Shown here: positions 1 to 64,000 of the stretch, piece after piece | Numbering within the stretch: position 1 is the stretch's first letter | Layout of the letters: the number at the start of each line of letters is the position of its first letter | Assembly: GCA_016789105.1 (NCBI GenBank) | Contig: JAEURN010000008.1 | Coordinates: forward strand, 62,001 to 126,000 | Direction of reading: 5' to 3' | Length of the DNA: 64,000 nucleotides | Origin: Armatimonadota bacterium | GTDB lineage: Bacteria; Armatimonadota; Fimbriimonadia; Fimbriimonadales; Fimbriimonadaceae | The notes under the pieces: generated by a model | What the model was told of the DNA's origin: nothing | The model's database searches: none | What the model saw: only the letters and a program-made list of their open reading frames with translations | Translations under genes and position numbers: made by a program

Positions 1-8
1 GTCTGAAA

Positions 9-1133
9 ATGCTGGACCCCCGCGTCACCCAACTTGCCGAACTGATCTGCGGCCATTCGACCTCCCTCGGACCTGCGGACAGCGTGCTCATCCACGCATT
101 CGACATCCCCGAAGAATGCGTCGCCGAATTCGTCCGGGTCGCCCAATCCAAAGGAGCAAAGGTGGCCCTCAGGCTCGAATCCAACCGGATCCGGCGACAA
201 TTGATGCACGGGATGACCGAAGCGAACGCCGATATGATCGCAGAGATCGAACTGCACGAGATGAAGCAGATGACCGCCTACATCTCACTCCGGGGCGGGC
301 ACAACTCCGCCGAACTCAGCGACGTCCCCTCCGCGACCAACGCCATGTGGCAAACCCGGTACGGCATCCCCGTGGTCCACGGCCAGCGGGTTCCCCACAC
401 CAAATGGGCCGCCCTCCGGTGGCCCAACCCCAGCATGGCCCAGATGGCTTCCATGCCGACCGATGCGTTTGAGGACTTTTACTTCCGGGTTTGCACTCTG
501 GATTACAAAAAAATGGAGCGGGCCGCAAAGCCCCTCTCCGAACTCATGGACAGGACGGATCGGGTCAGGCTGGTCGGCCCTGGGACTGACCTGAGCTTCA
601 GCATCAAGGGAATCGGATCCAAAAGCTGCCATGGCGAGCGGAACATCCCCGACGGTGAGTGCTTTAGCTGCCCGGTCAAAGATTCCGTGAATGGCGTGGT
701 GCAATACAACACGGTCAGCCTCTACCAAGGTAAAGATTTCAAAGACATCCGGTTCGAAGTCAAGGACGGCAAGATCATTGATGCCACGGCGGGCGCCTTG
801 ACCCAGGAGCTGAACGACATTCTGGACACCGACGAAGGCGGACGGTACTTTGGCGAATGGAGCCTGGGATACAACCCGCACGTCCTCCATCCGATGCGAG
901 ACACCCTCTTCGACGAGAAAATCGCCGGATCATTCCACCTAACGCCGGGCAATGCCTACGAAGGCCCCGGCGGGAACAACAACCACAGTGCCATTCACTG
1001 GGACATCGTTTGCATCCAGCGGCCCGAATATGGGGGCGGCGAGGTGTGGTTCGACGACGTGCTGATCCGCAAAGACGGCTTGTTCACGTTGCCCGAGTTG
1101 GCCGGATTGAACCCCGACCAACTCGGGAACTGA
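9..1133 (+). CDS. M29 family metallo-aminopeptidase
   Basis: A cytoplasmic leucyl-type aminopeptidase of the AmpS/AmpT (M29) family, which removes N-terminal residues with a two-metal centre. Candidate ligands and catalytic residues fall in family order: Glu217 in NIPDGE, Glu283 in FGEW, His310, Tyr317, His330 and Asp332 in the SAIHWD motif. At 374 residues it is slightly shorter than typical members (about 400). There is no signal peptide. The start at base 9 gives a sensible N-terminus, but the frame is open to the window edge, so a longer start cannot be excluded. It converges with a lipoprotein gene 3 bases away. Confidence 0.9.
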   Translation: MLDPRVTQLAELICGHSTSLGPADSVLIHAFDIPEECVAEFVRVAQSKGAKVALRLESNRIRRQLMHGMTEANADMIAEIELHEMKQMTAYISLRGGHNSAELSDVPSATNAMWQTRYGIPVVHGQRVPHTKWAALRWPNPSMAQMASMPTDAFEDFYFRVCTLDYKKMERAAKPLSELMDRTDRVRLVGPGTDLSFSIKGIGSKSCHGERNIPDGECFSCPVKDSVNGVVQYNTVSLYQGKDFKDIRFEVKDGKIIDATAGALTQELNDILDTDEGGRYFGEWSLGYNPHVLHPMRDTLFDEKIAGSFHLTPGNAYEGPGGNNNHSAIHWDIVCIQRPEYGGGEVWFDDVLIRKDGLFTLPELAGLNPDQLGN

Positions 1134-1136
1134 GCC

Positions 1137-1367
1137 CTAGTAGCCGCCTGAATCGCCGTGGTTCAGTTGCTGCAGACCCGAGTTCGAGGAATCGGCCTGG
1201 GCTGCACCAGAGGCATCCGCGGCACCTGTCGGTTGGGTAGCGGAGGGCTGCGCCTGGGTTTGCGGCTGGGGTGTGACCGCCGGGCTTTTGGGGGCGGGCT
1301 CGGCCGCCGGTTGGCAGGCAACCAACGCTCCCAACAACGCCAACAGGATCAAAACGCGACTTGCCAT
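1137..1367 (-). CDS. small lipoprotein
   Basis: A 76-residue exported lipoprotein of unknown function. The N-terminus is a short hydrophobic signal ending in the lipobox LVAC near residue 18; the rest is a low-complexity Ala/Gln/Pro/Ser-rich tail without a recognisable domain, likely an extended linker. The ATG at 1367 shares one base with the TGA of the upstream pilin gene (TGATG), so the two are probably translationally coupled; a TTG one codon earlier is an alternative start. The pairing suggests a surface or pilus-related accessory role, which is inference. Confidence 0.7.
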   Translation of the reverse strand: MASRVLILLALLGALVACQPAAEPAPKSPAVTPQPQTQAQPSATQPTGAADASGAAQADSSNSGLQQLNHGDSGGY

Positions 1368-2311
1368 CAACCGGTCGTCCCGTCAAATGGGTTGTCAGGG
1401 ACGAAAGCCGCCGGATAGAAAGTCGGCCCGGCAATCCACCCTCGGATGAACGCGCCGGGAACCGCCGGGATCTGGCCCTTGCTGTTCAAGAACTGCCACG
1501 GCTGTTGGGCCCGCAACCTCTCGTTCCCGCTCGATTGGTTGCCGTTGCCATAGGGAATGTACTTGGCGCTGGTATCCGCCATCACGTGCACCGATCCTTG
1601 ACCAAAGGCGTGCCAAGAGGGGCCTTCGATCTCAAAGGCCATGCCATATGCCGAACCTGAAGGCGCATCCTGCGGCCTTCCGGCTGGGTTGTATTGGCAA
1701 ACGACACCCTGGATCGGGCAGTTGAGCCGGGGACTCACCGCCACAAAGCCGTCATAAGTGTATGTCCCCATCCCGGGCCAAATCATCGTGAGTTTGCTGA
1801 TGGCCGTGAACGAGTTCTGGCTCATCCCCTGCAAAAACCCGTTGTAGCTGAAATTGGACCCTTTGGGCTCGGCGACCCTGGCTCCGGAGGCAAAGCACCC
1901 TGCCAGAGTTCCCGAAGAGAACGTTCGGCGGTCGTTGCCCGGATTCAGCATTTCGTAATTCTTACGGTAAGGGTTGGTGGCATTGTGCCAAACCAAGGCC
2001 GATTCCCGTTGCAAGGTCGGCTGGCTGGCCAAGTTGCACCAGTTGTCGGGACTGGCCGAATAGTTGGCAGAATTCCGGTAGCTCGGCTGGATAGTCTGGG
2101 TGAGGTCGGGCACCGTGCCCAGGGGCATCAGGTCGTCGTAATCCGAAAGGTAGATGATGATGGCCGTCCCCGCCTGCTTGGACTGGGACAGATAGGCTGT
2201 GCGTTTGGCTGCGACCTTTGCCTGCGAAAAGACGGGGAAAAGGATCGCCGCCAAAATCGCGATGATCGCGATCACGACCAGCAGTTCGATCAGGGTGAAT
2301 GCATTGCGCAT
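1367..2311 (-). CDS. type II/IV pseudopilin-like protein (prepilin N-terminus, DUF1559-like)
   Basis: A secreted pilin-like protein with a class III signal: a short leader, cleavage expected before FTLIELLVV, Glu at mature position 5, and a hydrophobic helix of about 20 residues ending [10 protein letters not shown]. This form is typical of the large DUF1559-like families of Planctomycetota and Armatimonadota. The C-terminal part is a roughly 270-residue globular domain containing short Gly/Asn/Pro-rich stretches. ATG at 2311 gives the leader MRNA; an ATG at 2323 would add MDSL. No ribosome site is obvious for either. The exact substrate or filament role is unknown. Confidence 0.85.
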
Positions 2312-2410
2312 GAGAGAATCCATGGACCGGCAGACAGGCGAAAACTGTTTCGATCCAATTTCATATTAACCCAACTCCCAGGAAAATGGCCAACGATTTT
2401 TATGACAGGC

Positions 2411-2416
2411 TAAAAT
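2411..2416 (+). promoter_or_regulatory. -10 element TAAAAT, leaderless type
   Basis: TAAAAT ends exactly six bases before the ATG at 2423, so transcription would start at or next to the start codon. No -35 match and no Shine-Dalgarno sequence are visible. Confidence 0.55.
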
Positions 2417-2422
2417 ACGGTC

Positions 2423-3472
2423 ATGCCCCGGTTCCAGATCGACACCGACTACCTTGCATCGGTGTTGGAAGACCTCATCAACACCCCCAGCCCAACCGGG
2501 GACACCGCGTGGGCGGTTTCGTTTGCCCAAAACGAACTCGAGAGCCTGGGGGCTACGACGTTTGTCACCCCCAAAGGTGCCTTGGTCGCCCAATACGAAG
2601 GGCTCAAAGACGACCGGCCCCGCGCCCTCAGCGCCCATGTCGACACCCTCGGGCTCATGGTCGCCGAAATCAAAGCCAACGGCCGGCTCCGGGTTTCGGC
2701 CCTCAACGGCATCATGTGGCCGACGATCGAAAGCGAAGGGGTCACCATCCAAACCCAAGCGGGCAACGGGATCAGGGGCAGCGTGGTCTTTGTCAACGGA
2801 GCCGCCCACGTCAACCGGGAGGCGACAACGGCCGCTCGGAACGCAGACAACCTTGAAATCCGGATCGACGAACGGACCAACTCCGCCGAAGAAACCCGGC
2901 TGCTGGGAATCGAAGTCGGGGATTTCGTCTATCTCGACCCTCGGTTCGAAAAAAGCAAATCCGGCTTCATCAGATCCCGGTTCTTGGACGACAAAGCCTG
3001 TGTCGCCTGCCTGATCGCCGCCCTCAAAGCCCTCCACCAAGCCGGGGTGAGCCCGGCCCAAAGAACCCACATCCTCATCAGCAACTACGAAGAAGTCGGG
3101 CACGGCGGCATGGACTCCTTGCCCGCCGACCTGCACGAATACCTGGTGCTGGACATGGCGGTTGTGGGCAACGGGCAGACCGGTTCCGAATCCCACTGCA
3201 CCTTGTGCGTGAAAGATTCCAGCGGGCCATACAGCAAGGAACTGAACCAGAAGATCATGGCGGTAGCCAGCCGGGCCGGGATCGACTTGAAGCGGGATAT
3301 CTACCCTCACTACGGCTCCGATGGAAGCGCCTATTGGCGGAGCGGGGGGACGGCGAGGGTCGGGCTCATTGGCCCCGGGGTCGACACGTCCCACGGTTAC
3401 GAGCGCACACACATCGACGCCCTCAAAGACACGGCCCAACTGATTGCCGAATATTTGATCGAAGAAGAGTAA
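2423..3472 (+). CDS. M42 family metallopeptidase (glutamyl aminopeptidase/FrvX-like)
   Basis: A cytoplasmic dinuclear-metal aminopeptidase of the M42 family, whose members form large dodecameric shells that trim peptides. Family motifs are in order: AHVDTLG (His72, Asp74), LDDK (Asp189/190), NYEEVGHG (Glu223/224), LDMAVVG (Asp244) and a C-terminal THID histidine. Length (349 residues) is normal. No signal peptide. The ATG is fixed by a -10 hexamer six bases upstream. It lies divergent to the pilin gene and ends at a hairpin shared with the converging WD40 gene. Confidence 0.93.
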   Translation: MPRFQIDTDYLASVLEDLINTPSPTGDTAWAVSFAQNELESLGATTFVTPKGALVAQYEGLKDDRPRALSAHVDTLGLMVAEIKANGRLRVSALNGIMWPTIESEGVTIQTQAGNGIRGSVVFVNGAAHVNREATTAARNADNLEIRIDERTNSAEETRLLGIEVGDFVYLDPRFEKSKSGFIRSRFLDDKACVACLIAALKALHQAGVSPAQRTHILISNYEEVGHGGMDSLPADLHEYLVLDMAVVGNGQTGSESHCTLCVKDSSGPYSKELNQKIMAVASRAGIDLKRDIYPHYGSDGSAYWRSGGTARVGLIGPGVDTSHGYERTHIDALKDTAQLIAEYLIEEE

Positions 3473-3492
3473 AGGGCCCTTGCGGGCCCCTT
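3472..3492. terminator. hairpin between convergent genes, probable bidirectional terminator
   Basis: GGGCCC, TTGC, GGGCCC forms a 6-bp G+C stem with A-rich and T-rich flanks (AAA before, CTTAA after). It sits in the 27-base gap between the converging M42 and WD40 genes. The T tract is short, so termination strength is uncertain. Confidence 0.6.
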
Positions 3493-3499
3493 AACACTT

Positions 3500-4477
3500 T
3501 CAGCGGCGTTTGGGGGCTTTGGCCACCGGCTGGGCTGGACTCACGATGTGGATCTCCACCGTGTCAGAGGCATTTGTGCTGACCATGTACTTGCCATCGC
3601 CAGTGAACGCCACTGGGGATCCGACATAACTGCGGCCGTCCACTTCCGCCACTTGTTTGTAAAGCGACATATCCCAAAGCCGGAGGGTTCCGTCGATCGA
3701 AGTCGTCGCCGCGAACTTTCCGTTCGGGGTGAAGTCGGCTGCCGTCACAAAATCGGTGTGGCCGGTCAAGGCTTTGAGGCGGCTTTTGTTGACCAGATCA
3801 AAAACGGTGACCACTCCGTCCCGGCCGCACGTCACGCCGCGGCTACCCGCCCGGTTCATCGCAAAGCCGTTGGCCCCTTGGCCGCCGGGCAGAACCATTT
3901 TTTGTACCGTTTTCAGCGTTTTGGGTGCCAACAAGCGGAGGCCTTCGGCTTGGGTTCCGGCAAAAACCGATCCGGCTTTGGTGAAGCCCGCCCCGTAATA
4001 GTTGGCCGGCTCGCCGATCACTTTTGCCACCGGGTCGCCACCCGAGACGTTCCACAGGCAAACCGCGTCATCTTTGCCCACCGAAACAAACTGTTTGCCA
4101 TCGGCACTAAACGCGATTGATTGGATGCCCCGCGTGTGGCCCTTGGCCCGAGGGTATTCGCGGATCAATTTGCCCGTTTTGGCATCCCACAAAAAGATCT
4201 TGGCCTGCTCATCACCGCTAAGAACATACTTCCCATCAGGAGAGATTGCCGCGCCATAGGCGGGTTGGGCATGCCCGGTAAACGTGACGGTTGCGGCCTT
4301 TCCGGCGGCATCCATCACCCTGACTTGGGCATTTTCCATACCAGCAACAAACCGGCTATCCACAGGGCTCGCCGCCAAACAAACGGCCCTCACGCCGTCA
4401 AGGGCCTTTACCTTTTTGAGGGTGGGCGCGGTTTGCCCTATCGCCATCCCCGCGGCCAAAGTCATCGCTGTCATCAT
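3500..4477 (-). CDS. secreted WD40-repeat beta-propeller protein
   Basis: An exported propeller protein of unknown partner. A short signal peptide (hydrophobic to about residue 14, AMAIGQTA region) is followed by WD40 blades: the motifs DGKYVLSGDEQAKIFLWD, DGKQFVSVGKDDAVCLWN and NGKFAATTSIDGTLRLWD each show the blade pattern ending in an LWD-like tripeptide. At 325 residues it can hold about six or seven blades. WD40 domains are protein-binding scaffolds. It is the last gene of a minus-strand group after a GH57 enzyme and a lipoprotein. Confidence 0.85.
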   Translation of the reverse strand: MMTAMTLAAGMAIGQTAPTLKKVKALDGVRAVCLAASPVDSRFVAGMENAQVRVMDAAGKAATVTFTGHAQPAYGAAISPDGKYVLSGDEQAKIFLWDAKTGKLIREYPRAKGHTRGIQSIAFSADGKQFVSVGKDDAVCLWNVSGGDPVAKVIGEPANYYGAGFTKAGSVFAGTQAEGLRLLAPKTLKTVQKMVLPGGQGANGFAMNRAGSRGVTCGRDGVVTVFDLVNKSRLKALTGHTDFVTAADFTPNGKFAATTSIDGTLRLWDMSLYKQVAEVDGRSYVGSPVAFTGDGKYMVSTNASDTVEIHIVSPAQPVAKAPKRR

Positions 4478-4546
4478 CGCATCTGCCTTCCATTAGGGCA
4501 GACGAACAAGAGGTCTAGCCCGATACATTTGCCGGCGGAGCAAACT

Positions 4547-5506
4547 CTATTTTTGTGGGCTTTTGGGCAGGACGAAGTCCTTCTTGTCGTGGGTGCCGCC
4601 AAAGCTCCAGTTCCCCCGCCAAACCATGTCCCGGGTTTTGCCATCGGGGAAAATGAAGTTGGATCGGAACAGCACGGGGACGTTGCGTTTGGAGTCCACG
4701 ACGAATTCGATTTTGAGTTTGTCACCCGTTGTCGATTCGGCGTACATCCGGTAGAACGGGCGTTCGTCGCCAACCGGCTTCGCGTTCTGGACTTCTGTGG
4801 TGACCTTGAACCCGTTGCCCGGGTCGTTCAACCCCTCCACAAACGCTGACCACGGGTGGCTGCCGTCGGCATAAAAGCCGAATCCGTCGCCGGGCATGCG
4901 TTTGGCAAACTCTTCGATTTGCTTGCGGGACATCTTTGCCGTCGGCTTGCCCGCAGATAGCGGTGGGAGCGCTTGAACCTTGCCGCCTTCCAACTTCACC
5001 CGTTTTGTTCCGTCTCCGGTCAACCGGTTGACGTCGGCCTTGGTTTCTGGCAATGCGTACTGGATATCGAACCGGGTTTTGTCTTGGATTTTGATAACCG
5101 GGGCCGACCTCAGCAGGCTTCCTTTGTCCGAGACTTCGATCGTCACGGCGACAAAAGCCGGCGGCAGGTGGGACAGGGCCTCATCGATCTTGCTGCCAAG
5201 GGTCTCTTCGACTTCCGGCGGGGCTTCTTTGGCATTCTCCCAGCTCGGAGGGTTCTCGCTGACATGGACATCGGGCGAGGGCGTGCGGTTTTGATCGATG
5301 CCCTTTTGGACGTCGGCGGGGTCGGGCTTGTGGGGGGTATTGCCGCCATCTGGGGCGCCGGGGTTTGTTTGGCCCGGATTGGACGACGTGGTGCCGGACG
5401 GTTTGCCCCCGCCTTGTGGCGTTAAGGTGTCGTTCGGTTGACACCCCGACAATGCCGCCAAAGCCAATGCCGCCATCGCCGATGCCGCCAAAACCCAAAC
5501 CTTCAT
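4547..5506 (-). CDS. lipoprotein with beta-rich C-terminal domain
   Basis: A 319-residue exported lipoprotein. The signal peptide ends in a lipobox LSGC at about residue 20. A roughly 70-residue Gly/Pro/Asn-rich linker follows, then a domain with alternating beta-strand pattern (for example LKIEFVVDSKRNVPVLFR) reminiscent of LolA/outer-membrane lipoprotein-sorting or DUF1571-like proteins; that likeness is weak and by eye. ATG at 5506 was chosen because it places the signal peptide at the N-terminus; the frame is open upstream into the preceding gene. It lies 44 bases after the GH57 gene, probably cotranscribed. Confidence 0.75.
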   Translation of the reverse strand: MKVWVLAASAMAALALAALSGCQPNDTLTPQGGGKPSGTTSSNPGQTNPGAPDGGNTPHKPDPADVQKGIDQNRTPSPDVHVSENPPSWENAKEAPPEVEETLGSKIDEALSHLPPAFVAVTIEVSDKGSLLRSAPVIKIQDKTRFDIQYALPETKADVNRLTGDGTKRVKLEGGKVQALPPLSAGKPTAKMSRKQIEEFAKRMPGDGFGFYADGSHPWSAFVEGLNDPGNGFKVTTEVQNAKPVGDERPFYRMYAESTTGDKLKIEFVVDSKRNVPVLFRSNFIFPDGKTRDMVWRGNWSFGGTHDKKDFVLPKSPQK

Positions 5507-5550
5507 CGTGTCATTAGACGCAACATATGACTGCATTCGTTTGCTCCCGA

Positions 5551-7266
5551 TCATGCCCCGTAGGCCTCCGGCGGCACGAGCGGGTGGTCCAATCGGGCCC
5601 AAAACCCGAGATCCAGTTCGGGGAATGGCGCATCTTTGAGTTGGCAATCGGCCAAATATTCCTCGTCCTCGGGGGAAGTCGCGCCACCGCCGTAGAGACG
5701 CTCAGCCAAGTCCGCCAGCTTTTCAAAGCGTTCGATGTGGTCAGCAAAACGCGCTTCGGCGTAATCCCGGGCAGAAAAGGTCGAGATCAAGAACTGCCAG
5801 TCGCTGGCTTCGGCCAACAGCAGTTCGCGGGCCGCCTGCTCACACACTTCTTTCACTTTCCCGGATGGGTTGAGTTGGGCGAGCCCCCGCATCCTTTTTT
5901 GGCAGGGGTAGAGCTTTTCCCAGGTCCAAATGTTGTCCTCGTTGAGCCAAACGTTGTGGTAACCACCCTCTCCCCAGCTGCCTTCGGGCAGGTGGATCAT
6001 GTGGCGCGCGGGCTCGGCATCCAAAACGTCGCCCCCGCTCGCCATCTCGATTTCTTCGGCGGCGGCCATCCGGCATCCCACTTCGTACAGGAACTCCGGC
6101 CCTTCCCACCACCAGTGGCCGAACAATTCAGTGTCGTACATGGCAACCAGACTGCCCTCCCGACCCGAAAGGCCCCGATATTGCGCCAGGGTGCCTTTGA
6201 CGATGTTCACAAAGTCTTCGGCATGCTCGGCGATGAGCTCGTGCGCTCGCCACGGGTCGTATGGTTGCTTGGCCCCCAAGTTGGCTTTGTCCTGGCTGAT
6301 GCGCCAGTACTTGTGGCGGCCGGGGTACTGCTGCTTGTGGAACTCCAAGTAGTACTCGTTGCCGGGGTATCCAACATCTCCGCTCCACACCTTGACCGTG
6401 CTTTGGGGGTCGCGTGCGAACACGGTCACCCCTTCGGGAATCATGTAATGCTCGTATTCGCTCCGATACTCTTCGGGCGGGGTGAACAATTGCTTGCTGC
6501 GGGCAAAAAGCTCGGCCAACTGCGGAAACTTTTGCCAATACGTCCCCAGCGGCTCGCCACCCCGGATCATATGGCTGTCCACAAAAAAGTACTCAATCCC
6601 GCTTTCTTGCAGGAACTGCTCGACCCCTTTGCGATCCCAGACCTGTGCGTCATCGCCCGCCGGCGCCTTCCAAGGATATCCAGGGCGGTAGGCGCATTCG
6701 GGGAGCCAAATCCCGCGGGGGGCTTTGCCAAAACGGCGGGTGTGGGTGGCCACAGCCAGCTTGACTTGGGCCTGAATGGACTCATCAGTGCCCGCCAAAG
6801 GGAAATACCCGTGGGTCGCCCCGCACGTGATCAACTCGATCAACCCATCTTCTTCAAAACTCTGGAAACTCCCCGTGATTGATTGCCCGCAACGGTGCTT
6901 GAACTGGATCACGGCGTTTCGGTACCACCGCTCCCACATCGCCGAAAGGCCGGTCATCCACAACTCGCCCTGCGCTTCGAACATCTCCTTGTCCTGCTGG
7001 GCGAAGGCGATTTTCTCTTCGCAATAGTCGATGAACCCGGATTTGAAAGCGGGGTCATCAAGCTGCTCACCCAGGATCGGCGTCACGTTCACCGTCCAGC
7101 GGGGTTTGATGCCTTGTTGGCGGAACCGTTCGAGAACGTCAAGGAGGGGGAGGTAACACTCGGCCGCGCTTTCAAACAGCCAGTCGGTCCCGTGAGGCGA
7201 TTTGCCGTGGCTCAGGACATAGGGCATGTGCGAGTGCAACACCAACATGAACCGGCCGACGGACAT
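5551..7266 (-). CDS. glycoside hydrolase family 57, probable 1,4-alpha-glucan branching enzyme
   Basis: A cytoplasmic GH57 enzyme, probably the glycogen branching type that forms alpha-1,6 branches. The expected nucleophile is Glu190 in GIWLPECAYRPGY and the acid/base Asp378 in YDTELFGHWWWEG; the N-terminal strand LVLHSHMPYV is also a family motif. Both regions match the branching-enzyme subgroup (with DUF1957-like C-terminal helices) better than 4-alpha-glucanotransferases. Length 571 residues is normal. A TAAACT hexamer ends nine bases before the ATG. First gene of a three-gene minus-strand group. Confidence 0.88.
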   Translation of the reverse strand: MSVGRFMLVLHSHMPYVLSHGKSPHGTDWLFESAAECYLPLLDVLERFRQQGIKPRWTVNVTPILGEQLDDPAFKSGFIDYCEEKIAFAQQDKEMFEAQGELWMTGLSAMWERWYRNAVIQFKHRCGQSITGSFQSFEEDGLIELITCGATHGYFPLAGTDESIQAQVKLAVATHTRRFGKAPRGIWLPECAYRPGYPWKAPAGDDAQVWDRKGVEQFLQESGIEYFFVDSHMIRGGEPLGTYWQKFPQLAELFARSKQLFTPPEEYRSEYEHYMIPEGVTVFARDPQSTVKVWSGDVGYPGNEYYLEFHKQQYPGRHKYWRISQDKANLGAKQPYDPWRAHELIAEHAEDFVNIVKGTLAQYRGLSGREGSLVAMYDTELFGHWWWEGPEFLYEVGCRMAAAEEIEMASGGDVLDAEPARHMIHLPEGSWGEGGYHNVWLNEDNIWTWEKLYPCQKRMRGLAQLNPSGKVKEVCEQAARELLLAEASDWQFLISTFSARDYAEARFADHIERFEKLADLAERLYGGGATSPEDEEYLADCQLKDAPFPELDLGFWARLDHPLVPPEAYGA

Positions 7267-7318
7267 CTCAGCCGCAGTTTAGCCGCAAGTCGCAGGCGAA
7301 CCCAGCCGCGCCTTGGAT

Positions 7319-7324
7319 TACAAT
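7319..7324 (+). promoter_or_regulatory. -10 element TACAAT, leaderless type
   Basis: TACAAT ends six bases before the ATG at 7331. This supports that ATG over an in-frame TTG at 7313, which would place the hexamer inside the coding region. Confidence 0.55.
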
Positions 7325-7330
7325 AGCCCC

Positions 7331-8914
7331 ATGTCTTTGTTCGGCAAGGTGGGCCGGCGGCGCCCCCGCGCCGTGTTCGCCATGGCGTTGGTCTACCTGG
7401 TGCTGGTTCTGGGGGCCCTCACAACCCTCTACCCGTTTGCCACCATGGTCACCACCGGGTTCAAAGGGACAACCGACCAAGACGACAACAAGCTGGTCCC
7501 CGGCTATTGGTCCGACGATGCCGAATTGCTGAAAAAGTACATCGATGACAAATATGCCGGCAATGCGAACCTGATCGCCAGCACCAAAAACACGTCCCCT
7601 GCCGACACCGCGGAATTGGCAACCTACCAAAAGTTTTTGATGCAACTGCCGCCCGATGCCTGGGTGGCCGGGTTCAGCACTCCCAGCGCCAATGTCACCA
7701 GCCGCCTCAACCGCGTGTGGCAGGATTGGCTCCGCACCCGCTACCACACCGTCGAAAAGGTCAACGACGCCTACACCGAATTCAATGGGGCATTCCAGCA
7801 AATCACCCCGCCCCCCGAGCGGTTGGAAGACCCGGCTTGGAACCCCAAAAACGACCAAAAATGGCGCGACTGGCTGGAATTCAAGTCCACCCTGCCGGCC
7901 GAATTCCGGATCCCAGTCACCGGCAACCGCCTTTACCAAGAGTTCCTGCGGGTCAAATATAAGAACCAAATCGGCGACGTCCCCAAAACCGTCGCGTTCA
8001 ACGGGAAGCCTGATTTTTCCAATGCGGGGCTCTCGCCGAATTGGAAGGATGCTTTGCCCCCCGACGAATCGGAGTTCTATTCAAAGGGCCTTCCCAAGGT
8101 GTTTGCTAATGGGGTCACCTTGGAACGGCAGTGGGCGGCATTTGCCGGGCTCGGCACCCAAAAAGAAGGCTCGCCCACGCTGACATTGCCCATCGCTGCG
8201 TTCGATTCTGCCTACCTCCACGCCCACCAGTCAGAAATCCGCCGCGAATTCACGTGGCGCAATTACGCCTACGTCCTCGACTACGTGCTGATCAACGGGC
8301 GGGCCGTGGCCAATACGGTGATTTTCTGCTTGCTGACCATCCTGGTGCAGCTAACAGTGAACCCGATCGCGGCTTACGCCCTCAGCCGGTACCCGATGAA
8401 AGCCACTGGGAAGATCCTGATCTTCCTATTGGCGACTTTGGCCTTTCCGGCAGAAGTTGCCCTGATCCCGTCGTTCCTTTTGCTCAAAGACCTGCACCTG
8501 CTGAACACGTTTGCCGCGCTCGTGCTCCCGGCGGCGGCATCGGGGTACATGGTGTTTTTGCTCAAAGGGTTCTTTGATTCGCTTCCTGCCGACGTTTTTG
8601 AATCGGCCCAGATTGACGGGGCCCCCGAATGGAAGATGATGTTGCGCATCGCTTTCCCTCTGTCCAAACCGGTGTTCGGGTATCTCGCGCTCCTCGCCTT
8701 CATGGGGGCTTACGGGGCGTTCATCTACGCCTTTTTGGTGGCGCAGGATCGCAACATCTGGACCCTGATGGTTTTTATTTACCAACTGCAACTAGTCGCT
8801 CCCAAATCGATGGTCATGGCGGCGGTGACTTTGGCCGCGCTGCCAACCCTGGTGGTGTTCTTGCTCGCCCAGAACGTGATCATGCGGGGGATCGTGTTGC
8901 CTGGCGAGCGGTGA
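7331..8914 (+). CDS. MalG-like ABC sugar permease with large extracytoplasmic insertion
   Basis: An inner-membrane permease of the carbohydrate ABC importers (CUT1, MalG class). TM1 is at residues 15-40; then, instead of a short loop, about 265 residues (45-310) follow before the remaining five helices. The C-terminal half has the coupling motif ESAQIDGAPEWKMMLRIAFP, which contacts the ATPase. The insertion carries repeated patterns such as WQDWLRTRYHTVEKVNDAY and LYQEFLRVKY, which resemble a motif seen in GH42-like beta-galactosidases. No MalF-type partner, binding protein or ATPase lies nearby, so this permease is an orphan here. Confidence 0.87.
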   Translation: MSLFGKVGRRRPRAVFAMALVYLVLVLGALTTLYPFATMVTTGFKGTTDQDDNKLVPGYWSDDAELLKKYIDDKYAGNANLIASTKNTSPADTAELATYQKFLMQLPPDAWVAGFSTPSANVTSRLNRVWQDWLRTRYHTVEKVNDAYTEFNGAFQQITPPPERLEDPAWNPKNDQKWRDWLEFKSTLPAEFRIPVTGNRLYQEFLRVKYKNQIGDVPKTVAFNGKPDFSNAGLSPNWKDALPPDESEFYSKGLPKVFANGVTLERQWAAFAGLGTQKEGSPTLTLPIAAFDSAYLHAHQSEIRREFTWRNYAYVLDYVLINGRAVANTVIFCLLTILVQLTVNPIAAYALSRYPMKATGKILIFLLATLAFPAEVALIPSFLLLKDLHLLNTFAALVLPAAASGYMVFLLKGFFDSLPADVFESAQIDGAPEWKMMLRIAFPLSKPVFGYLALLAFMGAYGAFIYAFLVAQDRNIWTLMVFIYQLQLVAPKSMVMAAVTLAALPTLVVFLLAQNVIMRGIVLPGER

Positions 8915-8975
8915 CACAGCGAGCCAAGTTGAAAACCAGCGCAACGGTGTTTCGGGAAGCACGCAGAACAAAATC

Positions 8976-10100
8976 TTATCCCGTCCGCGCCCTGACCCAA
9001 GCATGCAGGGGCTTTTCCACCAACTCGTGCCCAGCAAACCCCACCGCCAACACTGCGGCGAGAACCGCCAACCCTGGCGTGATCCCCGGCCAGCCAACCG
9101 GGTTGAAATAGAACTGCATCAGTTCCTTGGTCGGCCAGTGGGTGATGTAGATGGCGTAGCTCGCCGCGCCCAGTTCCTGGACGGCTCGGCAACTGAGCCA
9201 CGAATTCACCCAGCCCTGACCCCCGACCCCGGCCGCGATCGCCAGGCAAAACGCCGGAGCCAAAAACGCCGTTACCATCGATGGCGGCCAAGTCGGGTTG
9301 GGCACCTGCGCCAAAATCACCGTCCAGGCCACGATGCCAGCATAAACCCAGTCGGAGTGACTGGCCACCCATTCCCAGATCCAACCCCGCGAAACTAAGG
9401 TCCCCAAACACATCCCGGCAAAGAAAGCCGGGACAAAAATCGGAGAACCGAAATGGCCGACCCCGAACCCCACCTGCTTGATCCACCCGTGGCCCAACAA
9501 TTGCAAAAACCCCAATCCAACCTGGATAGCGCCATATAGGGCAAGCGACCAAACGACGCCCCGCCGCAATTGCCCCCGATCCCAATCCATCAAACGGGGG
9601 AGCAAAAACGGGAAAAGAATATAGAAAAGCAATTCCGCCGACAGGGTCCAGGCGGGGACATTGCTGCGGAACAGCGCGTTGAAGGCCCAACCGTCAGTCC
9701 GGAATAAACTCCATTCCCCCGGGGCTGTGCTCTGGGTGAACGGCATCGGGTTCGCGCCCCCCTGCACCGTCCAGACGAGATGGAAAGCAATCCCGGGCAC
9801 CAGGCTTGCCGCATAAAGGGGGACGATGCGCCCAAAACGGGCCCAACCGTATTTCTTGACCCCATCCCGGTCAAAAACCCCGCCCCCGGCCCGGTGGTGG
9901 TAGACCAGGCTGAGGATAAAGCCGGACAAGATAAAAAAGAACACCACCGGCAATACGCCGTAGCCGCGCAAGAACCGCAGAGCCGATTCTGGGAGCCCCG
10001 GCGGATGGAGGGATTCGATGTGAACGACCACGACCCACAGTGCCGCCACCGCCCGGAATCCAGCAAGCGGCCGGATCACCCCGCCGTGGCCCTGGCTCAA
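8976..10100 (-). CDS. acyltransferase 3 family membrane protein
   Basis: An integral-membrane O-acyltransferase (OafA/NodX superfamily), which transfers acyl groups to cell-surface sugars or lipids. The N-terminal motif RPLAGFRAVAALWVVVVHIE holds the family Arg and His residues, followed by FFFILSGFILS typical of TM2-3. About ten hydrophobic helices are visible across 374 residues, a normal length. It starts 12 bases after the serC stop codon and is probably cotranscribed with it, although the two functions are not obviously related. The acyl acceptor is unknown. Confidence 0.9.
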   Translation of the reverse strand: MSQGHGGVIRPLAGFRAVAALWVVVVHIESLHPPGLPESALRFLRGYGVLPVVFFFILSGFILSLVYHHRAGGGVFDRDGVKKYGWARFGRIVPLYAASLVPGIAFHLVWTVQGGANPMPFTQSTAPGEWSLFRTDGWAFNALFRSNVPAWTLSAELLFYILFPFLLPRLMDWDRGQLRRGVVWSLALYGAIQVGLGFLQLLGHGWIKQVGFGVGHFGSPIFVPAFFAGMCLGTLVSRGWIWEWVASHSDWVYAGIVAWTVILAQVPNPTWPPSMVTAFLAPAFCLAIAAGVGGQGWVNSWLSCRAVQELGAASYAIYITHWPTKELMQFYFNPVGWPGITPGLAVLAAVLAVGFAGHELVEKPLHAWVRARTG

Positions 10101-10112
10101 AGCCGTGACCGG

Positions 10113-11204
10113 TCAGCCATTGGCTTGGGCAAAACCTTTCATGAATTGGCCGAGCTCGACGCAACCTTCTCGAGGGAAGGCATTGTAAATGCTTGCCCGG
10201 CACCCCCCAACTGAACGGTGCCCTTTCAACTCATAAAAGCCGGCCGCTTTGGATTCGGCCAAGAATTTCTCGGTCAGCGATTCATCCGGGAGCGTGAAAG
10301 AAATGTTCATCAGCGACCGGTTCTGCGGTTGGGCATGACCTTTGAAGAATCCGCCTGACCCGTCGATGGCCTCGTAGATGTGGGCCGCCTTTTCCGCGTT
10401 GTAACCCGCCACCGCTTCCAGCCCGCCAAAGTCGATCCAATGCTTGAACACCAGGCTCATGATGTAGGCACCCCACGTGTTGGGGGTGTTGTACATCCAC
10501 TCGTTTTCCACTTGGACCTTGTAATCCAGGAGCGGCGGCAATCCATCGGGAACCCGCTCCAAGAGATCTTCCCGAATCAAGACCAAGGCAACCCCGCTTG
10601 GGCCCAAGTTTTTCTGCGCACCGGCATAAATCATGGCGTAGCGGGACACATCGAACGGCCGGCTCGCAATGCACGAACTCATGTCGCAGATCCAATCCTT
10701 GCCGTCGGCAGGCGGGTCGCCCAAGAAATCGACGCCCTGGATCGTCTCGTTCATTGTGAAGTGGGTGTAGGCGGCATCGTCGGCATACGTCGCCAGGTCG
10801 TAACCGGCAACATCGTAGTTCGACCCTTTTGCATCGTGCGCCAAGTTCACCGAACCATGGAGCTTGGCCGAATCAACCGCTTTGGCCCCCCAGGTGCCGG
10901 TCCGCAGATAATCCGCCGAACCGCCATTGAGGAAATTCATCGCCAACATCGTGAATTGCAGGCTGGCCCCGCCTTGCAAGAAAAGAACCTTGTAGTTGTC
11001 CGGAACCCCCATCAACTCGCGGCAATATTGGTCGGCTTCGGCCGCGATCTGGCCATAGTGCTTGCCCCGGTGGCTCATCTCCATCACCCCGACCCCCGAC
11101 CCTTTCCAGTTCAGCATGTTGTCGCGGGCTTCTTCCAAAACCGGCACCGGGATTGCCCCCGGCCCAGCCGAGAAATTGTAAACGCGGTTGTATGGCAAGC
11201 TCAT
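10113..11204 (-). CDS. serC: phosphoserine aminotransferase
   Basis: Cytoplasmic PLP enzyme converting 3-phosphohydroxypyruvate and glutamate to phosphoserine in serine biosynthesis; also usable in pyridoxal phosphate synthesis. The N-terminus YNFSAGPGAIP, the motif SHRGKHYG, and the PLP lysine Lys198 in AGAQKNLGPSG are all present; Lys198 is at the same number as in the E. coli enzyme. Length 363 residues is normal. A TAGAAT hexamer ends six bases before the ATG. Neither serA nor serB is in the window. Confidence 0.96.
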   Translation of the reverse strand: MSLPYNRVYNFSAGPGAIPVPVLEEARDNMLNWKGSGVGVMEMSHRGKHYGQIAAEADQYCRELMGVPDNYKVLFLQGGASLQFTMLAMNFLNGGSADYLRTGTWGAKAVDSAKLHGSVNLAHDAKGSNYDVAGYDLATYADDAAYTHFTMNETIQGVDFLGDPPADGKDWICDMSSCIASRPFDVSRYAMIYAGAQKNLGPSGVALVLIREDLLERVPDGLPPLLDYKVQVENEWMYNTPNTWGAYIMSLVFKHWIDFGGLEAVAGYNAEKAAHIYEAIDGSGGFFKGHAQPQNRSLMNISFTLPDESLTEKFLAESKAAGFYELKGHRSVGGCRASIYNAFPREGCVELGQFMKGFAQANG

Positions 11205-11210
11205 GTCCCG

Positions 11211-11216
11211 ATTCTA
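11211..11216 (-). promoter_or_regulatory. -10 element TAGAAT for serC, leaderless type
   Basis: On the minus strand TAGAAT ends six bases before the serC ATG. It lies within one arm of an 8-bp inverted repeat (CTAGCGAA at 11214-11221 and TTCGCTAG at 11237-11244) that also covers the stop codon of the upstream gene. Confidence 0.55.
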
Positions 11217-11239
11217 GCGAATCGGTGCCCCTGTTTTCG

Positions 11240-12085
11240 CTAGCTACCCGGTTCCTTAACCACGGCAATCACTTGGGGGTCGCCACCCGTCGGCCGGGCC
11301 GCTTGCAAGGTCACCCGCCCCGATTCCAAGTCCTTGGCCCGAAAAAGGATCCAACGGCCATCCCGCGACCAATCCACTTGATCGCAATCTGCCCCTTCGG
11401 GGCTCAGCCGGCTGACCCGGCCCGTTTTTCGATCCCAAACCATCGTCCAACGAAAGGCACTTGCCCTGGGGATCACCACGGTCACCGCCGCCAAATCCGG
11501 CATCAACGGAGAAGGCCGGACTTCCAAAACCTCAGTCGCTTCGGGCAAATCCTGCACTAAAGCCCGGATATCCAGCACCCGGGTCTGGCCCGTCGAGACA
11601 TCGAGCCGCACCCAGCTCGAACCCACCTTGCAAAGCAATGTCCGCCCGTCCATCTCAAACGAGGGATTGGCCGAGCCATCCCCCTTGTTGATTGAACTCA
11701 GCATCGTGGCCGGCCCTTTCCCCTTGAGTGGAATGCGCCACAATTCCGAGCCTTCGCCCGAGACAAATTCGGCGACCAGGAACGAGCCACTCGGATCGAC
11801 GACCGGGCGCCCGGCCGACAAGAAACCCAATTGCGAATGGTCGAGCAGCTTGGTCCCTTCCGCATCAAAAGCAACCACGCGGGCCGAACCGTCAACCGTA
11901 AAAGCGCACCCGCCGTTCAAGGGAATCTGGCTGACTTGGGAACCTTGGCCCAATACCTGCCCTTTGTCGCGGGAATCTTTAACAAGCACGACATCTTTCG
12001 TCCCTCCGGGCCGGAACCGCTCGCAGGCGAAAGGGAAAACCCCGGCCGGCTGGGCCAAAGCGAGTGAGGCGATCAGACTGACCAC
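11240..12085 (-). CDS. secreted TolB-like beta-propeller protein
   Basis: A 281-residue exported protein. Hydrophobic residues 1-11 form a short signal peptide ([13 protein letters not shown]). The body has propeller-like repeats with the pattern ...PSF..DGRTLL... and ...[14 protein letters not shown], as in WD40-like/PD40 blades of TolB. Partner and role are unknown. The start is a GTG at 12085; no ribosome site is clear. The 34-base gap to serC suggests a read-through or closely spaced promoter arrangement. Confidence 0.75.
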
Positions 12086-12131
12086 GATTCTTCAGACGGC
12101 CGGTCCCCATCCGAAGTCCCCATGGCCCTGG

Positions 12132-12137
12132 TACCTT
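12132..12137 (+). promoter_or_regulatory. possible -10 element TACCTT for queC
   Basis: TACCTT ends eight bases before the GTG at 12146 and favours that start over an in-frame ATG at 12122, which has no -10-like hexamer or Shine-Dalgarno sequence in front of it. Confidence 0.4.
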
Positions 12138-12145
12138 GGCCCTGC

Positions 12146-12811
12146 GTGAGTGTCAAAAACGCGGTCGTTCTGTTGAGCGGTGGGCTCGATTCCGCCACAT
12201 GCCTGGCCATCGCCCGCCATGACGGGTTTGATGCCTATTGCCTGACAATCCAATATGGGCAACGGCATGCGGTGGAACTCGACGCCGCCGGGCGGGTTGC
12301 CGCCGCGATTGGTGCCCGGGAGCACACCACACTCTCTGTCGATTTGCGGGCCTTTGGGGGCAGTGCCCTCACCGACGACATTGACGTGCCCAAAGACAGC
12401 CTCGGTGACGGGATCCCCGTCACCTACGTCCCGGCCCGGAATACGGTCATGCTCAGCCTCGCCTTAGCTTATGCCGAAACCCGCGGAGCCGAAGACATCT
12501 ACATCGGGGTCAACGCAATCGATTACAGCGGCTACCCCGATTGCCGTCCCGAGTTCGTTGCCGCTTTCCAGGATTTGGCGCGGGTGGCGACCAAGGCCGG
12601 GTCGGAAGGTAGCCAGATCACCATCCATGCCCCCCTGATCCACCTTTCAAAGCCCGACATCATCCGCCGGGGTTTGGAACTCGGCGTGGACTACGGGCTC
12701 ACCCATTCTTGCTACGACCCGCAAGGTGGCCGCGCCTGCGGACACTGCGACAGTTGCCTGATTCGGCAAAGCGCGTTTGCCGAATTGGGCATGGCGGATC
12801 CGGCCCAATGA
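12146..12811 (+). CDS. queC: 7-cyano-7-deazaguanine synthase
   Basis: Cytoplasmic ATP- and ammonia-dependent enzyme converting 7-carboxy-7-deazaguanine (CDG) to preQ0 in queuosine biosynthesis. The PP-loop SGGLDS lies at residues 11-16 and the C-terminal zinc site is formed by a Cys in HSCYDP and CGHCDSC. GTG at 12146 starts the protein five residues before the first strand, as usual in this family; an ATG at 12122 would add eight residues. Its stop overlaps the queE start (ATGA), so the two enzymes are translationally coupled. Confidence 0.94.
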
Positions 12812-13524
12812 GCAAGCTCCGGATCTCCGAGGTTTTCGGCAGCGTTCAGGGTGAAGGCGGGTTCATTGGCGTCCCCACCACGTTTATCCGGGTCAGCGGT
12901 TGCAACTTGCGCTGCACCTGGTGCGACACGCCCTATGCCAGTTGGGAGCCTGAAGGACCAAAAGTCGATGTCGGCGACTTGGTCGAGCAGGCCCGGCAGA
13001 TCGGCAACACGCATGTCGTCCTCACCGGGGGGGAGCCCATGCTCTTTGACCCCATCGAAGAACTGGCGGCCCGACTGGCCCAAGACGGCCGGAAGGTCAC
13101 GGTCGAAACCGCCGGGACGGTCTTTCGGTCTTTGCCCGGGGCCCTGATGAGCATCAGCCCCAAACCCGCCCACTCCACGCCGCCACCCGAAACCCCCGGC
13201 GGGTGGGCCGCCCGCCACGAAGCGGCGCGATTCCAACCAGCGGTCGTTGCCCGATTGATGCAAGCCCACCCCTACCAGCTTAAATTCGTCGTCAAGCCGG
13301 AGGAAGAAGATTCGATCGCCGAAGTCCAGTCCATGCTCCGGGACATCGCGGGATGCTTGGAGGCGGAAATCCCCAATGAACATGTTTTCCTTATGCCCGA
13401 GGGCCGGGATGCGGCCACGATTTTGCGCCGCATGCGCCGACTCGTCCCCCACTGCCAGCAAACCGGTTTCCGACTCGCCCCCCGCCTGCAAATCGATTTG
13501 TTCGGCGACACGAGGGGCACTTGA
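12808..13524 (+). CDS. queE: 7-carboxy-7-deazaguanine synthase (radical SAM)
   Basis: Radical SAM enzyme forming CDG from 6-carboxy-tetrahydropterin, the step before QueC. The cluster motif is CNLRCTWC (Cys32, Cys36, Cys39) followed by DTPYASW; the TGGEP motif binding SAM is present (LTGGEPML). Length 238 residues is in the normal range. The ATG at 12808 overlaps the queC stop by four bases. QueD and FolE, needed for the earlier steps, are not in this window, so the pathway is split across the genome. Confidence 0.94.
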
Positions 13525-13569
13525 AAAACACTTGCACATTCCGCCGATTCCGCGTACATTAGATCTGGA

Positions 13570-14268
13570 ATGGCACGCACAAGGGGGATCGTTTCACTCA
13601 CATACGATGGCACCCAGCTGTGCCATGTCGAAACGGCATTGCCCGACTTGCAACGGGCCGGGTTGACGGCAACCTTTTACGCCGAACCAGCGACCTTGCT
13701 GGACCACTATCCCACCTGGAAGCAGGCTCAAGCCGCCGGGCACGAGATCGGCAACGGGTCTTTGATCGGAGCCGCCCTCCCAGACGGATCTCTCCCCGCT
13801 TGGACGACCGAAATGATCCTCGACGACCTCAGCGAGGCCGACGACCTGTTGGATGAGTTGTTCCCCATGCAAGGCGAGGACTCCATCGCGTTGCCATTCG
13901 GGAACCCGCAATGCGCCGACCGGGCCGACTACGTCCCGGAACTCCAAAGCCGCTACAGCGTGATCCGCCTGGGTGAGACGGGAGTCAATGCGGCCGCCTT
14001 GTCATCGGCCAACTCGCTCAAAGTCATCGACCCGAGCGACCTCAATGGGAACCAGCTTGCCCAGATTGCGCGCCAGACCGTTCAAAACCCGACCTGGATC
14101 GTCTTCGGTTTCGACGGCATTGGGAGCGGCCGCCGGTCAATTGACCACGCCGCCCACGTCCAACTCCTTGACTTTTTGGCCCAGAACGCCGACCTCGTGG
14201 AAATCCTGCCCGTCATCCGCGCGGCGCAGATGCTGAACCGCCAGGGCCAAACCGCCAAGCTCGTCTGA
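13570..14268 (+). CDS. NodB-like polysaccharide deacetylase-fold protein, metal site degenerate
   Basis: A 232-residue protein with the NodB/carbohydrate esterase 4 fold: the first motif appears as SLTYDGT where active enzymes have TFDDG, followed by ATFYAEPA (normally ATFF). The second motif is GHEIGNGSLIG; the usual HSxxH metal pair is missing because both histidines are replaced. The C-terminal region IDHAAHVQLLDFLAQN corresponds to the LxxxL helix. There is no signal peptide. I infer either loss of deacetylase activity or a different role. A TACATT hexamer lies nine bases before the ATG. Confidence 0.75.
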   Translation: MARTRGIVSLTYDGTQLCHVETALPDLQRAGLTATFYAEPATLLDHYPTWKQAQAAGHEIGNGSLIGAALPDGSLPAWTTEMILDDLSEADDLLDELFPMQGEDSIALPFGNPQCADRADYVPELQSRYSVIRLGETGVNAAALSSANSLKVIDPSDLNGNQLAQIARQTVQNPTWIVFGFDGIGSGRRSIDHAAHVQLLDFLAQNADLVEILPVIRAAQMLNRQGQTAKLV

Positions 14269-14307
14269 CCGCGCAACCGGGGCAAGTCATCCGCCACAAT
14301 AAGCCCG

Positions 14308-16371
14308 GTGGAACCCACCCGCACCGAATTCCTGTTCCTGGACGGCCCCCTGCCCAAGGCCGTTTTTTACACGCTGACCTTTTTGAGCCTCGGCATCATG
14401 GCTTGGCAAATTTTGGGCTCGGCGAGGCACTGGATGCGGGGCTCCAAAATCGATTGGCGCCCGAATTACCTGGCGGGGGTCGCCAAATACGTGCTTGCCC
14501 AAAGAAAAGTGATGGGGTCCCGCCCCAAAGAAGGCGCCCCGCTGCACCTTTTCATCTTCTACGGGTTTTTGAGCCTGCTGCTGGCGACCACGCTCCTGGC
14601 AATCTCCACCTACGGGCCGCTTGTCGGCCTGCCCCATTTCCACAAAGGGGGCTACTACCTTGCCTACGAAACCATTTTTGACGCCTTGGGGCTGCTCTAC
14701 GTGGCCGGCATCGTTTGGGCGTTGCGCCGGCGGTACCGTGATTCGCGCGAGCTGGGTCAACCGATTCCCGACCCCGCAACTGGGAAACTTAGCCGGGCGG
14801 CAAACCCAGCAACCACAACTTGGCAGGATTTTGCCGTCCTCTACCTCCTCTTGGCCTTGGGGATCAGCGGCTACCTGCTGGAGGCGGCCAGGATTTCGGC
14901 AAACCCCCAACCGTGGGACGGCGCGAGCTTCGTCGGATATGGCTTGGCGCAAATCCTCCCCAAACTCACACCGACTGGCTACCAGGTCATTTGGTGGCAG
15001 CACATGGTTTGGGTCTGGCTCTTTTTTGCGACCTTGCCCCAAATGAGGCTCAAGCACATCGTAGTCGCCACCCTTGCCGCCGCCGGGACCGCCGAACGCC
15101 CGATGGGGCGGCTTCCGGAAACCTCCCCCGCCAAACTGGAAACCGGCGAACCGATCGGCGCCGCGGCGGCCACGGACCTCTCTCGGTGGCACCTCCTGAC
15201 CCTCGACGCCTGCATGTCTTGCGGCCGGTGCACCGAAGTCTGCCCGGCCCATAACGTGGGCAAATCCCTCAACCCCAAACAGGTCGTCCAAGATTCGCAC
15301 CGGGCTTTACGCACCGGGATCCCCCTTGCCGACGCCATTTCAGAAGACGCGCTTTGGGCCTGCACCACCTGCAACGCCTGCGTCGAGGCCTGCCCCGTGC
15401 TCATCCGCCACGTGGACATCATCGTCGAATCCCGTCGCCACCTTGTCGAGGCCGGGCGGCTCACCGGATCGGCCGTTTTGCCGTTGAAGCAAGCCGCCGG
15501 AACGGGTTCAGCCTGGGGCCAGAATCCGGCAGAAAGGGAGCAATGGATGGCTGGCCTGGGCATACCCCTGGCGCGGGAGGGAACCCCCTTCGACATCCTT
15601 TTTTGGGTTGGGTGTGCCGGCGCGACCGACCCCGCCGCCATCCGCACGACCCGGGCGTTTGCCCAACTCATGCAAAAAGCGGGGGTGGCGTTCGCCTGCT
15701 TAGGGCAAGAAGAATCCTGCACCGGGGATCCCATGCGACGGATCGGGGACGAAGCCGCATTCCTGCACCAACAGGGGATCAATGCCCAAGCCTTTCAAAA
15801 GTATGGAGTTCGCCGTGTCGTCACGGCTTGCCCCCACTGCCTCAACACCCTAAAGAACGAATACGAGCAAAGGGGGGAAAGGCCGTTGGAGGTCTTGCAC
15901 CACACTGAGCTCTTAAGTCAACTCGTCACGGAAGGCCGGCTCAAGTCGGCGAACCCGGCCCAAGGCCAGGTCACCTACCACGACCCGTGCTACCTGGCCC
16001 GCGTCAACAATGTCAGCGATGCCCCCCGCAGCCTTGTTGGGCAAAAGTCGGACTTAGATTCCGACATCCCACTTTTGCTCAGGGAAATCACGACCGAACA
16101 AGCCCATGCCCAAATCTTGGCCGAGCCTGGAAACCGCGGGCGCAAAACGCTGTGCTGCGGCGCCGGAGGGGGACGCATGTGGATGGAAGAGGAACCCAGC
16201 CAACGCCCGTCGGAGCGCCGGGCCGGAGAACTCCTGGCCACCGGGGCGACAACCATCGCCGTCGGATGCCCGTTCTGCCGCATCATGCTCGATGCCGGGA
16301 TCAAGCAAGTCACCGACGAGCCCATCAACCTCGTCGACCTTGCCGAACTGCTCCACGAGGCAAACCGGTGA
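14308..16371 (+). CDS. membrane-bound (Fe-S) reductase, HdrD/GlpC-like with NarI-type membrane domain
   Basis: A 687-residue membrane electron-transfer protein. Five hydrophobic segments (about 18-38, 78-100, 120-140, 174-195, 226-245) form a NarI-gamma-like cytochrome b domain; His residues in W-HM and FYGF regions could ligate haem. Two 4Fe-4S motifs follow: CMSCGRCTEVCP at 302-312 and CTTCNACVEACP at 352-362. Two CCG (DUF3400-type) domains, ending with CCGAGGGRMW, bind a further cofactor as in heterodisulfide reductase D. Such fused proteins often act with acyl-CoA or lactate/glycolate dehydrogenases. GTG start; CACAAT ends seven bases upstream. Confidence 0.9.
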   Translation: MEPTRTEFLFLDGPLPKAVFYTLTFLSLGIMAWQILGSARHWMRGSKIDWRPNYLAGVAKYVLAQRKVMGSRPKEGAPLHLFIFYGFLSLLLATTLLAISTYGPLVGLPHFHKGGYYLAYETIFDALGLLYVAGIVWALRRRYRDSRELGQPIPDPATGKLSRAANPATTTWQDFAVLYLLLALGISGYLLEAARISANPQPWDGASFVGYGLAQILPKLTPTGYQVIWWQHMVWVWLFFATLPQMRLKHIVVATLAAAGTAERPMGRLPETSPAKLETGEPIGAAAATDLSRWHLLTLDACMSCGRCTEVCPAHNVGKSLNPKQVVQDSHRALRTGIPLADAISEDALWACTTCNACVEACPVLIRHVDIIVESRRHLVEAGRLTGSAVLPLKQAAGTGSAWGQNPAEREQWMAGLGIPLAREGTPFDILFWVGCAGATDPAAIRTTRAFAQLMQKAGVAFACLGQEESCTGDPMRRIGDEAAFLHQQGINAQAFQKYGVRRVVTACPHCLNTLKNEYEQRGERPLEVLHHTELLSQLVTEGRLKSANPAQGQVTYHDPCYLARVNNVSDAPRSLVGQKSDLDSDIPLLLREITTEQAHAQILAEPGNRGRKTLCCGAGGGRMWMEEEPSQRPSERRAGELLATGATTIAVGCPFCRIMLDAGIKQVTDEPINLVDLAELLHEANR

Positions 16372-16706
16372 TCCAAGCAATTGGCACCGACATCGTCAGC
16401 ATCGACCGGGTGGCCAAAGCCATGCAAAATCCCCGGTTCGTCCAGCGGATTTTGACCGAGCGGGAACGGGGGCGGGCCTTGACCGCCCAATACGTTGCCG
16501 GAAGGTGGGCGGCAAAGGAAGCGGTCAAAAAGTGCCTGCCGCAAGTGGCATCATGGCAACACGTCGAAATCGTCGCCGAACCCGGGCAGCCGGTTTCGGC
16601 GACTCTGCTCATCCCTATGCCCAACCCCGCGGGGCACCGCATCCACCTGACCATCAGCCACGAAAAGGACTTCGCGGTCGCCGTCGCCATCCTTGAAACA
16701 CCCTAG
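16368..16706 (+). CDS. acpS: holo-[acyl-carrier-protein] synthase
   Basis: Transfers 4'-phosphopantetheine from CoA to apo-ACP. The N-terminus IGTDIVSIDRV has the magnesium ligand Asp8 and the motif RWAAKEAVKK contains Glu51, the second ligand. With 112 residues it is slightly shorter than most AcpS (about 120-126); I see a compact loop between the two motifs. The GTG start at 16368 overlaps the stop of the Fe-S reductase (GTGA), indicating translational coupling. Upstream in-frame sequence is only a shadow of the reductase gene. Confidence 0.9.
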   Translation: MIQAIGTDIVSIDRVAKAMQNPRFVQRILTERERGRALTAQYVAGRWAAKEAVKKCLPQVASWQHVEIVAEPGQPVSATLLIPMPNPAGHRIHLTISHEKDFAVAVAILETP

Positions 16707-16713
16707 CTGCCAA

Positions 16714-16748
16714 GGTCCTTTTGTTAACGAATTGTTAACAAAGGGACC
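16714..16748 (+). promoter_or_regulatory. pstS leader: PHO-box-like direct repeat within a long hairpin
   Basis: Two copies of TTGTTAAC lie at 16721-16728 and 16732-16739, an 11-bp phase. The two TTAACR cores with five bases between them match the tandem PhoP-box form known in Bacillus. The same bases form an inverted repeat: arms 16714-16728 and 16734-16748 pair at 14 of 15 positions (the 15th is a G-U pair in RNA) around a 5-base loop. No T tract follows, so it is not a standard terminator. Confidence 0.55.
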
Positions 16749-16771
16749 CCAACATCGTTGCGAGGCAAACC

Positions 16772-17848
16772 ATGAAATTGGTCAAAATCGCCGGCTTGAC
16801 CGGTACAACACTTTTGCTCGCCGGGCTGATTGCGGCATTCGCCGGATGCGCCCCCGAAACCAAAGGAGGGGAATCGTCCAGCACCGCGACGACCGGATCG
16901 ACCGCTCAATCCGGCGGCGAATCCAAGGCCGACTATTCGGGCCAAGAACTCAGCATCGACGGTTCGGGCACCGTATTCCCGATCGCCGCCGCCGCAACCG
17001 AGCTGTTCAATTCCACCATGGGCCAGGCCAAAATCACGGTCGGCAAATCCGGCACCGGCTCGGGCATGAAAATGTTCGTCAAGGGCGAAATTGGCATCGC
17101 CGATGCCAGCCGCCCGATCAAAGCCGACGAAATCGCCGAACTCGAAAAGGCCAAGATCGAATTCATCGAAATGCCCGTTGCTCTCGATGGCCTCTGCATC
17201 ATCGTCAACAAAGAAAACACTTGGCTCAAGTCCATCACCATCGAGCAACTCCACAAAATCTGGGACAAGGATTCCAAAGTCAAGATGTGGAGCGAAGTGG
17301 ATCCCTCCTGGCCAAAAGAAGAAATCAAACTTTACGGGCCGACCGACGCCCACGGCACATATGAATACTTTAACGAAGTTGTGAACGGCAAAAAGGACAA
17401 CGTCCGCCCCGATTATTCGCAGCAATCCGAATATGACCCGCTGATCGCCGGTGTGGCTGGCGATAAGAATTCGCTTGGGTATGTTGGGTTCGCCTATTAC
17501 GACGGCAACAAGGACAAAGTCCGCGCCGTGCCGGTCGATGGCGGCAAGGGCCCTGTCGAACCGAGCGAAGCCTCCATCTCCGACGGAACCTATTCGCCGT
17601 TTGGTCGGCCGCTGTTTATGTACGTCAACAAAGCCAAAATGGGTGAATCTAAATTGCTCGCCGACTTTGTGGCCTTCATGCTCGGCGAACACGGATCCGA
17701 AGCCGTCAAAGCCGGCGATTACCTGCCGCTCCCGGCCGATATCGCCGCTATGGTCAAAACCCGCGTCGAGGCGGGCACTACCGGCAGCATCTTTTCCGCG
17801 GCGGCACCGGGTTCCTCGGTTGCCGACATCTTGAAAAACGCGAAATAG
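16772..17848 (+). CDS. pstS: phosphate ABC transporter substrate-binding lipoprotein
   Basis: Periplasmic phosphate-binding protein feeding the PstCA permease. A signal peptide ends in the lipobox FAGC at about residue 26; a Ser/Thr/Gly-rich linker follows. The ligand-binding sequence DGSGTVFPIA and the later GKSGTGSGMKMF match PstS, and ADASRPIK is the conserved acidic-loop region. Length 358 residues is normal. GAGG six bases before the ATG is a ribosome site. It is first in pstS-pstC-pstA; the 22-base gap to pstC supports one operon. Confidence 0.95.
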   Translation: MKLVKIAGLTGTTLLLAGLIAAFAGCAPETKGGESSSTATTGSTAQSGGESKADYSGQELSIDGSGTVFPIAAAATELFNSTMGQAKITVGKSGTGSGMKMFVKGEIGIADASRPIKADEIAELEKAKIEFIEMPVALDGLCIIVNKENTWLKSITIEQLHKIWDKDSKVKMWSEVDPSWPKEEIKLYGPTDAHGTYEYFNEVVNGKKDNVRPDYSQQSEYDPLIAGVAGDKNSLGYVGFAYYDGNKDKVRAVPVDGGKGPVEPSEASISDGTYSPFGRPLFMYVNKAKMGESKLLADFVAFMLGEHGSEAVKAGDYLPLPADIAAMVKTRVEAGTTGSIFSAAAPGSSVADILKNAK

Positions 17849-17870
17849 CCTGCGGTAAGGTATCGACCCT

Positions 17871-18854
17871 ATGGCAACCGTTGGAATCAATCCCGCAAAG
17901 GCGCGGAGTTTCCAAGTCGGGAATGCCAAGAGCCGGATGCGCACAGCCACTGAAAAGGCCGTGCGCATCCTTTGCCTCGTCTGCGCGCTTGTCTGCATAG
18001 TCGCCACCGCCGGGATCTTCGCGATCTTGTTTGCCGAATCCGTCCCGTTCTTCCAGAGCGTCCCGCTTTGGTCGTTTTTGACCGGCGACAAATGGCAGAT
18101 GATGGGGTCCGAGAAGCAGTTCGGCATTTTGCCCCTGCTCTGCGGCACCCTTTTGATCACCATCGGGTCGGGGCTCGTCTCGATCCCGCTCGGGCTCGGG
18201 GTCGGGATCTATCTCAGCGAATACGCGCCGGAAAAGCTCCGACGGATCCTCAAGCCGGTGCTGGAACTCCTAGCCGGCGTGCCTTCGGTCGTCTTTGGCT
18301 ACTTTGCATTGACCCTTGTCACACCCGCCCTCCGGGGATCTGTTGATTGGTTGCACCAAACGTTGCCCACCCTCAACCCGATGCTTCCCGATTTTCGGCC
18401 CGCCAATGCGGCTGCCGGCGCCATCGTTGTGGGGTTCATGACGTTGCCGCTCGTCAGCAGCCTGTGTGAGGACGCCATCACCGCCGTCCCCAAAGCACTG
18501 CGGGAGGCCGCGTTCGGACTGGGGTGCACCAAAAGCGAAGTCATCCGAAAAGTCGTGCTGCCCTCGGCCGTTAGCGGAATCGTGGCCAGTTTCATCCTCG
18601 CCCTTTCGCGGGCGGTCGGGGAGACCATGGCCGTTACCATTGCCGCCGGTGCCAGACCCCAGCTCACACTCAACCCCGGCGATGAGGTGATGACCATGAC
18701 GGCCCAGATCGTCAACATCAGCAAAGGGGATGTCTCCCGTGGGGATATCCAATACCAGTCGATTTTTGCCATTGGCCTTCTGCTCTTCATCATCACTTTT
18801 GCCCTCAACATCCTGGCGTATCAGTTCGTCCGCCACAAATCGAGGGCGCAATGA
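17871..18854 (+). CDS. pstC: phosphate ABC transporter permease PstC
   Basis: Inner-membrane half of the phosphate importer. Six hydrophobic helices are visible, the first at residues 35-55 (VRILCLVCALVCIVATAGIF). The coupling loop ALREAAFGLGCTKSEVIRKVVLP is the EAA motif that docks with PstB. Length 327 residues is typical. The stop overlaps the pstA ATG by four bases. The ATPase gene pstB does not follow pstA and is not in the window. Confidence 0.95.
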   Translation: MATVGINPAKARSFQVGNAKSRMRTATEKAVRILCLVCALVCIVATAGIFAILFAESVPFFQSVPLWSFLTGDKWQMMGSEKQFGILPLLCGTLLITIGSGLVSIPLGLGVGIYLSEYAPEKLRRILKPVLELLAGVPSVVFGYFALTLVTPALRGSVDWLHQTLPTLNPMLPDFRPANAAAGAIVVGFMTLPLVSSLCEDAITAVPKALREAAFGLGCTKSEVIRKVVLPSAVSGIVASFILALSRAVGETMAVTIAAGARPQLTLNPGDEVMTMTAQIVNISKGDVSRGDIQYQSIFAIGLLLFIITFALNILAYQFVRHKSRAQ

Positions 18855-19735
18855 GTTCGCCGGCCTTCCTTCAACCTTCGGCCCACACCAAACGGCGGCG
18901 ACGGCAAGACCGGGTTTTCCAATTTCTTTGCCTTTTTGCGGCCGTTGCAGCGGTGGCCATTTTGGTGACGCTCATCACCAAAGTGGTCGCCGACGGCGCG
19001 CCCCGGGTGAATTGGCACTTCGTCTCTGAATTCCCGTCCCGCATCTTTCCGAAGAAGGCCGGGATCCTCAGCCCCCTGGCCGGTTCTGTCGCCGTGATGG
19101 TCCTCACCATTCTGTTTGTGGTTCCCGTCGGGATCGCCGCCGCCATCTACCTGCAAGAATTCAATTACCGCAAAGGGCCACTTGTCCGGTTCATCCAAGT
19201 GAACATCGGCAATCTGGCCGGGGTGCCTTCCATCGTTTTTGGGATGCTCGGCCTCTCGTTGTTCGTCACGGCCATGCATCTGGGCAAAAGCATCCTGACC
19301 GGGGCCCTCACCATGGGCATCCTTGTCTTGCCCATGGTCATTCTGGTGACACAAGAGGCTCTGAAAGCCGTCCCCAACAGTTACCGCGAAGCCTCGCTGG
19401 CCCTTGGTAGCACCCAATGGCAGACCATCCAGAAGGCCGTGCTCCCGAGGGCAATGCCCGGGATCCTGACCGGCATCATCCTTGCCGCCAGCCGAGCCAT
19501 CGGCGAAACCGCACCCCTCATCGTCGTCGGGGCGGTCGGTCTAGTCACCTTCCTGCCCGACAGCTTGCAGAGCCGGTACACCGTTTTGCCCCTGCAGATC
19601 CTGGATTGGATCGGCCAGCCCCGAGAAGACTTCCGGATCGCCGCCGCCGCCGCAATCCTCGTCCTGATGGGGATGCTCATTGTGCTCAATTCGGTCGCGA
19701 TTTTTATCAGGGCCCGATACCAAAGCAAGGTTTAA
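18851..19735 (+). CDS. pstA: phosphate ABC transporter permease PstA
   Basis: Second permease subunit of the phosphate importer. The first helix is at residues 24-45, and the EAA loop reads SYREASLALGSTQWQTIQKAVLP. The motif GIAAAIYLQEF and the loop GVPSIVFGMLGL are characteristic. Length 294 residues is normal. After its stop a 15-base gap leads to a methyltransferase, not to pstB or phoU, so the operon is incomplete at this site and an ATPase from elsewhere must serve it. Confidence 0.95.
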   Translation: MSSPAFLQPSAHTKRRRRQDRVFQFLCLFAAVAAVAILVTLITKVVADGAPRVNWHFVSEFPSRIFPKKAGILSPLAGSVAVMVLTILFVVPVGIAAAIYLQEFNYRKGPLVRFIQVNIGNLAGVPSIVFGMLGLSLFVTAMHLGKSILTGALTMGILVLPMVILVTQEALKAVPNSYREASLALGSTQWQTIQKAVLPRAMPGILTGIILAASRAIGETAPLIVVGAVGLVTFLPDSLQSRYTVLPLQILDWIGQPREDFRIAAAAAILVLMGMLIVLNSVAIFIRARYQSKV

Positions 19736-19750
19736 TCCCGGCAAAACCCT

Positions 19751-20485
19751 ATGGCGAGCTTTGGGCCGATTGCGCCCCACTACGACCTTTTGATGGCCAA
19801 CGTGCCCTACGACATGTGGGCCGGTTACTACCGCCTGCTCCTTACGCGGCATGAACTCGACCCCGACACCCTCCTCGATGTCTGCTGTGGAACCGGCACC
19901 TTGGCCGAACTACTGACGGAAGCCGGATACCGGGTCACCGGGTTTGATCTCAGCGCCCCCATGGTTGAGGAAGCCCGTAAAAAAGCCCTCCGGCAAGGGC
20001 TGGATATCCGCTACCACGTTGCCGACGCCACCGATTTCAACCTGGGAGAATCGTTCCAAGGCGCCTATTCATTTTTCGACAGCCTCAACTACATCACCTG
20101 TCTGGAGGGCCTGCAAGCGGCAACCCGGTGCGTCGCCGCCCACCTGGAACCCGGCGGGAGCTTTGTTTTCGACGTCAATACCCCCTATGCATTTGAACAA
20201 CACATGTTCGACCAAGAAGACCAACGCAAGCGGGCCCTCATCAAGTACTCGTGGAAAGGCGATTACGACCCCGCAAGCCGGATCATCCGCGTCGACATGG
20301 AGTTCGAGCGTAGCGGCGAGACGTTCCACGAGACCCACGTCCAGCGGGCCCACTCCGATGAAGAAATCCGGGAGGCCCTCCACGCGTCTGGATTTGCATC
20401 GTGCACGGCATACGACAGCTACTCCTTGGACAGGCCCCGGGTGCGGAGCGACCGGGTGCACTATGTTGCCCTCATGCCTTTTTGA
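19751..20485 (+). CDS. class I SAM-dependent methyltransferase
   Basis: Cytoplasmic methyltransferase with the Rossmann motif I LLDVCCGTGTLAELL (residues 37-51), motif II acidic residue in VTGFDLSAPMV and motif III in YHVADATDF. The N-terminus FGPIAPHYDLLMANVPYDMW is the usual dimer/substrate helix of the small-molecule methyltransferase subgroup. The C-terminal half has a beta-rich insertion (YDPASRIIRVDMEFERSGE) as in sarcosine/dimethylglycine-like enzymes. Substrate unknown. It lies 15 bases after pstA and may be read from the pst promoter. Confidence 0.9.
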   Translation: MASFGPIAPHYDLLMANVPYDMWAGYYRLLLTRHELDPDTLLDVCCGTGTLAELLTEAGYRVTGFDLSAPMVEEARKKALRQGLDIRYHVADATDFNLGESFQGAYSFFDSLNYITCLEGLQAATRCVAAHLEPGGSFVFDVNTPYAFEQHMFDQEDQRKRALIKYSWKGDYDPASRIIRVDMEFERSGETFHETHVQRAHSDEEIREALHASGFASCTAYDSYSLDRPRVRSDRVHYVALMPF

Positions 20486-20510
20486 TCGGGCCCACGGGAG
20501 CGCCTTGCGC

Positions 20511-20516
20511 TAAACT
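20511..20516 (+). promoter_or_regulatory. -10 element TAAACT, leaderless type
   Basis: TAAACT ends six bases before the ATG at 20523, with no Shine-Dalgarno sequence between them. Confidence 0.55.
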
Positions 20517-20522
20517 CAGGCC

Positions 20523-22784
20523 ATGTTGATGCCGGCATTCCTGCTGGGGGCGATCGGCCAGCCGGCCACCTCCACCCTGCCCCTGCGGGCGCGCCTGGCC
20601 CCAGTCCTCGACACAACCATCGAACAAAGCGCGCCAACCACCAATTACGGGCGCGAACCTTCGCTTGTTTTGGGGAGCGGCCGGGCCGTTTTGGTCGATT
20701 TCCCGGAACTCGATTGGGAACGGTTCAACGGGCGCAAAGTCGCCTCCGCCAGCCTCGTCTTTACCATTAGCCGAGGCACGGGCAGCATCCCGCTCAGCGT
20801 TTCATCCATCAGAAAGCAGTGGATGGAAGGGCCGGGGAGGGCCTACCGGTTCGACAAGTTCGACCCCGCCGTCCCGGCTTGGGGGTCGGCCACTTGGGCC
20901 TTTGCCCGGCAGGGCCGCGACGGCCTGAAATGGGCCGATGGCGGAGCCCGGAACGCCACCGATTCCACCCCCATTGCATCGGCTTCAACGGAAATCAAGG
21001 GTCGGGAAGTCATCGTTTCCGGCCTTGGCGCCGCCGTTCAGGATCGGCTCGACCACCCCTTCTCCGCCTTTGGATTCCGCCTTGAATCCAGCGCCGAATA
21101 CGCCTTTTTCAGCGGCGAGTGGTCCGCCGAACGGCCGCGGCTGGAAATCACATGGGCCGATTCCTCTCCGGCTGGCGCAGATGTCGCCGTCATGGCCGTT
21201 GTCCCAGGAGCCGAAAAGGGTAGCTATTCGGCCATCCTCAAAAACGTCGGATCGGCACCGGCTGAAACGGCAAGATTGACCGCTTCCGCATCGGGCCAGG
21301 CCCCCGTTTCCATCGATGTCCCCGGCCCGATCGCCCCGGGTGGCACGAAATCAGCAGCATTCACGTTGCCGGTCGCCGCCGATCCCACTGACCCGCGGAA
21401 ATCTGTCATCCAAGTGACTGTGGATGCGGCTGGCGATGTTTCTTTGGGCAACAACAGCCTTGAATACTTCCCCTCCGGGGTTTCCGTCGCGTTTGAAGCC
21501 GGGGCAGAGACTCTTGCTCACATCAAGTCGGTCAGCCCCTCTGGGGAGCCGCTGTTGCTCTACCAACTCACGGCGGCACGCATCAACCACTTCCTGTTGC
21601 CGTTCAGCCGGTTTGTGACCCTGCCGGAAGGGGTGTTCCAAAGAGTCAATGTCGCCTTGGATCCTGCTACCGCCGATTTCCGGGTTGCCCTCGACGGCCA
21701 ACCTGCGGCCAATCCCGACGATGTGGCAAGAGCAGGCGTCCGGGCCTTGGTTCCGCTTGCCAACGGTTTTGCCGTCCCCCCCAGTGACGCCGCCCCGTGG
21801 CCAAAAACAAACGGCACGTCGTTTGGATGGTTGCCGGACACCCGCGACGACGGGCTCCGCATCCCGGGGCTTGAATTGCCTGCGTTGGGGTTTGCGGACG
21901 ATTCTCCGGTCCCGCTTTGGGACAACGGGCTGCTCAGCCGGAGCGAGGCGTGGTACCTACAAAGCCAAATCGGCAAACGCCCGCAAGACTGGGCCTTCCC
22001 CTGGAAGGCTATCCAACCCGGACTCCTCATCCATGCCGTCGGGGCCAACGGCGAGAACCTCGTCAAAACCCAGATCAGCCTCTACCGGCCGGGATCTGCC
22101 ACACCCTTGGCCACAGTGGACAGCGCCAACGGCGGATTCGCCTTCTTCACCCCCGATCAAATGGGGGGCAAGCCCCTGTTTGCCGACCCTAAATCCGGTG
22201 CCGACGCCTGGATCCTCGTCAAAGCGGCCCGGAATGGGGCGAGTGCGGCGACTTGGCTGCCCGCTTGGCAACTTTTGGACTGGTCAGTCCGAGGCAACGG
22301 AAACCTCCCCAACGTCGAGCTGAGGTTCAATTTGCCGAGCCAAGAGCTGGATCTGTCCCAAAATCTGGCCACGGATAAGAGCGTGTCCGACTCCACCGGC
22401 AAATTCCCCGCCCAACTGGCCGCACTGGTTGACGGGAACCCAGCCGGAGGGTTTGAATTGGGTTCAAGGCAATGGGTTGAAATCGACCTGGGGCGCGACC
22501 GTGTCGTCGGCGAAGTCGACCTCACCCTCCTGGGCTCCAACTACCCGAACCTCGAGATCTGGGCCTATGGCACCTCCCAAAACTCCGACGCCGCCATCCG
22601 CTGGGTCGCCCTGCCCTCGCTAGACCGGCTCGGGGCAATTTTCGGAACTCCTGTGGAAGGGGGGGTGACTATCCCGGTTGTCCATTCCGCCATGAGGATG
22701 CGCTATGTTCGCCTGATTAACCGGGGCGAGCAACCCGCCAAAGTCAGCGAAATCAAGATCATCCCCGTCAAAGCCCAAGGCTAG
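20523..22784 (+). CDS. large secreted protein with DNRLRE-like, CARDB-like and discoidin-like domains
   Basis: A 753-residue exported protein, probably cell-surface. Residues 1-20 are a signal peptide. Residues 25-215 resemble a DNRLRE domain (ARLAPVLDTTIEQSAPTTNYG with repeated strand patterns). Residues 220-320 look like a CARDB-type immunoglobulin fold (SVIQVTVDAAGDVSLGNNSL). Residues 605-753 look like an F5/8 type C (discoidin) carbohydrate-binding domain (WVEIDLGRDRVVGEVDL). The central part is unassigned. Such combinations bind or cleave polysaccharides; no catalytic motif is evident. The 3' end overlaps the polA stop by four bases. Confidence 0.8.
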   Translation: MLMPAFLLGAIGQPATSTLPLRARLAPVLDTTIEQSAPTTNYGREPSLVLGSGRAVLVDFPELDWERFNGRKVASASLVFTISRGTGSIPLSVSSIRKQWMEGPGRAYRFDKFDPAVPAWGSATWAFARQGRDGLKWADGGARNATDSTPIASASTEIKGREVIVSGLGAAVQDRLDHPFSAFGFRLESSAEYAFFSGEWSAERPRLEITWADSSPAGADVAVMAVVPGAEKGSYSAILKNVGSAPAETARLTASASGQAPVSIDVPGPIAPGGTKSAAFTLPVAADPTDPRKSVIQVTVDAAGDVSLGNNSLEYFPSGVSVAFEAGAETLAHIKSVSPSGEPLLLYQLTAARINHFLLPFSRFVTLPEGVFQRVNVALDPATADFRVALDGQPAANPDDVARAGVRALVPLANGFAVPPSDAAPWPKTNGTSFGWLPDTRDDGLRIPGLELPALGFADDSPVPLWDNGLLSRSEAWYLQSQIGKRPQDWAFPWKAIQPGLLIHAVGANGENLVKTQISLYRPGSATPLATVDSANGGFAFFTPDQMGGKPLFADPKSGADAWILVKAARNGASAATWLPAWQLLDWSVRGNGNLPNVELRFNLPSQELDLSQNLATDKSVSDSTGKFPAQLAALVDGNPAGGFELGSRQWVEIDLGRDRVVGEVDLTLLGSNYPNLEIWAYGTSQNSDAAIRWVALPSLDRLGAIFGTPVEGGVTIPVVHSAMRMRYVRLINRGEQPAKVSEIKIIPVKAQG

Positions 22785-25369
22785 GCGGGGGTCATCTCCA
22801 TCCAGTTGTCGCCATACTTGCTGTCCACCTCAATGGGAACCGACATCGGGATCGCCTCCTCCATTTGAGACTTAATGGTCTCTTTATAGTCGGCAAAGTC
22901 GCTGGCACACTCAAACACGAGTTCGTCGTGCACTTGCAAGAGCATTCGGGACTGGGCTCCCTTGAGGGTTTTGTGGACGTCAATCATGGCGATCTTGATC
23001 ATATCCGCGGCCGTGCCCTGGATCGGGGCGTTCATGGCCTGCCTTTCCGCATAAGCCCTTGTGGTCCGGTTGCCGGCATGGATATCCGGGAATGTACGCC
23101 GCCGCCCGCACATGGTCGATGTGAACCCTTTGCTCCGGGCTTCATCTACCATGGCCTCAGTGAACGCTTTGACCTTGGGGAACCGTTCGTTGTACTGCTT
23201 GATCAGGGCATTGGCATCTTCGACACTAAAACCGCGCCCAAGCTGCGCCGCCAAGCCATAGCCGGTTACCCCGTAAAGCACCGCATAGTTGAGCAGCTTG
23301 GCGTATCCCCGTTGCGCCTTAGAAACTTCGGCTTCTGGAACCCCGTACATCAAAGCCGCGGTCACCGTGTGCACGTCGACCCGCTTTTGGAACGCTTCAA
23401 CCAAATTGGGGTCTTGGCACATGTGCGCAAGGATCCGGAGCTCGATCTGCGAATAGTCGAACGAACCGAGCGTGAACCCCTCGGCCGCCACAAACGCCTT
23501 GCGGATCTTGCGGCCTAATTCCGTGCGGATCGGGATGTTCTGAAGGTTCGGCTCGTTGGAGCTGAGACGGCCAGTGGCGGCTACTGCCTGGTTGAACGAC
23601 GTATGCACCCGGCCATCCGGGCCCTTCATCTTGGGTAGCGAGTCGGCATATGTGCTTTTGAGCTTGGCAAGTTCACGGTATTGAAGGATCGTCCCGGCGA
23701 TCTCATGTTCAACCTCGAGCTCTTGCAAAATCTCGGCCCCGGTAGCCCAGCCGGTCTTCGTCTTCTTCCCTCCCGGGAGCTGCATCTGGTCAAAAAGAAC
23801 CTCGCCGATTTGCTTGGGAGAGAGGATGTTGAATTCTTGACCAGCCAGTTCATAAGCCTTGGCCTGGATGAGCTTCATCTCGGCTTCCAAGTCGGCGCTG
23901 AACTCCTGCAGGATCGCCGCATCCAGTTCGATGCCGCGATCCTCCATCTGCGCCAAGATCGGCACGAGCGGAAGTTCGATGCCATCCAAAACCCGCGATT
24001 GCCCTTCCGCTTCGATCCGACCCCGCATCACCGATTCCAATGCATAAAGGCAAGCCGCCTGGTCTTGCGGCGTCGGGGGAGGGGAATCGAGATCCAGATA
24101 TCCCATGGCAAGATCTGGGAGCGAATAATTTGACCGACCAGTCTGCAAAACATAGGCTCCGAGGGTCGCATCGAACCCCGGGGGGGCATCCACCTTTGAA
24201 CCCCGGTAGAACGGTTTGGTCTCATGGCCGATTGCCTGGGCAGGATCCCGGCGGAACAACTCCAGCGCGGCTTGCGGGTCGGCGCGACGGACCGAGCGGC
24301 TGACGGCGACATACGCCAGCTTTTCATTCTCTTCCAACAACGACCCTTGCGCGGACGCATCGGCCATTAGCAAAGCGTAGCGCGAGGTTCCCACCCAGTT
24401 GGAAAGTTCCTCATAGTCCATCACGTCGTCGTCGTAACTGATCTCGATTGCCGACGATTTGGGGGTTGAAACCGCGGGGCCCCCGCCGTTCATGTAAGGG
24501 GCCATCACCTGCTCTAATTTCCGCAGCGGGCCACGGAACTCAAGAGCCGTGAGCATCTTTGACGCCGCTTCTAAATGCTCGGGATCCATGCGGTACCGGG
24601 CAAAGTCGTAGGTCAAGGGGACATCCCGGATGATGGTGGCCAGCCATTTGCTTTTGACCATTTGGTCTTCATTGCCGACGATCTTCTTCCGGAACTTTTC
24701 TGGCACCTCGTCGATCCGGCGCATGATCTCTTCGATCGGCCCGAACTCTTTGATCAGCAGACTCGCAGATTTGTCCCCGATGCCGGGTACCCCGGGGATG
24801 TTGTCGCTGGTGTCCCCGACCAACGCCTTGTAATCCGGAACGAATTCCGGGCCGAAGCCATAACGCTCCACAACGGCCGCCGGGTCGTAGACCACGACAT
24901 CGGTCACACCCTTTTTCGTCGTCATCACGCTGACGCAATGGTCGACCAATTGCAAGCTGTCCAAGTCGCCGGTGACGATCGTTGTTGCATACCCATTCTC
25001 CTCGCCAAGGCGGCTGATCGTGCCGACGATGTCATCGGCCTCGTAACCGGTGAGCTCGAAAACCGGGATGTTCAGCGCTTCGATTAGCTGGCGGGAAAAT
25101 TCGAGCTGGCTGATGAGTTCCGCCGGGGTTTCCCGACGCGTGCCTTTGTATTCGGCATATTCGGCATGGCGGAATGTCTTGCCCGGCGCATCCAAGGCAA
25201 CCATCACGGCGTGGGGTTTGTAGCTTTCAAGCAGGGTGAAGAGCATGCTCACAAACCCGAAAAGGGCGTTGGTCGGTTTTCCGTCGCTCGTGCTGAGGAA
25301 CCGGGTTCCGTAAAACGCCCGGAACAAGAGGCTGTAGCCGTCGATAATGACCAGATTCGAGTCGGGCAT
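22781..25369 (-). CDS. polA: DNA polymerase I
   Basis: Repair and Okazaki-processing polymerase. Residues 1-290 are the 5'-3' exonuclease (VIIDGYSLLFRAFYG, GYEADDIVGT, TGDLDSLQLV, GDTSDNIPGVPGIG). Residues 310-500 replace the 3'-5' exonuclease and have lost the DxE acidic residues, so proofreading is probably absent, as in Taq. The polymerase domain has motif A DYSQIELRI and motif C LQVHDELVFE. Motif B (O helix) reads RGYAKLLNYAVLYG: Tyr695 and Ala696 replace the usual Phe-Gly. TAGACT lies nine bases before the ATG. Confidence 0.96.
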   Translation of the reverse strand: MPDSNLVIIDGYSLLFRAFYGTRFLSTSDGKPTNALFGFVSMLFTLLESYKPHAVMVALDAPGKTFRHAEYAEYKGTRRETPAELISQLEFSRQLIEALNIPVFELTGYEADDIVGTISRLGEENGYATTIVTGDLDSLQLVDHCVSVMTTKKGVTDVVVYDPAAVVERYGFGPEFVPDYKALVGDTSDNIPGVPGIGDKSASLLIKEFGPIEEIMRRIDEVPEKFRKKIVGNEDQMVKSKWLATIIRDVPLTYDFARYRMDPEHLEAASKMLTALEFRGPLRKLEQVMAPYMNGGGPAVSTPKSSAIEISYDDDVMDYEELSNWVGTSRYALLMADASAQGSLLEENEKLAYVAVSRSVRRADPQAALELFRRDPAQAIGHETKPFYRGSKVDAPPGFDATLGAYVLQTGRSNYSLPDLAMGYLDLDSPPPTPQDQAACLYALESVMRGRIEAEGQSRVLDGIELPLVPILAQMEDRGIELDAAILQEFSADLEAEMKLIQAKAYELAGQEFNILSPKQIGEVLFDQMQLPGGKKTKTGWATGAEILQELEVEHEIAGTILQYRELAKLKSTYADSLPKMKGPDGRVHTSFNQAVAATGRLSSNEPNLQNIPIRTELGRKIRKAFVAAEGFTLGSFDYSQIELRILAHMCQDPNLVEAFQKRVDVHTVTAALMYGVPEAEVSKAQRGYAKLLNYAVLYGVTGYGLAAQLGRGFSVEDANALIKQYNERFPKVKAFTEAMVDEARSKGFTSTMCGRRRTFPDIHAGNRTTRAYAERQAMNAPIQGTAADMIKIAMIDVHKTLKGAQSRMLLQVHDELVFECASDFADYKETIKSQMEEAIPMSVPIEVDSKYGDNWMEMTPA

Positions 25370-25393
25370 TGTGGAAGGAGTCTACCGCTGGGG

Positions 25394-25399
25394 CATACT
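25394..25399 (+). promoter_or_regulatory. -10-like element CATACT, leaderless type
   Basis: CATACT ends six bases before the ATG at 25406, supporting that start; an upstream in-frame extension would run through the polA 5' end. Confidence 0.45.
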
Positions 25400-25405
25400 C
25401 AGGGC

Positions 25406-26380
25406 ATGTCGATCCGAGTCGGGCTTGTCGGTGCCGCCCACGTGCACGCCCCATCTTTCATCTCCAGCCTGCAAGGGAATCCAAAGGCCGAATTCGTCGG
25501 GATCTGGGATGACCAGGCAGAACGGGGAGAAGCCCTTGCCGCCCAATTCGACACCCACTACACGGCCGACCTCGGGACCCTGCTGGGCCAGGTGGACGCC
25601 ATTTGCATCGCCAGCGAAAACATGCGCCACCTGGAGCATTTGAAGGCAGCTGTCAAAGCGGGCCGACATGCCCTGTGCGAAAAGCCGATTGCGCCCAACG
25701 CCGACCATGCCCAGCAAATCGAGGTATTGGCCGATTCCCCTGGCCTGGTTTTGGCCACCGCTTTTCCTTGCCCGTTTTCCCCCAACTTCACCGCTGCCCA
25801 ATCCCGCGTGGAAAACGGGGACATTGGGACTCTGCTCGCCGCCTGTTGTACCAACCAGGGCCGGTGCCCCTTTGGCTGGTTCACGGATCCAGCGCTTAGC
25901 GGAGGCGGGGCCATGATCGACCACGTGGTGCATGTTGCAGACCTGCTCCGGCGGTTGTTCGGCCCGGAAGTCGCCCATGTCCAAGCCCAAATCGGCAACG
26001 GCCACTACGGCCAGCAATGGGACGACACGGCCATGGTGACCGTCGGTTTTGACAGCGGGGCCTTTGCTAGCATCGATTCCAGTTGGAACCGGCCGGACGC
26101 CTACCACACTTGGGGCAACGTCAAGCTCAACCTTGTCGGCGAAAAGGGCGTCATTGAACTCGACCTTTTCAGCCAAGGTGCCTCCCTCACCGGGGCCGAC
26201 GGAATGAAAACCATCGGAACCGGGAGCAACCTGGACGCCCTGATGGTCGACGATTTCCTTTCAGCAATTTTGGACAAGAGGCCGCCGATGTCCACGCTCC
26301 GCGACGGACTTTGGGCATCGCAAATTGCCATCAAGGCTTACGAGTCCGTTTCCCAGAGCGGCCAACCCGCGGCGGTGTAG
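25406..26380 (+). CDS. Gfo/Idh/MocA family NAD(P)-dependent oxidoreductase
   Basis: A cytoplasmic sugar-type dehydrogenase. The N-terminal Rossmann nucleotide site is VGLVGAAHVHAPSF, and the catalytic-lysine motif is CEKPIAPN (Lys near residue 95), preceded by EHLKAAVKAGRHAL. The C-terminal alpha/beta domain contains the conserved GGGAMIDHVVHVADLLR with the active-site His. 324 residues is normal. Substrate cannot be told from sequence. ATG at 25406 is 36 bases from polA, divergent. Confidence 0.92.
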   Translation: MSIRVGLVGAAHVHAPSFISSLQGNPKAEFVGIWDDQAERGEALAAQFDTHYTADLGTLLGQVDAICIASENMRHLEHLKAAVKAGRHALCEKPIAPNADHAQQIEVLADSPGLVLATAFPCPFSPNFTAAQSRVENGDIGTLLAACCTNQGRCPFGWFTDPALSGGGAMIDHVVHVADLLRRLFGPEVAHVQAQIGNGHYGQQWDDTAMVTVGFDSGAFASIDSSWNRPDAYHTWGNVKLNLVGEKGVIELDLFSQGASLTGADGMKTIGTGSNLDALMVDDFLSAILDKRPPMSTLRDGLWASQIAIKAYESVSQSGQPAAV

Positions 26381-26405
26381 CCGATTGGGGCCATCTCGCC
26401 GCCGG

Positions 26406-27203
26406 TCACGAATAGAGGGCGGCGGTCAAAAAATAGTTGGCTACATAAATCAACACCATCGTGAGGACAACCGTCCGCGTTGTCGCGTGCCCCACACCGA
26501 CCGCCCCGCCTTCCGTCCGAAGCCCCTGCTGGCATGCGACCAACGCGACGATCAGCCCAAAAACCACCGTTTTTAGGATCCCGCCGCCGACATCGTGCAT
26601 CGTGGTGAACTGCTGGAGGCTGTGGATGAACAGCCCGTGCGGGATCCCGGCGACGGGGACGGCGACCAGATAGCCTCCGGCAATTCCGGCGTACATCCCC
26701 ACCACCGCCAAAACAGGCAGCATCGTCAGGCAGGCGATTAGACGCGGCACGACCAGGTAGCTGACCGGTGAGACCCTCAACGATTTCAGGGCGTCGATTT
26801 GCTCCGTCACCGCCATCGTGGCGATTTGGGCGGCCATCGCCGAGCCGCAGCGCGCTGCCACCATAATCCCCACCAGCACGGGGGCCAGTTCGCGGGTGAC
26901 GCTCAGGGCAACAGTCCCGCCCGCCAAGCCCGAGGCCCCGTAGTCTTGCAACAGGTTTGCCGAATAGAGAGCGATCACCGCGCCGGAACTGAACGTCGTC
27001 AGCGCGATGATTGGCACGGAGGAAACCCCAACGAACGCCATTTGGTTCAGGGTTTCTTTCAGTTCAAAAGGTCGGTGGAAGATGCGGGCAAAACCCTGCC
27101 AAGCTAGGACCGTGACCTCACCGACAAAGGTCAACGCCTCATAAAGCCAGCGTAGGGCCGGGGTTCTGAGGATGCGTTCGACCCCGCCAACCGCCTGCGC
27201 CAT
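26406..27203 (-). CDS. MlaE family ABC lipid-transport permease
   Basis: Inner-membrane permease of MlaE/YrbE type, which moves phospholipids or related lipids between inner and outer membranes with an ATPase (MlaF) and a periplasmic MCE protein (MlaD). Key sequences: IALTTFSSGAVIALYSANLL, RELAPVLVGIMVAARCGSAMAAQI and EQIDALKSLRVSP, the family coupling motif. Five hydrophobic segments in 265 residues. No mlaF or mlaD is nearby. TATGAT ends six bases before the ATG at 27203. Confidence 0.93.
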   Translation of the reverse strand: MAQAVGGVERILRTPALRWLYEALTFVGEVTVLAWQGFARIFHRPFELKETLNQMAFVGVSSVPIIALTTFSSGAVIALYSANLLQDYGASGLAGGTVALSVTRELAPVLVGIMVAARCGSAMAAQIATMAVTEQIDALKSLRVSPVSYLVVPRLIACLTMLPVLAVVGMYAGIAGGYLVAVPVAGIPHGLFIHSLQQFTTMHDVGGGILKTVVFGLIVALVACQQGLRTEGGAVGVGHATTRTVVLTMVLIYVANYFLTAALYS

Positions 27204-27209
27204 GCCGCC

Positions 27210-27229
27210 ATCATACCGGGGGATATACT
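27210..27229. promoter_or_regulatory. back-to-back -10 elements of a divergent promoter pair
   Basis: On the minus strand TATGAT (27210-27215) ends six bases before the mlaE-type start at 27203. On the plus strand TATACT (27224-27229) ends eight bases before the ATG at 27238. The two -10 elements are only eight bases apart, so their RNA polymerase footprints must overlap. Confidence 0.5.
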
Positions 27230-27237
27230 TTTGTCCG

Positions 27238-27375
27238 ATGCCCGAGCGCGCCTCCCGACGATTCCCTTGGCTCCCGCTCGCCCTCCTCCTCGTCGGCATC
27301 GTCGTTTTTTGGGTCGTCCCGGCCATGCAACCCAAGCCCCGGGTCACCGTCCAGGCATCCGGGGACGGCAAATGA
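27238..27375 (+). CDS. 45-residue single-pass membrane protein
   Basis: A very small protein with Arg-rich residues 4-9, one strongly hydrophobic helix (WLPLALLLVGIVVFWVV, about residues 12-28) and a short polar tail. The stop overlaps the pyrD ATG (ATGA), which argues that it is translated and coupled to pyrD. I do not recognise the family. It could be an assembly or membrane factor for the membrane-associated dihydroorotate dehydrogenase, but this is inferred only from gene order. Confidence 0.6.
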   Translation: MPERASRRFPWLPLALLLVGIVVFWVVPAMQPKPRVTVQASGDGK

Positions 27376-28382
27376 AGGCGGGCCTTTACGAAAACGTCCT
27401 GCGTCCGGCGCTCTTCCGCCTCGATGCGGAACGGGTTCACCGACTGGGCATGCATGCGGTGGCCAAAGGATGGGTCAAGGGTGACCAGTTCCACCACCCA
27501 AGCCTCGAAAAGGAAGTCTCCGGAATCAAGTTCCCCAACCCGGTCGGGCTCGCCGCCGGGTTCGACAAAGATGGCGAGGCGATTGACCGGTGGGCCGATT
27601 TCGGCTTCGGGTTTGTGGAAATCGGAACCGTCACGAGGAACGCCCAACCCGGTAACCCCAAACCTCGGCTTTTTAGAATACCTGGTCAAAAAGCCATCGT
27701 CAACCGCATGGGCTTTAATAACAGTGGCGCGGACGCCCTGCTCGCCCGGCTCCAGCAATCGCAACCCAGGATCCCGCTCGGGATCAACATCGGCAAGGGC
27801 AAGGCGACACCTCTGGAGCAAGCGGCCGAGGACTACGCCTATTCTTTCAAGCTTTTGCGGGAGCACGGCAACTACTTCGCTGTCAATGTCAGTTCGCCCA
27901 ACACCGAAGGGCTGCGCTCCCTCCAGGATCGTGACGCCCTCAGCAAGATCCTTTGGCGGCTCAAGGAGATCGACGACCAAAAACCGATCTTCGTCAAGGT
28001 TGCCCCCGATTTGGATTTGGCTGGTTTGGACGAGGTGCTTGAAGCGGCTGATGACTTTGGGCTTGCGGGCCTGATCGCAACCAATACGACAACCGCCCGG
28101 GACATGCTACCGGCCGACCCGGGGATTCAAGGCGGGCTATCGGGGGCGCCCTTGAAAGGGAAGGCCCTTGCCGCCCTGAAGCACCTGAAGCAAAACGCCC
28201 CAGAAGGGCTGGCGCTGATCGGCGTCGGCGGGATTATGGATCCGGAAGGAGCCGCGGAACGTATGGAGGCCGGTGCGGATTTGGTTCAGATTTATTCAGG
28301 TTGGGTTTATGGCTCGGTTGCCCTCCCGGCGCAAATCTGCCGGCGCCTTGCGGCCAAAGGCTTGCCGGGCGACGTACAATAG
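27372..28382 (+). CDS. pyrD: dihydroorotate dehydrogenase (quinone), class 2
   Basis: Membrane-associated flavoenzyme oxidising dihydroorotate to orotate with quinone as acceptor, the fourth step of pyrimidine synthesis. The N-terminal helix pair YENVLRPALFRLDAERVHRLGM is the class 2 membrane-binding extension; LAAGFDKDGEAI and NRMGFNNSG bind FMN and substrate; the catalytic Ser175 is in NVSSPNT. The C-terminal GVGGIMDPEGAAERMEAGADLVQIYSGWVY is the phosphate-binding region. 336 residues. The adjacent upstream small membrane protein overlaps by four bases. Confidence 0.96.
   Translation: MKAGLYENVLRPALFRLDAERVHRLGMHAVAKGWVKGDQFHHPSLEKEVSGIKFPNPVGLAAGFDKDGEAIDRWADFGFGFVEIGTVTRNAQPGNPKPRLFRIPGQKAIVNRMGFNNSGADALLARLQQSQPRIPLGINIGKGKATPLEQAAEDYAYSFKLLREHGNYFAVNVSSPNTEGLRSLQDRDALSKILWRLKEIDDQKPIFVKVAPDLDLAGLDEVLEAADDFGLAGLIATNTTTARDMLPADPGIQGGLSGAPLKGKALAALKHLKQNAPEGLALIGVGGIMDPEGAAERMEAGADLVQIYSGWVYGSVALPAQICRRLAAKGLPGDVQ
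28375..28380 (+). promoter_or_regulatory. -10 element TACAAT, near-leaderless
   Basis: TACAAT ends five bases before the ATG at 28386 and overlaps the end of pyrD, suggesting an internal promoter in addition to any operon transcript. Confidence 0.45.
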
Positions 28383-28385
28383 GGC

Positions 28386-29300
28386 ATGCCCGTTTGGATG
28401 GCCCTTCTCTTGGCGGCCCAACACGCCGCCCCCGCCCAAGACGCCCCCGACGCCTACAACTTGCCGATTGGCAGGGGCGGCACGGTGATGGCCCAGATGG
28501 GTTTCACCGACACCCGCACGGGAAAAGCGGTCACCGCAGACGACATCGCCGCCGCCTGCGATGGAGTCCAATACCTTTTGGTCGGTGAGAGCCACGCCAC
28601 GCCGAGCCACCACAAAACCCAAGCCGACTTGATGCGCGCCCTCGCCAAGCGGGGCCGTCATGTCTCAGTCGGGTTGGAGATGTTTACCCGTGACCATCAA
28701 CTCTACATCAACGGATTGAGCTATGGCACTAAGACGATCGAGGAGTTCGAAACCGCATCGGATTGGAAAACGCAATGGGGCCACAGCTATGCGGCCTACC
28801 GACCCGTCATGGAAGCGGTCCGCGACCTGCACTTGCCGATGGTCGCGCTCAACGTTCCACGGGCGTGGGTCAGCCAAGCCTCCAAGCAAGGTTACGATTC
28901 GTTCGACGAAATGCAGCGCAAATGGGTGCCGATGCTCGACCTGACCAACAAAGACCATGAAATGGTGTTCGACGCCTTGCTGGGGGGGCACCCGCCGGCC
29001 ATGGGCGGGGTGAACATCTACGCGGGCCAGGTCACCTGGGACACCGGGATGGCCAAAACGGCCTTGGATTGGCGGCGGTCTTGGCCCGGATCCAAGAACA
29101 TCATGGTCATCATGGCCGGGGCCGGCCACGTGATGTACGGCCAAGGAATCGCCTATCGGATGATGCAACTGGAAGGGGCAAAAAGCCTCTGCGTCGTGTG
29201 TGTTCACGACGACCCCCGTCCAGTCCGCCGGGGATTGGCCGACTATGCGTTTGTCGGGGAACTGCCTCCTGCCCCAACCGGAGGGGGGACCCGCCAGTGA
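28386..29300 (+). CDS. ChaN-family (Tiki-superfamily) secreted protein
   Basis: An exported protein of the ChaN haem-binding/Tiki-like superfamily. Residues 1-20 are a signal peptide. The conserved core begins LLVGESHATPSHHKTQ (Glu, His and paired His-His characteristic) and SVGLEMFTRDHQ. The later VIMAGAGHVMYGQGI carries the C-terminal Gly-His pair. 304 residues, normal. In ChaN homologues these residues bind haem or iron; the exact cargo here is unknown. There is no lipobox. Confidence 0.85.
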   Translation: MPVWMALLLAAQHAAPAQDAPDAYNLPIGRGGTVMAQMGFTDTRTGKAVTADDIAAACDGVQYLLVGESHATPSHHKTQADLMRALAKRGRHVSVGLEMFTRDHQLYINGLSYGTKTIEEFETASDWKTQWGHSYAAYRPVMEAVRDLHLPMVALNVPRAWVSQASKQGYDSFDEMQRKWVPMLDLTNKDHEMVFDALLGGHPPAMGGVNIYAGQVTWDTGMAKTALDWRRSWPGSKNIMVIMAGAGHVMYGQGIAYRMMQLEGAKSLCVVCVHDDPRPVRRGLADYAFVGELPPAPTGGGTRQ

Positions 29301-29340
29301 CCGGCCAAATGCGGTATCTTTTGCCCTCCGAGATTTTGCC

Positions 29341-29511
29341 ATGATCTACATCAGCGTCCACCAAAGCGAATCGATCGACCAAGCGCTCAAGCGGTTCAAC
29401 CTAAAAATCCAACAATCCGGGTTGCTGCGCGAACTCAAAGACCACTCGCACTACGAAAAACCAAGCGAAAAGCGCCGGAAAGCCCAACGCCGACGCCCCC
29501 AACGCGGCTAA
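29341..29511 (+). CDS. rpsU: 30S ribosomal protein bS21
   Basis: Small basic ribosomal protein of the 30S platform, near the anti-Shine-Dalgarno end of 16S rRNA. The 56 residues start IYISVHQSESIDQALKRFN and end in an Arg/Lys-rich tail (KPSEKRRKAQRRRPQRG), as in bS21. It lies 33 bases before the HD-domain gene. TATCTT about 20 bases upstream of the ATG may be a -10 element giving a short leader. Confidence 0.93.
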   Translation: MIYISVHQSESIDQALKRFNLKIQQSGLLRELKDHSHYEKPSEKRRKAQRRRPQRG

Positions 29512-29544
29512 CGCGGCTCACCGCCCTGGAGCACGGGGCATCCT

Positions 29545-31089
29545 ATGGCTGATTTCAGCATCAAAAATTGGACGAGACTTTTCGCAAAAGGAAAGTCAGA
29601 TCTTGGCAAAGTCGTCCTTCAATCGGGCTACCGGCTGGCCGGCGCGGCCGCAATGGCCGCCCTCTTGCTGTTGCACCGCACGTGGCCGGTGCCGGCCGCA
29701 ACCGTTGTGGGCACACTCCTGCTCTCGCTGATTGGCGGGATGATGCTTCACGCGCACTTTAAGACCGTTGAGCCTGACAGAGCGAAACGCAACAAAATAG
29801 ACCAGTTGGTCTGGTTTACGAGCCTCATCGCCGTCGGCGGGCTCCAAGTGGCCAACCTTTCGATCGACCCCGAAGCACAAAGCCGGGTTGGCTTCCTGCT
29901 CATGGCCCCGTTGGTCGCCCAGGCAATGCTGGTGGGCTCGCTGGCGACGCCGGGAATCGGCATGGCCGGCCTGAGCATGAGCGTCCTGCTTTTGGGGCTG
30001 ATCGGTGCCTTGCCAATCGACCTGGCGGCGGGGACCTTCCTCGCGGGGGCGGTCGCCGCCCACGCCGTGAACCCGCTGAAGCAGCGGAGCGACTTGATTA
30101 GGGCCATGAGCGTGCAAGCCGCCGTACAAGCCCTGATTTGCGCCTGCATGGCATTTGTGATGCCCCAATTCACGCTGGCCCCGTGGGAGGCCGCCCTTTG
30201 GGGAGCTATCGCCGCCGTCATCGCCACTGCCGTGTTTTGGTTGGGTGTCGCCGTCGTGGAAAAGATGTTCGGCATCACCAGCGACTGGACTTTGCTCGAG
30301 CTCGGCTCACCCGAGCATCCCCTCATCCGGGAACTCGTTTTGCGGGCACCCGGAACCTATGCCCACAGCGTCGGGGTGGCGAATTTGGCCGAATCGGCCG
30401 CCCGCGAGATCGACGCCAACCCATTGCTTTGCCGCACCATGGCCTACTTCCACGACATCGGAAAAACGGCAAGGCCCGGCTATTTCATCGAAAACCAGGT
30501 CGGAGATAATGTCCACGACGACCTTTCGCCTTCCCTCAGCGCCCAAATCATCGCCGCCCATGTCACCGATGGGGTTGACCTGGCCAAAAAGCACAAACTC
30601 CCCCAAACCATCGTCGACGGGATCGAGCAGCACCACGGCACCAGCCTGATCACCTATTTTTACCACCGGGCGGTAGAGGAGAAAGTGCTGGCACCCAGCC
30701 AAGAATCTGAAAAGAAGTTCCGCTACCCTGGCCCCAAGCCCCAAACCAAAGAAGCGGCCCTTTTGCATTTGGCCGACGTGGTTGAAGCGGCCAGCCGGGT
30801 TGCGCCGCGCGACCAAAGCCTTGACCTGTTTGTGGCTAACCTCATCGAGAAATCCCGGGCCGATGGGCAGCTCGACGAATCCGACCTAACCTTTAAAGAC
30901 CTCGGGGTCATCTGCGAATCGTTCTGCCGGACACTCCGGGCCGTGCGCCACCAGCGCATCGATTACCCGACCGACTCCCCTGTGAGCGCCATCGGCGCCG
31001 AATTTCAACTCGACCATGGAGGCCGAGAAAGTGAAGAACCCCCATCGCGTGAGCGTGGTGAACCACCTGCCCAAGCGGAAAGCCGCTAA
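29545..31089 (+). CDS. PgpH-like membrane HD-domain phosphodiesterase
   Basis: A 514-residue membrane protein with about seven hydrophobic segments (residues 28-245) followed by an HD domain. HD ligands are seen in PGTYAHSVGVANLAE and YFHDIGKTARPGYFIENQ, with a later HH in EQHHGTSL. The helix-HD architecture resembles the c-di-AMP phosphodiesterase PgpH (7TM-HD), but the large extracytoplasmic domain of PgpH is missing. I infer cyclic dinucleotide or nucleotide hydrolysis. Neighbour order with ybeY and dgkA is the usual rpsU-PgpH-YbeY-DgkA grouping. The 3' end overlaps ybeY by 74 bases. Confidence 0.88.
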   Translation: MADFSIKNWTRLFAKGKSDLGKVVLQSGYRLAGAAAMAALLLLHRTWPVPAATVVGTLLLSLIGGMMLHAHFKTVEPDRAKRNKIDQLVWFTSLIAVGGLQVANLSIDPEAQSRVGFLLMAPLVAQAMLVGSLATPGIGMAGLSMSVLLLGLIGALPIDLAAGTFLAGAVAAHAVNPLKQRSDLIRAMSVQAAVQALICACMAFVMPQFTLAPWEAALWGAIAAVIATAVFWLGVAVVEKMFGITSDWTLLELGSPEHPLIRELVLRAPGTYAHSVGVANLAESAAREIDANPLLCRTMAYFHDIGKTARPGYFIENQVGDNVHDDLSPSLSAQIIAAHVTDGVDLAKKHKLPQTIVDGIEQHHGTSLITYFYHRAVEEKVLAPSQESEKKFRYPGPKPQTKEAALLHLADVVEAASRVAPRDQSLDLFVANLIEKSRADGQLDESDLTFKDLGVICESFCRTLRAVRHQRIDYPTDSPVSAIGAEFQLDHGGRESEEPPSRERGEPPAQAESR

Positions 31090-31516
31090 GCCGATCCGCG
31101 AGGCCGTGCTTGCCGCACTCCGGATTTTTAAGGCGCCAGCCGGCGAAGTGACCGTGGTTTTGTCCGATCCGCGAGAACTGGCCGAGCTGAACCAGAGATT
31201 CCGAGGGATCGCTGGCACCACCGACGTGCTCACATTTCCTGCCCCCGAACGGTTCTCGGGCCTGTTGGGAGACGTCATTCTGAACTGGGAGATGGCAGAA
31301 ACCCAAGCAAAATCAAGAAAGGTGCGCCCGGTGGACGAAGCGGCCATGCTGGCGGTGCACGGAACCCTGCACTTGCTGGGGTTTGACGACCATTCCGATT
31401 CCGACCGGATCGCCATGGTCGATGCCATGAACCAAGCCATGCGGGCCGCTGGATTGCCCGAGGATTCCGATTGGTCGTCGCTCCCGCACGGCATGGAGGC
31501 TCCGGCTGGCCGCTAA
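31016..31516 (+). CDS. ybeY: rRNA maturation endoribonuclease YbeY
   Basis: Zinc-dependent RNase involved in 16S rRNA 3' processing and ribosome quality control. The metal motif reads HGTLHLLGFDDHSDSD. In most homologues the third histidine is one residue earlier (HGxLHLxGYDH); here an extra Asp sits before it, a variant known in some groups. TTDVLTFPAPE is the conserved strand-loop. ATG at 31016 gives 166 residues but overlaps the previous gene by 74 bases; a GTG at 31031 is an alternative start. Confidence 0.92.
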   Translation: MEAEKVKNPHRVSVVNHLPKRKAAKPIREAVLAALRIFKAPAGEVTVVLSDPRELAELNQRFRGIAGTTDVLTFPAPERFSGLLGDVILNWEMAETQAKSRKVRPVDEAAMLAVHGTLHLLGFDDHSDSDRIAMVDAMNQAMRAAGLPEDSDWSSLPHGMEAPAGR

Positions 31517-31541
31517 CCGGGATCTGCTCGCCCCGTTCAAG

Positions 31542-32219
31542 GTGGCGTTCGGCGGCATCATCCACACATTCCGCACCCAGCGGCACATGAGGATCCACCT
31601 TTACGTCACGTTTGTGACGTTGATGGCGGCTATGTTCTTCCGGCTTCAATTGCGCGAGATTCTGGTCCTGCTGTTCATGATCACGTTCGTCTTGGTGGCC
31701 GAAATGTTCAACAGCGCCATTGAGGCGACCGTGGATCTGGCCAGCCCCAATTACCACCCCCTGGCCAAATTTGCCAAAGACATCGCCGCCGGAGCCGTGC
31801 TGATCACCACCATCATGGCGATCATCGTTGGTTCGCTCATCGCATTGGGAGAGGGACAGTGGGAACGTATCCGCCTTTCCTTGATGGCCGATGGGGTGGG
31901 GCTCAATGTCGTGGGAAAAATCATCGTGGGGCTGTTTGTGACCCTGATCGCGGTCATCATCGGCAAGGGCATCGGATCCCGGGGCCAGGTCATGCAGGGT
32001 GGACTCGTCAGCGGGCATGCGGCCCTTGGATTCTTCCTTGCTACAGCTTGCCTTTTGCTCGCCGATAATGTCCTTGTCGGTGGGATTGCCATCCTTTTGG
32101 CGGCGGTCATCGCGCAGAGCCGGTGGGAGGCCAAATTCCACTCGATCTTTGAACTTGCCTTGGGTGCCGCCGTCGGCACCACGGTGGGAATCGTGTTTTT
32201 CGCCCTCATCCCCAAGTGA
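31542..32219 (+). CDS. diacylglycerol kinase (DgkA-type) fused to a PAP2-like domain
   Basis: A 225-residue integral membrane protein. Residues 1-100 match DgkA-type undecaprenol/diacylglycerol kinase: FGGIIHTFRTQRHMRIHL, and the catalytic motif EMFNSAIEATVDL. Residues 110-225 add membrane segments with PAP2 signatures: SGHAALGF and SRWEAKFHSIFE, which supply the His residues of a lipid phosphatase. The proposed start (GTG 31542) lies in the first helix; the true start may be a non-ATG codon a few residues upstream, since DgkA normally has about ten more residues. 26 bases after ybeY. Confidence 0.85.
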   Translation: MAFGGIIHTFRTQRHMRIHLYVTFVTLMAAMFFRLQLREILVLLFMITFVLVAEMFNSAIEATVDLASPNYHPLAKFAKDIAAGAVLITTIMAIIVGSLIALGEGQWERIRLSLMADGVGLNVVGKIIVGLFVTLIAVIIGKGIGSRGQVMQGGLVSGHAALGFFLATACLLLADNVLVGGIAILLAAVIAQSRWEAKFHSIFELALGAAVGTTVGIVFFALIPK

Positions 32220-32243
32220 TACAATGGAAAGCAACCGTTCGAA

Positions 32244-33716
32244 ATGAACAGCGACCCGAGTGAACGTCGGCGGCGAATAGGCCCCGCGGGCACCGGCACG
32301 ACCTTGGCCCTCACAAGTGCGGCCATAGTGGTTCCGGTTCTCGCATTCGCCCAAGGCCTATCCGCTGCGAACCGCCCCGAAGCGATCGGGATCTTTACGG
32401 ACCCTGTCAACCTCGCTTTACTCTTGACCGCTTTTGTCGCCGTCATGCTGGTCAACGCTGTCTGCGTGGCCGGTTCGTCAGGTTTGGAAGTCCTCCGGGC
32501 CAGCCACGCCCGCGCCCACGACGAAGGTTCGCGCGAAAACCGGGTTCTCTCCGGCCTGATCGAAAACAAAGACTCCATCGTGGCAGCCTGTGTTCTGGGT
32601 GCCCAAACAATGCGGGCTTGGCTGGTTTTGCTGTGCTTGTTGCCCGCCCCAGCCATCGCCGAAAGGCTCGGGTGGATCGCCTCGCCTGTGCACCCCAGCC
32701 AATTCTATTTCGCCTCCGTTTTGGCGGCAACAGCCTTGAGCATTCCCGTGATGGGGGTCAATGTCATCGTGGCTGAACTGGTTGCCAAATCGGTTGCCGT
32801 CACCCACCCCATGGACACGATGATGAGAATTGGGTGGATCCTCAAACTGTTCAACCTGGCCTTCCGGCTCCCTGGCGTGTTGGCCGTCGGCGTCGCTGAC
32901 GTCATCGCCAAACGGTTCAATACAAGCGCCCGGTTCACGATCCACAACCGGGTTGAAGAAGAAATCAAGGAGATCCTGGAAAGCAATGAAGATGCCGGCG
33001 GAATCGAAGAAGAAGAACGTGAGCTCCTAGAATCCGTTTTCGAATTCGGAGACACCGTCGTCCGCGAAATCATGACCCCGAGGGTCGACATGGAAAGCAT
33101 CCCGGCCGACACGAACCTGGACGCCATTGCCGACTTGATCGAAGCCACCGGGCACTCGCGGCTGCCCATTTACCAAGACACCGATGACAACATCATCGGC
33201 ATCGTCCACGCCAAAGACGTGTTGCTTGCCCTGGCCCGCAACCAAGACAACGTGACCATCGACCAGATCATGCGGCCCGCTTACAGCGTCCATGAAACCC
33301 AAAAGCTCCACTCGCTGCTTGCCGACATGCGCAGCAAAAAAACCCAAATGGTCATTGTCAAAGACGAACTGGGCGGAACTTCAGGGTTGGTCACGATCGA
33401 GGACATCGTTGAGGAGTTGGTCGGTGAAATCATCGACGAGTACGACACCGCGCCCCCCGAAATCCAAAAAACCGCCAACGGCCACTCCGTCAGCGGAAAG
33501 CTCCACCTTGACGACGTGAACGAGGCGATCGGGACCGACTTTGAAAGCGGAGAGTTCGACACCATCGGCGGCTATGTGTTCGGATTGTTCGGCCGGCAAC
33601 CCGCCGTCGGCGAGCGGATCTCCGACGACCGGTGCACGTTCTATATCGAAGAAAGTGACGGACGGCGCATCTTGCGACTCCAAATCGAGCCCCTGGCAAT
33701 CGAAAGCGCGGTTTGA
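32244..33716 (+). CDS. HlyC/CorC family transporter-associated protein (CNNM-CBS-CorC)
   Basis: A 490-residue membrane protein of the CorC/HlyC family, linked to magnesium or cobalt efflux. Order: about four helices in a CNNM (DUF21) domain (residues 20-210), a paired CBS domain (VREIMTPRVDMESIPADTNLDAIADL and VTIDQIMRPAYSV, about 270-390) and a C-terminal CorC_HlyC domain (GGYVFGLFGRQPAVGE, about 400-485). CBS pairs usually bind adenosyl ligands. It follows the kinase-PAP2 gene by 24 bases. TACAAT occurs 19 bases upstream of the ATG. Confidence 0.92.
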   Translation: MNSDPSERRRRIGPAGTGTTLALTSAAIVVPVLAFAQGLSAANRPEAIGIFTDPVNLALLLTAFVAVMLVNAVCVAGSSGLEVLRASHARAHDEGSRENRVLSGLIENKDSIVAACVLGAQTMRAWLVLLCLLPAPAIAERLGWIASPVHPSQFYFASVLAATALSIPVMGVNVIVAELVAKSVAVTHPMDTMMRIGWILKLFNLAFRLPGVLAVGVADVIAKRFNTSARFTIHNRVEEEIKEILESNEDAGGIEEEERELLESVFEFGDTVVREIMTPRVDMESIPADTNLDAIADLIEATGHSRLPIYQDTDDNIIGIVHAKDVLLALARNQDNVTIDQIMRPAYSVHETQKLHSLLADMRSKKTQMVIVKDELGGTSGLVTIEDIVEELVGEIIDEYDTAPPEIQKTANGHSVSGKLHLDDVNEAIGTDFESGEFDTIGGYVFGLFGRQPAVGERISDDRCTFYIEESDGRRILRLQIEPLAIESAV

Positions 33717-33776
33717 GTTCGAGACAAGGGTTCACGGGTCCAATCAACCTGCTTTGTTAAGGTTTTGATCCTATGT

Positions 33777-33801
33777 TTGACAATCACCCCCCCCGTACAA
33801 T
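33777..33801 (+). promoter_or_regulatory. promoter-like -35/-10 pair with C8 tract in a short spacer
   Basis: TTGACA (33777-33782) and TACAAT (33796-33801) are good sigma-70-type boxes, but the spacer is 13 bases, including eight consecutive C residues at 33787-33794. A 17-base spacer would need 12 C residues. The -10 ends nine bases before the ATG at 33811. Confidence 0.5.
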
Positions 33802-33810
33802 AGTGCTAAC

Positions 33811-34095
33811 ATGGCAACTCTCTCCCACCTATTCAGCATCGTATCAATCTCACTAACAGTCGTGACGGGCGGAACCCTCAGCCCCAAAGAGCAGCAATCG
33901 ATCAGCTGGGAACAATCATACAATGCAGTCGGGCTGATTCCCACCGATGGGATTGAGGATCCCCTGCCTGCCTGCGGCGAATTCATCAACAGCCAAACAT
34001 GGGGCCCGATCACAAATGCCACGGTATGGGATTCCGTTTGCAATGATCAAGGCGGTAGTGAGGACGGCAAATCGTATCGTGCCCACAACCCTTAA
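33811..34095 (+). CDS. small secreted protein, unknown function
   Basis: A 94-residue protein with an N-terminal hydrophobic segment (LSHLFSIVSISLTVVTGGT) that looks like a signal peptide, then a polar domain with two cysteines (about residues 55 and 77) that could form a disulfide. No family recognised. Base composition is visibly poorer in G+C than flanking genes, a sign that the 33.8-35.25 kb patch may have been acquired or is under different selection. Preceded by the C8-spacer promoter-like site. Confidence 0.55.
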   Translation: MATLSHLFSIVSISLTVVTGGTLSPKEQQSISWEQSYNAVGLIPTDGIEDPLPACGEFINSQTWGPITNATVWDSVCNDQGGSEDGKSYRAHNP

Positions 34096-34196
34096 AAGAA
34101 GAAGCGTCTTCATGAACACGGTTACACTTGGAGGTGTTATGACGTTGAACCAACGATTTGCCACACATACTTCCGCGAACGTTGCCCTCAAGACAC

Positions 34197-34829
34197 ATGC
34201 GCTTCCACCGATCTTTGAACCAAGCTGGGTTAAGTTTAGTTGAACTCTTAGTCGTGATCGGCATCATTGCCTTGCTGATGGCAATCGCATTGGCTTCGAT
34301 GGCAGGAGGCAAAGGGGCGGCCAAAAGTACGGTTGGAATCAGCCAAATGCGCCAGTTGGGACAAGCGGCTGCCATTTACGCCGAAGATCGCGGCGGATGG
34401 CCAATTTCGGCAAAGTTCCTGGTTGATTGTGGGGCCGTGCCAAAGGAGTTATTGGATAATCCGAATGATTCCACCGATGTTGGGTTGGGCAACACTGCGT
34501 TGCTTGCCGGATACGAAAATGGCGGACGCCCCAATCCTGCGCCATACAAGAACAGTTACGGCGGATATCTAGTGTGGGAGATTTCCCGAATTGTCCAATT
34601 TAAGATTGAGGAGCAACCGGGAGGGTGGTTGGTCGATCTGTCGTCTAGCAAGCGCACAGGATTTCCCGAATCACTCCTCTTTTCAGAAGGTTCCTACCGC
34701 CGTCTCCGCTATGATACGTCTGTTGTGGCTCGCCAGCATTTCAGCATCGCACGGGATGGAGGGACAATGCGTCTGCCGGCCATGCTGTTTTTGGATCATG
34801 CCGAACAAACCCTCAACGAAATCCGATAA
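34197..34829 (+). CDS. type IV/II prepilin-like protein
   Basis: A 210-residue prepilin with leader MRFHRSLNQAG and cleavage expected before LSLVELLVVIG, followed by a hydrophobic helix (GIIALLMAIALASMAGG). The body (residues 45-210) is globular. It differs in leader and length from the DUF1559-like pilin at 1367-2311. Start at ATG 34197 gives the standard leader; a TTG at 34158 would add 13 residues. The gene lies in the A+T-richer patch and its 3' end overlaps the next gene by 32 bases. Confidence 0.8.
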   Translation: MRFHRSLNQAGLSLVELLVVIGIIALLMAIALASMAGGKGAAKSTVGISQMRQLGQAAAIYAEDRGGWPISAKFLVDCGAVPKELLDNPNDSTDVGLGNTALLAGYENGGRPNPAPYKNSYGGYLVWEISRIVQFKIEEQPGGWLVDLSSSKRTGFPESLLFSEGSYRRLRYDTSVVARQHFSIARDGGTMRLPAMLFLDHAEQTLNEIR

Positions 34830-35250
34830 GCGGCACATTGCCGAATACATTGCATTTGTTTTTCTCAACATCATTGTTCAAGTTGTGCTAAACGCCGTTT
34901 ACAGCCTTTTTATGGGAACAGTCGTTGAATTGGATTGGGGCCGCCTGGCCATTTATTCGATGCGGGGGATCCTCTCTGCGGCCATATTGATTTTCATTGA
35001 ATCCCGGCTGCGGAACCCGAATCTGGCAACAATCATCCTTTTGTCATTGGCTGTGGGCCTGGCTTACTATTTGGTCAATTTTGGGATCGGAATGGTTCGG
35101 TATCAGATTCCGTGGCCGATGGCCCCGGGCACGATTGTCTATTCCTGCGCAAGCGCCCTTGCCGTTGCAGCGGCACGAATCGTTTCATACTCCGGTGCCA
35201 ACGCGGCCATCAATCACCTTGCCAACAGGCAGCAAAAAAAGTACTGGTGA
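34798..35250 (+). CDS. integral membrane protein, four helices, unknown function
   Basis: A 150-residue membrane protein: a Lys-rich N-terminus (PNKPSTKSDKRHIAEY) then about four hydrophobic segments (FVFLNIIVQVVLNAVYSLFM; LAIYSMRGILSAAILIFI; ATIILLSLAVGLAYYLVNF; IVYSCASALAVAAARIV). No family recognised. It overlaps the prepilin gene by 32 bases, suggesting coupling and perhaps a role in the same filament system. Bases 34861-34920 are 23/60 G+C, strikingly low for this region. Confidence 0.65.
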   Translation: MPNKPSTKSDKRHIAEYIAFVFLNIIVQVVLNAVYSLFMGTVVELDWGRLAIYSMRGILSAAILIFIESRLRNPNLATIILLSLAVGLAYYLVNFGIGMVRYQIPWPMAPGTIVYSCASALAVAAARIVSYSGANAAINHLANRQQKKYW

Positions 35251-35258
35251 GCTTGCGT

Positions 35259-35453
35259 TCATTCCGCTTTGCGGCTGAGCGGTGCTGACCGGTTGTAAAT
35301 CAGTCGTTCCCGGTGGTCGTTGAAGGGGCAAACCACCCGGAGGCCAAACAGTTTGACAACCTCTTGGGCCTGTTCATAACGGTGCGGGTTGAGCTTGCCA
35401 TCCAGACAAATCCGCTTTTCTCCGTCATACCTGGGACAGTCGCGACACGTCAT
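35259..35453 (-). CDS. small cysteine-rich protein
   Basis: A 64-residue cytoplasmic protein whose first residues MTCRDCPRYDGEKRICLDGK hold three cysteines (Cys3, Cys6, Cys16) with a fourth at position 42 (VVCPFNDHRE), spacing compatible with a zinc or iron-sulfur site. Start ATG at 35453 is 9 bases from the divergent ATG at 35463, leaving almost no room for separate promoters, so one of the two starts may be wrong. Codon pattern is coding-like. Function unknown. Confidence 0.55.
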   Translation of the reverse strand: MTCRDCPRYDGEKRICLDGKLNPHRYEQAQEVVKLFGLRVVCPFNDHRERLIYNRSAPLSRKAE

Positions 35454-35456
35454 ACT
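35451..35456 (+). promoter_or_regulatory. -10-like element CATACT, leaderless type
   Basis: CATACT ends six bases before the ATG at 35463. It overlaps the start codon of the divergent small Cys-rich gene. Confidence 0.4.
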
Positions 35457-35462
35457 GGTTCC

Positions 35463-36464
35463 ATGACTTGGGCAAGTTTCGCGTTGGCCGCGCTGCTGTC
35501 GCAAACCCAACCGCAGACGCGCGAAATCACCTTCAAAGACGGTCTGTTTACCATAAATGGCCCAGAAGGACAGACAAAAGTTTCCATAAAGCCCGGATTC
35601 GAGCCGATGAACACCCAAACCGGCCGCTTGTGGATTCCGGTCGCCGGGCATGTGTTGACCTTTGACGACAAGGGGGTCGGATTCCGCAAGTCCAACCGCG
35701 CCACCTTTGCCACCTATTCGTCCATCGCCACATCCGACAAAATCTTCACCAAAGAGCAGGCGGATCAGATCAACCGTGACGTTGCCGCCGAAAAGAAAAC
35801 CCTTGAAGTCAGTGCCGTTTCCGGTTGGGAAAAGGTGGGCGACTCGGTCTTCGCCATTTTGCGATGGGACGACAAACAAAAAAAGCCGTGGCTGGAGGTC
35901 CTGATGCGGTTCGACTTCCCCAACGGCAAACCTCGGGCCACTTACCTGGGGCGGTTCGATTCCCTGACCCAAGCAACGGGACGGGTCAACGACAAGCTCA
36001 TTGCCGAAAACGGCAAACTGATCTGTGTCACCCACGGGGCCCAATCCAGCCTGTTGGAATCTTTTGACATGGCCACCGGCCTGTTTGAAAAAAAAGCACT
36101 CGGGACAAAGTTCGCAGACTCCAAGCTGATCGAAGGCAGCCTTTTCGGCATGGGGTTGGAGCGGACCCCCGCGGGCACGACCGTTGTGAGCCTGCTAGAC
36201 CGCGAAAAGGCAAAAGTGACGCCCGCCGCTGAAATCCGGGGGTCGATCTTGGGGTTGTATGCGCCCGCCCTGCTCCATTACGGCGACCGATCGGGACAAC
36301 GACTGCTGAACCTGGAAACAGGAGCCGAACTGGAACTCCCCGGCGGATGCGGGATAGAAGCCGTCGATTCCGGAATCCTGCTTTGGACTCCGAAAACGGC
36401 CCCAACAGTCGCCGCCCTCTATTCCCCGGTATCGTTCCGCACCCTCACCCGCTGGCCAAAGTAA
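35463..36464 (+). CDS. secreted beta-rich protein, unknown function
   Basis: A 333-residue exported protein with a signal peptide (MTWASFALAALLSQTQ). The remainder alternates short strands and charged turns (ITFKDGLFTINGPEGQTKVS, GRLWIPVAGHVLTF, DDKQKKPWLEVLMRFDFPNGK) and may form a beta-propeller or a copper-amine-oxidase-like N-terminal region; neither is certain. No catalytic motif found. ATG at 35463 was chosen because it gives a signal peptide and follows a -10 hexamer. Confidence 0.7.
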   Translation: MTWASFALAALLSQTQPQTREITFKDGLFTINGPEGQTKVSIKPGFEPMNTQTGRLWIPVAGHVLTFDDKGVGFRKSNRATFATYSSIATSDKIFTKEQADQINRDVAAEKKTLEVSAVSGWEKVGDSVFAILRWDDKQKKPWLEVLMRFDFPNGKPRATYLGRFDSLTQATGRVNDKLIAENGKLICVTHGAQSSLLESFDMATGLFEKKALGTKFADSKLIEGSLFGMGLERTPAGTTVVSLLDREKAKVTPAAEIRGSILGLYAPALLHYGDRSGQRLLNLETGAELELPGGCGIEAVDSGILLWTPKTAPTVAALYSPVSFRTLTRWPK

Positions 36465-36479
36465 CCTTTTGGTGGAAGA

Positions 36480-37532
36480 ATGCCTGGGCTATCGATCCGC
36501 GGCCTTGCTGGCGAAATGGGTGTTGCCAAAGCCCGGGAGATCGTTCCCCTCGGATCCGAAGCCGCCTACGATGCCACCTTGGCCTGGTTCCTGCGGCTTT
36601 GGCTTTTGGGGCAGGTCAAAGCCGGATTGCCTGAATCGGTCTTCCACACGACCTTAGAGCCGGAATGCCCTTACTCGTTCTTCCAATTGGTTCGGCTTGT
36701 TTATGAACGTGGGCTCCACGAACCGGGGACAAGGGGCCGCAACCCGTTCGGCCCGATCCAAACCCCCTATTCCGGCCCGCCCCTGGAACCCACCCCCTGG
36801 TGGACATCCACGCTGGCAAACAATGCTGGGGCCTTCCACATGGCCGAACCGGCCCAGCGCCGTCTGGTTGAACTGGCTGGGTGCCAACGGGAATCCCTTT
36901 ACGCGCTCTTCCCGCAATACACGCGGGTTGAATTCGATAGCCCTGGCCCCCTTACCGGACCAGATCGGAATGCCCTCCGACTCAAAATGTTCTTGGCCGT
37001 TCTGGATGGCCATCCAGATGCCGCCCGGATGGCGGTGGAAGACCCTCATCAGACACTGAAGGTCTCCCGGTTCCCACCCGAGAGCCAGACCAGGGAATAC
37101 AAATCCACCTTTAGGTGGGATTCAGTCGGCTGCCAAAAGAACCGGCGTCAACAGACCGCCTGCCTCAAGGCCATCTGCGGCATGCTCAACGCTCAGGGCG
37201 GCACAGTCGTCATCGGGGTGGACGATTCAGGACAAGCTGTCGGGCTGGAAGGTGACCTCTCCCTCATCGCCGACGGCGGTTCGGCCGACGCATTTGCCCA
37301 AGTCGTCCATGAGGCGGTCAAGGTGTCCATCGCACCAAACCCAGTTGGCCTGGTTTCAATCCAAATTCAACCTTATGGTTTACTTGAGATAGCAGTCATC
37401 CACGTGAGTCCCAGCCCCCACAGACACTGGATGGAACTCGACGGTGAGAAGGTGGTTCCCGTCCGAGACGGCAACCGGACACTCAATCTACGCGGGAGTG
37501 ACGCCGAAGATTTCCTGCGCACCAGGGGATAA
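36480..37532 (+). CDS. AlbA_2 (Schlafen-like) domain protein with N-terminal extension
   Basis: A 350-residue cytoplasmic protein. The C-terminal region (about 205-345) is an AlbA_2 domain: ESQTREYKSTFRW, then LKAICGMLNAQGGTVVIGVDDSGQAVGLEGDL, then HPxS-type strand IAVIHVSPSPHRHW. AlbA_2 is a putative DNA-binding/nucleic-acid domain, normally at the N-terminus; here it is preceded by about 200 residues with no recognised fold. It begins 15 bases after the previous gene. No obvious ribosome site. Regulatory or defence roles are known for the family but cannot be assigned here. Confidence 0.75.
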   Translation: MPGLSIRGLAGEMGVAKAREIVPLGSEAAYDATLAWFLRLWLLGQVKAGLPESVFHTTLEPECPYSFFQLVRLVYERGLHEPGTRGRNPFGPIQTPYSGPPLEPTPWWTSTLANNAGAFHMAEPAQRRLVELAGCQRESLYALFPQYTRVEFDSPGPLTGPDRNALRLKMFLAVLDGHPDAARMAVEDPHQTLKVSRFPPESQTREYKSTFRWDSVGCQKNRRQQTACLKAICGMLNAQGGTVVIGVDDSGQAVGLEGDLSLIADGGSADAFAQVVHEAVKVSIAPNPVGLVSIQIQPYGLLEIAVIHVSPSPHRHWMELDGEKVVPVRDGNRTLNLRGSDAEDFLRTRG

Positions 37533-37535
37533 ACT
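37530..37535 (+). promoter_or_regulatory. -10 element TAAACT, leaderless type
   Basis: TAAACT ends seven bases before the ATG at 37543 and overlaps the stop of the AlbA_2 gene. Confidence 0.45.
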
Positions 37536-37542
37536 GGCCCCC

Positions 37543-38091
37543 ATGACCCGCGAGGACGCCTACCGCCTGATGTGCGACCACACGCCGAGCGAATCGCTAC
37601 GCAAGCACATGCTCGCCGTCGAAACCTGCATGGCGTTTTACGCCAAAGAATTAGGCGGCGACGAAGCCCAGTGGCGCATCGCCGGGCTCCTCCACGACTT
37701 TGATTACGAACTGCACCCGGAAGACCATCCCCTTTGGGGCATGGAACTGCTACAGGGGATGGGAGCCGATGAAGTGGTCGTCCGGGCGATTGCCGCCCAC
37801 TATCCGGCAAAGACGGGAATCGAACCGGAATCACCGATCGAACGGGCCTTGTTTGCCGTGGACGAATTGAGCGGGTTCATCACCGCTTGCTGTTATGTCC
37901 GCCCGGAGCGCATCAACGGGTTGACCCCCAAGAGCGTCCAGAAAAAGCTCAAAACGGCCAACTTCGCCGCCGGAGTGAACCGGGAAGACGTCAGCCGGGG
38001 CGCCGAGCTGCTCGGTATCCCCTTGGATCAACACATCCAGAACTGCATCGATGCCATGGCGGCGGAATCCGCGCTCCTAGGGCTTGATTAG
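37543..38091 (+). CDS. HD-domain phosphohydrolase
   Basis: A 182-residue cytoplasmic HD-superfamily protein. The HD motif is [19 protein letters not shown], preceded by the helix [15 protein letters not shown] with a His, and followed by [10 protein letters not shown], giving the usual metal ligand set. Such small HD proteins hydrolyse phosphomonoesters or nucleotides. The substrate is unknown. ATG at 37543 follows a -10 hexamer; a longer in-frame start would overlap the AlbA_2 gene. The end overlaps the convergent transketolase gene by 15 bases. Confidence 0.88.
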
Positions 38092-40062
38092 GGTTCTGAC
38101 CGTTTCCACCACATGGTCGACTTTCATGCCCAGGTGGGAATAGACTTGGCCGCCGGGGCCAGATTCGCCAAACCGGTCAATCCCCACAGCGGCAACGTTG
38201 CCGCGGCCCATTCCCAGCCAACCCTGCGTCACCCCGGCTTCAATGCAAACCACGGGCCTCCCCGGCGGCAAAACAGAGTCGCGATATCCCTGATCTTGGG
38301 CGGAAAACAACTCGCGGCAGGGCATGGACACCACATCGACTCCAATGCCTTCTGATTCCAGCTTTCCTTGAGCTTCCAGGGCCAACGCGACCTCGCTACC
38401 CGTTGCTAACAAGGTAGCCACCGCATTTTGCCGGGAGCTCAGAACGTAAGCCCCTTTGGGCGTGCCCGCAGCGATTTGGGATGCAAAAGCGTTCAACACG
38501 GGCACCCCTTGCCTTGTGAGGGCAAAGGCAGCGGGCTGGCCGCCCCGCATGGCCGCCAGGTAACAAGCCTTGCACTCCAGCGCGTCGGCTGGGCGGTAAA
38601 CCTGCAGCCCAGGGATGAGCCTCAACGCCTCAACATGCTCGATCGGTTGGTGGGTTGGCCCGTCCTCGCCGACAAAAACCGAATCGTGGGTGAAAATAAA
38701 CCAACTGGTCAGGTTTGAAAGGGCGGCCAGACGGATGCTCCCCCGCATGTAATCGCTGAACACCAAGAAGGTGGAGCCAAAGGCCCGCATCCCGCTCAAC
38801 GCCATCCCGTTCACGATGGCGCCCATGGCGTGCTCCCGGACACCAAACCAGATATTCCGGCCCGAAAAGTCTGCCGGGTTGAAATCCCCGCCCCCGGCAA
38901 TGCTCGCCTTTGTGCTGCTTGCCAAATCGGCGGCCCCGCCCGCCATCCAAGGCAGATTGGATGCGATGGCATTCAAGGCCGCATGGCCAGATTCCCTTGT
39001 GGCCACCGAACCATCGGGCCACGCAAGGTTTTCGAGATCGGAATCCCAGCCATCGGGGAGGCCCCCATCGATTAAACAGGCCAGTTCCTTGGCTAGGGCG
39101 GGTTTTTCCATTTGGAAAGCCGCAAAGCGCTCCTCCCACTCTCCCGTGAGGGCCGAACCGCGGGATCGCGCCTGAAGACCCGCTTCGCCAAACCCATCGG
39201 GCAAAGCGAACGGGCCAGTTTCTTGCACCCCGAGCGCCTGCTTGGTGGCCAACACGTTTTCTGCCCCCAACGGCGCTCCGTGCGATTTGCTCGACCCGGC
39301 CAGCGGGCTTGCAAACCCGATCACCGTCTTCACAATCACAAGCGAAGGTCGGCCAACTTCTGCCTTCGCAAAATCTACCGCTTGGTTGATTTCTTCTAAG
39401 TTATTCCCGTCGGCGACTTCCAGCACCTGCCAACCCATCGCCTCAAATTTGCCCCGGACATCCTCGGTGTACGCCTTGTCGCAAGGGCCGTCCAAGCTGA
39501 TGTCGTTGCTGTCGTAGAGGTAGACCAAGTTACCGAGTCCCAAGTGGCCGGCCAGGCTGGCGGCTTCCACCGCCACCCCTTCCATCAGGTCGCCGTCGCT
39601 GACTAAGCCATAAACCATATGGTCAGCAATCGACCCATACCGGGCAGAAAACCATTTGCCGGCAATGGCCATGCCGACCCCGTTGGCAAAACCTTGGCCC
39701 AGCGGCCCCGTCGTGCATTCCACCCCGGGCACAAGGCCGGCTTCTGGATGCCCGGCACACTTGGAGCCCAACTGTCGGAAAGTCTTGAGATCATCCAGCG
39801 ACACTTCGTAGCCGAAGAGGTGGAGCAGGCTGTACAGCAAGGCCGAACCGTGGCCGGGCGACAGGATGAACCGGTCGCGGGCAAACCAATCCGGACGACC
39901 TGGATCGAACCGGAGATGGCGCGAAAACAGCGCATAGGCCATAGGGGCGGCCCCCAGCGGCAGCCCAGGGTGGCCGCTGTTTGCGGCCTGCACCATATCC
40001 ATGGAGAGGCATCGCAGGGCGTTAATCAGGGTCTGGTCGGTACGGGTGGCGGATCCGGTCAT
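38077..40062 (-). CDS. tkt: transketolase
   Basis: Cytoplasmic thiamine-diphosphate enzyme of the non-oxidative pentose-phosphate and Calvin-type pathways. Order: N-terminal PP domain ([20 protein letters not shown], the TPP motif [18 protein letters not shown] through SNDISLDG), Pyr domain ([17 protein letters not shown] with conserved Glu), C-terminal domain. Active-site histidines are in SPGHGSAL and SSKSHGAP. 661 residues, normal. TACACT lies 12 bases before the ATG. The 3' end overlaps the HD gene, converging. Confidence 0.95.
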
Positions 40063-40112
40063 TGCGGCAGGGCCAGTGTATCACCCCGCCCGCAAAGGGA
40101 GGGCCCCGGAAA

Positions 40113-40676
40113 TCACCAAACCCGGTTGCCCCCGCTGAGTTCCAGCCACCGCTCCCGGGTGAGCACCGTTTCGTAGTGGTCGCGGAACATTCCCCTTTTC
40201 CAAAACTGTTTAGGGATGCACCCCACCGGCAAATATCCGGCCCGTTCGTTCATAACCCGGCTGCCTTCGTTGCCTTCGATGTAGCCACTGGTGACCAATC
40301 GCAACCCCAAAACATGGAAGCAATACCAGGCCCTGAGCTTGCTGGCCTCAGTACCCAAGCCCTTGCCCCGATGACCGGGATCGCCAATGTAGCTCCCCGT
40401 GGATGCAAAGCCGTGCCGGTGATTGATGCCGTGGATCCCGCTTGTGCCGATGTGGGTGCCATCGAGCAATTCGATGGCGAAAACAACATTTGACTCTGAC
40501 CCTTTGAGGCAGGAGTCGAACCACTCCCGCTCGGCAACTTCACCCATCGGGAAATCCCCCACAAGGATCCATTCGTTCACGTCAGGGTCGTTCACCCAAC
40601 GGCAGATATTCTTAAAATGCCTTTCCGCATCCATCGGCACAAGCCGGATGCGGCCGCCTTCCCATCCGGTAGCCAT
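40113..40676 (-). CDS. GNAT family N-acetyltransferase (RimJ/RimL-like)
   Basis: A 187-residue acetyl-CoA-dependent acetyltransferase. The N-terminal WEGGRIRLVPMDAERHFKNICRWVNDP is typical of RimJ/RimL, and the CoA site GDPGHRGKGLGTEASKLR (Q/RxxGxG/A type) is near residues 96-113. Later ARNxxS-like region NEGSRVMNERAGY matches. Substrate could be an N-terminal amino acid, spermidine or another small amine; unknown. Transcribed away from the structured RNA upstream. Confidence 0.88.
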   Translation of the reverse strand: MATGWEGGRIRLVPMDAERHFKNICRWVNDPDVNEWILVGDFPMGEVAEREWFDSCLKGSESNVVFAIELLDGTHIGTSGIHGINHRHGFASTGSYIGDPGHRGKGLGTEASKLRAWYCFHVLGLRLVTSGYIEGNEGSRVMNERAGYLPVGCIPKQFWKRGMFRDHYETVLTRERWLELSGGNRVW

Positions 40677-40681
40677 CCCAA

Positions 40682-40687
40682 AGTTTA
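40682..40687 (-). promoter_or_regulatory. -10 element TAAACT for the GNAT gene, near-leaderless
   Basis: On the minus strand TAAACT ends five bases before the ATG at 40676, so the acetyltransferase can have its own promoter downstream of the terminator at 40735-40779. Confidence 0.45.
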
Positions 40688-40734
40688 GCTTTTGACGGCG
40701 ACCTTGCCGTGAGACCCGGAATTTTCAGACCCTG

Positions 40735-40779
40735 AAACAAAAAGCACCGGCTGAGAAGGAGAGGACAGATCTCAGCCGG
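40735..40779 (-). terminator. intrinsic terminator of a possible small RNA
   Basis: On the minus strand CCGGCTGAGA and TCTCAGCCGG form a perfect 10-bp stem with a 13-base loop, followed by TGC and TTTTTGTTT. The loop contains CCTCTCCT, complementary to a Shine-Dalgarno sequence. No coding gene ends just upstream. Confidence 0.7.
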
Positions 40780-40928
40780 CGAATTGCGTTGGTGTGGTTC
40801 ACTTCTTCCGAGTCACTCACACCGTTCAAGACGGGTGATCTGCCCGGACGTCTTCCGAGTATCAGAATTGGCAGAAATCCGCAATTCTCAAGGGCATACC
40901 GCCAAAAGCCGGTAACTCCTGCAGGATC
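40735..40928 (-). ncRNA. putative structured small RNA (no known family assigned)
   Basis: Between the lpxB terminator and the one at 40735-40779 there is no coding frame, but three further hairpins can be drawn on the minus strand: AGAATTG/CAATTCT (7 bp, 40864-40888), AAGACG/CGTCTT (6 bp) and GGTGTG/CACACC (6 bp). ACTCGGAAGA occurs twice (40804-40813 and 40851-40860 on the minus strand). The 5' end and promoter are not identified. It could be a stand-alone RNA or a leader with an attenuator for the GNAT gene. Confidence 0.4.
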
Positions 40929-40963
40929 AAAAAAAAGTGCGGGGGGCTTGCCGGCCTCCCCGC
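40929..40963 (-). terminator. intrinsic terminator after lpxB
   Basis: Reading the minus strand, a G+C-rich hairpin (GCGGGG..GGC, loop CGGCAA, GCC..CCCCGC at 40939-40963) is followed by AC and eight T residues. It is a textbook rho-independent terminator 117 bases after the lpxB stop codon. Confidence 0.8.
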
Positions 40964-41079
40964 CATGATCTTGCTTGCTCTGCTTTGCGCTGTTCCTGGC
41001 TCCCTTGCGGGACCTTTACACTTCGCTTGACAATAACAACCGGGGCCGGACACTGCCGGTTCCCGCCCGGGACCATTCC

Positions 41080-42156
41080 CTAGGCCATTTCCCGGATCAG
41101 CCGGGCCGTCTGGTCCAGGGCGTCGGCGGGCCCCAGCAGGGATCCGAGTTCGTCGAACCCGGCAAGTTGGTCTCGGCGGGCCAGACCATCCGGCAACAGG
41201 GCGGTGACGGCCTCCCGGATCGCCGCAGGGGATGCATCCCATTGGATGAGCTCGGGCAGCAACATGCGCCCAAGCAGAATGTTCGGCAGGCTGATGAAGT
41301 CGAATTTCGGCCGGCGGATCCGGTATTCCAGCTCCATGGCTTTGCCCCCCCGGTAAACCACAACTGTGGGACAGCCGCACAAGGCGCTCTCCAGAGTCGC
41401 GGTTCCGGAACAAACAATGGCGGCCTCGGCCGATTTAAGAAGGGGATACAAGTCTGGTTCTGCTGTGGCCACCAGCGGGCTGTGCCGCCCCCATAGGGCC
41501 AAAAGTTCTGGGGCAGAAACATTGGGCGCGCAACTCAGCCGGATCCGGCCGGCAAAACCTTCCAACGCCTTGGCCACCGCGGGGACGTTGTTTTCCACCT
41601 CATGCAACCGGCTGCCCGGAAGCACCGCAATACCGGAGCGCGGGCCTTCAGGGGAACCAGATTCGGCGACCATCTGCTTAAGCGGATGCCCGAACCAATG
41701 CACGCTGGCCCCCATGCGCCGCAAAATTTCTGCACTCCACGGGAACGGGGTCACGATCTCGTCGGCCACCTGAGGGAGGTCGGCTCCCTGCTTGTCGCGC
41801 CGCCAGCTCCCAGGAGGGCTGAAATAGAGCACCTTCCACCCCATGGCCTTGGCCTGCCGGGCAAGCCGGATGTTCATGTATCCGAAATCAACCGGGACAC
41901 AAACCCCTGGGGTGCCTTGGGCTAAGGCAGAAAGCGCAGAGTAGTACCCTCGGCGGATCCGGGGAGCTACCTTGAGGCTCTCATATATGCCAATCGCCCC
42001 CCAATCTCGGTTGCTGGCCACCGCCTGCACGCCGGCGGATTCCCCTTTGGCCCCGACAATCCCCTGCATGACCACACCGTCCTCCGCCAATCGCGCGGCC
42101 AGGGCCGCCACGTAGGCGTCCCCACTAGCCTCGCCGGCCGAGAAAAAGAGGCGCAT
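41080..42156 (-). CDS. lpxB: lipid-A-disaccharide synthase
   Basis: Glycosyltransferase (GT19) joining lipid X and UDP-diacylglucosamine in lipid A synthesis at the inner membrane. The N-terminus LFFSAGEASGDAYVAAL is the family signature. Later motifs include VPVDFGYMNIRLARQAKAMG, VLPGSRLHEVENNVP and CSGTATLESALCGCPTVVVYRGG, which bind the nucleotide sugar. 358 residues, slightly short. ATG at 42156 is favoured over ATG 42183 because TATTTT ends seven bases before it. Its presence argues for an LPS-type outer membrane. Confidence 0.94.
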   Translation of the reverse strand: MRLFFSAGEASGDAYVAALAARLAEDGVVMQGIVGAKGESAGVQAVASNRDWGAIGIYESLKVAPRIRRGYYSALSALAQGTPGVCVPVDFGYMNIRLARQAKAMGWKVLYFSPPGSWRRDKQGADLPQVADEIVTPFPWSAEILRRMGASVHWFGHPLKQMVAESGSPEGPRSGIAVLPGSRLHEVENNVPAVAKALEGFAGRIRLSCAPNVSAPELLALWGRHSPLVATAEPDLYPLLKSAEAAIVCSGTATLESALCGCPTVVVYRGGKAMELEYRIRRPKFDFISLPNILLGRMLLPELIQWDASPAAIREAVTALLPDGLARRDQLAGFDELGSLLGPADALDQTARLIREMA

Positions 42157-42163
42157 CGTCCGC

Positions 42164-42169
42164 AAAATA
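42164..42169 (-). promoter_or_regulatory. -10 element TATTTT for lpxB, leaderless type
   Basis: On the minus strand TATTTT ends seven bases before the ATG at 42156. It selects this start over the in-frame ATG at 42183, which would lie upstream of the promoter. Confidence 0.5.
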
Positions 42170-42210
42170 CCCTCCCGGGCCATAATGACGGGGGAGCCAG
42201 CAGACGAGGG

Positions 42211-42738
42211 ATGAACCTTGGGCAAAAGCCGTTCGACGGCACAGAAGAGACCTTGGACTCCCCGGTCGTCTCGGACGCCGAACTGCAAGCCGTCCTCCAA
42301 GCGATAGCCAAAGAAGACCTCGGGGAACCCGCTCACCAAGCATCCCCTTACGACGACTGGGCGACCGTCGATTCGATCTGTGAAGTCACCGGCCGGAGCC
42401 GGGCCGAGATCGAAGGGATTGTGTTGGCCTTGCGGCGGGAGGATCTGGCGGCCCGCATTTCTGGCCGCCTGAGGGAACTGGAAGAGCCCCTCTACCGCGT
42501 CGAACGGCCAGGGCACCATCCCCCGGGCTCTGTCGAACACATCCTCCGCGACCGCCAAGTCAAAACGATCCTGGACAAAATGGGGCAGCCTTTGATCCCA
42601 AAACGGGTGAAGTCGGACCAGGAATTGCGGAACGAGAAGTCCAGCGATCTTTTAGGGCGGATCATCGCCTACCTCCTCACCGGCGTGGTCGTGTTCATCG
42701 CCTTGTACGCCATCGTGCAATCCCTTGCATCGCGGTGA
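42211..42738 (+). CDS. single-pass membrane protein, unknown function
   Basis: A 175-residue protein with a soluble N-terminal part that has two short helical repeats (VLQAIAKEDLGEP; IEGIVLALRREDLAARISG), suggesting a winged-helix or effector-like domain, and a single C-terminal transmembrane helix (IAYLLTGVVVFIALYAIVQSLA). C-tail-anchored topology is likely. No family recognised. ATG at 42211 lies 54 bases from lpxB, divergent. Confidence 0.65.
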   Translation: MNLGQKPFDGTEETLDSPVVSDAELQAVLQAIAKEDLGEPAHQASPYDDWATVDSICEVTGRSRAEIEGIVLALRREDLAARISGRLRELEEPLYRVERPGHHPPGSVEHILRDRQVKTILDKMGQPLIPKRVKSDQELRNEKSSDLLGRIIAYLLTGVVVFIALYAIVQSLASR

Positions 42739-42779
42739 GTCCCGAGCTTTCCCGGTGCAACCCGTAGACTAGGGGCACC

Positions 42780-43283
42780 GTGCATCACGACGTGCGCCGC
42801 AAACTGGTTACGGGGCTCGCCATCGGCGGTTTTGTTTTCTGCATTGCCGGCGGGGTGACCAATGCTGCCCATGTTGTGCGCACCGACGGTATCAAAAGCA
42901 CGGATCCGACCTTTAGCGTGGTTTCCGGCAGCCTCGTCGCGATTGGGGCCATTTGCTTTGCCACCGGCGCCATCCTCGGTTGGCGGATCCAGGGAACCTA
43001 CGACCGCACGCGCGCGCCGTCAAAAGAGACCCAATCCCTGGTCTTGAGGATGCCGGGAGCCAAGGGCATGGGCGGGACCGTCACCTTGCGGGTCCGCAAT
43101 GGCGACACCCACGAATTCCAGGCCGGTTCCGAAATCGTTGGGACCCTTGCCCCCGGGATGATTGGCACGGCGACGATCTTGGGCGACCAGATCCTCGCTT
43201 TTGAACCTGACAAAGTCCAACCTCACATCCGGAGGACAGCGGCCCCGAACGGCATAGCCGGAAAGCCGCCCGAGACACCATAA
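42780..43283 (+). CDS. two-helix membrane protein, unknown function
   Basis: A 167-residue protein with two hydrophobic segments (KLVTGLAIGGFVFCIAGGV and VVSGSLVAIGAICFATGAILGW) followed by a soluble C-terminal domain of about 100 residues with strands such as LVLRMPGAKGMGGTVTLRV. It may present that domain to the cytoplasm or periplasm. No family recognised. GTG start; TAGACT nine bases upstream. It is followed after eight bases by the DnaA-like gene, probably an operon. Confidence 0.6.
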   Translation: MHHDVRRKLVTGLAIGGFVFCIAGGVTNAAHVVRTDGIKSTDPTFSVVSGSLVAIGAICFATGAILGWRIQGTYDRTRAPSKETQSLVLRMPGAKGMGGTVTLRVRNGDTHEFQAGSEIVGTLAPGMIGTATILGDQILAFEPDKVQPHIRRTAAPNGIAGKPPETP

Positions 43284-43291
43284 TAGGAACC

Positions 43292-43900
43292 ATGGCGGCA
43301 TTGGCCCAGGCGTGGAGCGAGACCCTCCCAGAAATCATGAACCGGGTAACCGGGGTGGGTGTGTGGACGGCGCTGAAATCTTCCGTGCCGGTTGCACTTG
43401 AAGATGATTCGCTCGTCTTGGGCGTCCCTTCTTCAGACAGCGAACTGATCGGCCACCTCAAACTCCCTCAAGTCCGCAATGCCGTCGAAAGCCTGATGGG
43501 CCACCGGCTCAACATGCGGGTCAACCTCGTAGTCATCAACGGCACCGCCGAAGCCGATTGGGAGACCGAGAAACGCCGCCAAATGGAACGGCGAAAGCTC
43601 CAGGATCAGGCGTTGGCCCGGCAAAAGGCCGAAGTGGCCGCCGGCAAAAGCTGGGACACGGTTTATGACCAACTCAGCCGCGCCTATTCCGCTTTGCCCA
43701 ACCGCTCGCTCCCCCAAAACCGCGCCAAATACTTCAACGAAGCGGTCGAGATCGTCGCCCAATCCTTGTTGGACACGCCAATCAACGACGACTTGGCCGA
43801 GCGCAACTATGCCAGGTGCCTGGAGCGCATCGCGCAATACACCGAGCTCCCCAGCACGTTTGTGGCCCTCCGCGTCCTCGACCGATCCTTCACCGGATGA
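43292..43900 (+). CDS. protein with DnaA domain I-like N-terminus
   Basis: A 202-residue cytoplasmic protein. Residues 1-80 (LAQAWSETLPEIMNR, WTALKSSVPVALEDDSLVL, GVPSSDSELIGHLKLPQV) resemble DnaA domain I, the interaction domain of the replication initiator (and of related proteins), by their W-L pattern and the LVLGVP strand. The rest (residues 95-200) is helical and unassigned; there is no AAA+ ATPase. CATAAT ends seven bases before the ATG. Its stop overlaps the next gene (ATGA). Confidence 0.55.
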   Translation: MAALAQAWSETLPEIMNRVTGVGVWTALKSSVPVALEDDSLVLGVPSSDSELIGHLKLPQVRNAVESLMGHRLNMRVNLVVINGTAEADWETEKRRQMERRKLQDQALARQKAEVAAGKSWDTVYDQLSRAYSALPNRSLPQNRAKYFNEAVEIVAQSLLDTPINDDLAERNYARCLERIAQYTELPSTFVALRVLDRSFTG

Positions 43901-44688
43901 CCGCGACGGCCATTGTTCTGGGGTCGGGCACCAGCAACGGCGTGCCGTCCCTTGGCAAGGCCTATCCCGAACGGTTTTTGGCAAATCCAAAAAACCACCG
44001 CACCCGGCCCAGCCTGTTGCTGCAAGGGCCCGGCGGCAACATCCTAATCGATTGCGCGCCGGAAATGCGGCTGCAGCTGTTGCGCGAAGGAATCATGGAT
44101 CTCCAGGCGGTCGTCATCACCCACACCCACGCGGATCACGTGATGGGGATGGACGATGTACGCGCCTTTTGCCAAAAATATGGGCGGGCCATGCCCGTCT
44201 ACACCTCCCCGGATTACCAAGAGGACATCAAAAGGATTTTCCATTACGCGTTCCAGGAGTTCCCGGCCGGCATTTGGGTGCCCCGATTCGAACTCCGCGA
44301 CGTTCCGCCTTTCATCCACGAAGCCGGGCTTTCCGTTGAAACCCTTTGGGTTGAGCATGGCCCCATCCCCTGCCTGGCTGTGCGCGTAGGGGACTTTGCT
44401 TATGTCACCGATGTCAGCCACATCCCCGAAAACGTTAGGCCACGGCTGACCGGGCTCAAAACGCTCATCCTCGATGCAGTCCGGATTAAGCCCCACCCCA
44501 ACCACTTCCATTTTGAAAAAGCGATGGAGGTGGCGGCCGGCCTGGCGGCCGAGACCACATTTTTCACCCACTTGTCGGACGATTACGACCACGACGAGAG
44601 CGAATCCCAACTGCCGCCCAACATCCGACTGGCTTACGATGGGCTCAAAATCAAAATTGGCTGTCAACTCGGCAACTGCGAAAGCTGA
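43897..44688 (+). CDS. metallo-beta-lactamase-fold hydrolase
   Basis: A 263-residue cytoplasmic MBL-fold enzyme, closest in style to PhnP-like phosphodiesterases. The zinc motif THTHADHVMGMDD lies at residues 75-87, with the later HFHFEKAMEV and THLSDDYDHD histidines. IVLGSGTSNGVP is the first strand-loop. Substrate unknown. The ATG at 43897 overlaps the TGA of the DnaA-like gene by four bases, so the two are translationally coupled. Confidence 0.85.
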   Translation: MTATAIVLGSGTSNGVPSLGKAYPERFLANPKNHRTRPSLLLQGPGGNILIDCAPEMRLQLLREGIMDLQAVVITHTHADHVMGMDDVRAFCQKYGRAMPVYTSPDYQEDIKRIFHYAFQEFPAGIWVPRFELRDVPPFIHEAGLSVETLWVEHGPIPCLAVRVGDFAYVTDVSHIPENVRPRLTGLKTLILDAVRIKPHPNHFHFEKAMEVAAGLAAETTFFTHLSDDYDHDESESQLPPNIRLAYDGLKIKIGCQLGNCES

Positions 44689-44768
44689 AGCAATTTTTCA
44701 ACTTCCCCTCTAGTTCCAAAGACCTTCTGCCAGTATCAATACTGTGAGGATCGCGGATTGCGCACCCA

Positions 44769-45038
44769 TTGGGGGACAGGTTGCCTAAACTTCTTGGCGG
44801 CCTGTTTGCGTTCGCTGCCCTCAGCGTCTGCATCCTAAACCGAATCGATCCATGGACGGCCACCGTCCGTGGATTGTTGGCCTTTGCCGCCGGGCACATT
44901 GCCGGATCGATCTGGGAAGGACTCTTTGGAGCCCCTGCCGGCAAAGTGATCGAAGCCGATGCATTGGACGTGCAGAGTCGGCAAGAAGCCGATCCCGCCG
45001 ATGGCGGAGACCAGGTTGGAGAGGAAACCGCAGCATAA
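44769..45038 (+). CDS. small membrane protein, unknown function
   Basis: An 89-residue protein with two hydrophobic segments (LLGGLFAFAALSVCIL and GLLAFAAGHIAGSIWEGLFG) and an acidic C-terminal tail (DALDVQSRQEADPADGGDQVGEE). The TTG at 44769 or at 44781 may be the start; both give plausible membrane proteins. It lies 21 bases before a sigma factor, which suggests a membrane component of the same regulatory unit, such as an anti-sigma-like partner, but nothing in the sequence proves that. Confidence 0.5.
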   Translation: MGDRLPKLLGGLFAFAALSVCILNRIDPWTATVRGLLAFAAGHIAGSIWEGLFGAPAGKVIEADALDVQSRQEADPADGGDQVGEETAA

Positions 45039-45059
45039 GACTGGAGAACCCGCAGAGTC

Positions 45060-45842
45060 ATGGCCCTTTCACCGGAAACGTTGCAACGCACTTGGATCGA
45101 ATACAAGGTCTACAAAAGCCAGGATGCCCGGGTCGAGCTGATCAACCATTACAGCTACCTGGTCAAGATCACCTCGGGCCGGCTGGTCACCAGCGTCCCT
45201 CAAGGGTTGGATCGCGACGACCTGGTTTCGGCCGGCGTGATCGGCCTCATCAAAGCCGTCGACCAATACGACCCGACCCGCGACGTCAAGTTTGAAACGT
45301 ATGCCATCGCCCTCATCCGTGGCGCCATCTTGGAAATGCTCCGGGACGAGGACTGGGTGCCCCGGTCGATTCGCGAAAAGCTCAAAGCCCTCGACAAAGC
45401 GCAAAAGGAATTGGAAAAGGAATACGGCCGCCCCGCTTCGCAACGGGAGCTCTCCAACTTCATGGGCATGAGTGAGCAAGAAGTCAGCGACTTGCTGGTC
45501 CGCGTCGGCAAAACCAACGTCTACAGCTTGGACGACGTCGTCGGCGGATCCAGCGACGGCGACGACCACATCCACTTTATCGAAATGATCGTCGACGGGG
45601 ACGCCGACACCGAAGGACAGATGGACGGAAAGGAACTCCGCCGCGTGATGTCCGCAGGAGTCGACCGGCTCCCGGAACGGGAACGGCTCGTCATCGCCCT
45701 CTACTACTTCGAAGGTTTGACCTTCAAAGAAATTGGCAAGGTGTTGGGGGTCAGCGAAAGCCGGGTCTACCAACTCCACACGCAGGCAATGGGGCGCTTG
45801 CGCAACTTCCTCAAGGACGAAGGCATCCCGCACGTGGCGTAA
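45060..45842 (+). CDS. FliA/WhiG-family RNA polymerase sigma factor
   Basis: A group 3 sigma-70 factor, 260 residues. Region 2 covers residues 20-95 (DARVELINHYSYLVKITSGRL, DLVSAGVIGLIKAVDQYDP, FETYAIALIRGAILEMLRDEDW), region 3 follows (VPRSIREKLKALDKA, PASQRELSNFMGMSEQEVSDL), and region 4 is LPERERLVIALYYFEGLTFKEIGKVLGVSESRVYQLHTQA. It recognises promoters for motility or development in other bacteria. There is no flagellar gene nearby. A small gene with a ribosome site follows 22 bases downstream. Confidence 0.93.
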   Translation: MALSPETLQRTWIEYKVYKSQDARVELINHYSYLVKITSGRLVTSVPQGLDRDDLVSAGVIGLIKAVDQYDPTRDVKFETYAIALIRGAILEMLRDEDWVPRSIREKLKALDKAQKELEKEYGRPASQRELSNFMGMSEQEVSDLLVRVGKTNVYSLDDVVGGSSDGDDHIHFIEMIVDGDADTEGQMDGKELRRVMSAGVDRLPERERLVIALYYFEGLTFKEIGKVLGVSESRVYQLHTQAMGRLRNFLKDEGIPHVA

Positions 45843-45852
45843 CTAGCACGCC

Positions 45853-45857
45853 GGAGG
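45853..45857 (+). promoter_or_regulatory. Shine-Dalgarno sequence GGAGG
   Basis: GGAGG lies seven bases before the ATG at 45865. It supports the reality of the small downstream gene, in a region where many genes lack ribosome sites. Confidence 0.6.
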
Positions 45858-45864
45858 CCCAGCA

Positions 45865-46092
45865 ATGGGCGATATCCGAGAAGTCAACCGTACCCAACGA
45901 ATAGAAACGCGGATCCTACCGGCCTCACCTGACCGGCGGAAAGAACGGGATAGCCACCCGGGGCACAGCGGCCACCAGCAAACGGCCGACGCCGTGGAAC
46001 TCCATGAAACCGAACTGGATGGCGATGCGGAAAACTTGAACCAAACACCGCCCCAAACCGACGACTCCTACGGTCTCGATATCTCTGCCTGA
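45865..46092 (+). CDS. small hydrophilic protein next to the sigma factor
   Basis: A 75-residue charged protein (RKERDSHPGHSGHQQTADAVELHETELDGDAENL) with no membrane segment and many Asp/Glu/His/Gln. It is 22 bases after the sigma factor stop and has its own Shine-Dalgarno sequence, so it is probably co-transcribed. A role as a sigma regulator would be typical of this position but the sequence does not show it. Family unknown. Confidence 0.5.
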   Translation: MGDIREVNRTQRIETRILPASPDRRKERDSHPGHSGHQQTADAVELHETELDGDAENLNQTPPQTDDSYGLDISA

Positions 46093-46180
46093 CGATATGG
46101 CACACTTTTTGCGGTTCAGGCGTTGAACCACAGGCACAGGGTTGTTCACCCGGTGCCAAAACCTGTCGGAAAACCACACC

Positions 46181-47227
46181 ATGAAAACATCCCATGTCGT
46201 TGCGGCTGCAGCGGCCGCCGCCCTTTTGATGGCGACGGCTGGCTGCGGAGAATCATCAAAGGGCTTCGCCACCATCAACGGAGTTCCGATCACCAACAAA
46301 GAGCTGATCGAATACCTTGAAACCAAGCCGACTGTCCGCGCCGTTGTCAACGGGCAACAGGTCACGGTCAACGTCCAAGACACCCTGGCCTTCCAAGCTT
46401 TGCAAGACCTGATGGTGCGCAAGCTCATGCTTCAATTGGCCAAATCCGAGGGCGTTATGCCGTCATCCAAAGACGTGGAAGAACGCATCAAGCTGATGAC
46501 CGAGGTCGAACCCACCTACATCAAGCAGATGCAGCTCTTGGGGCTTTCTATGCAAGGGATCCGCGACCGCGTGCTCGTCGACCTGGCCCAACAAAACATC
46601 CTCTCCAAAGGCATCACGGTGTCGGATGCAGAAGTCGACGAATTCATTAAAGCCAACCCGCAACAGTTTGAAGAGCCCGCCAAGGCCGACATGCTTTGGA
46701 TCTTGGTGCCCACCTCCGAAAAACCGGCCGTTGATGCGGCCATCGGGACCGGTGAAAAGTTCGGCGACATCGCGGCAAAGTTCAGCAAGGACAAATATGC
46801 CAAGCAATACGGCGGCAAATATGAACCCGAACGGTTTCCGGCCGGCGTACCCCTCACCGGCCTATCCGGAACCCTGAAAGCCTCGATCGAAAAAACACAA
46901 TCTGGCAAAGCCACCGATTGGATCGATGTCCCGAGCAGCCAAGCCGGAGTCCCCGATATGTCGGCCAAGTTCTACATCGTCCGCAAAACCGAGGCCCGCA
47001 AGATCGAAATTACGGCGGCCCGCAAAAAGCTGCTCAAGGCCGCCATCCAAGCCGACCGGGGCAAGCAAACCAAGGACATTCAAGAAAAACTTTCGGAACT
47101 CCTGAAAAAAGCGAAAATCGATGTGAGCGACGAGACACTCAAGCCTATGTGGGAACGGTTTGAAACCCAGCTGAAGGAACAAGCGGATCAAACCCAAGTT
47201 CCGACCGGCGGACAATCCGGCAACTGA
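46181..47227 (+). CDS. PpiC/SurA-type lipoprotein chaperone
   Basis: A 348-residue exported peptidyl-prolyl isomerase/chaperone. The signal peptide ends in a lipobox TAGC at residue 18. The N-terminal domain (FATINGVPITNKELIEYLE, then LRKLMLQLAKSEGVMPSSKDVEERI) is SurA-like. Residues about 160-260 are parvulin-like with AAKFSKDKYAKQYGGKYEPERFPAG and the C-terminal helix NRIQ-type. It should help outer-membrane or secreted proteins fold. ATG at 46181 gives the signal peptide. A terminator follows. Confidence 0.85.
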   Translation: MKTSHVVAAAAAAALLMATAGCGESSKGFATINGVPITNKELIEYLETKPTVRAVVNGQQVTVNVQDTLAFQALQDLMVRKLMLQLAKSEGVMPSSKDVEERIKLMTEVEPTYIKQMQLLGLSMQGIRDRVLVDLAQQNILSKGITVSDAEVDEFIKANPQQFEEPAKADMLWILVPTSEKPAVDAAIGTGEKFGDIAAKFSKDKYAKQYGGKYEPERFPAGVPLTGLSGTLKASIEKTQSGKATDWIDVPSSQAGVPDMSAKFYIVRKTEARKIEITAARKKLLKAAIQADRGKQTKDIQEKLSELLKKAKIDVSDETLKPMWERFETQLKEQADQTQVPTGGQSGN

Positions 47228-47255
47228 CGGCCCCGCCCGACAGGCACCAGAGAAC

Positions 47256-47291
47256 AAAAAAGCCTCCCAAGGTCACTTGGGAGGCTTTTTC
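47256..47291. terminator. bidirectional intrinsic terminator
   Basis: AGCCTCCCAAG and CTTGGGAGGCT form an 11-bp stem with a 4-base loop, flanked by A residues on the left and TTTTT on the right. It lies between two converging genes and can end both transcripts. Confidence 0.85.
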
Positions 47292-47308
47292 GCCTGACTG
47301 GCCGGCTG

Positions 47309-47620
47309 TTAGGCCGAAAAAGCCCGCAAGTCGCTGGCTAATTGGATAATGCTCGGCTCGTCGAACTCACCGGTTTCGACGAACGTGTGCAAGTCGCCTT
47401 CGATCCCGGCAAAATCCGGACCTTCCCATTTGCCAAGCGGCATTTCGGGGCTGTCTAGCTTGACCAACGTGACCCGGAACGAGCCTTTGTGCGCGCACCC
47501 ATCGCACCACTTGACACCCTTCACTCTCAAGTCGTGGATGGATGTGAAAACGCCGATAACACAGGATTCGCCCGATTCGGCGACCTGCTCAGTGACCCAA
47601 TACAACCTGCGAAACTTCAT
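47309..47620 (-). CDS. small protein, unknown function
   Basis: A 103-residue cytoplasmic protein with a Cys pair (KWCDGCAHKGSF, CxxC) and an acidic C-terminal half (PDFAGIEGDLHTFVETGEFDEPSI). There is no signal peptide or known domain. It is probably a metal-binding or regulatory protein, an inference from the CxxC only. It is 45 bases after speE on the same strand and may be cotranscribed. Confidence 0.55.
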   Translation of the reverse strand: MKFRRLYWVTEQVAESGESCVIGVFTSIHDLRVKGVKWCDGCAHKGSFRVTLVKLDSPEMPLGKWEGPDFAGIEGDLHTFVETGEFDEPSIIQLASDLRAFSA

Positions 47621-47665
47621 TGTCCCAATTGCCTCTGTGCAACCGTCGGAGTCTACCAGCGGCGG

Positions 47666-48607
47666 TCAGGCGTCCCAGATGAACGGCTCAGCATCGGTGA
47701 GCACGCGGCCATGCTGTTCAATCGCCGTGAGCATGTATTCGGGCAACGTGAACATCGCATTGTGGAACCTTGGCGTGTAATACCGGTTTTCAACCCCGCG
47801 GGCCGCTAGCCTTTCGGCAACCATCTCGGGGGTCAGGTCCAAGGGGTCATGTTTTTTGCTGGCCAGGATGAATCCCCACGGCATTTGGAAGGTTGTGACG
47901 AGCCCGTAGTAACCTCGCACCACCGGGAAATGCTCCTTGAGCGACTCCAAGGTTTTGTGGACGCACGCGAAGCAGTAAGGGTAGGTCTCGTTGCAAGCGC
48001 CGGATTGCAAGACAAACACGCCGTCCTCGCTCAGCGCGGCCGCCACGTGTTCGAAGTATTCCTTGGTGTACAGGTACAGCGCGGGGCCGCCTTCGATCGG
48101 GCCGGGCAAATCGCTGAGGATGACGTCGTAACCTTCGCCCTTGTGGTCTTCTACCCATTTGCGGGCATCTTGATGGACAAGCTTGGTGCGGGGGTCGTCA
48201 AACGATCCCCGGTGCCATTCCGGCATGTGGATTTTGACCATGTCGATCAGCTCTTCGTCCAGGTCGACCATCGTCGCCGATCCCACCGTGTTGTGGCTGA
48301 GCGCATGGGCCAACGTGCTGCCTTCGCCCCCGCCGCACACCAGAACCTTTTTAGGGTTCGGGTGCAAAGTCATGGCGGGCTGGACCATGCTCTCGTGATA
48401 CACATACTCGTCCAATAGGCTCGACTGGATCTTGTAATCCAGGAACAGGGTTTTGCCGAAAGTCGGCATGTCGACGATCTGGTACTGCTGGTACTTGGTG
48501 CGGCCTTCCACCAAAAACCGATCGACGGAGAAAAACCAGGTCACGGCATCCGTGTGGGTTTCGGCAATGAACATCCCGGTGCTTTGGGAAAACAGGCGAT
48601 CCGACAT
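47666..48607 (-). CDS. speE: polyamine aminopropyltransferase (spermidine synthase)
   Basis: A 313-residue enzyme transferring the aminopropyl group from decarboxylated S-adenosylmethionine to putrescine or a related amine. The Rossmann site is LVCGGGEGSTLAHALSH, with the acidic residues DLDEELIDMVK and ILSDLPGPIEGGPALYLYTKEYF. The latter replaces the DPxGP-type loop and resembles Thermus-type SpeE, which uses agmatine; substrate specificity is uncertain. S-adenosylmethionine decarboxylase (speD) is present about 1.6 kb away. An inverted repeat lies directly before the start. Confidence 0.92.
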   Translation of the reverse strand: MSDRLFSQSTGMFIAETHTDAVTWFFSVDRFLVEGRTKYQQYQIVDMPTFGKTLFLDYKIQSSLLDEYVYHESMVQPAMTLHPNPKKVLVCGGGEGSTLAHALSHNTVGSATMVDLDEELIDMVKIHMPEWHRGSFDDPRTKLVHQDARKWVEDHKGEGYDVILSDLPGPIEGGPALYLYTKEYFEHVAAALSEDGVFVLQSGACNETYPYCFACVHKTLESLKEHFPVVRGYYGLVTTFQMPWGFILASKKHDPLDLTPEMVAERLAARGVENRYYTPRFHNAMFTLPEYMLTAIEQHGRVLTDAEPFIWDA

Positions 48608-48638
48608 TTTTCAAAATCCATGCTACCTATTTGAAAAA
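48607..48638. repeat. inverted repeat in the speE leader
   Basis: TTTTTCAAA (48607-48615) and TTTGAAAAA (48630-48638) are 9-bp arms with a 14-base spacer. In the speE transcript the hairpin would end at the start codon and could hide it. Confidence 0.45.
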
Positions 48639-48700
48639 CACCGGCGAAGTCCGGTACGGATCTGGCGTAGAGACAAGCAGGCGAGCTTGGCTATGGGACC

Positions 48701-48718
48701 TATGGGAACGTTCCCATA
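48701..48718. promoter_or_regulatory. 18-bp perfect palindrome, candidate operator
   Basis: TATGGGAACGTTCCCATA is a perfect palindrome in the 170-base gap between the divergent genes speE and 48778. A partial copy, CTATGGGAC, precedes it by a few bases. This is the shape of a dimeric repressor site; the cognate regulator is unknown. Confidence 0.5.
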
Positions 48719-48777
48719 CGGCAACGGAGCGTCTCATTCGAGTAGTCTAAAAAAATTGCTTTTGGCGTGATATTAAC

Positions 48778-49734
48778 ATGAACGAGAAACTGAACGGCTT
48801 GGTCAGCCATTCCGGTTGGGACGAGATCACCGGAGAACTCGCAACCTACAGAGACCACCTTAAACTCCTTGGCGCTCAGGCTTTCCAAGCCGAAGACCCA
48901 CGGCTTGTTGAACGGCTCACCGATCAATGGCGGGAAGTTGAACAAGTTATTTTGGCGATCAAAGACACGCGCAACAAGATTGCGAAACTTGCCGCAACCG
49001 CGCCAAACGAAGTCTCCAGCACCCCGCTCTCAAAGGAAGAACGGGTGGAGATCGTCACCAAACAAATCGACGACGCGCTCAACCTCACGGACGAACTCTT
49101 TGGCATGGACACTTGGCAACAAGCCGACACCTGCCGCTGCAAAGCCAACGTCTGCGACCTGCGCGCCTTGCTCATTCAAGCCTTGTCGCTCGAGCTGGAA
49201 ACCAACGAGATCGCCGATGCGCTCCGCGACCTCAAGGATCGGTTTGAAGAAGAGAACCCCGATATCCCCTTTTACGGGTTCAGCATGCGGCGACAACATC
49301 CGCCCGAAGTGTGGAGCCAGCTCGGCGAGGCCTACCGCCTGATGGGTACCGCCGCCGAATCGTTGGAATGGGTCGAAAAAGCCGAAGGGCTTGACTCCGA
49401 TGCCCTCCGAGACCTCGTCATCTCCGTCTCCTCGGTCGAAACCTGGCTCTACCGCCTGTTTGGAGACTACGACCTGAAAGTCGGCGACGACCAACAACGG
49501 GCCTTCAACGCCCGAGTCAGAGCCCTCTCGGAAGGGCAGTTCTATGTGCCCTGGTGGAATATGGACCCCAGCGCCAAAGTCGAAACCTGGCAGATTGCCG
49601 AAGCGGCCAAAAGGCTCCCCCAAGTATTTGAGGCCACCAAGGAAATCTTCGCCAACCCGACCCTGAGTGCCGAGCGGGCGGCCTTGACCGACGCCATGGG
49701 AGAGGCCACCACGACCTCCCGACGACGGAAATAG
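48778..49734 (+). CDS. helical cytoplasmic protein, unknown function
   Basis: A 318-residue protein, highly charged and predicted helical, with a TxCRCKANVC segment (Cys near residues 120-130) that could bind metal. Two short helical repeats resemble TPR units (EVWSQLGEAYRLMGTAAESLEWVEKAEGL). No signal peptide or known domain. It is followed by a strong terminator. A palindrome and the speE leader lie upstream, so it may share regulation with polyamine synthesis. Confidence 0.65.
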   Translation: MNEKLNGLVSHSGWDEITGELATYRDHLKLLGAQAFQAEDPRLVERLTDQWREVEQVILAIKDTRNKIAKLAATAPNEVSSTPLSKEERVEIVTKQIDDALNLTDELFGMDTWQQADTCRCKANVCDLRALLIQALSLELETNEIADALRDLKDRFEEENPDIPFYGFSMRRQHPPEVWSQLGEAYRLMGTAAESLEWVEKAEGLDSDALRDLVISVSSVETWLYRLFGDYDLKVGDDQQRAFNARVRALSEGQFYVPWWNMDPSAKVETWQIAEAAKRLPQVFEATKEIFANPTLSAERAALTDAMGEATTTSRRRK

Positions 49735-49748
49735 AGTTCATAGTCATG

Positions 49749-49788
49749 AAAAATCGGTGAATTCCGTACGGATTTCACCGATTTTTTT
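49749..49788 (+). terminator. intrinsic terminator
   Basis: AAAAATCGGTGAA and TTCACCGATTTTT form a 13-bp stem, ending in TTTTTTT. It lies 15 bases after the stop at 49734. Confidence 0.8.
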
Positions 49789-49816
49789 GGTCTTGACTGG
49801 CTGGCGTCCGCTCCAC

Positions 49817-49822
49817 TATCAT
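49817..49822 (+). promoter_or_regulatory. -10 element TATCAT, leaderless type
   Basis: TATCAT ends seven bases before the ATG at 49830, just downstream of a terminator. Confidence 0.45.
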
Positions 49823-49829
49823 AAAACAA

Positions 49830-50177
49830 ATGGGGCAGGGGAAAAGGCCGGTCAGGAACGCAGCCGAGTTGTCAGACCGTGGCATGTCCGTCCGGCCCTG
49901 TCCGGTCGGAACCGGCGTCGTCATCGTCCAACAGGTGCCGGGGGGCCAACCCTTCACCATCCACTTGACCTTGCCCGAGGCGAAAGAACTCGCTTCCCAA
50001 TTAGTCGACGCCGTGCGGGAGGTTCGCCAGGGCATGGGCGGGCTAAAAACCGCCCGCTCACTTTATGCCGAAGGGAAGCGGCTGGATGAAATCGCCCACG
50101 CCCTGAACATGACGGTTGATGAAGTCAAGCACGAACTGGCCGCGTGCAAAATCCTCAAAGACCTCGACGGGCTTTAG
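49830..50177 (+). CDS. small protein with helix-turn-helix-like C-terminus
   Basis: A 115-residue cytoplasmic protein. The N-terminal half is a short strand-rich region (VIVQQVPGGQPFTIHLTLPEAKELA); the C-terminal part (ARSLYAEGKRLDEIAHALNMTVDEVKHELAACK) looks like a helix-turn-helix. This may make it a DNA-binding or adaptor protein, but no family is recognised. It overlaps the convergent speD gene by four bases. Confidence 0.6.
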   Translation: MGQGKRPVRNAAELSDRGMSVRPCPVGTGVVIVQQVPGGQPFTIHLTLPEAKELASQLVDAVREVRQGMGGLKTARSLYAEGKRLDEIAHALNMTVDEVKHELAACKILKDLDGL

Positions 50178-50785
50178 CCAGCCGGTTGCACGTCGCCTTG
50201 CAATCCCCGCCGCACGACCAAAAATTTCATCCGTTGCGGTTGGAACTGGGTGCGGAGCTCTTCAATCGCCCGGTCCACGTAGATCGTGCCACCGCAATAG
50301 AACAAGTCCACTGCCGCATAACCGTGCTCGGGCCACGTGTGAATCGTGTAGTGCGATTCTTGGATGATGACCGCGCCGCTGACCCCATAGGGCTTGAACT
50401 CGTGGAACGAATCGGTGACGACGGTTGCTTCGCTAGCCACGGCCGCGTCGCGCATGGCTTTTCCCACCGTGTTTTCCAACTCCAACGATTTCGGGTCGCA
50501 CCCGAACAGTTCGATGAGGATGTGGCTTCCCAAGGATGGTTCTTCGCCTTTCAGCCGGGGCAGCCCATCCGGATCGCGTTGGATCCAATCTTCAAACGCG
50601 CGGACGTCATTGCTGTGGATCAAGGCCCAGCCGGCGTCGTTATCAATGAGGGGTGGGGCCGCCGCCGCCACTTTGGGCCGAGCGAACATCTGCCGGATCC
50701 GGCCCAAGAGCGGTTTTTTCCGATCCGCGAACGGGATCGCCACCGCTAAAGCGATGGGAATTGCGAGCGCAATGGTTTCGTACAA
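50174..50785 (-). CDS. speD: S-adenosylmethionine decarboxylase with N-terminal membrane anchor
   Basis: Makes the aminopropyl donor for polyamine synthesis. The cleavage and pyruvoyl site is QESHYTIHTWPEHG: Ser144 becomes pyruvoyl, with His149 and Cys164 nearby. The bacterial core starts at LGSHILIELFGCDP; before it are 85 extra residues with a transmembrane helix (LAIPIALAVAIPF, residues 7-19). TTG at 50785 is preceded by AGGAAACACGA, a plausible ribosome site. An ATG at 50917 would add 44 low-quality residues. Core residues indicate full function. Confidence 0.88.
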   Translation of the reverse strand: MYETIALAIPIALAVAIPFADRKKPLLGRIRQMFARPKVAAAAPPLIDNDAGWALIHSNDVRAFEDWIQRDPDGLPRLKGEEPSLGSHILIELFGCDPKSLELENTVGKAMRDAAVASEATVVTDSFHEFKPYGVSGAVIIQESHYTIHTWPEHGYAAVDLFYCGGTIYVDRAIEELRTQFQPQRMKFLVVRRGLQGDVQPAG

Positions 50786-51110
50786 TCGTGTTTCCTGTGG
50801 ATTTGCCTTGCCTATGCGGCACTGACAAGCAGGCCGCGCCGACCGAACAGAAAAGGCAAGGCCCTGCAAGCCGTTCGTGAAGCCCGACAGAAAACGGAAC
50901 CCCGGACGATAACGCACCAGTTCCGGCCCCTGTTCCCCACTCGATTAAGCGGAGATGGCCCTTACCTTTTGGCGTCGCGTTCGGCAAGCCGATTGCTAAC
51001 GCTCTTTTGAGATGATACCGGGTTGTGGAAAACCAACAACACGGTCCCGCCTCTGATTTTGTTAGATGCAAATTCGGGGCCAGATGGCGGACCGGTGGGA
51101 CTAAAGAAGC
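50786..51110. other. non-coding stretch between speD and an ABC transporter gene
   Basis: About 325 bases. I see no tRNA, terminator or recognised riboswitch on either strand, and the only frames are shadows or a possible 44-residue extension of speD. The S-adenosylmethionine riboswitch consensus was looked for and not found. Confidence 0.6.
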
Positions 51111-51755
51111 TCAGCCGGCGACGACTCCGTCCTCCATTCGGACGATGCGGTCGGCACCTTCCAGCATCGCCGGATCGTGGGTGACCACGACCAACGCGCC
51201 AGATCCCCGGTGGAGTTGGAGGGAATCCATCACCCCCCGCCCGTTTTTGTGGTCGAGTGCCGCCGTCGGTTCATCGGCAAAAACCACCTTTGGGCGACCC
51301 AAAAGGGCCCGGGCGATGCAAACCCGCTGCTTTTGGCCGCCGCTCAATTGGTGGGGGTATCGGTCGGCCAAGCCCTCCAATCCCAAATCCGCCAGAATCT
51401 TGGCCGCTTCCTCCCGCCGATCTTCGCCGGGCAGGGCCACCAAAACGTTCTCCATGGCCGTCAGATAACCGATGAGGTAGGGGTATTGGAAGACGAATCC
51501 GAATTCCGACAGCCGGATTTGCGCCCGCTCCGCGTCGCCCATCTGTTCAAACGGGCGGCCATCCCACAACACCCGGCCCGCTGTCGGCACTTTGAGCCCG
51601 CCCATCAAGTAAAGCAAACTGCTCTTGCCGCTCCCGCTCGGGCCCAAAATCCCGACAAACTCACCCGGCGCGACTGCCAAATCCACATCCCGGCAGGCAA
51701 ACACCTCACGCCCGTGGTCTTGATACACCAACGAAACGCCTTCAAGCCGGATCAC
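51111..51755 (-). CDS. ABC transporter ATP-binding protein (LolD/MacB type)
   Basis: Cytoplasmic ATPase of the FtsX-type exporters. Walker A GPSGSGKSS near residue 38, Q-loop FVFQYPYLIGYLTAMENV, signature LSGGQKQRV, Walker B VVFADEPTAALD and the H-loop VVVTHDP. 214 residues. GTG at 51755 overlaps the stop of the permease gene (GTGA). It probably acts with the permease to drive lipoprotein, macrolide or peptide efflux; the substrate is unknown. Confidence 0.93.
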   Translation of the reverse strand: MIRLEGVSLVYQDHGREVFACRDVDLAVAPGEFVGILGPSGSGKSSLLYLMGGLKVPTAGRVLWDGRPFEQMGDAERAQIRLSEFGFVFQYPYLIGYLTAMENVLVALPGEDRREEAAKILADLGLEGLADRYPHQLSGGQKQRVCIARALLGRPKVVFADEPTAALDHKNGRGVMDSLQLHRGSGALVVVTHDPAMLEGADRIVRMEDGVVAG

Positions 51756-52897
51756 ACCAACCTCCGTTCCACAACCCCCACCGGGTCGAACGATTTGAAC
51801 CGCGCCCATACCGTGTACAGCGAGACGGCGAAGATCGCAACCGGAACCGGGATCGAATAAGCGTAGGCCCGCAAATCCAATGTGTTCAGCGAAAACGAAT
51901 GCGGATCCATCAGGACGACCTTGACCAAATAGAGCAGCCCGAAAGCGACCGCTAGGCCAAGAATCCAGCCCCCGACAACGAATATCGTTGTCTCCACAAG
52001 CACTCGGCGGAGCAATGACCGCTTTGTGTAACCCAGGGCTTGCAACAACCCGAATTCTTGAATCCTCTGGGTCAAAAAGATGTTCACCAGCATCCCCATC
52101 ATTAGAGTGATGACCACTACCAAAGTGCCGATGACCACATTCAATATCTGATAGAGGATCGTGAACATCGTGTCGGCCTGTTTTTCCAATTGGTCGTAGG
52201 TGAAAACCTGGGCGTTTTGACCTTTGAGTTGATCTTCCACCCATTTGTCGAGCTTTGCTTGGTCTTGGGGGGTTTTGGCAAAAGCCATGAATGCGTCGAT
52301 ATCAGGGAAATGGTTTGCCTGCTGGTATTCGTAGCTGGTGAAGGCAAACCAGTTCTCGCTTTCGGCGATCCCCACCACGCGCACGACCTTGATCGAAAAA
52401 TTGTCGGTGTCGTCGGGCTTTTGCAGGGCGTCGCCAATTTTCAGCCCCAAGTTCCGCGCCAACGGGGTGCTGATGACGGCTTCCGGCTCGCCCGGGGCGG
52501 GTAAATGGCCTTGGATCAGCCGGCCTGACATACGCCCCAAGTAATAGTCCATATCTTGGGATTGCAGGCCCAGCACCACAAATGGCCATTTGCCGACAAT
52601 GCTCTTGACCTGAATCCCCGTTCCCCGGATGGTCGCCACTCGTTCTAATGGCACCGGCGTCTGTTCTTCCACCACCTTGCGGAGCAGGGGGGTGAGCCAA
52701 GGGTTCCCACGCGGGGTCACCGCGACATATTGCCGGCTGTAGCGGTAGATCACCTTAATCGAGAGCGGGATTGAATTGATTAGGCTCACGATGCCGGCAA
52801 TCAGCATCACGGCCAACACAATCACACCCATCAGAGGTGCGGTTTTGGAAAGGTTCCGGCGGAGGTAGACGACCGGTGCCAGGGGGTTCGAGATCAC
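51752..52897 (-). CDS. FtsX-like ABC transporter permease (MacB/LolC type)
   Basis: A 381-residue membrane protein with TM1 at residues 22-42, a periplasmic domain (residues 45-250) and three C-terminal helices (about 250-275, 300-325, 345-370). The GTLVVVITLMMGMLVNIFLTQRIQEFGLLQALGYTKRSLL region is the FtsX signature. A MacB-like periplasmic domain is likely. It overlaps the upstream RibD-C gene by four bases and the downstream ATPase by four bases, so all four are coupled. Confidence 0.88.
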   Translation of the reverse strand: MISNPLAPVVYLRRNLSKTAPLMGVIVLAVMLIAGIVSLINSIPLSIKVIYRYSRQYVAVTPRGNPWLTPLLRKVVEEQTPVPLERVATIRGTGIQVKSIVGKWPFVVLGLQSQDMDYYLGRMSGRLIQGHLPAPGEPEAVISTPLARNLGLKIGDALQKPDDTDNFSIKVVRVVGIAESENWFAFTSYEYQQANHFPDIDAFMAFAKTPQDQAKLDKWVEDQLKGQNAQVFTYDQLEKQADTMFTILYQILNVVIGTLVVVITLMMGMLVNIFLTQRIQEFGLLQALGYTKRSLLRRVLVETTIFVVGGWILGLAVAFGLLYLVKVVLMDPHSFSLNTLDLRAYAYSIPVPVAIFAVSLYTVWARFKSFDPVGVVERRLV

Positions 52898-53583
52898 TTG
52901 GGTTCCCCATCTCGGCCAATCCGGCGGTAGCGCAAAAAGACTTCATCTTCACAAGGGATCGCCCCCACCAACCGGAACTGGCGGAGCGAGCCCCGGGGCA
53001 ATGGCTCTCCCCCAGCGACCGTCGGGATCCCATCGCCGCACTTGACTTTTGGGGCAACCGTCAAAAAAATCTCATCGACCAAGTCGGCGCGGAACAAATC
53101 GCCGTTCAAATGGCTCCCACCCTCCGATAACAGGTATCGGATCCCCATTTCGTCCCGCATCCACTTGAACAGCCCCCGGTAATCCAGTTCCCCTTCTCCA
53201 ATGCAGACCGCCTGGACGTCTTCCGGGATTCGGTCGCGGGCAGAAACGGGGGCAACGACAAATGCGCGCTCCGGGTCTTCGGTGAAAAACGGCACAAATG
53301 GGTCGACCGCGCCGGTGCGGCTGGCGACAAAACGAAATTTCCCGAGCGGGTATCGCATTTTTGGCGTGGATCGCAATGTCCCGGCCCCGATCAAAACCCC
53401 GTCCGCCGCCTGCTGGATCTGCCTCATTGTGAGGTGGTCTCTTTCAGACCCCAGATCCTGGACCGGCTCCTCCCGGGTGCCCGTGACGATTTTGCCGTCG
53501 ATGGTCGAGACCATGTTTAACAGAACATAGGGCCGGCCCCCGGGAGGGTCCGGAAATGCCAAATCAGGGTAGACGCCTTTCAT
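52894..53583 (-). CDS. RibD C-terminal-like reductase
   Basis: A 229-residue cytoplasmic reductase of the RibD-C/DHFR-like superfamily, stand-alone without a deaminase. Conserved motifs: LNMVSTIDGKIVT (N-terminal strand), ADGVLIGAGTLRSTPKMRY and YLLSEGGSHLNGDLFRADLVDEIFLTVAPK. In riboflavin synthesis these reduce a ribosylamino-pyrimidine; stand-alone versions also reduce other pyrimidines or act as dihydrofolate reductases. Its place in an ABC/DsbA operon is unexplained. It overlaps both neighbours by four bases. Confidence 0.88.
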   Translation of the reverse strand: MKGVYPDLAFPDPPGGRPYVLLNMVSTIDGKIVTGTREEPVQDLGSERDHLTMRQIQQAADGVLIGAGTLRSTPKMRYPLGKFRFVASRTGAVDPFVPFFTEDPERAFVVAPVSARDRIPEDVQAVCIGEGELDYRGLFKWMRDEMGIRYLLSEGGSHLNGDLFRADLVDEIFLTVAPKVKCGDGIPTVAGGEPLPRGSLRQFRLVGAIPCEDEVFLRYRRIGRDGEPK

Positions 53584-54197
53584 CCGAGCTCTCGCTGCAG
53601 CGCGGCCGCCAAAACGGCATAGGGTTGTTCGGCATACCGTTGGCCACCGATGAAGAACGTGGGCACGTTATAAACCCCCGATTCGTAGGCGGGGGTGTTG
53701 AACTCGGTGATGCGGTCGGCAAACACCTCCTGGTTAACGGATTCCCTCAGGCCCGCGATATTTGACACCAACCCCTTGGCCAAACGGCAGAGTTCTTCCA
53801 CCTGGCTGATGTCGGTGCCTTCCACCCAATAAGCGTCATAAAGCCGGCGGGCGTATTCCAAATGCACGCCCTCTTGCTTGGCGAATTCGGTCGCGAGGTG
53901 GCAATTGTGCGTCCGCAGCTTCGGCGGCCCCTTTTGGACCGGGGGTGCCATTCCAGATGCGTAGCAGGCGAGTTGGAACCGGCTGAGAGTCGGCGGCCGG
54001 TTTGCCGGGGGTTCCGGTCGGGGTGGGGCATCCGGCCATTCCATTTCCAGCGGGTAGAGCTCGTAGGGGATGAGTTCAAACTCCACCCCAAACTCGGCCT
54101 GCAACCGCTCGATCTGCAAAATGCCGATCCAGCACCACCCACAGTTGTAGTCGTGCGCCACCTTGACCGTCACGGTTCTATTCTGACGGTCTGCCAC
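53580..54197 (-). CDS. DsbA-family thioredoxin-fold oxidoreductase
   Basis: A 205-residue protein with the CGWC redox motif (DYNCGWCWIG, residues 17-25) and a helical insertion, then the cis-Pro loop VYNVPTFFIGGQRY. This is the DsbA/2-hydroxychromene-2-carboxylate isomerase/FrnE family. No signal peptide is visible, so it may act in the cytoplasm, as FrnE does. The start is a GTG at 54197; no ribosome site is obvious. First gene of the four-gene operon. Confidence 0.88.
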   Translation of the reverse strand: MADRQNRTVTVKVAHDYNCGWCWIGILQIERLQAEFGVEFELIPYELYPLEMEWPDAPPRPEPPANRPPTLSRFQLACYASGMAPPVQKGPPKLRTHNCHLATEFAKQEGVHLEYARRLYDAYWVEGTDISQVEELCRLAKGLVSNIAGLRESVNQEVFADRITEFNTPAYESGVYNVPTFFIGGQRYAEQPYAVLAAALQRELG

Positions 54198-54255
54198 CGG
54201 CCATCATCGGCACCGTGGGCCAACATGAGGCCGACCGGCCCACCTGCCGCGGAAC

Positions 54256-54288
54256 AAAAATGCCCGGATGCAACAAAGCATCCGGGCA
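54256..54288 (-). terminator. intrinsic terminator after the sigma-GGDEF gene
   Basis: On the minus strand TGCCCGGATGC and GCATCCGGGCA form an 11-bp stem with loop TTTGTT, followed by TTTTTG. It lies 23 bases after the sigma-GGDEF stop. Confidence 0.8.
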
Positions 54289-54310
54289 AAAGCAGAGTCG
54301 GAACTGAATT

Positions 54311-55582
54311 TTATGCAGCGATTTGGCCAGATCCGCCGCCCATGCGGCGCATCGCTACCTTGATCAAGTCTGCGCCGCCGCGGCCGTCATCCGGTGCCGA
54401 AGCCCAGCCAAAGTGGAACTTGACGGCCCCTTGGCCAGAAATGCGCGACACCAACCATTGGTCGACCCTCCGTTGGACGCGATCCTTGACGGCTTCGATA
54501 TTGCCGCCCGTCCCGGGCAGGATGAGCCCAAAACCCGTGGATCCGTTCCGGCACACCAGGTCCAGTGCCCGCAGGCTCTGCTTGAGGAAGGCGGCGGAAT
54601 CGATCAAGAAATCGCGCGCCGTGTCTTCGCCATAAAAGCCGCGGAGTTCCCGTAGCCCGTCGATTTCGACCAAAATTACGCTGACAGTGGTTTCCAAACT
54701 CACCGCCCGGTGGGCTTCTTCGCTCAACCGCGCCCGGAAATAGTCTTCGTCGTAAATCCCCAACTCGGGATCCAACACCGTCCGCTCTTCGGGCGAAGAG
54801 CTGCGCAGGTTCCGTTCTTCCGCGTCATCTTTGTTAAGGATCTTGCGGAGCTTGGTGAGGGATTGGCGCAGGATGTGGGAGACGTAGTTGCAGCTGATGC
54901 CGAGCCGGTTGGCGATCTCGGTTTGGTTGAGCGCATCGAAGTGGAACAGGCACAAAACCTCGCGTTCAAGGTCGCGGAGCTGTTCCATTGCCGATTCCAG
55001 CAGCACGCGGTCTTCCACGCTCACTTGCTCGATGCTGCTCAGGGCCGCGTCGAGCTTTTCAAGGTCGCTGTCCCCTTCGCCGTCGTCGCCCGCCGTCACG
55101 TCGAGCGAGGCCAGCTTCACGGTCTCCAGGCTGGCAATGACTTCTTGAACCGCCGATTCGCTAGAGCCGATCCGCTCGGCGATTTCCCGCTCGGTCGGTT
55201 GGCGTTGCAGCTCGGCTTGGAGCGCTTGGCTGGCCTTGTTGACCTTGTGGCGGAGTTCTTGCAACCAAGCCGGGTGCCGGATCGTTTGGGCCCGGTCGCG
55301 CAAATAGTGTTTGATCTCGCCAGCGATGAGGTGCGTGGCGTACGTGTTGAATTGCACGCCGACCCCCGCGTCGAATTTGCTCAGGGCGTTCAGCAGGCCG
55401 ATGTAGCCCACTTGGACAAGGTCGTCCAGCGGCTCGCTGCCCGCATAACGCCGGGCGATGCGCTCCACCATCCCCGAATAGTGCACGATGATGAGGTCTT
55501 TTGTGTCGGGCCGCGGGTCTTCCAAGTACCGTTGGACCAACGCCTCCGCATCGTTAGGTTTTTTTGCCGATGACTCTGACAT
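54311..55582 (-). CDS. sigma-70 family sigma factor fused to a degenerate GGDEF domain
   Basis: A 423-residue protein. Residues 25-98 are sigma region 2 (DLIIVHYSGMVERIARRYAG, DLVQVGYIGLLNALSKFD, FNTYATHLIAGEIKHYLRD), 100-160 region 3, 196-250 region 4 with a helix-turn-helix (LNQTEIANRLGISCNYVSHILRQ). Residues 270-415 are GGDEF-like (LVEIDGLRELRGFYGED, LKQSLRALDLVCRNGSTGFGLILPGTG): the GGDEF signature reads RNGSTGF (345-351), so catalysis is unlikely. GGAG five bases before the ATG supports the start at 55582. Confidence 0.88.
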   Translation of the reverse strand: MSESSAKKPNDAEALVQRYLEDPRPDTKDLIIVHYSGMVERIARRYAGSEPLDDLVQVGYIGLLNALSKFDAGVGVQFNTYATHLIAGEIKHYLRDRAQTIRHPAWLQELRHKVNKASQALQAELQRQPTEREIAERIGSSESAVQEVIASLETVKLASLDVTAGDDGEGDSDLEKLDAALSSIEQVSVEDRVLLESAMEQLRDLEREVLCLFHFDALNQTEIANRLGISCNYVSHILRQSLTKLRKILNKDDAEERNLRSSSPEERTVLDPELGIYDEDYFRARLSEEAHRAVSLETTVSVILVEIDGLRELRGFYGEDTARDFLIDSAAFLKQSLRALDLVCRNGSTGFGLILPGTGGNIEAVKDRVQRRVDQWLVSRISGQGAVKFHFGWASAPDDGRGGADLIKVAMRRMGGGSGQIAA

Positions 55583-55712
55583 GTTCACTCCATTGAATTG
55601 CTTTGGGAGAAGAATCCTTTCGTCCCCCGGCCCTTTGCGCATCCTGCGCGCCAGGCGGATATTCGGTTTTTGTCGTGGGGCCGTCGTTGCAGCCCCGGTC
55701 CGTCTGAACCCG

Positions 55713-56915
55713 TTACTTGACGCTGTTGACCAGCTTGAAAATCGGCGTCATGACTGAGATGGCGATGAAACCAACGACCACCCCGAGGAAGATGATGAGC
55801 AGTGGCTCGATCATCGAAGTCAAGCCTTTGACCGTTTGTTCAACCTCGCTGTCATAGAAGTCGCCCACCTTGACGAGCATCTCGCTCAGCCGGCCCGATT
55901 CTTCACCGATGTCGATCATCTGGGTGACCATTGCGGGGAAAAGACCGGAATTGGCCAGCGGCATGCTCAGTTTGTTCCCTTCCCGGATGGCAAGGCGCGT
56001 TTGATCCACTGCATTGGTCAACACCTGGTTGCCCAGCGTTTCAGCGACGATCTCAAGGCTCCGCATCATTGGGACACCTGAATTGATCAAGGTTCCCAAT
56101 GTCCGGCAGAACCGGGCGACGCTCATCTTGAGCGCCAGCTCGCCCATCACCGGGACCTTGAGCTTGATGAAGTCGGTTTGGTATTTGCCCTTGGGGGTCT
56201 TTGAATAGGATTTGAGGCCAAAGAACGCGGCCCCCATCGCGATCAGGATCATCCACCAGGATTTCTGCATGAAATCACCCATCGCAAACAAAGCGGCGGT
56301 GATGGCGGGTAGCTCGACATCCATCCCATCGAAAATCTCTTTGAACTTGGGAAGGACAAAACTGAACAGCACAAACAGCATGATTTGGCTGAAGCACAAA
56401 ACCAAGACCGGGTACATCATCGCGGACTTGATCTTGCCCTTGACCTCGGATTCGTACTCCAAGAACCCGCTGAGGCGGTCGAGGATCGTATCCAAGATCC
56501 CGCCGATTTCGGCGGCGCGGATCATGTTTACATAAAGCTTCGAGAAAATCGTCGGGTGCTTGGCCAGCGCCTCGTTCAGCGTGATCCCGCTTTTGACATC
56601 GCTCGCCACCATGTCCAAAACTGGCTTCAACACCGGGTCTTTGCATTGGGTGCTGAGGATTTCCAAGCAGCGGAGGATCGGGATCCCGGCGTCGATCATG
56701 GTCGCGAACTGGCGTGAAAACACCACGATCGACTTCATCTTGACCTTGCCCTTGCCGATCGTCGCGACTTTCTTCTTCTTGATCTCTTTGATGTCCAGAA
56801 TCTGCAACTGCTGTTCGCGCAAGCGGTTCAATATCAGGGCCTCATGGTCAGCCTCCATAACGGCTTTGACCTGTTTCCCTGTCGGATCGACTGCTGTGTA
56901 TGCGAAGTACGGCAT
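55713..56915 (-). CDS. pilC: type IV pilus/type II secretion inner-membrane platform protein
   Basis: A 400-residue GspF/PilC protein: two T2SSF domains, the first at about 60-185 (FSRQFATMIDAGIPILRCLEIL, EIGGILDTILDRLSGFLEYE) and the second at about 265-390 (VARFCRTLGTLINSGVPMMRSLEIV, EESGRLSEMLVKVGDFYDSEVEQ). Three hydrophobic segments are seen. It moves pilins into the growing fibre with an ATPase, pairing with the pilin genes elsewhere in the window. A GAGGAG sequence lies 11 bases before the ATG at 56915. No pilB or pilT is adjacent. Confidence 0.93.
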   Translation of the reverse strand: MPYFAYTAVDPTGKQVKAVMEADHEALILNRLREQQLQILDIKEIKKKKVATIGKGKVKMKSIVVFSRQFATMIDAGIPILRCLEILSTQCKDPVLKPVLDMVASDVKSGITLNEALAKHPTIFSKLYVNMIRAAEIGGILDTILDRLSGFLEYESEVKGKIKSAMMYPVLVLCFSQIMLFVLFSFVLPKFKEIFDGMDVELPAITAALFAMGDFMQKSWWMILIAMGAAFFGLKSYSKTPKGKYQTDFIKLKVPVMGELALKMSVARFCRTLGTLINSGVPMMRSLEIVAETLGNQVLTNAVDQTRLAIREGNKLSMPLANSGLFPAMVTQMIDIGEESGRLSEMLVKVGDFYDSEVEQTVKGLTSMIEPLLIIFLGVVVGFIAISVMTPIFKLVNSVK

Positions 56916-57094
56916 CTGGCCAGAATCTCCTCGGAGCGCCAATTAGGCAGCCCCGACCCAACACAGATTGTCGGCTCAGGGCTCTCCGATTCCACAGGTT
57001 GATTCCATAAATTTGGCAGAGCGTCCCAACATTCCCCGCAACCCTGCCGGGCTCCCGCCGCAAAACGGCTCCGCCATGCCAAAATAGCCGCCGT

Positions 57095-57838
57095 ATGGCC
57101 GGCCATAGCAAGTGGAAGAACATCCGCATCCGCAAAGGCAAACAGGATGCGATTCGGGGCAAGCTCTTTACCAAACTTGCCCGAGAAATCATCGTCGCCG
57201 CCAAAATGGGCGGGGGCGACCCTGCCACCAATGCCCGGCTGCGCGTTGCCATCGACAAGGCAAAAGAGGCGTCCGTCCCCAAAGACAACATCGACCGGGC
57301 CATTGCCAAAGGAACAGGGGATCTGGAAGGTGAAAACTACGAAGAGCTTGTCTACGAGGGCAAGGCGCCCGGGGGCGTCGGTGTGATGGTGGAAGTCTAT
57401 AGCGAAAACCGCAACCGGACCGTCCCCGAACTCCGCCATGCCTTCAGCAAAAACGGGGGAGCCCTCGGCGAAAACGGCTCGGTGAGCTGGCAGTTTAAAC
57501 ACTGCGGCAACATCTCGATCTCCAAAGACCAAGGCGATGAAGAATCAATCACCCTTGCCGCCATTGAAGGCGGGGCAGAAGACGTCATCGATGACGGCGA
57601 AACCTTTACCGTCGTCACCTCAGTGGCCGAGCTCCACGCTTGCAACGATTTTCTCACCGCATCGGGAATCAAAACCGGCGAGGTCGGGCTGGTTTACATG
57701 CCGACCAACAAAGTCGACCTTGACAAGGATGACCTCCTCAAAGTCGTCAAGCTCCTTGACGCCTTGGAAGACCTTGACGACGTCAAAGAAACCTACATCA
57801 ACGTCGACATCCCCGACGACCTGTTCGACGAAGAGTAG
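57095..57838 (+). CDS. yebC: YebC/PmpR-family protein
   Basis: A 247-residue cytoplasmic protein of the YebC family, which acts as a translation factor at difficult sequences (and in some bacteria as a transcription regulator). Motifs are MAGHSKWKNIRIRKGKQDAIRGKLFTKLARE and NARLRVAIDKAKEASVPKDNIDRAIAKGTGD at the N-terminus, and GVGVMVEVYSENRNRTVPELRHAFSKNGG later. Length is normal. CAAAAT lies nine bases before the ATG. Confidence 0.95.
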   Translation: MAGHSKWKNIRIRKGKQDAIRGKLFTKLAREIIVAAKMGGGDPATNARLRVAIDKAKEASVPKDNIDRAIAKGTGDLEGENYEELVYEGKAPGGVGVMVEVYSENRNRTVPELRHAFSKNGGALGENGSVSWQFKHCGNISISKDQGDEESITLAAIEGGAEDVIDDGETFTVVTSVAELHACNDFLTASGIKTGEVGLVYMPTNKVDLDKDDLLKVVKLLDALEDLDDVKETYINVDIPDDLFDEE

Positions 57839-57839
57839 C

Positions 57840-57845
57840 TAAACT
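57840..57845 (+). promoter_or_regulatory. -10 element TAAACT, leaderless type
   Basis: TAAACT ends six bases before the GTG at 57852 and starts two bases after the yebC stop. Confidence 0.5.
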
Positions 57846-57851
57846 GCCGTT

Positions 57852-58946
57852 GTGGCGAATCAAGGCCGGATCCCCTGGGTGACGCTCGCGCTGATCGCCC
57901 TGAATTTGGCGGTGGCGTTCGCGCTCCCGTTCTCGCCCGCCATTGCCGACCTCGCCGTTTTCGACCCGGCCCATGTTCTCCCCGTTTCGGCCCTGCTCTG
58001 CTTGTTTTCCCATCAAAACCTGTTGCACCTGCTGGCGAACATGGTTTTTTTGGCGGCGGTCGGCCCACTTGTGGAATTCACCCGGGGCGGTTGGCGGTTT
58101 GCCGTCATCTATGTCCTCGGCGGCCTTTCCGGCGTCGCCGCCCACTGGTTTTTTGCCCGGCTCGCCCCTCCAGGGTCGCCCCTACTCGGGGCCAGTGGTT
58201 CGGTTGCCGCTTGCGTCGGTTATTGCACGATCCGGTTTGCACGGACAAAGGTGCCCGTCGTGCCCAATTTCGGGGTCCCGGTTGCCGCCATCGGCCTTGC
58301 CTGGCTGCTCTTGCAAGGGGCCGGGTCGATCTTCCAGGTCGGCGAGCAAATGAGGGGCGGAGTCGCCTATTGGGCCCATTTGGGTGGATTCTTGGCCGGC
58401 CTGGCCGCCGCCCTGCTCTTCGGAGGGCTCCGGGAGGCTCGACACGAATATGGCCATGAGGTTCTTTCCAAAATGAACGAGCGGGGGCCGGCCGCCGTTT
58501 TGGCCGCCGCCGAAGCCATCTTGCGGCAACAACCCCGGAACCGAACGGCCCAGTGGGAGAAAGTCGAAGCCTTGTTCGAACTCCATGAATCAGAAAAATT
58601 CCGGGCCGCCGCCGAAAAGTTTTTAGTTCAAGCCGACGATTCCGAACTCGCCAAGGTCATCGGACTCATGGCCCAACATGGCAGCCTGGATTCGATCCGA
58701 TCCGTCACCCGGCTCAAATACGCCGACCGTCTGGCCGAATCCGACCCCGCAACCCAGCGAACAATCCTAGAATCCGTCGCGGCCGACAAACTCGACCCCC
58801 GGCGACCCGATGCCCTCGCCAGTTTGGCCGGGCTCTTGCGCGAAACAGATCCCCAATCGGCGGCCGCACTCGCCCAAACCCTCTCCGAAACCTATCCCGA
58901 CCATGACGCCACCCGGGCCGCCCGGCAACGAGGTTTGATCCCATGA
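57852..58946 (+). CDS. rhomboid-family intramembrane serine protease with C-terminal helical domain
   Basis: A 364-residue membrane protease. The rhomboid core: FSHQNLLHLLANM (His54, His59, Asn63), catalytic Ser115 in GASGS and His176 in AHLGGFLAGL. Six helices in residues 10-190. Residues 200-364 are a soluble helical domain with repeats similar to TPR units (RNRTAQWEKVEALFELHE; DPQSAAALAQTLSETYPDH), which may select substrates. GTG start. It overlaps the acyltransferase gene by four bases. Confidence 0.9.
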   Translation: MANQGRIPWVTLALIALNLAVAFALPFSPAIADLAVFDPAHVLPVSALLCLFSHQNLLHLLANMVFLAAVGPLVEFTRGGWRFAVIYVLGGLSGVAAHWFFARLAPPGSPLLGASGSVAACVGYCTIRFARTKVPVVPNFGVPVAAIGLAWLLLQGAGSIFQVGEQMRGGVAYWAHLGGFLAGLAAALLFGGLREARHEYGHEVLSKMNERGPAAVLAAAEAILRQQPRNRTAQWEKVEALFELHESEKFRAAAEKFLVQADDSELAKVIGLMAQHGSLDSIRSVTRLKYADRLAESDPATQRTILESVAADKLDPRRPDALASLAGLLRETDPQSAAALAQTLSETYPDHDATRAARQRGLIP

Positions 58947-59614
58947 AAGCCTGGTGGAGGCGGGTTCGCCCCCACCTCCTTCCGCCCCTCGTTTACGCGC
59001 TCATTCGGCTGATCATGAGTACGGTCAAAGTCGAACTCCGCAACTTTCACGAACCGGTCGGCGGCGGCATCCTCCTGGGCTGGCATGGCCGGATCATCTT
59101 GGCTACCAAGAGTTTTCGGAACCGGGGATATTGGATCATGGTCAGCCAATCCCGCGATGGCGAGATGCAGAACCGCATCCTTTCCCGATTTGGATTCAAA
59201 GTCATTCGGGGTTCCACCGGCAGGGGAGGAGCCCAAGCCCTGATCGAATGCATCAAAGCCCTCAAAGGCGGGGCGATCTTTGCATTTACCCCCGATGGGC
59301 CGCGCGGGCCGAGCGGCATCGTGCAAATGGGGGCCGTCACCATGGCCAAAAAGTCGGGCAAACCGCTGATTCCGGTCGGGGTCGGCACTGACCGCAGATG
59401 GCTGTTCAAGAGTTGGGATCGCTACATGATCCCTAAGCCCTTTGCCCACGGAGTCATGATTTTCGGCACACCGGTCACCGTTCCCCCAAACGCCACGGAC
59501 GAAGAGTGTGAATCGATCCGTCTGACCATTGAAAACGAAATGAGGAGGCTGGAAGCCGAAGCCGAGGCCCTGTTTGGCCACCCGGCGCCGGATTGGCACG
59601 CCCCCCAAGGTTAA
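58943..59614 (+). CDS. DUF374 lysophospholipid-type acyltransferase
   Basis: A 223-residue protein of the DUF374 family, related to lipid A and lysophospholipid acyltransferases. The N-terminal membrane segment is PPLVYALIRLIMSTVKV; the catalytic-type His is in LLGWHGRIILATKSF, and PDGPRGPSGIVQMGAVTMAKKSGKPLIPVG is the second block. In LPS-making bacteria it acts near lipid A or KDO assembly; the acceptor is unknown. It is translationally coupled to the rhomboid gene (ATGA). Confidence 0.85.
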   Translation: MKAWWRRVRPHLLPPLVYALIRLIMSTVKVELRNFHEPVGGGILLGWHGRIILATKSFRNRGYWIMVSQSRDGEMQNRILSRFGFKVIRGSTGRGGAQALIECIKALKGGAIFAFTPDGPRGPSGIVQMGAVTMAKKSGKPLIPVGVGTDRRWLFKSWDRYMIPKPFAHGVMIFGTPVTVPPNATDEECESIRLTIENEMRRLEAEAEALFGHPAPDWHAPQG

Positions 59615-59620
59615 CAGAAG

Positions 59621-59626
59621 CATAAT
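59621..59626 (+). promoter_or_regulatory. -10-like element CATAAT, leaderless type
   Basis: CATAAT ends six bases before the ATG at 59633. Confidence 0.5.
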
Positions 59627-59632
59627 AACCCT

Positions 59633-60355
59633 ATGACCGACGAGCGACTCTACCGCGTCTTCAAACTCCATGAGATCGACGAGGCGCTCTTGGCCATCAA
59701 AAGCAAAGCGGAAAACCTCGACCTCGGCAAGCGGGAGCTCGCCGCAGTCAAGAAAATCCAAAACGACTACGCCGAAGACCTTTCTCACCACGACGACCTG
59801 AAGAAACAATTGGCCGCCGAGAAACTCAAGGCCGAACAGGCGGCGGAGAAGATCAAAAAGTTTTCTCAGCAACTCTACGACGGATCAATTGTCTCCGCCA
59901 AAGAAGTCGAGAACCTGCAGAAAGAAGTCGCCATGCTCGAGGAACTCGGCCTGCAAGCCGAAAGCCGGGTCGAGGAGTTGGAAGCTGAGTTCAAAGCTTC
60001 AGCCAAAAAGACTGAGAAGATCCACGCCAAAATTTCCGAACTGGAACAAGCTGCGGCCGAAAAACGCGCTAAGGCCCAAACTGAACATGCCGAACTGAAA
60101 ATTAAGTTCAGCGAAGTCGGCGGGCAAAGGGCGGCCAAGGAGGCCGAAGTCGAGCCCGAACTCTTGAAATTTTACAATGCGGCCCGCAAGCGCAGCGGCA
60201 CCACCGGGCTGGCGCTGGTCACCCCCGATAACCGGTGTTCCGGGTGCGGCGTGCCCGTGCCGGAACGGACCCGCGACGCCATCCGGATCGGCAAAACGCA
60301 ACAGTGCGAATCGTGCCGCCGCATCCTGTTCTTCCGGGAAGAGGCCCCGGCATGA
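59633..60355 (+). CDS. coiled-coil protein with C4 zinc ribbon
   Basis: A 240-residue protein of the CT398-like C4 zinc-ribbon family. Residues 15-175 are a long coiled coil (repeated AEKLKAEQAAEKIKKF-type heptads) and the C-terminus holds a zinc site in CSGCGVPVPERTRDA and CESCRRILFF (two CxxC pairs). Family members associate with RNA or nucleic acids or with flagellar and secretion machinery in other species; the role here is unknown. Its stop overlaps the lipoprotein gene by four bases. Confidence 0.85.
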   Translation: MTDERLYRVFKLHEIDEALLAIKSKAENLDLGKRELAAVKKIQNDYAEDLSHHDDLKKQLAAEKLKAEQAAEKIKKFSQQLYDGSIVSAKEVENLQKEVAMLEELGLQAESRVEELEAEFKASAKKTEKIHAKISELEQAAAEKRAKAQTEHAELKIKFSEVGGQRAAKEAEVEPELLKFYNAARKRSGTTGLALVTPDNRCSGCGVPVPERTRDAIRIGKTQQCESCRRILFFREEAPA

Positions 60356-61053
60356 AACAACTCGCCGTTTTGATCAGTTTGGCCATTCTCATGGCCGGGT
60401 GCGCCAAGTTCCCCGGCTCCGGTACCGTCGGCAACACGAAACGTCTTGTGTTCAAGCTCCGGGTGGACGGGCAGTTGAGGACCGGGCAGGGCACTGGCCA
60501 ATCCGGGTTGCCCTATGTTTATGTCATTGCCCTCAACCTCTCAAAAAGCGATATCCCGACAACCACCGGCCCGATTCCGGTCGTGATCCCCGGCGGTAAC
60601 GGCATCGTGGCCGGCGAAGTAACCCACTTCATCCTTTGGAACCCCCTCGCCCAGCCCCAATACCAAATCTTCCAATTCAGCGACTCGACCCTCAACACCT
60701 ACTTCCAGACCGGCGTGCCGGTTGTTTACACCCCCACCAACGAAGGGGATCGCGAATTGCAGTTCGAAGTCGACCTCTCGCAACTTGTGGCCGCCGGGAC
60801 TATCGACGATTACAAATCGGTGCAAATCAACTTCCTCACCATGAACAACACCAACACTTCGGGCGGGGGAAGGGTTTGGGATGCCTTGGGGGATGGGAAC
60901 ATCCCGACTCAGGTCAATTCGCCGCTGACCGTGCGCCTCAACAGCAGCCAGGTTTACAATAATCAAAACCAAATCCTCACCGAACCGCAAGGCGATGCGG
61001 CCGACCCAGACTTGGACATTGTGGACTGGTCGGTCGAAGTCCGTATCCAGTGA
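60352..61053 (+). CDS. lipoprotein, unknown function
   Basis: A 233-residue exported lipoprotein. The signal peptide ends in a lipobox MAGC at residue 17. The mature part is strand-rich (RLVFKLRVDG, LPYVYVIALNLSKSD) with Asn/Thr/Gly-rich stretches, possibly a beta-sandwich. ATG at 60352 overlaps the previous stop by four bases. The frame continues upstream only as a shadow of the zinc-ribbon gene. Confidence 0.7.
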   Translation: MKQLAVLISLAILMAGCAKFPGSGTVGNTKRLVFKLRVDGQLRTGQGTGQSGLPYVYVIALNLSKSDIPTTTGPIPVVIPGGNGIVAGEVTHFILWNPLAQPQYQIFQFSDSTLNTYFQTGVPVVYTPTNEGDRELQFEVDLSQLVAAGTIDDYKSVQINFLTMNNTNTSGGGRVWDALGDGNIPTQVNSPLTVRLNSSQVYNNQNQILTEPQGDAADPDLDIVDWSVEVRIQ

Positions 61054-61071
61054 TCCGGAAGGGGCACTCCG

Positions 61072-61983
61072 ATGCCGAAAGTCTCGATCCTCCTCACCTG
61101 CTACAACCACCTCCGATACCTTAAGGCGGCATGGCAAAGTATTTTAGACCAAACGTTCCAAGATTTTGAAGTGATCGCCTTGGACGACGGATCTACGGAC
61201 GGCACCCGAGAATGGCTCTCCAGTCAAGAGGGGGCCAAGTTGGTCTTCAATCCGCAAAACGTTGGCACTTACGCGACCCTCAACATCGGTCTGCATCACG
61301 CCACCGGCGAATACATCGCCGTTTTCAATGACGACGACATTTGGATGCCGACAAAACTGGAACGCCAGGTCGCCATGCTGGACGCCAACCCCCGAATCGG
61401 CCTTGTGCACACCGACGGCTGGTTCATCGACGGTGAGGGCCGCCAAAGGCAGGATTCCCCCCTCGGTTTTGAATTCCCCCGCACCGAAACCGGGGACATC
61501 CTCCTCGCCCTCATCCATGCCAACGCCATCATCGCCAGCGCCGTCGTGGCGCGAAAAACTTGCTTTGACGAACTCGGGGGGTTCAATGAGCGGTATTTCG
61601 GATCGGGCGATTGGGAGATGTGGTACCGGATTTGTGAAAAGTGGGACGCCGGCTACATCGGGGAGCCGCTGACCCTCTACCGGGTTCATGGGGCCAACGC
61701 GAGCCACAAACTGGATCGCATCTGGCAAGATGACGCCCTGCTGCGGGAATGGATTGCCGAGAGGATCCCAAACTACCGAGGCCGGTTCTCGCCCGAGGAT
61801 CTGCAAGAAGCCGAAGCCCACAACTATGCCTGCCTGGGCACCGTCAAAGTTTTGGGCGGCGAGGCAGAAGAGGGCCGGGAATATTACCGCCGCTCTCTGG
61901 AAATCGACCCCAAACGGTGGAAAAGTCGCGCCAGGATCTGCGCCAGCTACCTGCCCAAATCCTTTTTTCGCAAACTCCTCTAA
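61072..61983 (+). CDS. glycosyltransferase family 2
   Basis: A 303-residue cytoplasmic GT-A enzyme for surface polysaccharide or glycolipid synthesis. The nucleotide-sugar fold begins VSILLTCYNHLRYLKAAWQSILDQTFQDFEVIALDDGSTDGT; the metal-binding DxD is NDDDIW, and a later acidic ED-type motif is GSGDWEMWYRI. A GGAAGGGG sequence before the ATG may be a ribosome site. Its TAA overlaps the stop of the converging SpoIIM-family gene by two bases. Confidence 0.92.
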   Translation: MPKVSILLTCYNHLRYLKAAWQSILDQTFQDFEVIALDDGSTDGTREWLSSQEGAKLVFNPQNVGTYATLNIGLHHATGEYIAVFNDDDIWMPTKLERQVAMLDANPRIGLVHTDGWFIDGEGRQRQDSPLGFEFPRTETGDILLALIHANAIIASAVVARKTCFDELGGFNERYFGSGDWEMWYRICEKWDAGYIGEPLTLYRVHGANASHKLDRIWQDDALLREWIAERIPNYRGRFSPEDLQEAEAHNYACLGTVKVLGGEAEEGREYYRRSLEIDPKRWKSRARICASYLPKSFFRKLL

Positions 61984-62969
61984 GCCAAACCGACATCTTC
62001 GGCGGTCAGGTTGCGGCCATAAAAACCAAGGTACGCCGTCCAGGCCGTGAGAGCGACCAGGGCAAACGCGACTTTCACCGGGATCGAGATGTTCGGGTTG
62101 AAGCTGAAAAACCCTTCAATCGGCGCCGCGGCAAAAATCATCACCAAAGCCAAAACGGTGAGGACAAACGCATCCTTCCCCGCATGTTTGAGCGAATCCA
62201 CTAACCGGCGCCGCCCAGGGAACAGCAAGCCCGCGGCCAGGACATAACCGGCACCACCGGCAACGAAGATCCCCCCAATTTCGCTGATGCCGTGGGGGGC
62301 GATGGATGCGATCAGGTAAGGCAGCAAGCCGACATCCAGCATGTCGCGGCCCAAGGCGCCGACCATGACGCCGTTCTGCCAAATCATCAAAGTGGAACCG
62401 ATCCCCGCCGTTCCCGCCGCCACCCCGATCGTCACCAATCCGACCCTGGGATTGTTGCTGGCATAAAACCCGGTCATCATCGTGCTCTCATCCACGGTCC
62501 GCGGGTCGAACCCGCCCTTTTGCCATTCCTTGAACAGCGGCTCCATTTCGGCGCTCACAAAATAAGGCCGGGTCTCCGGCCGCACCGTCATCATTGTCGC
62601 CGCGTAAAAAGCTCCGGCGAAAAACACGGTTGCCGCGATCAAAAACGCCCAGAACCGCCGCCGGAACGTATCGGCACCCAGCCAAACCGCTTGCTGGATC
62701 ACTTTGCCAAATGGGGCGGCCCGGTTCCGATACAACTGCCCATAAGCCCGGCTGACCAACGTGTTCAAATAAGCGACGACATCCCGGTTGCTGGAATGGG
62801 CGCTCAGATAAGCCAGATCACCAGAGGCCTGCCGATAGAGGCGGACATATTCCACGATCTCCGCCCCCGTCAGGTCGCGGAACGATTTGTGGGCCTTGTT
62901 GCACAATAGGGAGAGCCGCTGCCACCCGTCGTACCGCCGACCCATGTATTCCTCTTCGTTGAAAACCAC
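61980..62969 (-). CDS. SpoIIM/DUF95-family membrane protein
   Basis: A 329-residue membrane protein of the SpoIIM family, part of a peptidoglycan-remodelling complex in sporulating Firmicutes. Motifs: RRYDGWQRLSLLCNKA, an N-terminal soluble domain, then about five hydrophobic segments with IWQNGVMVGALGRDM and APHGISEIGGIFVAGGAGYVLAAGL (the characteristic AxHGxxE region). GTG at 62969 is chosen because TAGAAT ends seven bases upstream and the added residues fit the family; ATG 62945 is the alternative. No spore genes are near, so its role is probably different. Confidence 0.85.
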   Translation of the reverse strand: MVFNEEEYMGRRYDGWQRLSLLCNKAHKSFRDLTGAEIVEYVRLYRQASGDLAYLSAHSSNRDVVAYLNTLVSRAYGQLYRNRAAPFGKVIQQAVWLGADTFRRRFWAFLIAATVFFAGAFYAATMMTVRPETRPYFVSAEMEPLFKEWQKGGFDPRTVDESTMMTGFYASNNPRVGLVTIGVAAGTAGIGSTLMIWQNGVMVGALGRDMLDVGLLPYLIASIAPHGISEIGGIFVAGGAGYVLAAGLLFPGRRRLVDSLKHAGKDAFVLTVLALVMIFAAAPIEGFFSFNPNISIPVKVAFALVALTAWTAYLGFYGRNLTAEDVGLA

Positions 62970-62976
62970 CCGCCTT

Positions 62977-62982
62977 ATTCTA
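62977..62982 (-). promoter_or_regulatory. -10 element TAGAAT for the SpoIIM-family gene, leaderless type
   Basis: On the minus strand TAGAAT ends seven bases before the GTG at 62969, selecting that start. Confidence 0.5.
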
Positions 62983-63155
62983 GACGGACCTTGGAACGAC
63001 GGATGCCCCGGCGAGAACTTTGCCCAATGCTTGGCGTCAAAGAAGTATCCGCCCGCCATGGAATTGGGAATCCCGCCCATTTGGCACACGCTTTGCCGCA
63101 CAAAGAACAGACCGCGCAACCGGAAGCCGTGCCGGACGTGGAATGAAGAGAGGCC

Positions 63156-64000
63156 ATGACCCGAGAATCGACCGCCTCCGACCCTGGGATCGGCAGCTAC
63201 CTGAGCCGCCTCACGCAGGCCCCCTTGCTCTCGGCTGAAGAAGAGCGGGTGCTCACGGTCGCCGCCCAAAACGGGTCGGCGGCCGCCCGGGAACGCCTTG
63301 TCGAATCCAACATCCGGCTGGTCATCAACATCGCCAAGGGTTACCATTCCCGGCAAATCCCATTGGAAGACCTGATCCAAGAAGGGGCGATCGGGCTCAT
63401 CACTGCCATCGAAAGGTTCGACCCCGGCAAGGGCTTCCGGTTTTCCACCTATGCGACCCACTGGATCAAACAGTCCATCGGCCGCGCCGTTGATAGTAAA
63501 TCAAAAACGATCCGGTTGCCCGCCCACATCAGCCAAACCCTGCGGCGGATCGAAAAAACCCGGACGGACATCATGGCCAAAACGGGCTGCGACCCCACCC
63601 ATGAGCAGATCGCCCGGGAAATGGGGATCAGCCTGCGCAAACTCGCCAGCCTGATGCAGGCATCGCAGGAGCTCATCAGCCTCGAAATCCGTGTCGGCGA
63701 CGGCGAAAGCTCCACTCTGGGGAGCCTGTTGCCTGACACCGCCAACCGCGACCCCGAAGAGGCGATCATCGACAGCGAGGTGATCGAAGAGCTCAACGAA
63801 TTCCTCAACCTCCTCACCGACCGCGAACGACGGATCGTGCAATACCGGCTCCGCAACGACGATGGGACCAGCCGATTCCGCGACGAATTGAGCGTAGAAC
63901 TGAGGATCACCCGCGAACGGGTCCGCCAAATCGAAATCCAAGCGATCAAAAAACTTCGGCAGATTGCATCCCGCCGAAGAACAAAAGAGTATTTGGGGTG
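63156..64000 (+). CDS. sigma-70 RpoD/RpoS-like sigma factor, truncated by window end
   Basis: At least 281 residues of a sigma-70-family factor. Region 1.2 is GIGSYLSRLTQAPLLSAEEE, region 2 covers RLVESNIRLVINIAKGYH, EDLIQEGAIGLITAIERFDP and FSTYATHWIKQSIGRAV, region 3 follows (HISQTLRRIEKTRTDIMA), and region 4 is LLTDRERRIVQYRL through VELRITRERVRQIEIQAIKKLRQ. In region 2.3 the usual WW pair is HW. AAGAGAGG close to the ATG is a Shine-Dalgarno sequence. No stop is reached. Divergent from the SpoIIM gene. Confidence 0.93.
   Translation, partial: MTRESTASDPGIGSYLSRLTQAPLLSAEEERVLTVAAQNGSAAARERLVESNIRLVINIAKGYHSRQIPLEDLIQEGAIGLITAIERFDPGKGFRFSTYATHWIKQSIGRAVDSKSKTIRLPAHISQTLRRIEKTRTDIMAKTGCDPTHEQIAREMGISLRKLASLMQASQELISLEIRVGDGESSTLGSLLPDTANRDPEEAIIDSEVIEELNEFLNLLTDRERRIVQYRLRNDDGTSRFRDELSVELRITRERVRQIEIQAIKKLRQIASRRRTKEYLG

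Follow-up and report, generated by a model that had tools for sequence, protein, structure and literature searches.

The minus strand of the window (the whole 64,000-nucleotide stretch of Fimbriimonadaceae DNA analysed here) encodes, on the sequence evidence, a real and previously uncatalogued RNA gene at approximately 40857-40735. The product is probably a trans-acting antisense small RNA of the Hfq class that is transcribed from a gene of its own and belongs to a multi-copy Fimbriimonadaceae family, with a proposed link to a sigma-28-type factor and with PEP-CTERM genes as candidate targets. In the mechanism we propose, a FliA/WhiG-type sigma factor would transcribe the RNA from its own promoter, the loop UGUCCUCUCC would pair with purine-rich Shine-Dalgarno (SD) regions (AGAGGA to GGAGAGGACA) and this pairing would block translation. 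The mRNAs of PEP-CTERM/exosortase surface proteins would be the main target class, so that an active motility-type sigma factor would, through the RNA, reduce surface-protein synthesis.

The initial annotation had placed a non-coding segment on the minus strand between the terminator of lpxB and a second terminator, and the sequence bears this out. The lpxB terminator has the arms GCGGGG (40963-40958) and CCCCGC (40944-40939) followed by eight T residues (40936-40929), and terminators of the same kind with different stem sequences are found in the relatives L003, L005, L006 and L008. Beyond it lies a gene-free interval that is closed by a second hairpin, in which 40781-40770 pairs with 40756-40745 around a loop of 13 nt, and by a T run. 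A generic terminator scan, in which loop length is limited to 8 nt, for that reason detected neither of the two minus-strand terminators. Homologues of lpxB were present in 104 of 111 genomes. The GNAT gene begins 3' of the T run of the RNA, at 40676. A TATAAT/TAAACT-like box lies about 5 nt upstream of this start in the window and in the relatives L004-L007, and such a short distance to the start codon suggests that the GNAT mRNA may be leaderless.

The interval first assigned to the RNA (40735-40928) was too long, and the likely transcript is the shorter one listed in Table 1. The 5' part of that interval (approximately 40928-40875) showed no blastn conservation beyond the window's own genome, and the gene was trimmed to about 120 nt for this reason. 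A palindrome, CCTGCAGGA, at 40917-40926 was rejected as a feature of the RNA since it belongs to the varied upstream region.

Table 1. Features of the small RNA locus and neighbouring genes (positions in the window)
Feature	Position	Strand	Basis or remark
Predicted small RNA transcript, about 120 nt	40735..40857	-	Promoter motif and terminator positions, onset of conservation in the genus, fold; 5' end estimated
Predicted promoter, CTTGAG-N14-GCCAATT	40866..40892	-	De novo dyad EM; leave-one-out PWM score 10.1
5' hairpin	40807..40848	-	Shape kept in the genus; RNAalifold on 6 members with compensatory changes; MFE
Unpaired A/C-rich linker with CACACCAACGCAA	40782..40806	-	Conserved alignment block
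Terminator hairpin, 12-bp stem and 13-nt loop	40745..40781	-	Covariation: A4 9/12 pairs, A6 12/12
Invariant loop core TGTCCTCTCC, proposed antisense seed	40758..40767	-	Pairs with GGAGAGGACA
T run 3' of the second hairpin	40739..40743	-	Sequence
lpxB intrinsic terminator	40929..40963	-	Upstream boundary of the RNA gene; read from sequence
lpxB (neighbour)	41080..42156	-	TIGR00215 133 bits, under its 190 cut-off
GNAT acetyltransferase (neighbour, separate gene)	40113..40676	-	PF13302 68 bits
FliA/WhiG-family sigma factor gene	45060..45842	+	TIGR02479 238.5 bits, cut-off 189.6; candidate sigma factor

The interval has a more stable fold than most shuffled sequences: the full 194 nt folded at -70.6 kcal/mol compared to a shuffle mean of -58.0 kcal/mol (z -2.87), and 1 of 200 shuffles did as well. 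The shorter transcript gave a z of -2.30 (5 of 200 shuffles as good). Ten relatives folded singly gave values from -4.07 to -0.37, with an identical terminator hairpin in all of them. By blastn against 101 genomes, the window's own included, conservation covers at most the 3' two thirds in six members of the same genus, and in genera further away it covers the terminator hairpin and its loop; no common sequence is evident in the 5' parts of the distant copies.

Covariation among relatives, suggested earlier as a check on the RNA, was strong. In alignment A4 (10 sequences, MAFFT), which was made without reference to structure, 95% of the cells were paired and 9 of the 12 pairs changed on both sides, a result that none of 500 shuffles equalled. 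The larger alignment A6 (50 copies) was 92.1% paired and had both-side changes in all 12 pairs, with 176 double-change cells versus 53 in shuffles; these counts lean towards the covariance model because the alignment was fitted to it. RNAalifold on six members of the genus predicted 27 pairs in the two helices together, 8 of them with double changes, including compensatory changes in the 5' hairpin. Sequences of the genus, when aligned, differ by indels of 1, 2 and 4 nt, which argues against a conserved reading frame. The view that this structured RNA stands outside the known families also held, as none of 4227 Rfam families matched anywhere in the 64-kb window at the gathering score. An Rfam identity at permissive E-values was rejected, the matches there being local and at chance level (the best, to an lncRNA model of no evident relation, scored 15.1 bits).

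The C-rich loop to which the initial annotation drew attention proved to be the most conserved part of the family. The 13-nt terminator loop carries UGUCCUCUCC; its core 10-mer was complete in 44 of 50 aligned copies and TCCTCTCC was kept in 49 of the 50, while the stems vary. The anti-SD-like sequence reported in the terminator stem, CCTCTCCT, is present at 40764-40757 but lies in the loop rather than in the stem proper. The loop is a constrained unpaired segment, as looked for in the seed of a trans-acting small RNA.

The distribution of the RNA was determined with two covariance models, R1, built from the ten A4 sequences, and R2, a second model. R1 brought up additional copies; its matches scoring less than about 29 bits are in part due to chance, as with L095, L097, L099 and L102. 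With R2 at E 0.01, the RNA was found in 38 of 85 Fimbriimonadaceae genomes and in 18 of 32 genera, and 22 of the 38 genomes had 2-4 copies. More than half of the family genomes gave no R2 match at this threshold and none of the 20 genomes of genus g20 gave one; the searches used Infernal's stricter filters, and an absent match in an incomplete genome does not prove absence. Among 113 genomes of the order, matches at E 0.1 or better outside the family were limited to two genomes (0.015 and 0.038). An exact 19-base piece was found in nine database records, among them Armatimonadetes bacterium Uphvl-Ar1 and Fimbriimonadaceae bacterium ACE_ARM8; three of the nine were from unrelated taxa and were taken as chance. 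The RNA family is multi-copy and occurs almost only in Fimbriimonadaceae.

Comparison of genomes with and without the RNA gives moderate, statistical support for the proposed pairing of the loop with SD regions, for the block in translation that would result and for PEP-CTERM/exosortase genes as the main target class. Within the genus, a search for the nine-base loop complement found 18 matches, the reversed control found 10, and no target was conserved among orthologues. In the 85 genomes, GGAGAGGACA-N1-8-ATG occurred at 42 sites among the matches listed, 27 in RNA-bearing genomes, where three are simply the RNA's own antisense strand, and 15 in RNA-less genomes, compared to 6 and 8, respectively, for the reversed control as counted from the rows listed. 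Translations were made for 33 of the 42. Six of the eight frames longer than 100 aa that opened at a full complement in RNA-bearing genomes were PEP-CTERM proteins, five above the Pfam cut-off and one at 16.0 bits against 20.7; the other two were cysteine synthase-like and malate dehydrogenase-like, names that were read from the sequence. None of the five such frames in RNA-less genomes was a PEP-CTERM protein.

PEP-CTERM matches at E 1 numbered 36-69 per genome in 12 RNA-bearing genomes. The sample examined consisted of the best-scoring matches listed, 110 loci from 12 RNA-bearing and 90 loci from 12 RNA-less genomes, which yielded 113 and 100 gene rows, respectively. Genomes were labelled by R2 with a threshold of E 0.01; weak matches occur in G049 and G025 (E 0.015), and G011 and G060 were classed as RNA-bearing by weak matches only. 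At least 6 nt of loop complement lay in the 22 nt before the start in 37/113 PEP-CTERM genes of RNA-bearing genomes compared to 11/100 in RNA-less genomes (Fisher p 1.4e-4, in a gene-level test that is pseudo-replicated, the genera being few and related and phylogeny weakly controlled). An alternative start rule gave 34/105 versus 7/93, and the loop complement preceded 5 of 239 genes of other kinds in RNA-bearing genomes. Shuffled loops reached the 6-nt count in 30 of 2000 trials for the RNA-bearing set and in 651 of 2000 for the RNA-less set. Of the 12 PEP-CTERM genes from the window's own genome 7 matched, five of the seven by the minimal 6 nt; G014 (1/14) and G002 (2/13) showed little signal. 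The genus-level target test gave p values of 0.11 (fraction) and 0.059 (energy difference), and the mean loop duplex energy did not differ between RNA-bearing and RNA-less genomes (p 0.39). With few related genera, these genus-level values, equal duplex energies and the results for G014 and G002, we keep PEP-CTERM genes as a working hypothesis for the target class.

It is quite possible, if somewhat short of an even chance, that the same RNA acts through its loop on a broad set of SD-led mRNAs or on a few unrelated ones, and that the PEP-CTERM signal reflects no more than these genes being SD-led, unlike most others in the genomes, together with lineage-specific drift of the SD sequence. The genus-level p values are in keeping with this, and SD sequences were rare before non-PEP genes of the same DNA under the start rule used (AGGAG in 4/239), so PEP-CTERM genes dominate any count based on them. 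Yet PEP-CTERM genes of RNA-less genomes are SD-led too, and it is the form of the SD that differs. Canonical GGAGG preceded 23/100 of them and AGGAG 30/100, compared to 6/113 and 12/113, respectively, in RNA-bearing genomes, whereas GAGAGGA, which is complementary to the loop, was found before 1/100 and 11/113. A further-reaching version of the reading we prefer is doubtful at present: that a multiplying RNA family driven by FliA/WhiG has a terminator loop that co-evolved with the ribosome-binding sites of PEP-CTERM/exosortase genes, so that motile cells would shut off many surface proteins at once, and RNA-less lineages would have canonical SD sequences before these genes.

The RNA appears to have its own promoter, of a sigma-28/WhiG-like type, and the upstream sequences give this good support. 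For this analysis 52 of 73 listed matches were used, 16 matches that scored under 29 bits having been removed along with four near-duplicates and L089. The dyad motif learned from the 52 upstream regions was CT(C/A)AAG-N14/15-(G/A)CCGA(T/A)A, that is, CTnAAG-N14/15-GCCGAnA, with a log-likelihood of 87.2 (80 restarts); six shuffled sets, each given 40 restarts, reached 51.5-63.8. Leave-one-out scoring found the motif at 8 bits in 29/52 regions compared to 10.6% of random window stretches and 7/52 on the reverse strand, evidence that is partly circular because the PWM was built from sites at the same loci. Of 34 sites with at least 7 bits, 26 sit 81-109 nt upstream of the linker. The consensus for sigma-28/SigD/WhiG factors is TAAA-N15-GCCGATAA, which the learned motif resembles. 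When the literal sigma-28 consensus was scored, after the motif had already been spotted by eye, 19/52 copies had at least 9/12 matches (shuffled mean 7.4, maximum 13 in 60 sets; reverse strand 5). The window copy agrees well with the family motif and poorly with the literal consensus. A generic sigma-70 scan found nothing at the RNA locus, and the regions upstream of the copies showed no evident enrichment of sigma-70 hexamers (7/52 with at least 9/12 matches, a count that has no shuffle baseline).

A sigma factor of the matching kind is encoded in the window itself, 4 kb from the RNA. This FliA/WhiG gene is the candidate for driving the RNA, a proposed functional link. The sequence GGAGAGGA at 45018-45025 was discounted as a target of the loop, being in the end of the upstream frame, 34 nt before the FliA/WhiG ATG; a feedback site for the sigma gene is possible there but unsupported. 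L092, L098, L101 and L103 belong to a subfamily in which most copies have a GTACCTCTCC-like loop. Upstream of their hairpins, CTnAAG/GCCGA is replaced by a GTCAC(A) box that precedes an AATAGA/AATAAC-like element by about 20 nt, perhaps another promoter or an activator site. Uphvl-Ar1, a Microcystis-associated carrier of the RNA, is reported to be likely motile with complete flagellum pathways, unlike Fimbriimonas ginsengisoli (PMC5629041), for which a non-motile phenotype and one fliA are described (PMC4072686).

The regular company of a promoter-like motif at a fixed distance also bears on whether the hairpin might be a recurrent terminator cassette, its loop serving as a protein-binding or transcription-termination signal with no antisense role. 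What is conserved is indeed the terminator hairpin with its loop, and the 5' parts of distant copies have no evident sequence in common. However, terminators seldom have a loop as long as 13 nt, termination should depend little on the sequence of the loop, and GTCCTCTCC occurs once in the 64-kb window. We regard the cassette as improbable.

The RNA is still less likely to be a fragment of the lpxB 3' UTR or a 5' leader or attenuator of GNAT, although it lies between these genes in the window and at eleven further loci. Eighteen RNA loci are directly behind lpxB (a nineteenth, L100, is a doubtful match). In G002, however, the RNA is 24 kb away from lpxB, and in G021, G031, G038, G046, G052 and G103 neither lpxB nor GNAT adjoins it. 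A conserved lpxB terminator precedes the RNA, and in the relative L006 a TATAAT box stands immediately 5' of the GNAT ATG. Because the RNA is found behind lpxB in some genomes and elsewhere in others, we consider it a gene of its own and not an lpxB tail or GNAT leader, and the earlier concern that it might be merely part of the GNAT messenger is answered in the same way. Flanking terminators, copies away from the neighbours and frame-breaking indels mark it, as far as sequence can, as an independent unit of 50-300 nt.

Several copies deserve separate mention. The window's own genome has a second one at G000:C4:478362-478416, next to a probable tRNA (judged by eye); this copy (L079 1563-1611) has no good match to the promoter motif. 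In G052 (L068) three copies lie within 1.7 kb (1509-1568, 1691-1749 and 3159-3221), which suggests local duplication. At several copies (L045, L047, L050, L080, L082 and L093) GCCTGG commonly comes after the T run and may be typical of terminators in the clade as a whole.

The repeat ACTCGGAAGA reported in the initial annotation does occur twice (40860-40851 and 40813-40804), but it is probably not functional, since the pair is common to only part of the genus, copy 1 straddles the predicted 5' end and copy 2 contributes to the 3' arm of the 5' hairpin. A sponge for a CsrA-type translational repressor, for which the GGA within this repeat might speak, is scarcely credible given the limited occurrence of the repeat and an invariant loop without GGA.

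Assignment of the RNA to the Hfq class has good support from three features taken together, an hfq gene, a U-tailed terminator and the A/C-rich linker. Hfq (PF17209) was present in 57 of 61 genomes, and each of the 37 family genomes searched had it; in the window's own genome it lies at G000:C4:507327-507518 (99.7 bits). The terminator hairpin and T run seen in the sequence could provide a tail for Hfq, and the linker with CACACCAACGCAA is a possible Hfq-binding stretch.

Comparison with known systems indicates a genuinely new RNA family of a known kind, namely a multi-copy, C-rich-loop and probably Hfq-class antisense RNA. The C-rich motifs of LhrC RNAs pair with SD regions, and RNAs of the Cuckoo/CcsR type have a C-rich anti-SD motif in a hairpin loop and are under RpoH-type control. 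The LhrC family of Listeria (PMC4132741) is, like the Fimbriimonadaceae RNA, present in several copies per genome; it differs in phylum, in having several C-rich sites per RNA and in its two-component control, and the sequence relation was compared via Rfam only. Cuckoo/CcsR of Rhodobacter and other C-rich-loop small RNAs also occur in tandem or multiple copies, but these are alphaproteobacterial, and the Fimbriimonadaceae RNA has no Rfam match. UhpU, MotR, FliX and FlgO of E. coli are Hfq-linked and under a FliA-type sigma factor, which was shown there and is only proposed here; they derive from UTRs and have flagellar, lrhA and ribosomal mRNAs as targets, whereas the present RNA is free-standing and has other proposed targets (PMC10578931). 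Small RNAs coupled to the FliA-dependent flagellar cascade, as we propose, are described in Campylobacter jejuni, where they target flagellar genes (PMC11187230). Searches for Armatimonadetes with small RNA and for Fimbriimonadaceae with sRNA found no description of a small RNA in titles and the opening of abstracts, and those for PEP-CTERM with small RNA or Hfq found no report of post-transcriptional control of PEP-CTERM/exosortase proteins.

The links to a motility sigma factor and to PEP-CTERM genes, unproven as they are, make up the interesting part of the finding. For Armatimonadota, the family offers a conserved riboregulator that can be put to the test, one with a precisely defined seed and with candidates for both its sigma factor and its class of targets. 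Should the proposed targets prove right, PEP-CTERM/exosortase proteins would be under post-transcriptional control, and SD sequences would here follow a small RNA in a clear-cut way.

Follow-up and report, generated by a model that had tools for sequence, protein, structure and literature searches.

The known routes from second messengers to σ factors run via separate anti-σ proteins. In the closest described system, the anti-σ factor RsiG, armed by c-di-GMP, acts on WhiG, and the targets in Rubrobacter are genes for type IV pili (PMC8325347). The ligand is bound there by a separate coiled-coil protein carrying the motif E(X)3S(X)2R(X)3Q(X)3D. Effectors of the PopA/PelD type combine a dead GGDEF site with an intact RxxD I-site and act, in response to c-di-GMP, on the localisation of proteins or on exopolysaccharide synthesis. 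PleD and DgcR are feedback-inhibited, active diguanylate cyclases. The allosteric site of PleD is formed by R359, D362, and R390 from one domain and R313 of the adjacent molecule (PMC7288161), and a c-di-GMP dimer in this site cross-links two GGDEF domains (PMC7288161; PMC8041772); a comparison of the I-site residues is available for DgcR (PMC8041772). The σ factors SigB, SigF, and SigG are controlled by RsbW/SpoIIAB.

In the 64,000-nucleotide stretch of Armatimonadota DNA analysed here (the window), we identified a gene that joins a complete alternative σ factor to a degenerate GGDEF domain (Table 1). As in the RsiG-WhiG system, the σ factor would be under c-di-GMP control, but the putative sensor is the I-site of a covalently joined GGDEF domain and the RsiG motif is absent from the fusions and the window. 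With the PopA/PelD-type receptors the fusion protein shares the dead GGDEF site and the intact RxxD motif, whereas its presumed output, a σ factor, lies in the same chain. Its GGDEF part has the same fold as PleD and DgcR and the same four ligand residues as PleD, but catalysis seems to be lost and the allosteric site alone remains. The σ part belongs to the same group as SigB, SigF, and SigG, but it scores below the curated TIGR02980 cut-off, carries a C-terminal GGDEF domain, and occurs in a genome in which no stand-alone RsbW was found. No published description of a σ-GGDEF fusion was found in the open-access literature searched (subscription journals were outside the scope). The components are known singly, while their combination in one protein appears to be new and would represent a solution independent of RsiG-WhiG, with the sensor built in.

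Table 1. Features of the fusion locus and its surroundings (window coordinates)
Feature	Position	Strand	Basis
σ-GGDEF fusion gene, 423 aa	54311..55582	(-)	ORF and domain calls; start backed by alignment of relatives
Sigma-70 region 2, residues 32-98	55289..55489	(-)	Pfam PF04542, 9.3e-16
Sigma-70 region 3, residues 109-171	55070..55258	(-)	Pfam PF04539, 1.8e-11
Sigma-70 region 4, residues 198-247	54842..54991	(-)	Pfam PF04545, 8.4e-12
Degenerate GGDEF domain, residues 271-413	54344..54772	(-)	Pfam PF00990, 1.1e-15; AlphaFold2; Foldseek
RNGSTGF, residues 345-351, replacing R-x-GG[DE]EF; putative dead active site	54530..54550	(-)	Translation and alignment
Primary I-site motif R338-A-L-D341 (= PleD R359xxD362)	54560..54571	(-)	R338 and D341 each in 68/69 fusions
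R368, third primary I-site residue (= PleD R390)	54479..54481	(-)	65/69 fusions
R292, secondary I-site arginine (= PleD R313, ligand contact on partner subunit)	54707..54709	(-)	69/69 fusions
Type IV pilus platform gene of the pilC/gspF type, immediately upstream of the fusion; probable ATG at 56915	55713..56942	(-)	Pfam T2SSF, 7.5e-64
FliA/σ28-like promoter element CTGTGGA-N16-CCGACAAT	56967..56997	(-)	About 50 nt upstream of probable pilC start
Stand-alone FliA/WhiG-type σ factor, likely reader of the pilC promoter	45060..45842	(+)	TIGR02479, 238 bits (cut-off 189.6)

The fusion gene is open throughout, without any internal stop codon, and all four Pfam domains lie in one frame. The start at 55582 is supported by relatives that begin with MSEA... 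at the same place. A preliminary description of this DNA had proposed a single continuous frame that links σ70 regions 2-3-4 to a GGDEF-like domain with the signature RNGSTGF, and had named a GGDEF profile search and a search for homologues of the same domain order among the checks. All of this was borne out. PF00990 matches the predicted part with 58.2 bits against a curated cut-off of 23.8 (a separate genome scan found the GGDEF part at E 4.3e-16), the signature reads R345-NGSTG-F351, and a whole-genome search (E ≤ 1e-50) returned relatives of the fusion in 185 of 291 Armatimonadota genomes, representing 108 of 156 genera. The majority of these matches span the σ and GGDEF parts in one frame, and divergent fusions, which do exist, are missed at this threshold. 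A scan of genome contigs gave close relatives only, whose labels, where given, were Armatimonadetes, Fimbriimonadaceae, and Chthonomonas. The possibility of a sequencing frameshift that artificially joins two genes can be excluded, since the same joined frame recurs in independent assemblies (87-32% identity) and across the phylum. We also rejected a plasmid origin, because the plasmid search gave matches to the σ part only, none covering 80% of the query, and a viral origin, because no relative was found among viral contigs. In one closely related complete genome (G006, locus L013) the fusion frame is disrupted after residue ∼334, within the GGDEF part, by a TGA followed by another frame, which could reflect either a natural truncation or a sequencing error.

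All three σ70 profiles (PF04542, PF04539, and PF04545) match above their cut-offs. The top-scoring subfamily is SigB/F/G (TIGR02980), although its 185.4 bits remain below the curated cut-off of 234.35, and membership of the FliA/WhiG clade is likewise not met (FliA_WhiG, 119.7 bits; cut-off 189.6). Judged by these scores, the σ part is best described as SigB/F/G-type and not WhiG-type; its closest solved structure is SigB of S. aureus (8x6g). In a tree of the σ parts, nearly all stand-alone σ factors cluster (100/98) apart from the fusions. The number of fusion origins is uncertain because of long branches and very distant RpoD rows. One protein that groups with the fusions (L085:2725-3804(+)) has a short basic tail and no GGDEF domain, which has possibly been lost secondarily. 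Alignment-based AlphaFold2 modelling of the fusion resulted in a mean pLDDT of 73 (for most of the GGDEF part, 80-90) and a pTM of 0.38. Due to this low pTM, the mutual placement of the two parts is unreliable, while the domain folds are usable: Foldseek assigned the N-terminal part to σ factors and the C-terminal part to GGDEF domains, e.g. 4urg of T. maritima (TM 0.80). An alignment-free model of the GGDEF part alone was of too poor quality for use.

We subsequently aligned the GGDEF parts of 69 fusions (effectively 57 sequences, on average 30% identical) alongside canonical GGDEF proteins from the genome of the window. The register of the PleD sequence used for numbering was checked at the published positions R313, R359, D362, and R390, and a PDB profile search, which matched PleD chain 2wb4, agrees with the same register at R292. 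A functional diguanylate cyclase requires GG[DE]EF and the Mg- and guanine-binding residues D327, N335, and D344, and this requirement is met by none of the 69 fusions. GG[DE]EF is absent from every one of them, as are the equivalent of N335 and the complete triple; in the window protein, the three positions are occupied by E306, R314, and R323, and GSTGF stands in place of GG[DE]EF. Loss of catalysis, which the preliminary description had already considered likely, is therefore strongly supported by the alignment. The same residues bear on the idea that the domain is a sensor of a different nucleotide, for instance GTP, as reported for the GGDEF domain of Caulobacter CC3396. GTP-binding degenerate GGDEF domains exist (PMC7288161), but with GG[DE]EF and the N335 equivalent kept in none of the 69 fusions, and the three guanine- and metal-binding residues never kept together, we regard this explanation as scarcely credible.

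The I-site residues behave in the opposite way. Sequence-weighted conservation amounts to 100% for R292, 98% each for R338 and D341, and 93% for R368, and these positions rank 1, 2, 3, and 8 among 150, while the catalytic positions rank between 62 and 141. The complete quartet is found in 63 of 69 fusions and the R-R-D triple in 67; R368 has no equivalent in four fusions, and RxxD is broken in two. Of six canonical GGDEF proteins from this genome, not one contains the quartet. The combination of RxxD with supporting arginines that characterises degenerate c-di-GMP receptors of the PopA/PelD class is thus present. This pattern indicates that the enzyme was discarded and its product-binding site kept by selection, and a c-di-GMP receptor is the best reading of the domain. 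The earlier suggestion that it may bind c-di-GMP is accordingly strengthened by a full PleD-type quartet, at which the conservation of the domain is highest; binding itself is inferred, in the absence of binding data.

The gene adjoining the fusion on its upstream side is pilC in 53 of 73 fusion loci, and genes for the type II/IV secretion ATPase (T2SSE) precede pilC in several distant families. The putative promoter upstream of pilC resembles the flagellar FliA/WhiG consensus TAAA...GCCGATAA, from which it differs by a slightly longer spacer. Of about 28 distinct loci from Fimbriimonadaceae, 18 have CCGA[CT]AA at a comparable position; its background frequency is 0.17 per kb per strand. Searching seven genomes with CTNNNGA-N16-CCGRYAAT gave 24 matches compared with two for the reversed control, and in four of the seven, including that of the window, the pattern lies upstream of flgK as well as of pilC. 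The element was found neither in the loci examined from genus g20 nor in most distant families; all conclusions about the promoter are restricted to the Fimbriimonadaceae. A match near a pilin cluster (L098) was not counted, because the site faces away from the pilin genes. The stand-alone FliA/WhiG-type protein, encoded 8.5 kb from the fusion, is probably the flagellar σ factor of this genome, as far as profile scores can tell. Given this separate protein, we dropped as the default the assumption that the fusion is itself the flagellar σ factor, which had been suggested by the FliA-type promoter of its operon, without being able to exclude it. Most simply, FliA would be responsible for transcribing pilC together with the fusion gene, although FliA dependence is an inference; this would place the fusion one step below FliA. 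It is not excluded that the fusion reads the pilC promoter by itself.

Co-occurrence data place the fusion in a motility and c-di-GMP package. Further GGDEF proteins are encoded in all 185 fusion-bearing genomes, whereas 40 of the 106 fusion-free genomes have at most one GGDEF protein (Fisher 1e-20, uncorrected for kinship). Within genus g20, the fusion, a pilC orthologue (65-72% identity), and FlhA are present together in 10 of 10 genomes, while the eight fusion-free genomes all lack FlhA and a pilC orthologue (best pilC match 42%). FlhA was detected in 22 of 24 fusion-bearing and two of 23 fusion-free genomes of a set picked partly for GGDEF absence. Loss of the fusion therefore tracks the flagellum no less closely than it tracks c-di-GMP, and the latter correlation is partly confounded. 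Two fusion-bearing genomes (G117 and G124) lack FlhA, yet encode several GGDEF proteins each; conversely, five of the eight fusion-free g20 genomes still have 4-11 GGDEF domains. None of these counts is corrected for kinship, and the flagellum and c-di-GMP cannot be fully separated as correlates of the fusion. Three near-complete Fimbriimonadaceae genomes of g20 (G050, G068, and G070) contain no detectable GGDEF domain, compared with 9-18 in their fusion-bearing relatives, and represent a probable natural loss of c-di-GMP synthesis. As proof of c-di-GMP dependence, the pattern in which the fusion is lost is weakened, since the flagellum is missing from the same genomes.

How could the activity of the σ part be regulated? 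No stand-alone RsbW-type anti-σ factor was detected in the genome; its three matches to PF13581 (HATPase_c_2) are long open reading frames that read as histidine kinases. Likewise, a scan limited to the fusions and the six frames of the window did not reveal the RsiG motif, in line with the contrast to the separate anti-σ protein of Streptomyces that had been drawn beforehand. In view of both results, control in cis, exerted by the GGDEF part, requires the fewest assumptions. The GGDEF domain could also be a relic, or serve only as a structural module for dimerisation, with the σ factor controlled by FliA-dependent transcription, by proteolysis, or by an unseen anti-σ factor. Such a view would be compatible with the degenerate active site, with a FliA-type promoter that may control expression, and with the disruption (G006/L013) and apparent loss (L085) of the GGDEF part in single relatives. 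A relic would not be expected to show its strongest conservation at ligand-contact residues at only 30% domain identity, and the missing RsbW-type protein and RsiG motif also speak against it; overall, we consider it improbable.

We therefore propose, as a likely but inferred model, that the fusion is a c-di-GMP-gated alternative σ factor in one polypeptide; ligand binding, cross-linking, gating, its direction, and the regulon are all deduced. FliA would transcribe pilC together with the fusion gene. Within one GGDEF domain, R338, D341, and R368 would hold an intercalated c-di-GMP dimer, which R292 of a second domain would clamp, as in PleD, so that c-di-GMP cross-links two fusion molecules. 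In the cross-linked form the σ regions would be held off core RNA polymerase. When the c-di-GMP level drops, the dimer would open, and the σ factor could engage the polymerase and transcribe a motility or pilus gene set. The GGDEF domain would thus replace a separate anti-σ factor. That c-di-GMP inhibits rather than activates is the direction we prefer, but only by a small margin. An activating ligand belongs to a broader alternative, in which c-di-GMP may also be bound for localisation or partner recruitment without direct gating of the σ factor. PopA, a degenerate GGDEF protein with an intact RxxD motif, works by polar sequestration (PMC12564702), the pilC neighbour would fit a partner in the cell envelope, and the likewise conserved residues R285, E288, and E289 could form a partner surface. 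However, transcription is the obvious output of a covalent link to a complete σ factor, and the short linker between the two parts (median 22 residues) favours direct intramolecular control. Overall, this alternative seems rather unlikely.

Returning to direct gating by c-di-GMP, its most far-reaching form is one to which we incline only slightly. It holds that the fusion is a phylum-wide single-chain σ factor set directly by c-di-GMP, through a feedback-inhibition site reused from a dead cyclase, and expressed by FliA together with a pilus motor gene. Such a protein would link the state of the flagellum and the level of c-di-GMP to a second gene set, with no anti-σ factor involved. If true, no wiring between c-di-GMP and the choice of promoter would be more direct than receptor and σ factor in one chain, and the protein would illustrate how an enzyme's feedback site can be turned into a pure sensor. 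The predictions of the model are concrete and open to testing (four point mutations, one operon, and one promoter class), in a phylum whose regulation is little studied.

Some additional observations concern genes of related function. In relatives, three genes lie right behind matches to the FliA-type promoter (L128:654-1493(-), L134:1575-2891(+), and L137:1539-3029(+)); two of the products have no family match and one is a PAS-domain sensor, and all three are candidates for the same regulon. The window also encodes an RpoD/RpoS-like σ70 factor (63315-63977(+); L141), one of three RpoD-type σ factors in the genome. Finally, this 2.75-Mb genome contains strikingly many proteins with a prepilin-type N-methylation signal, 56 in total, often in open frames of about 250-400 aa.
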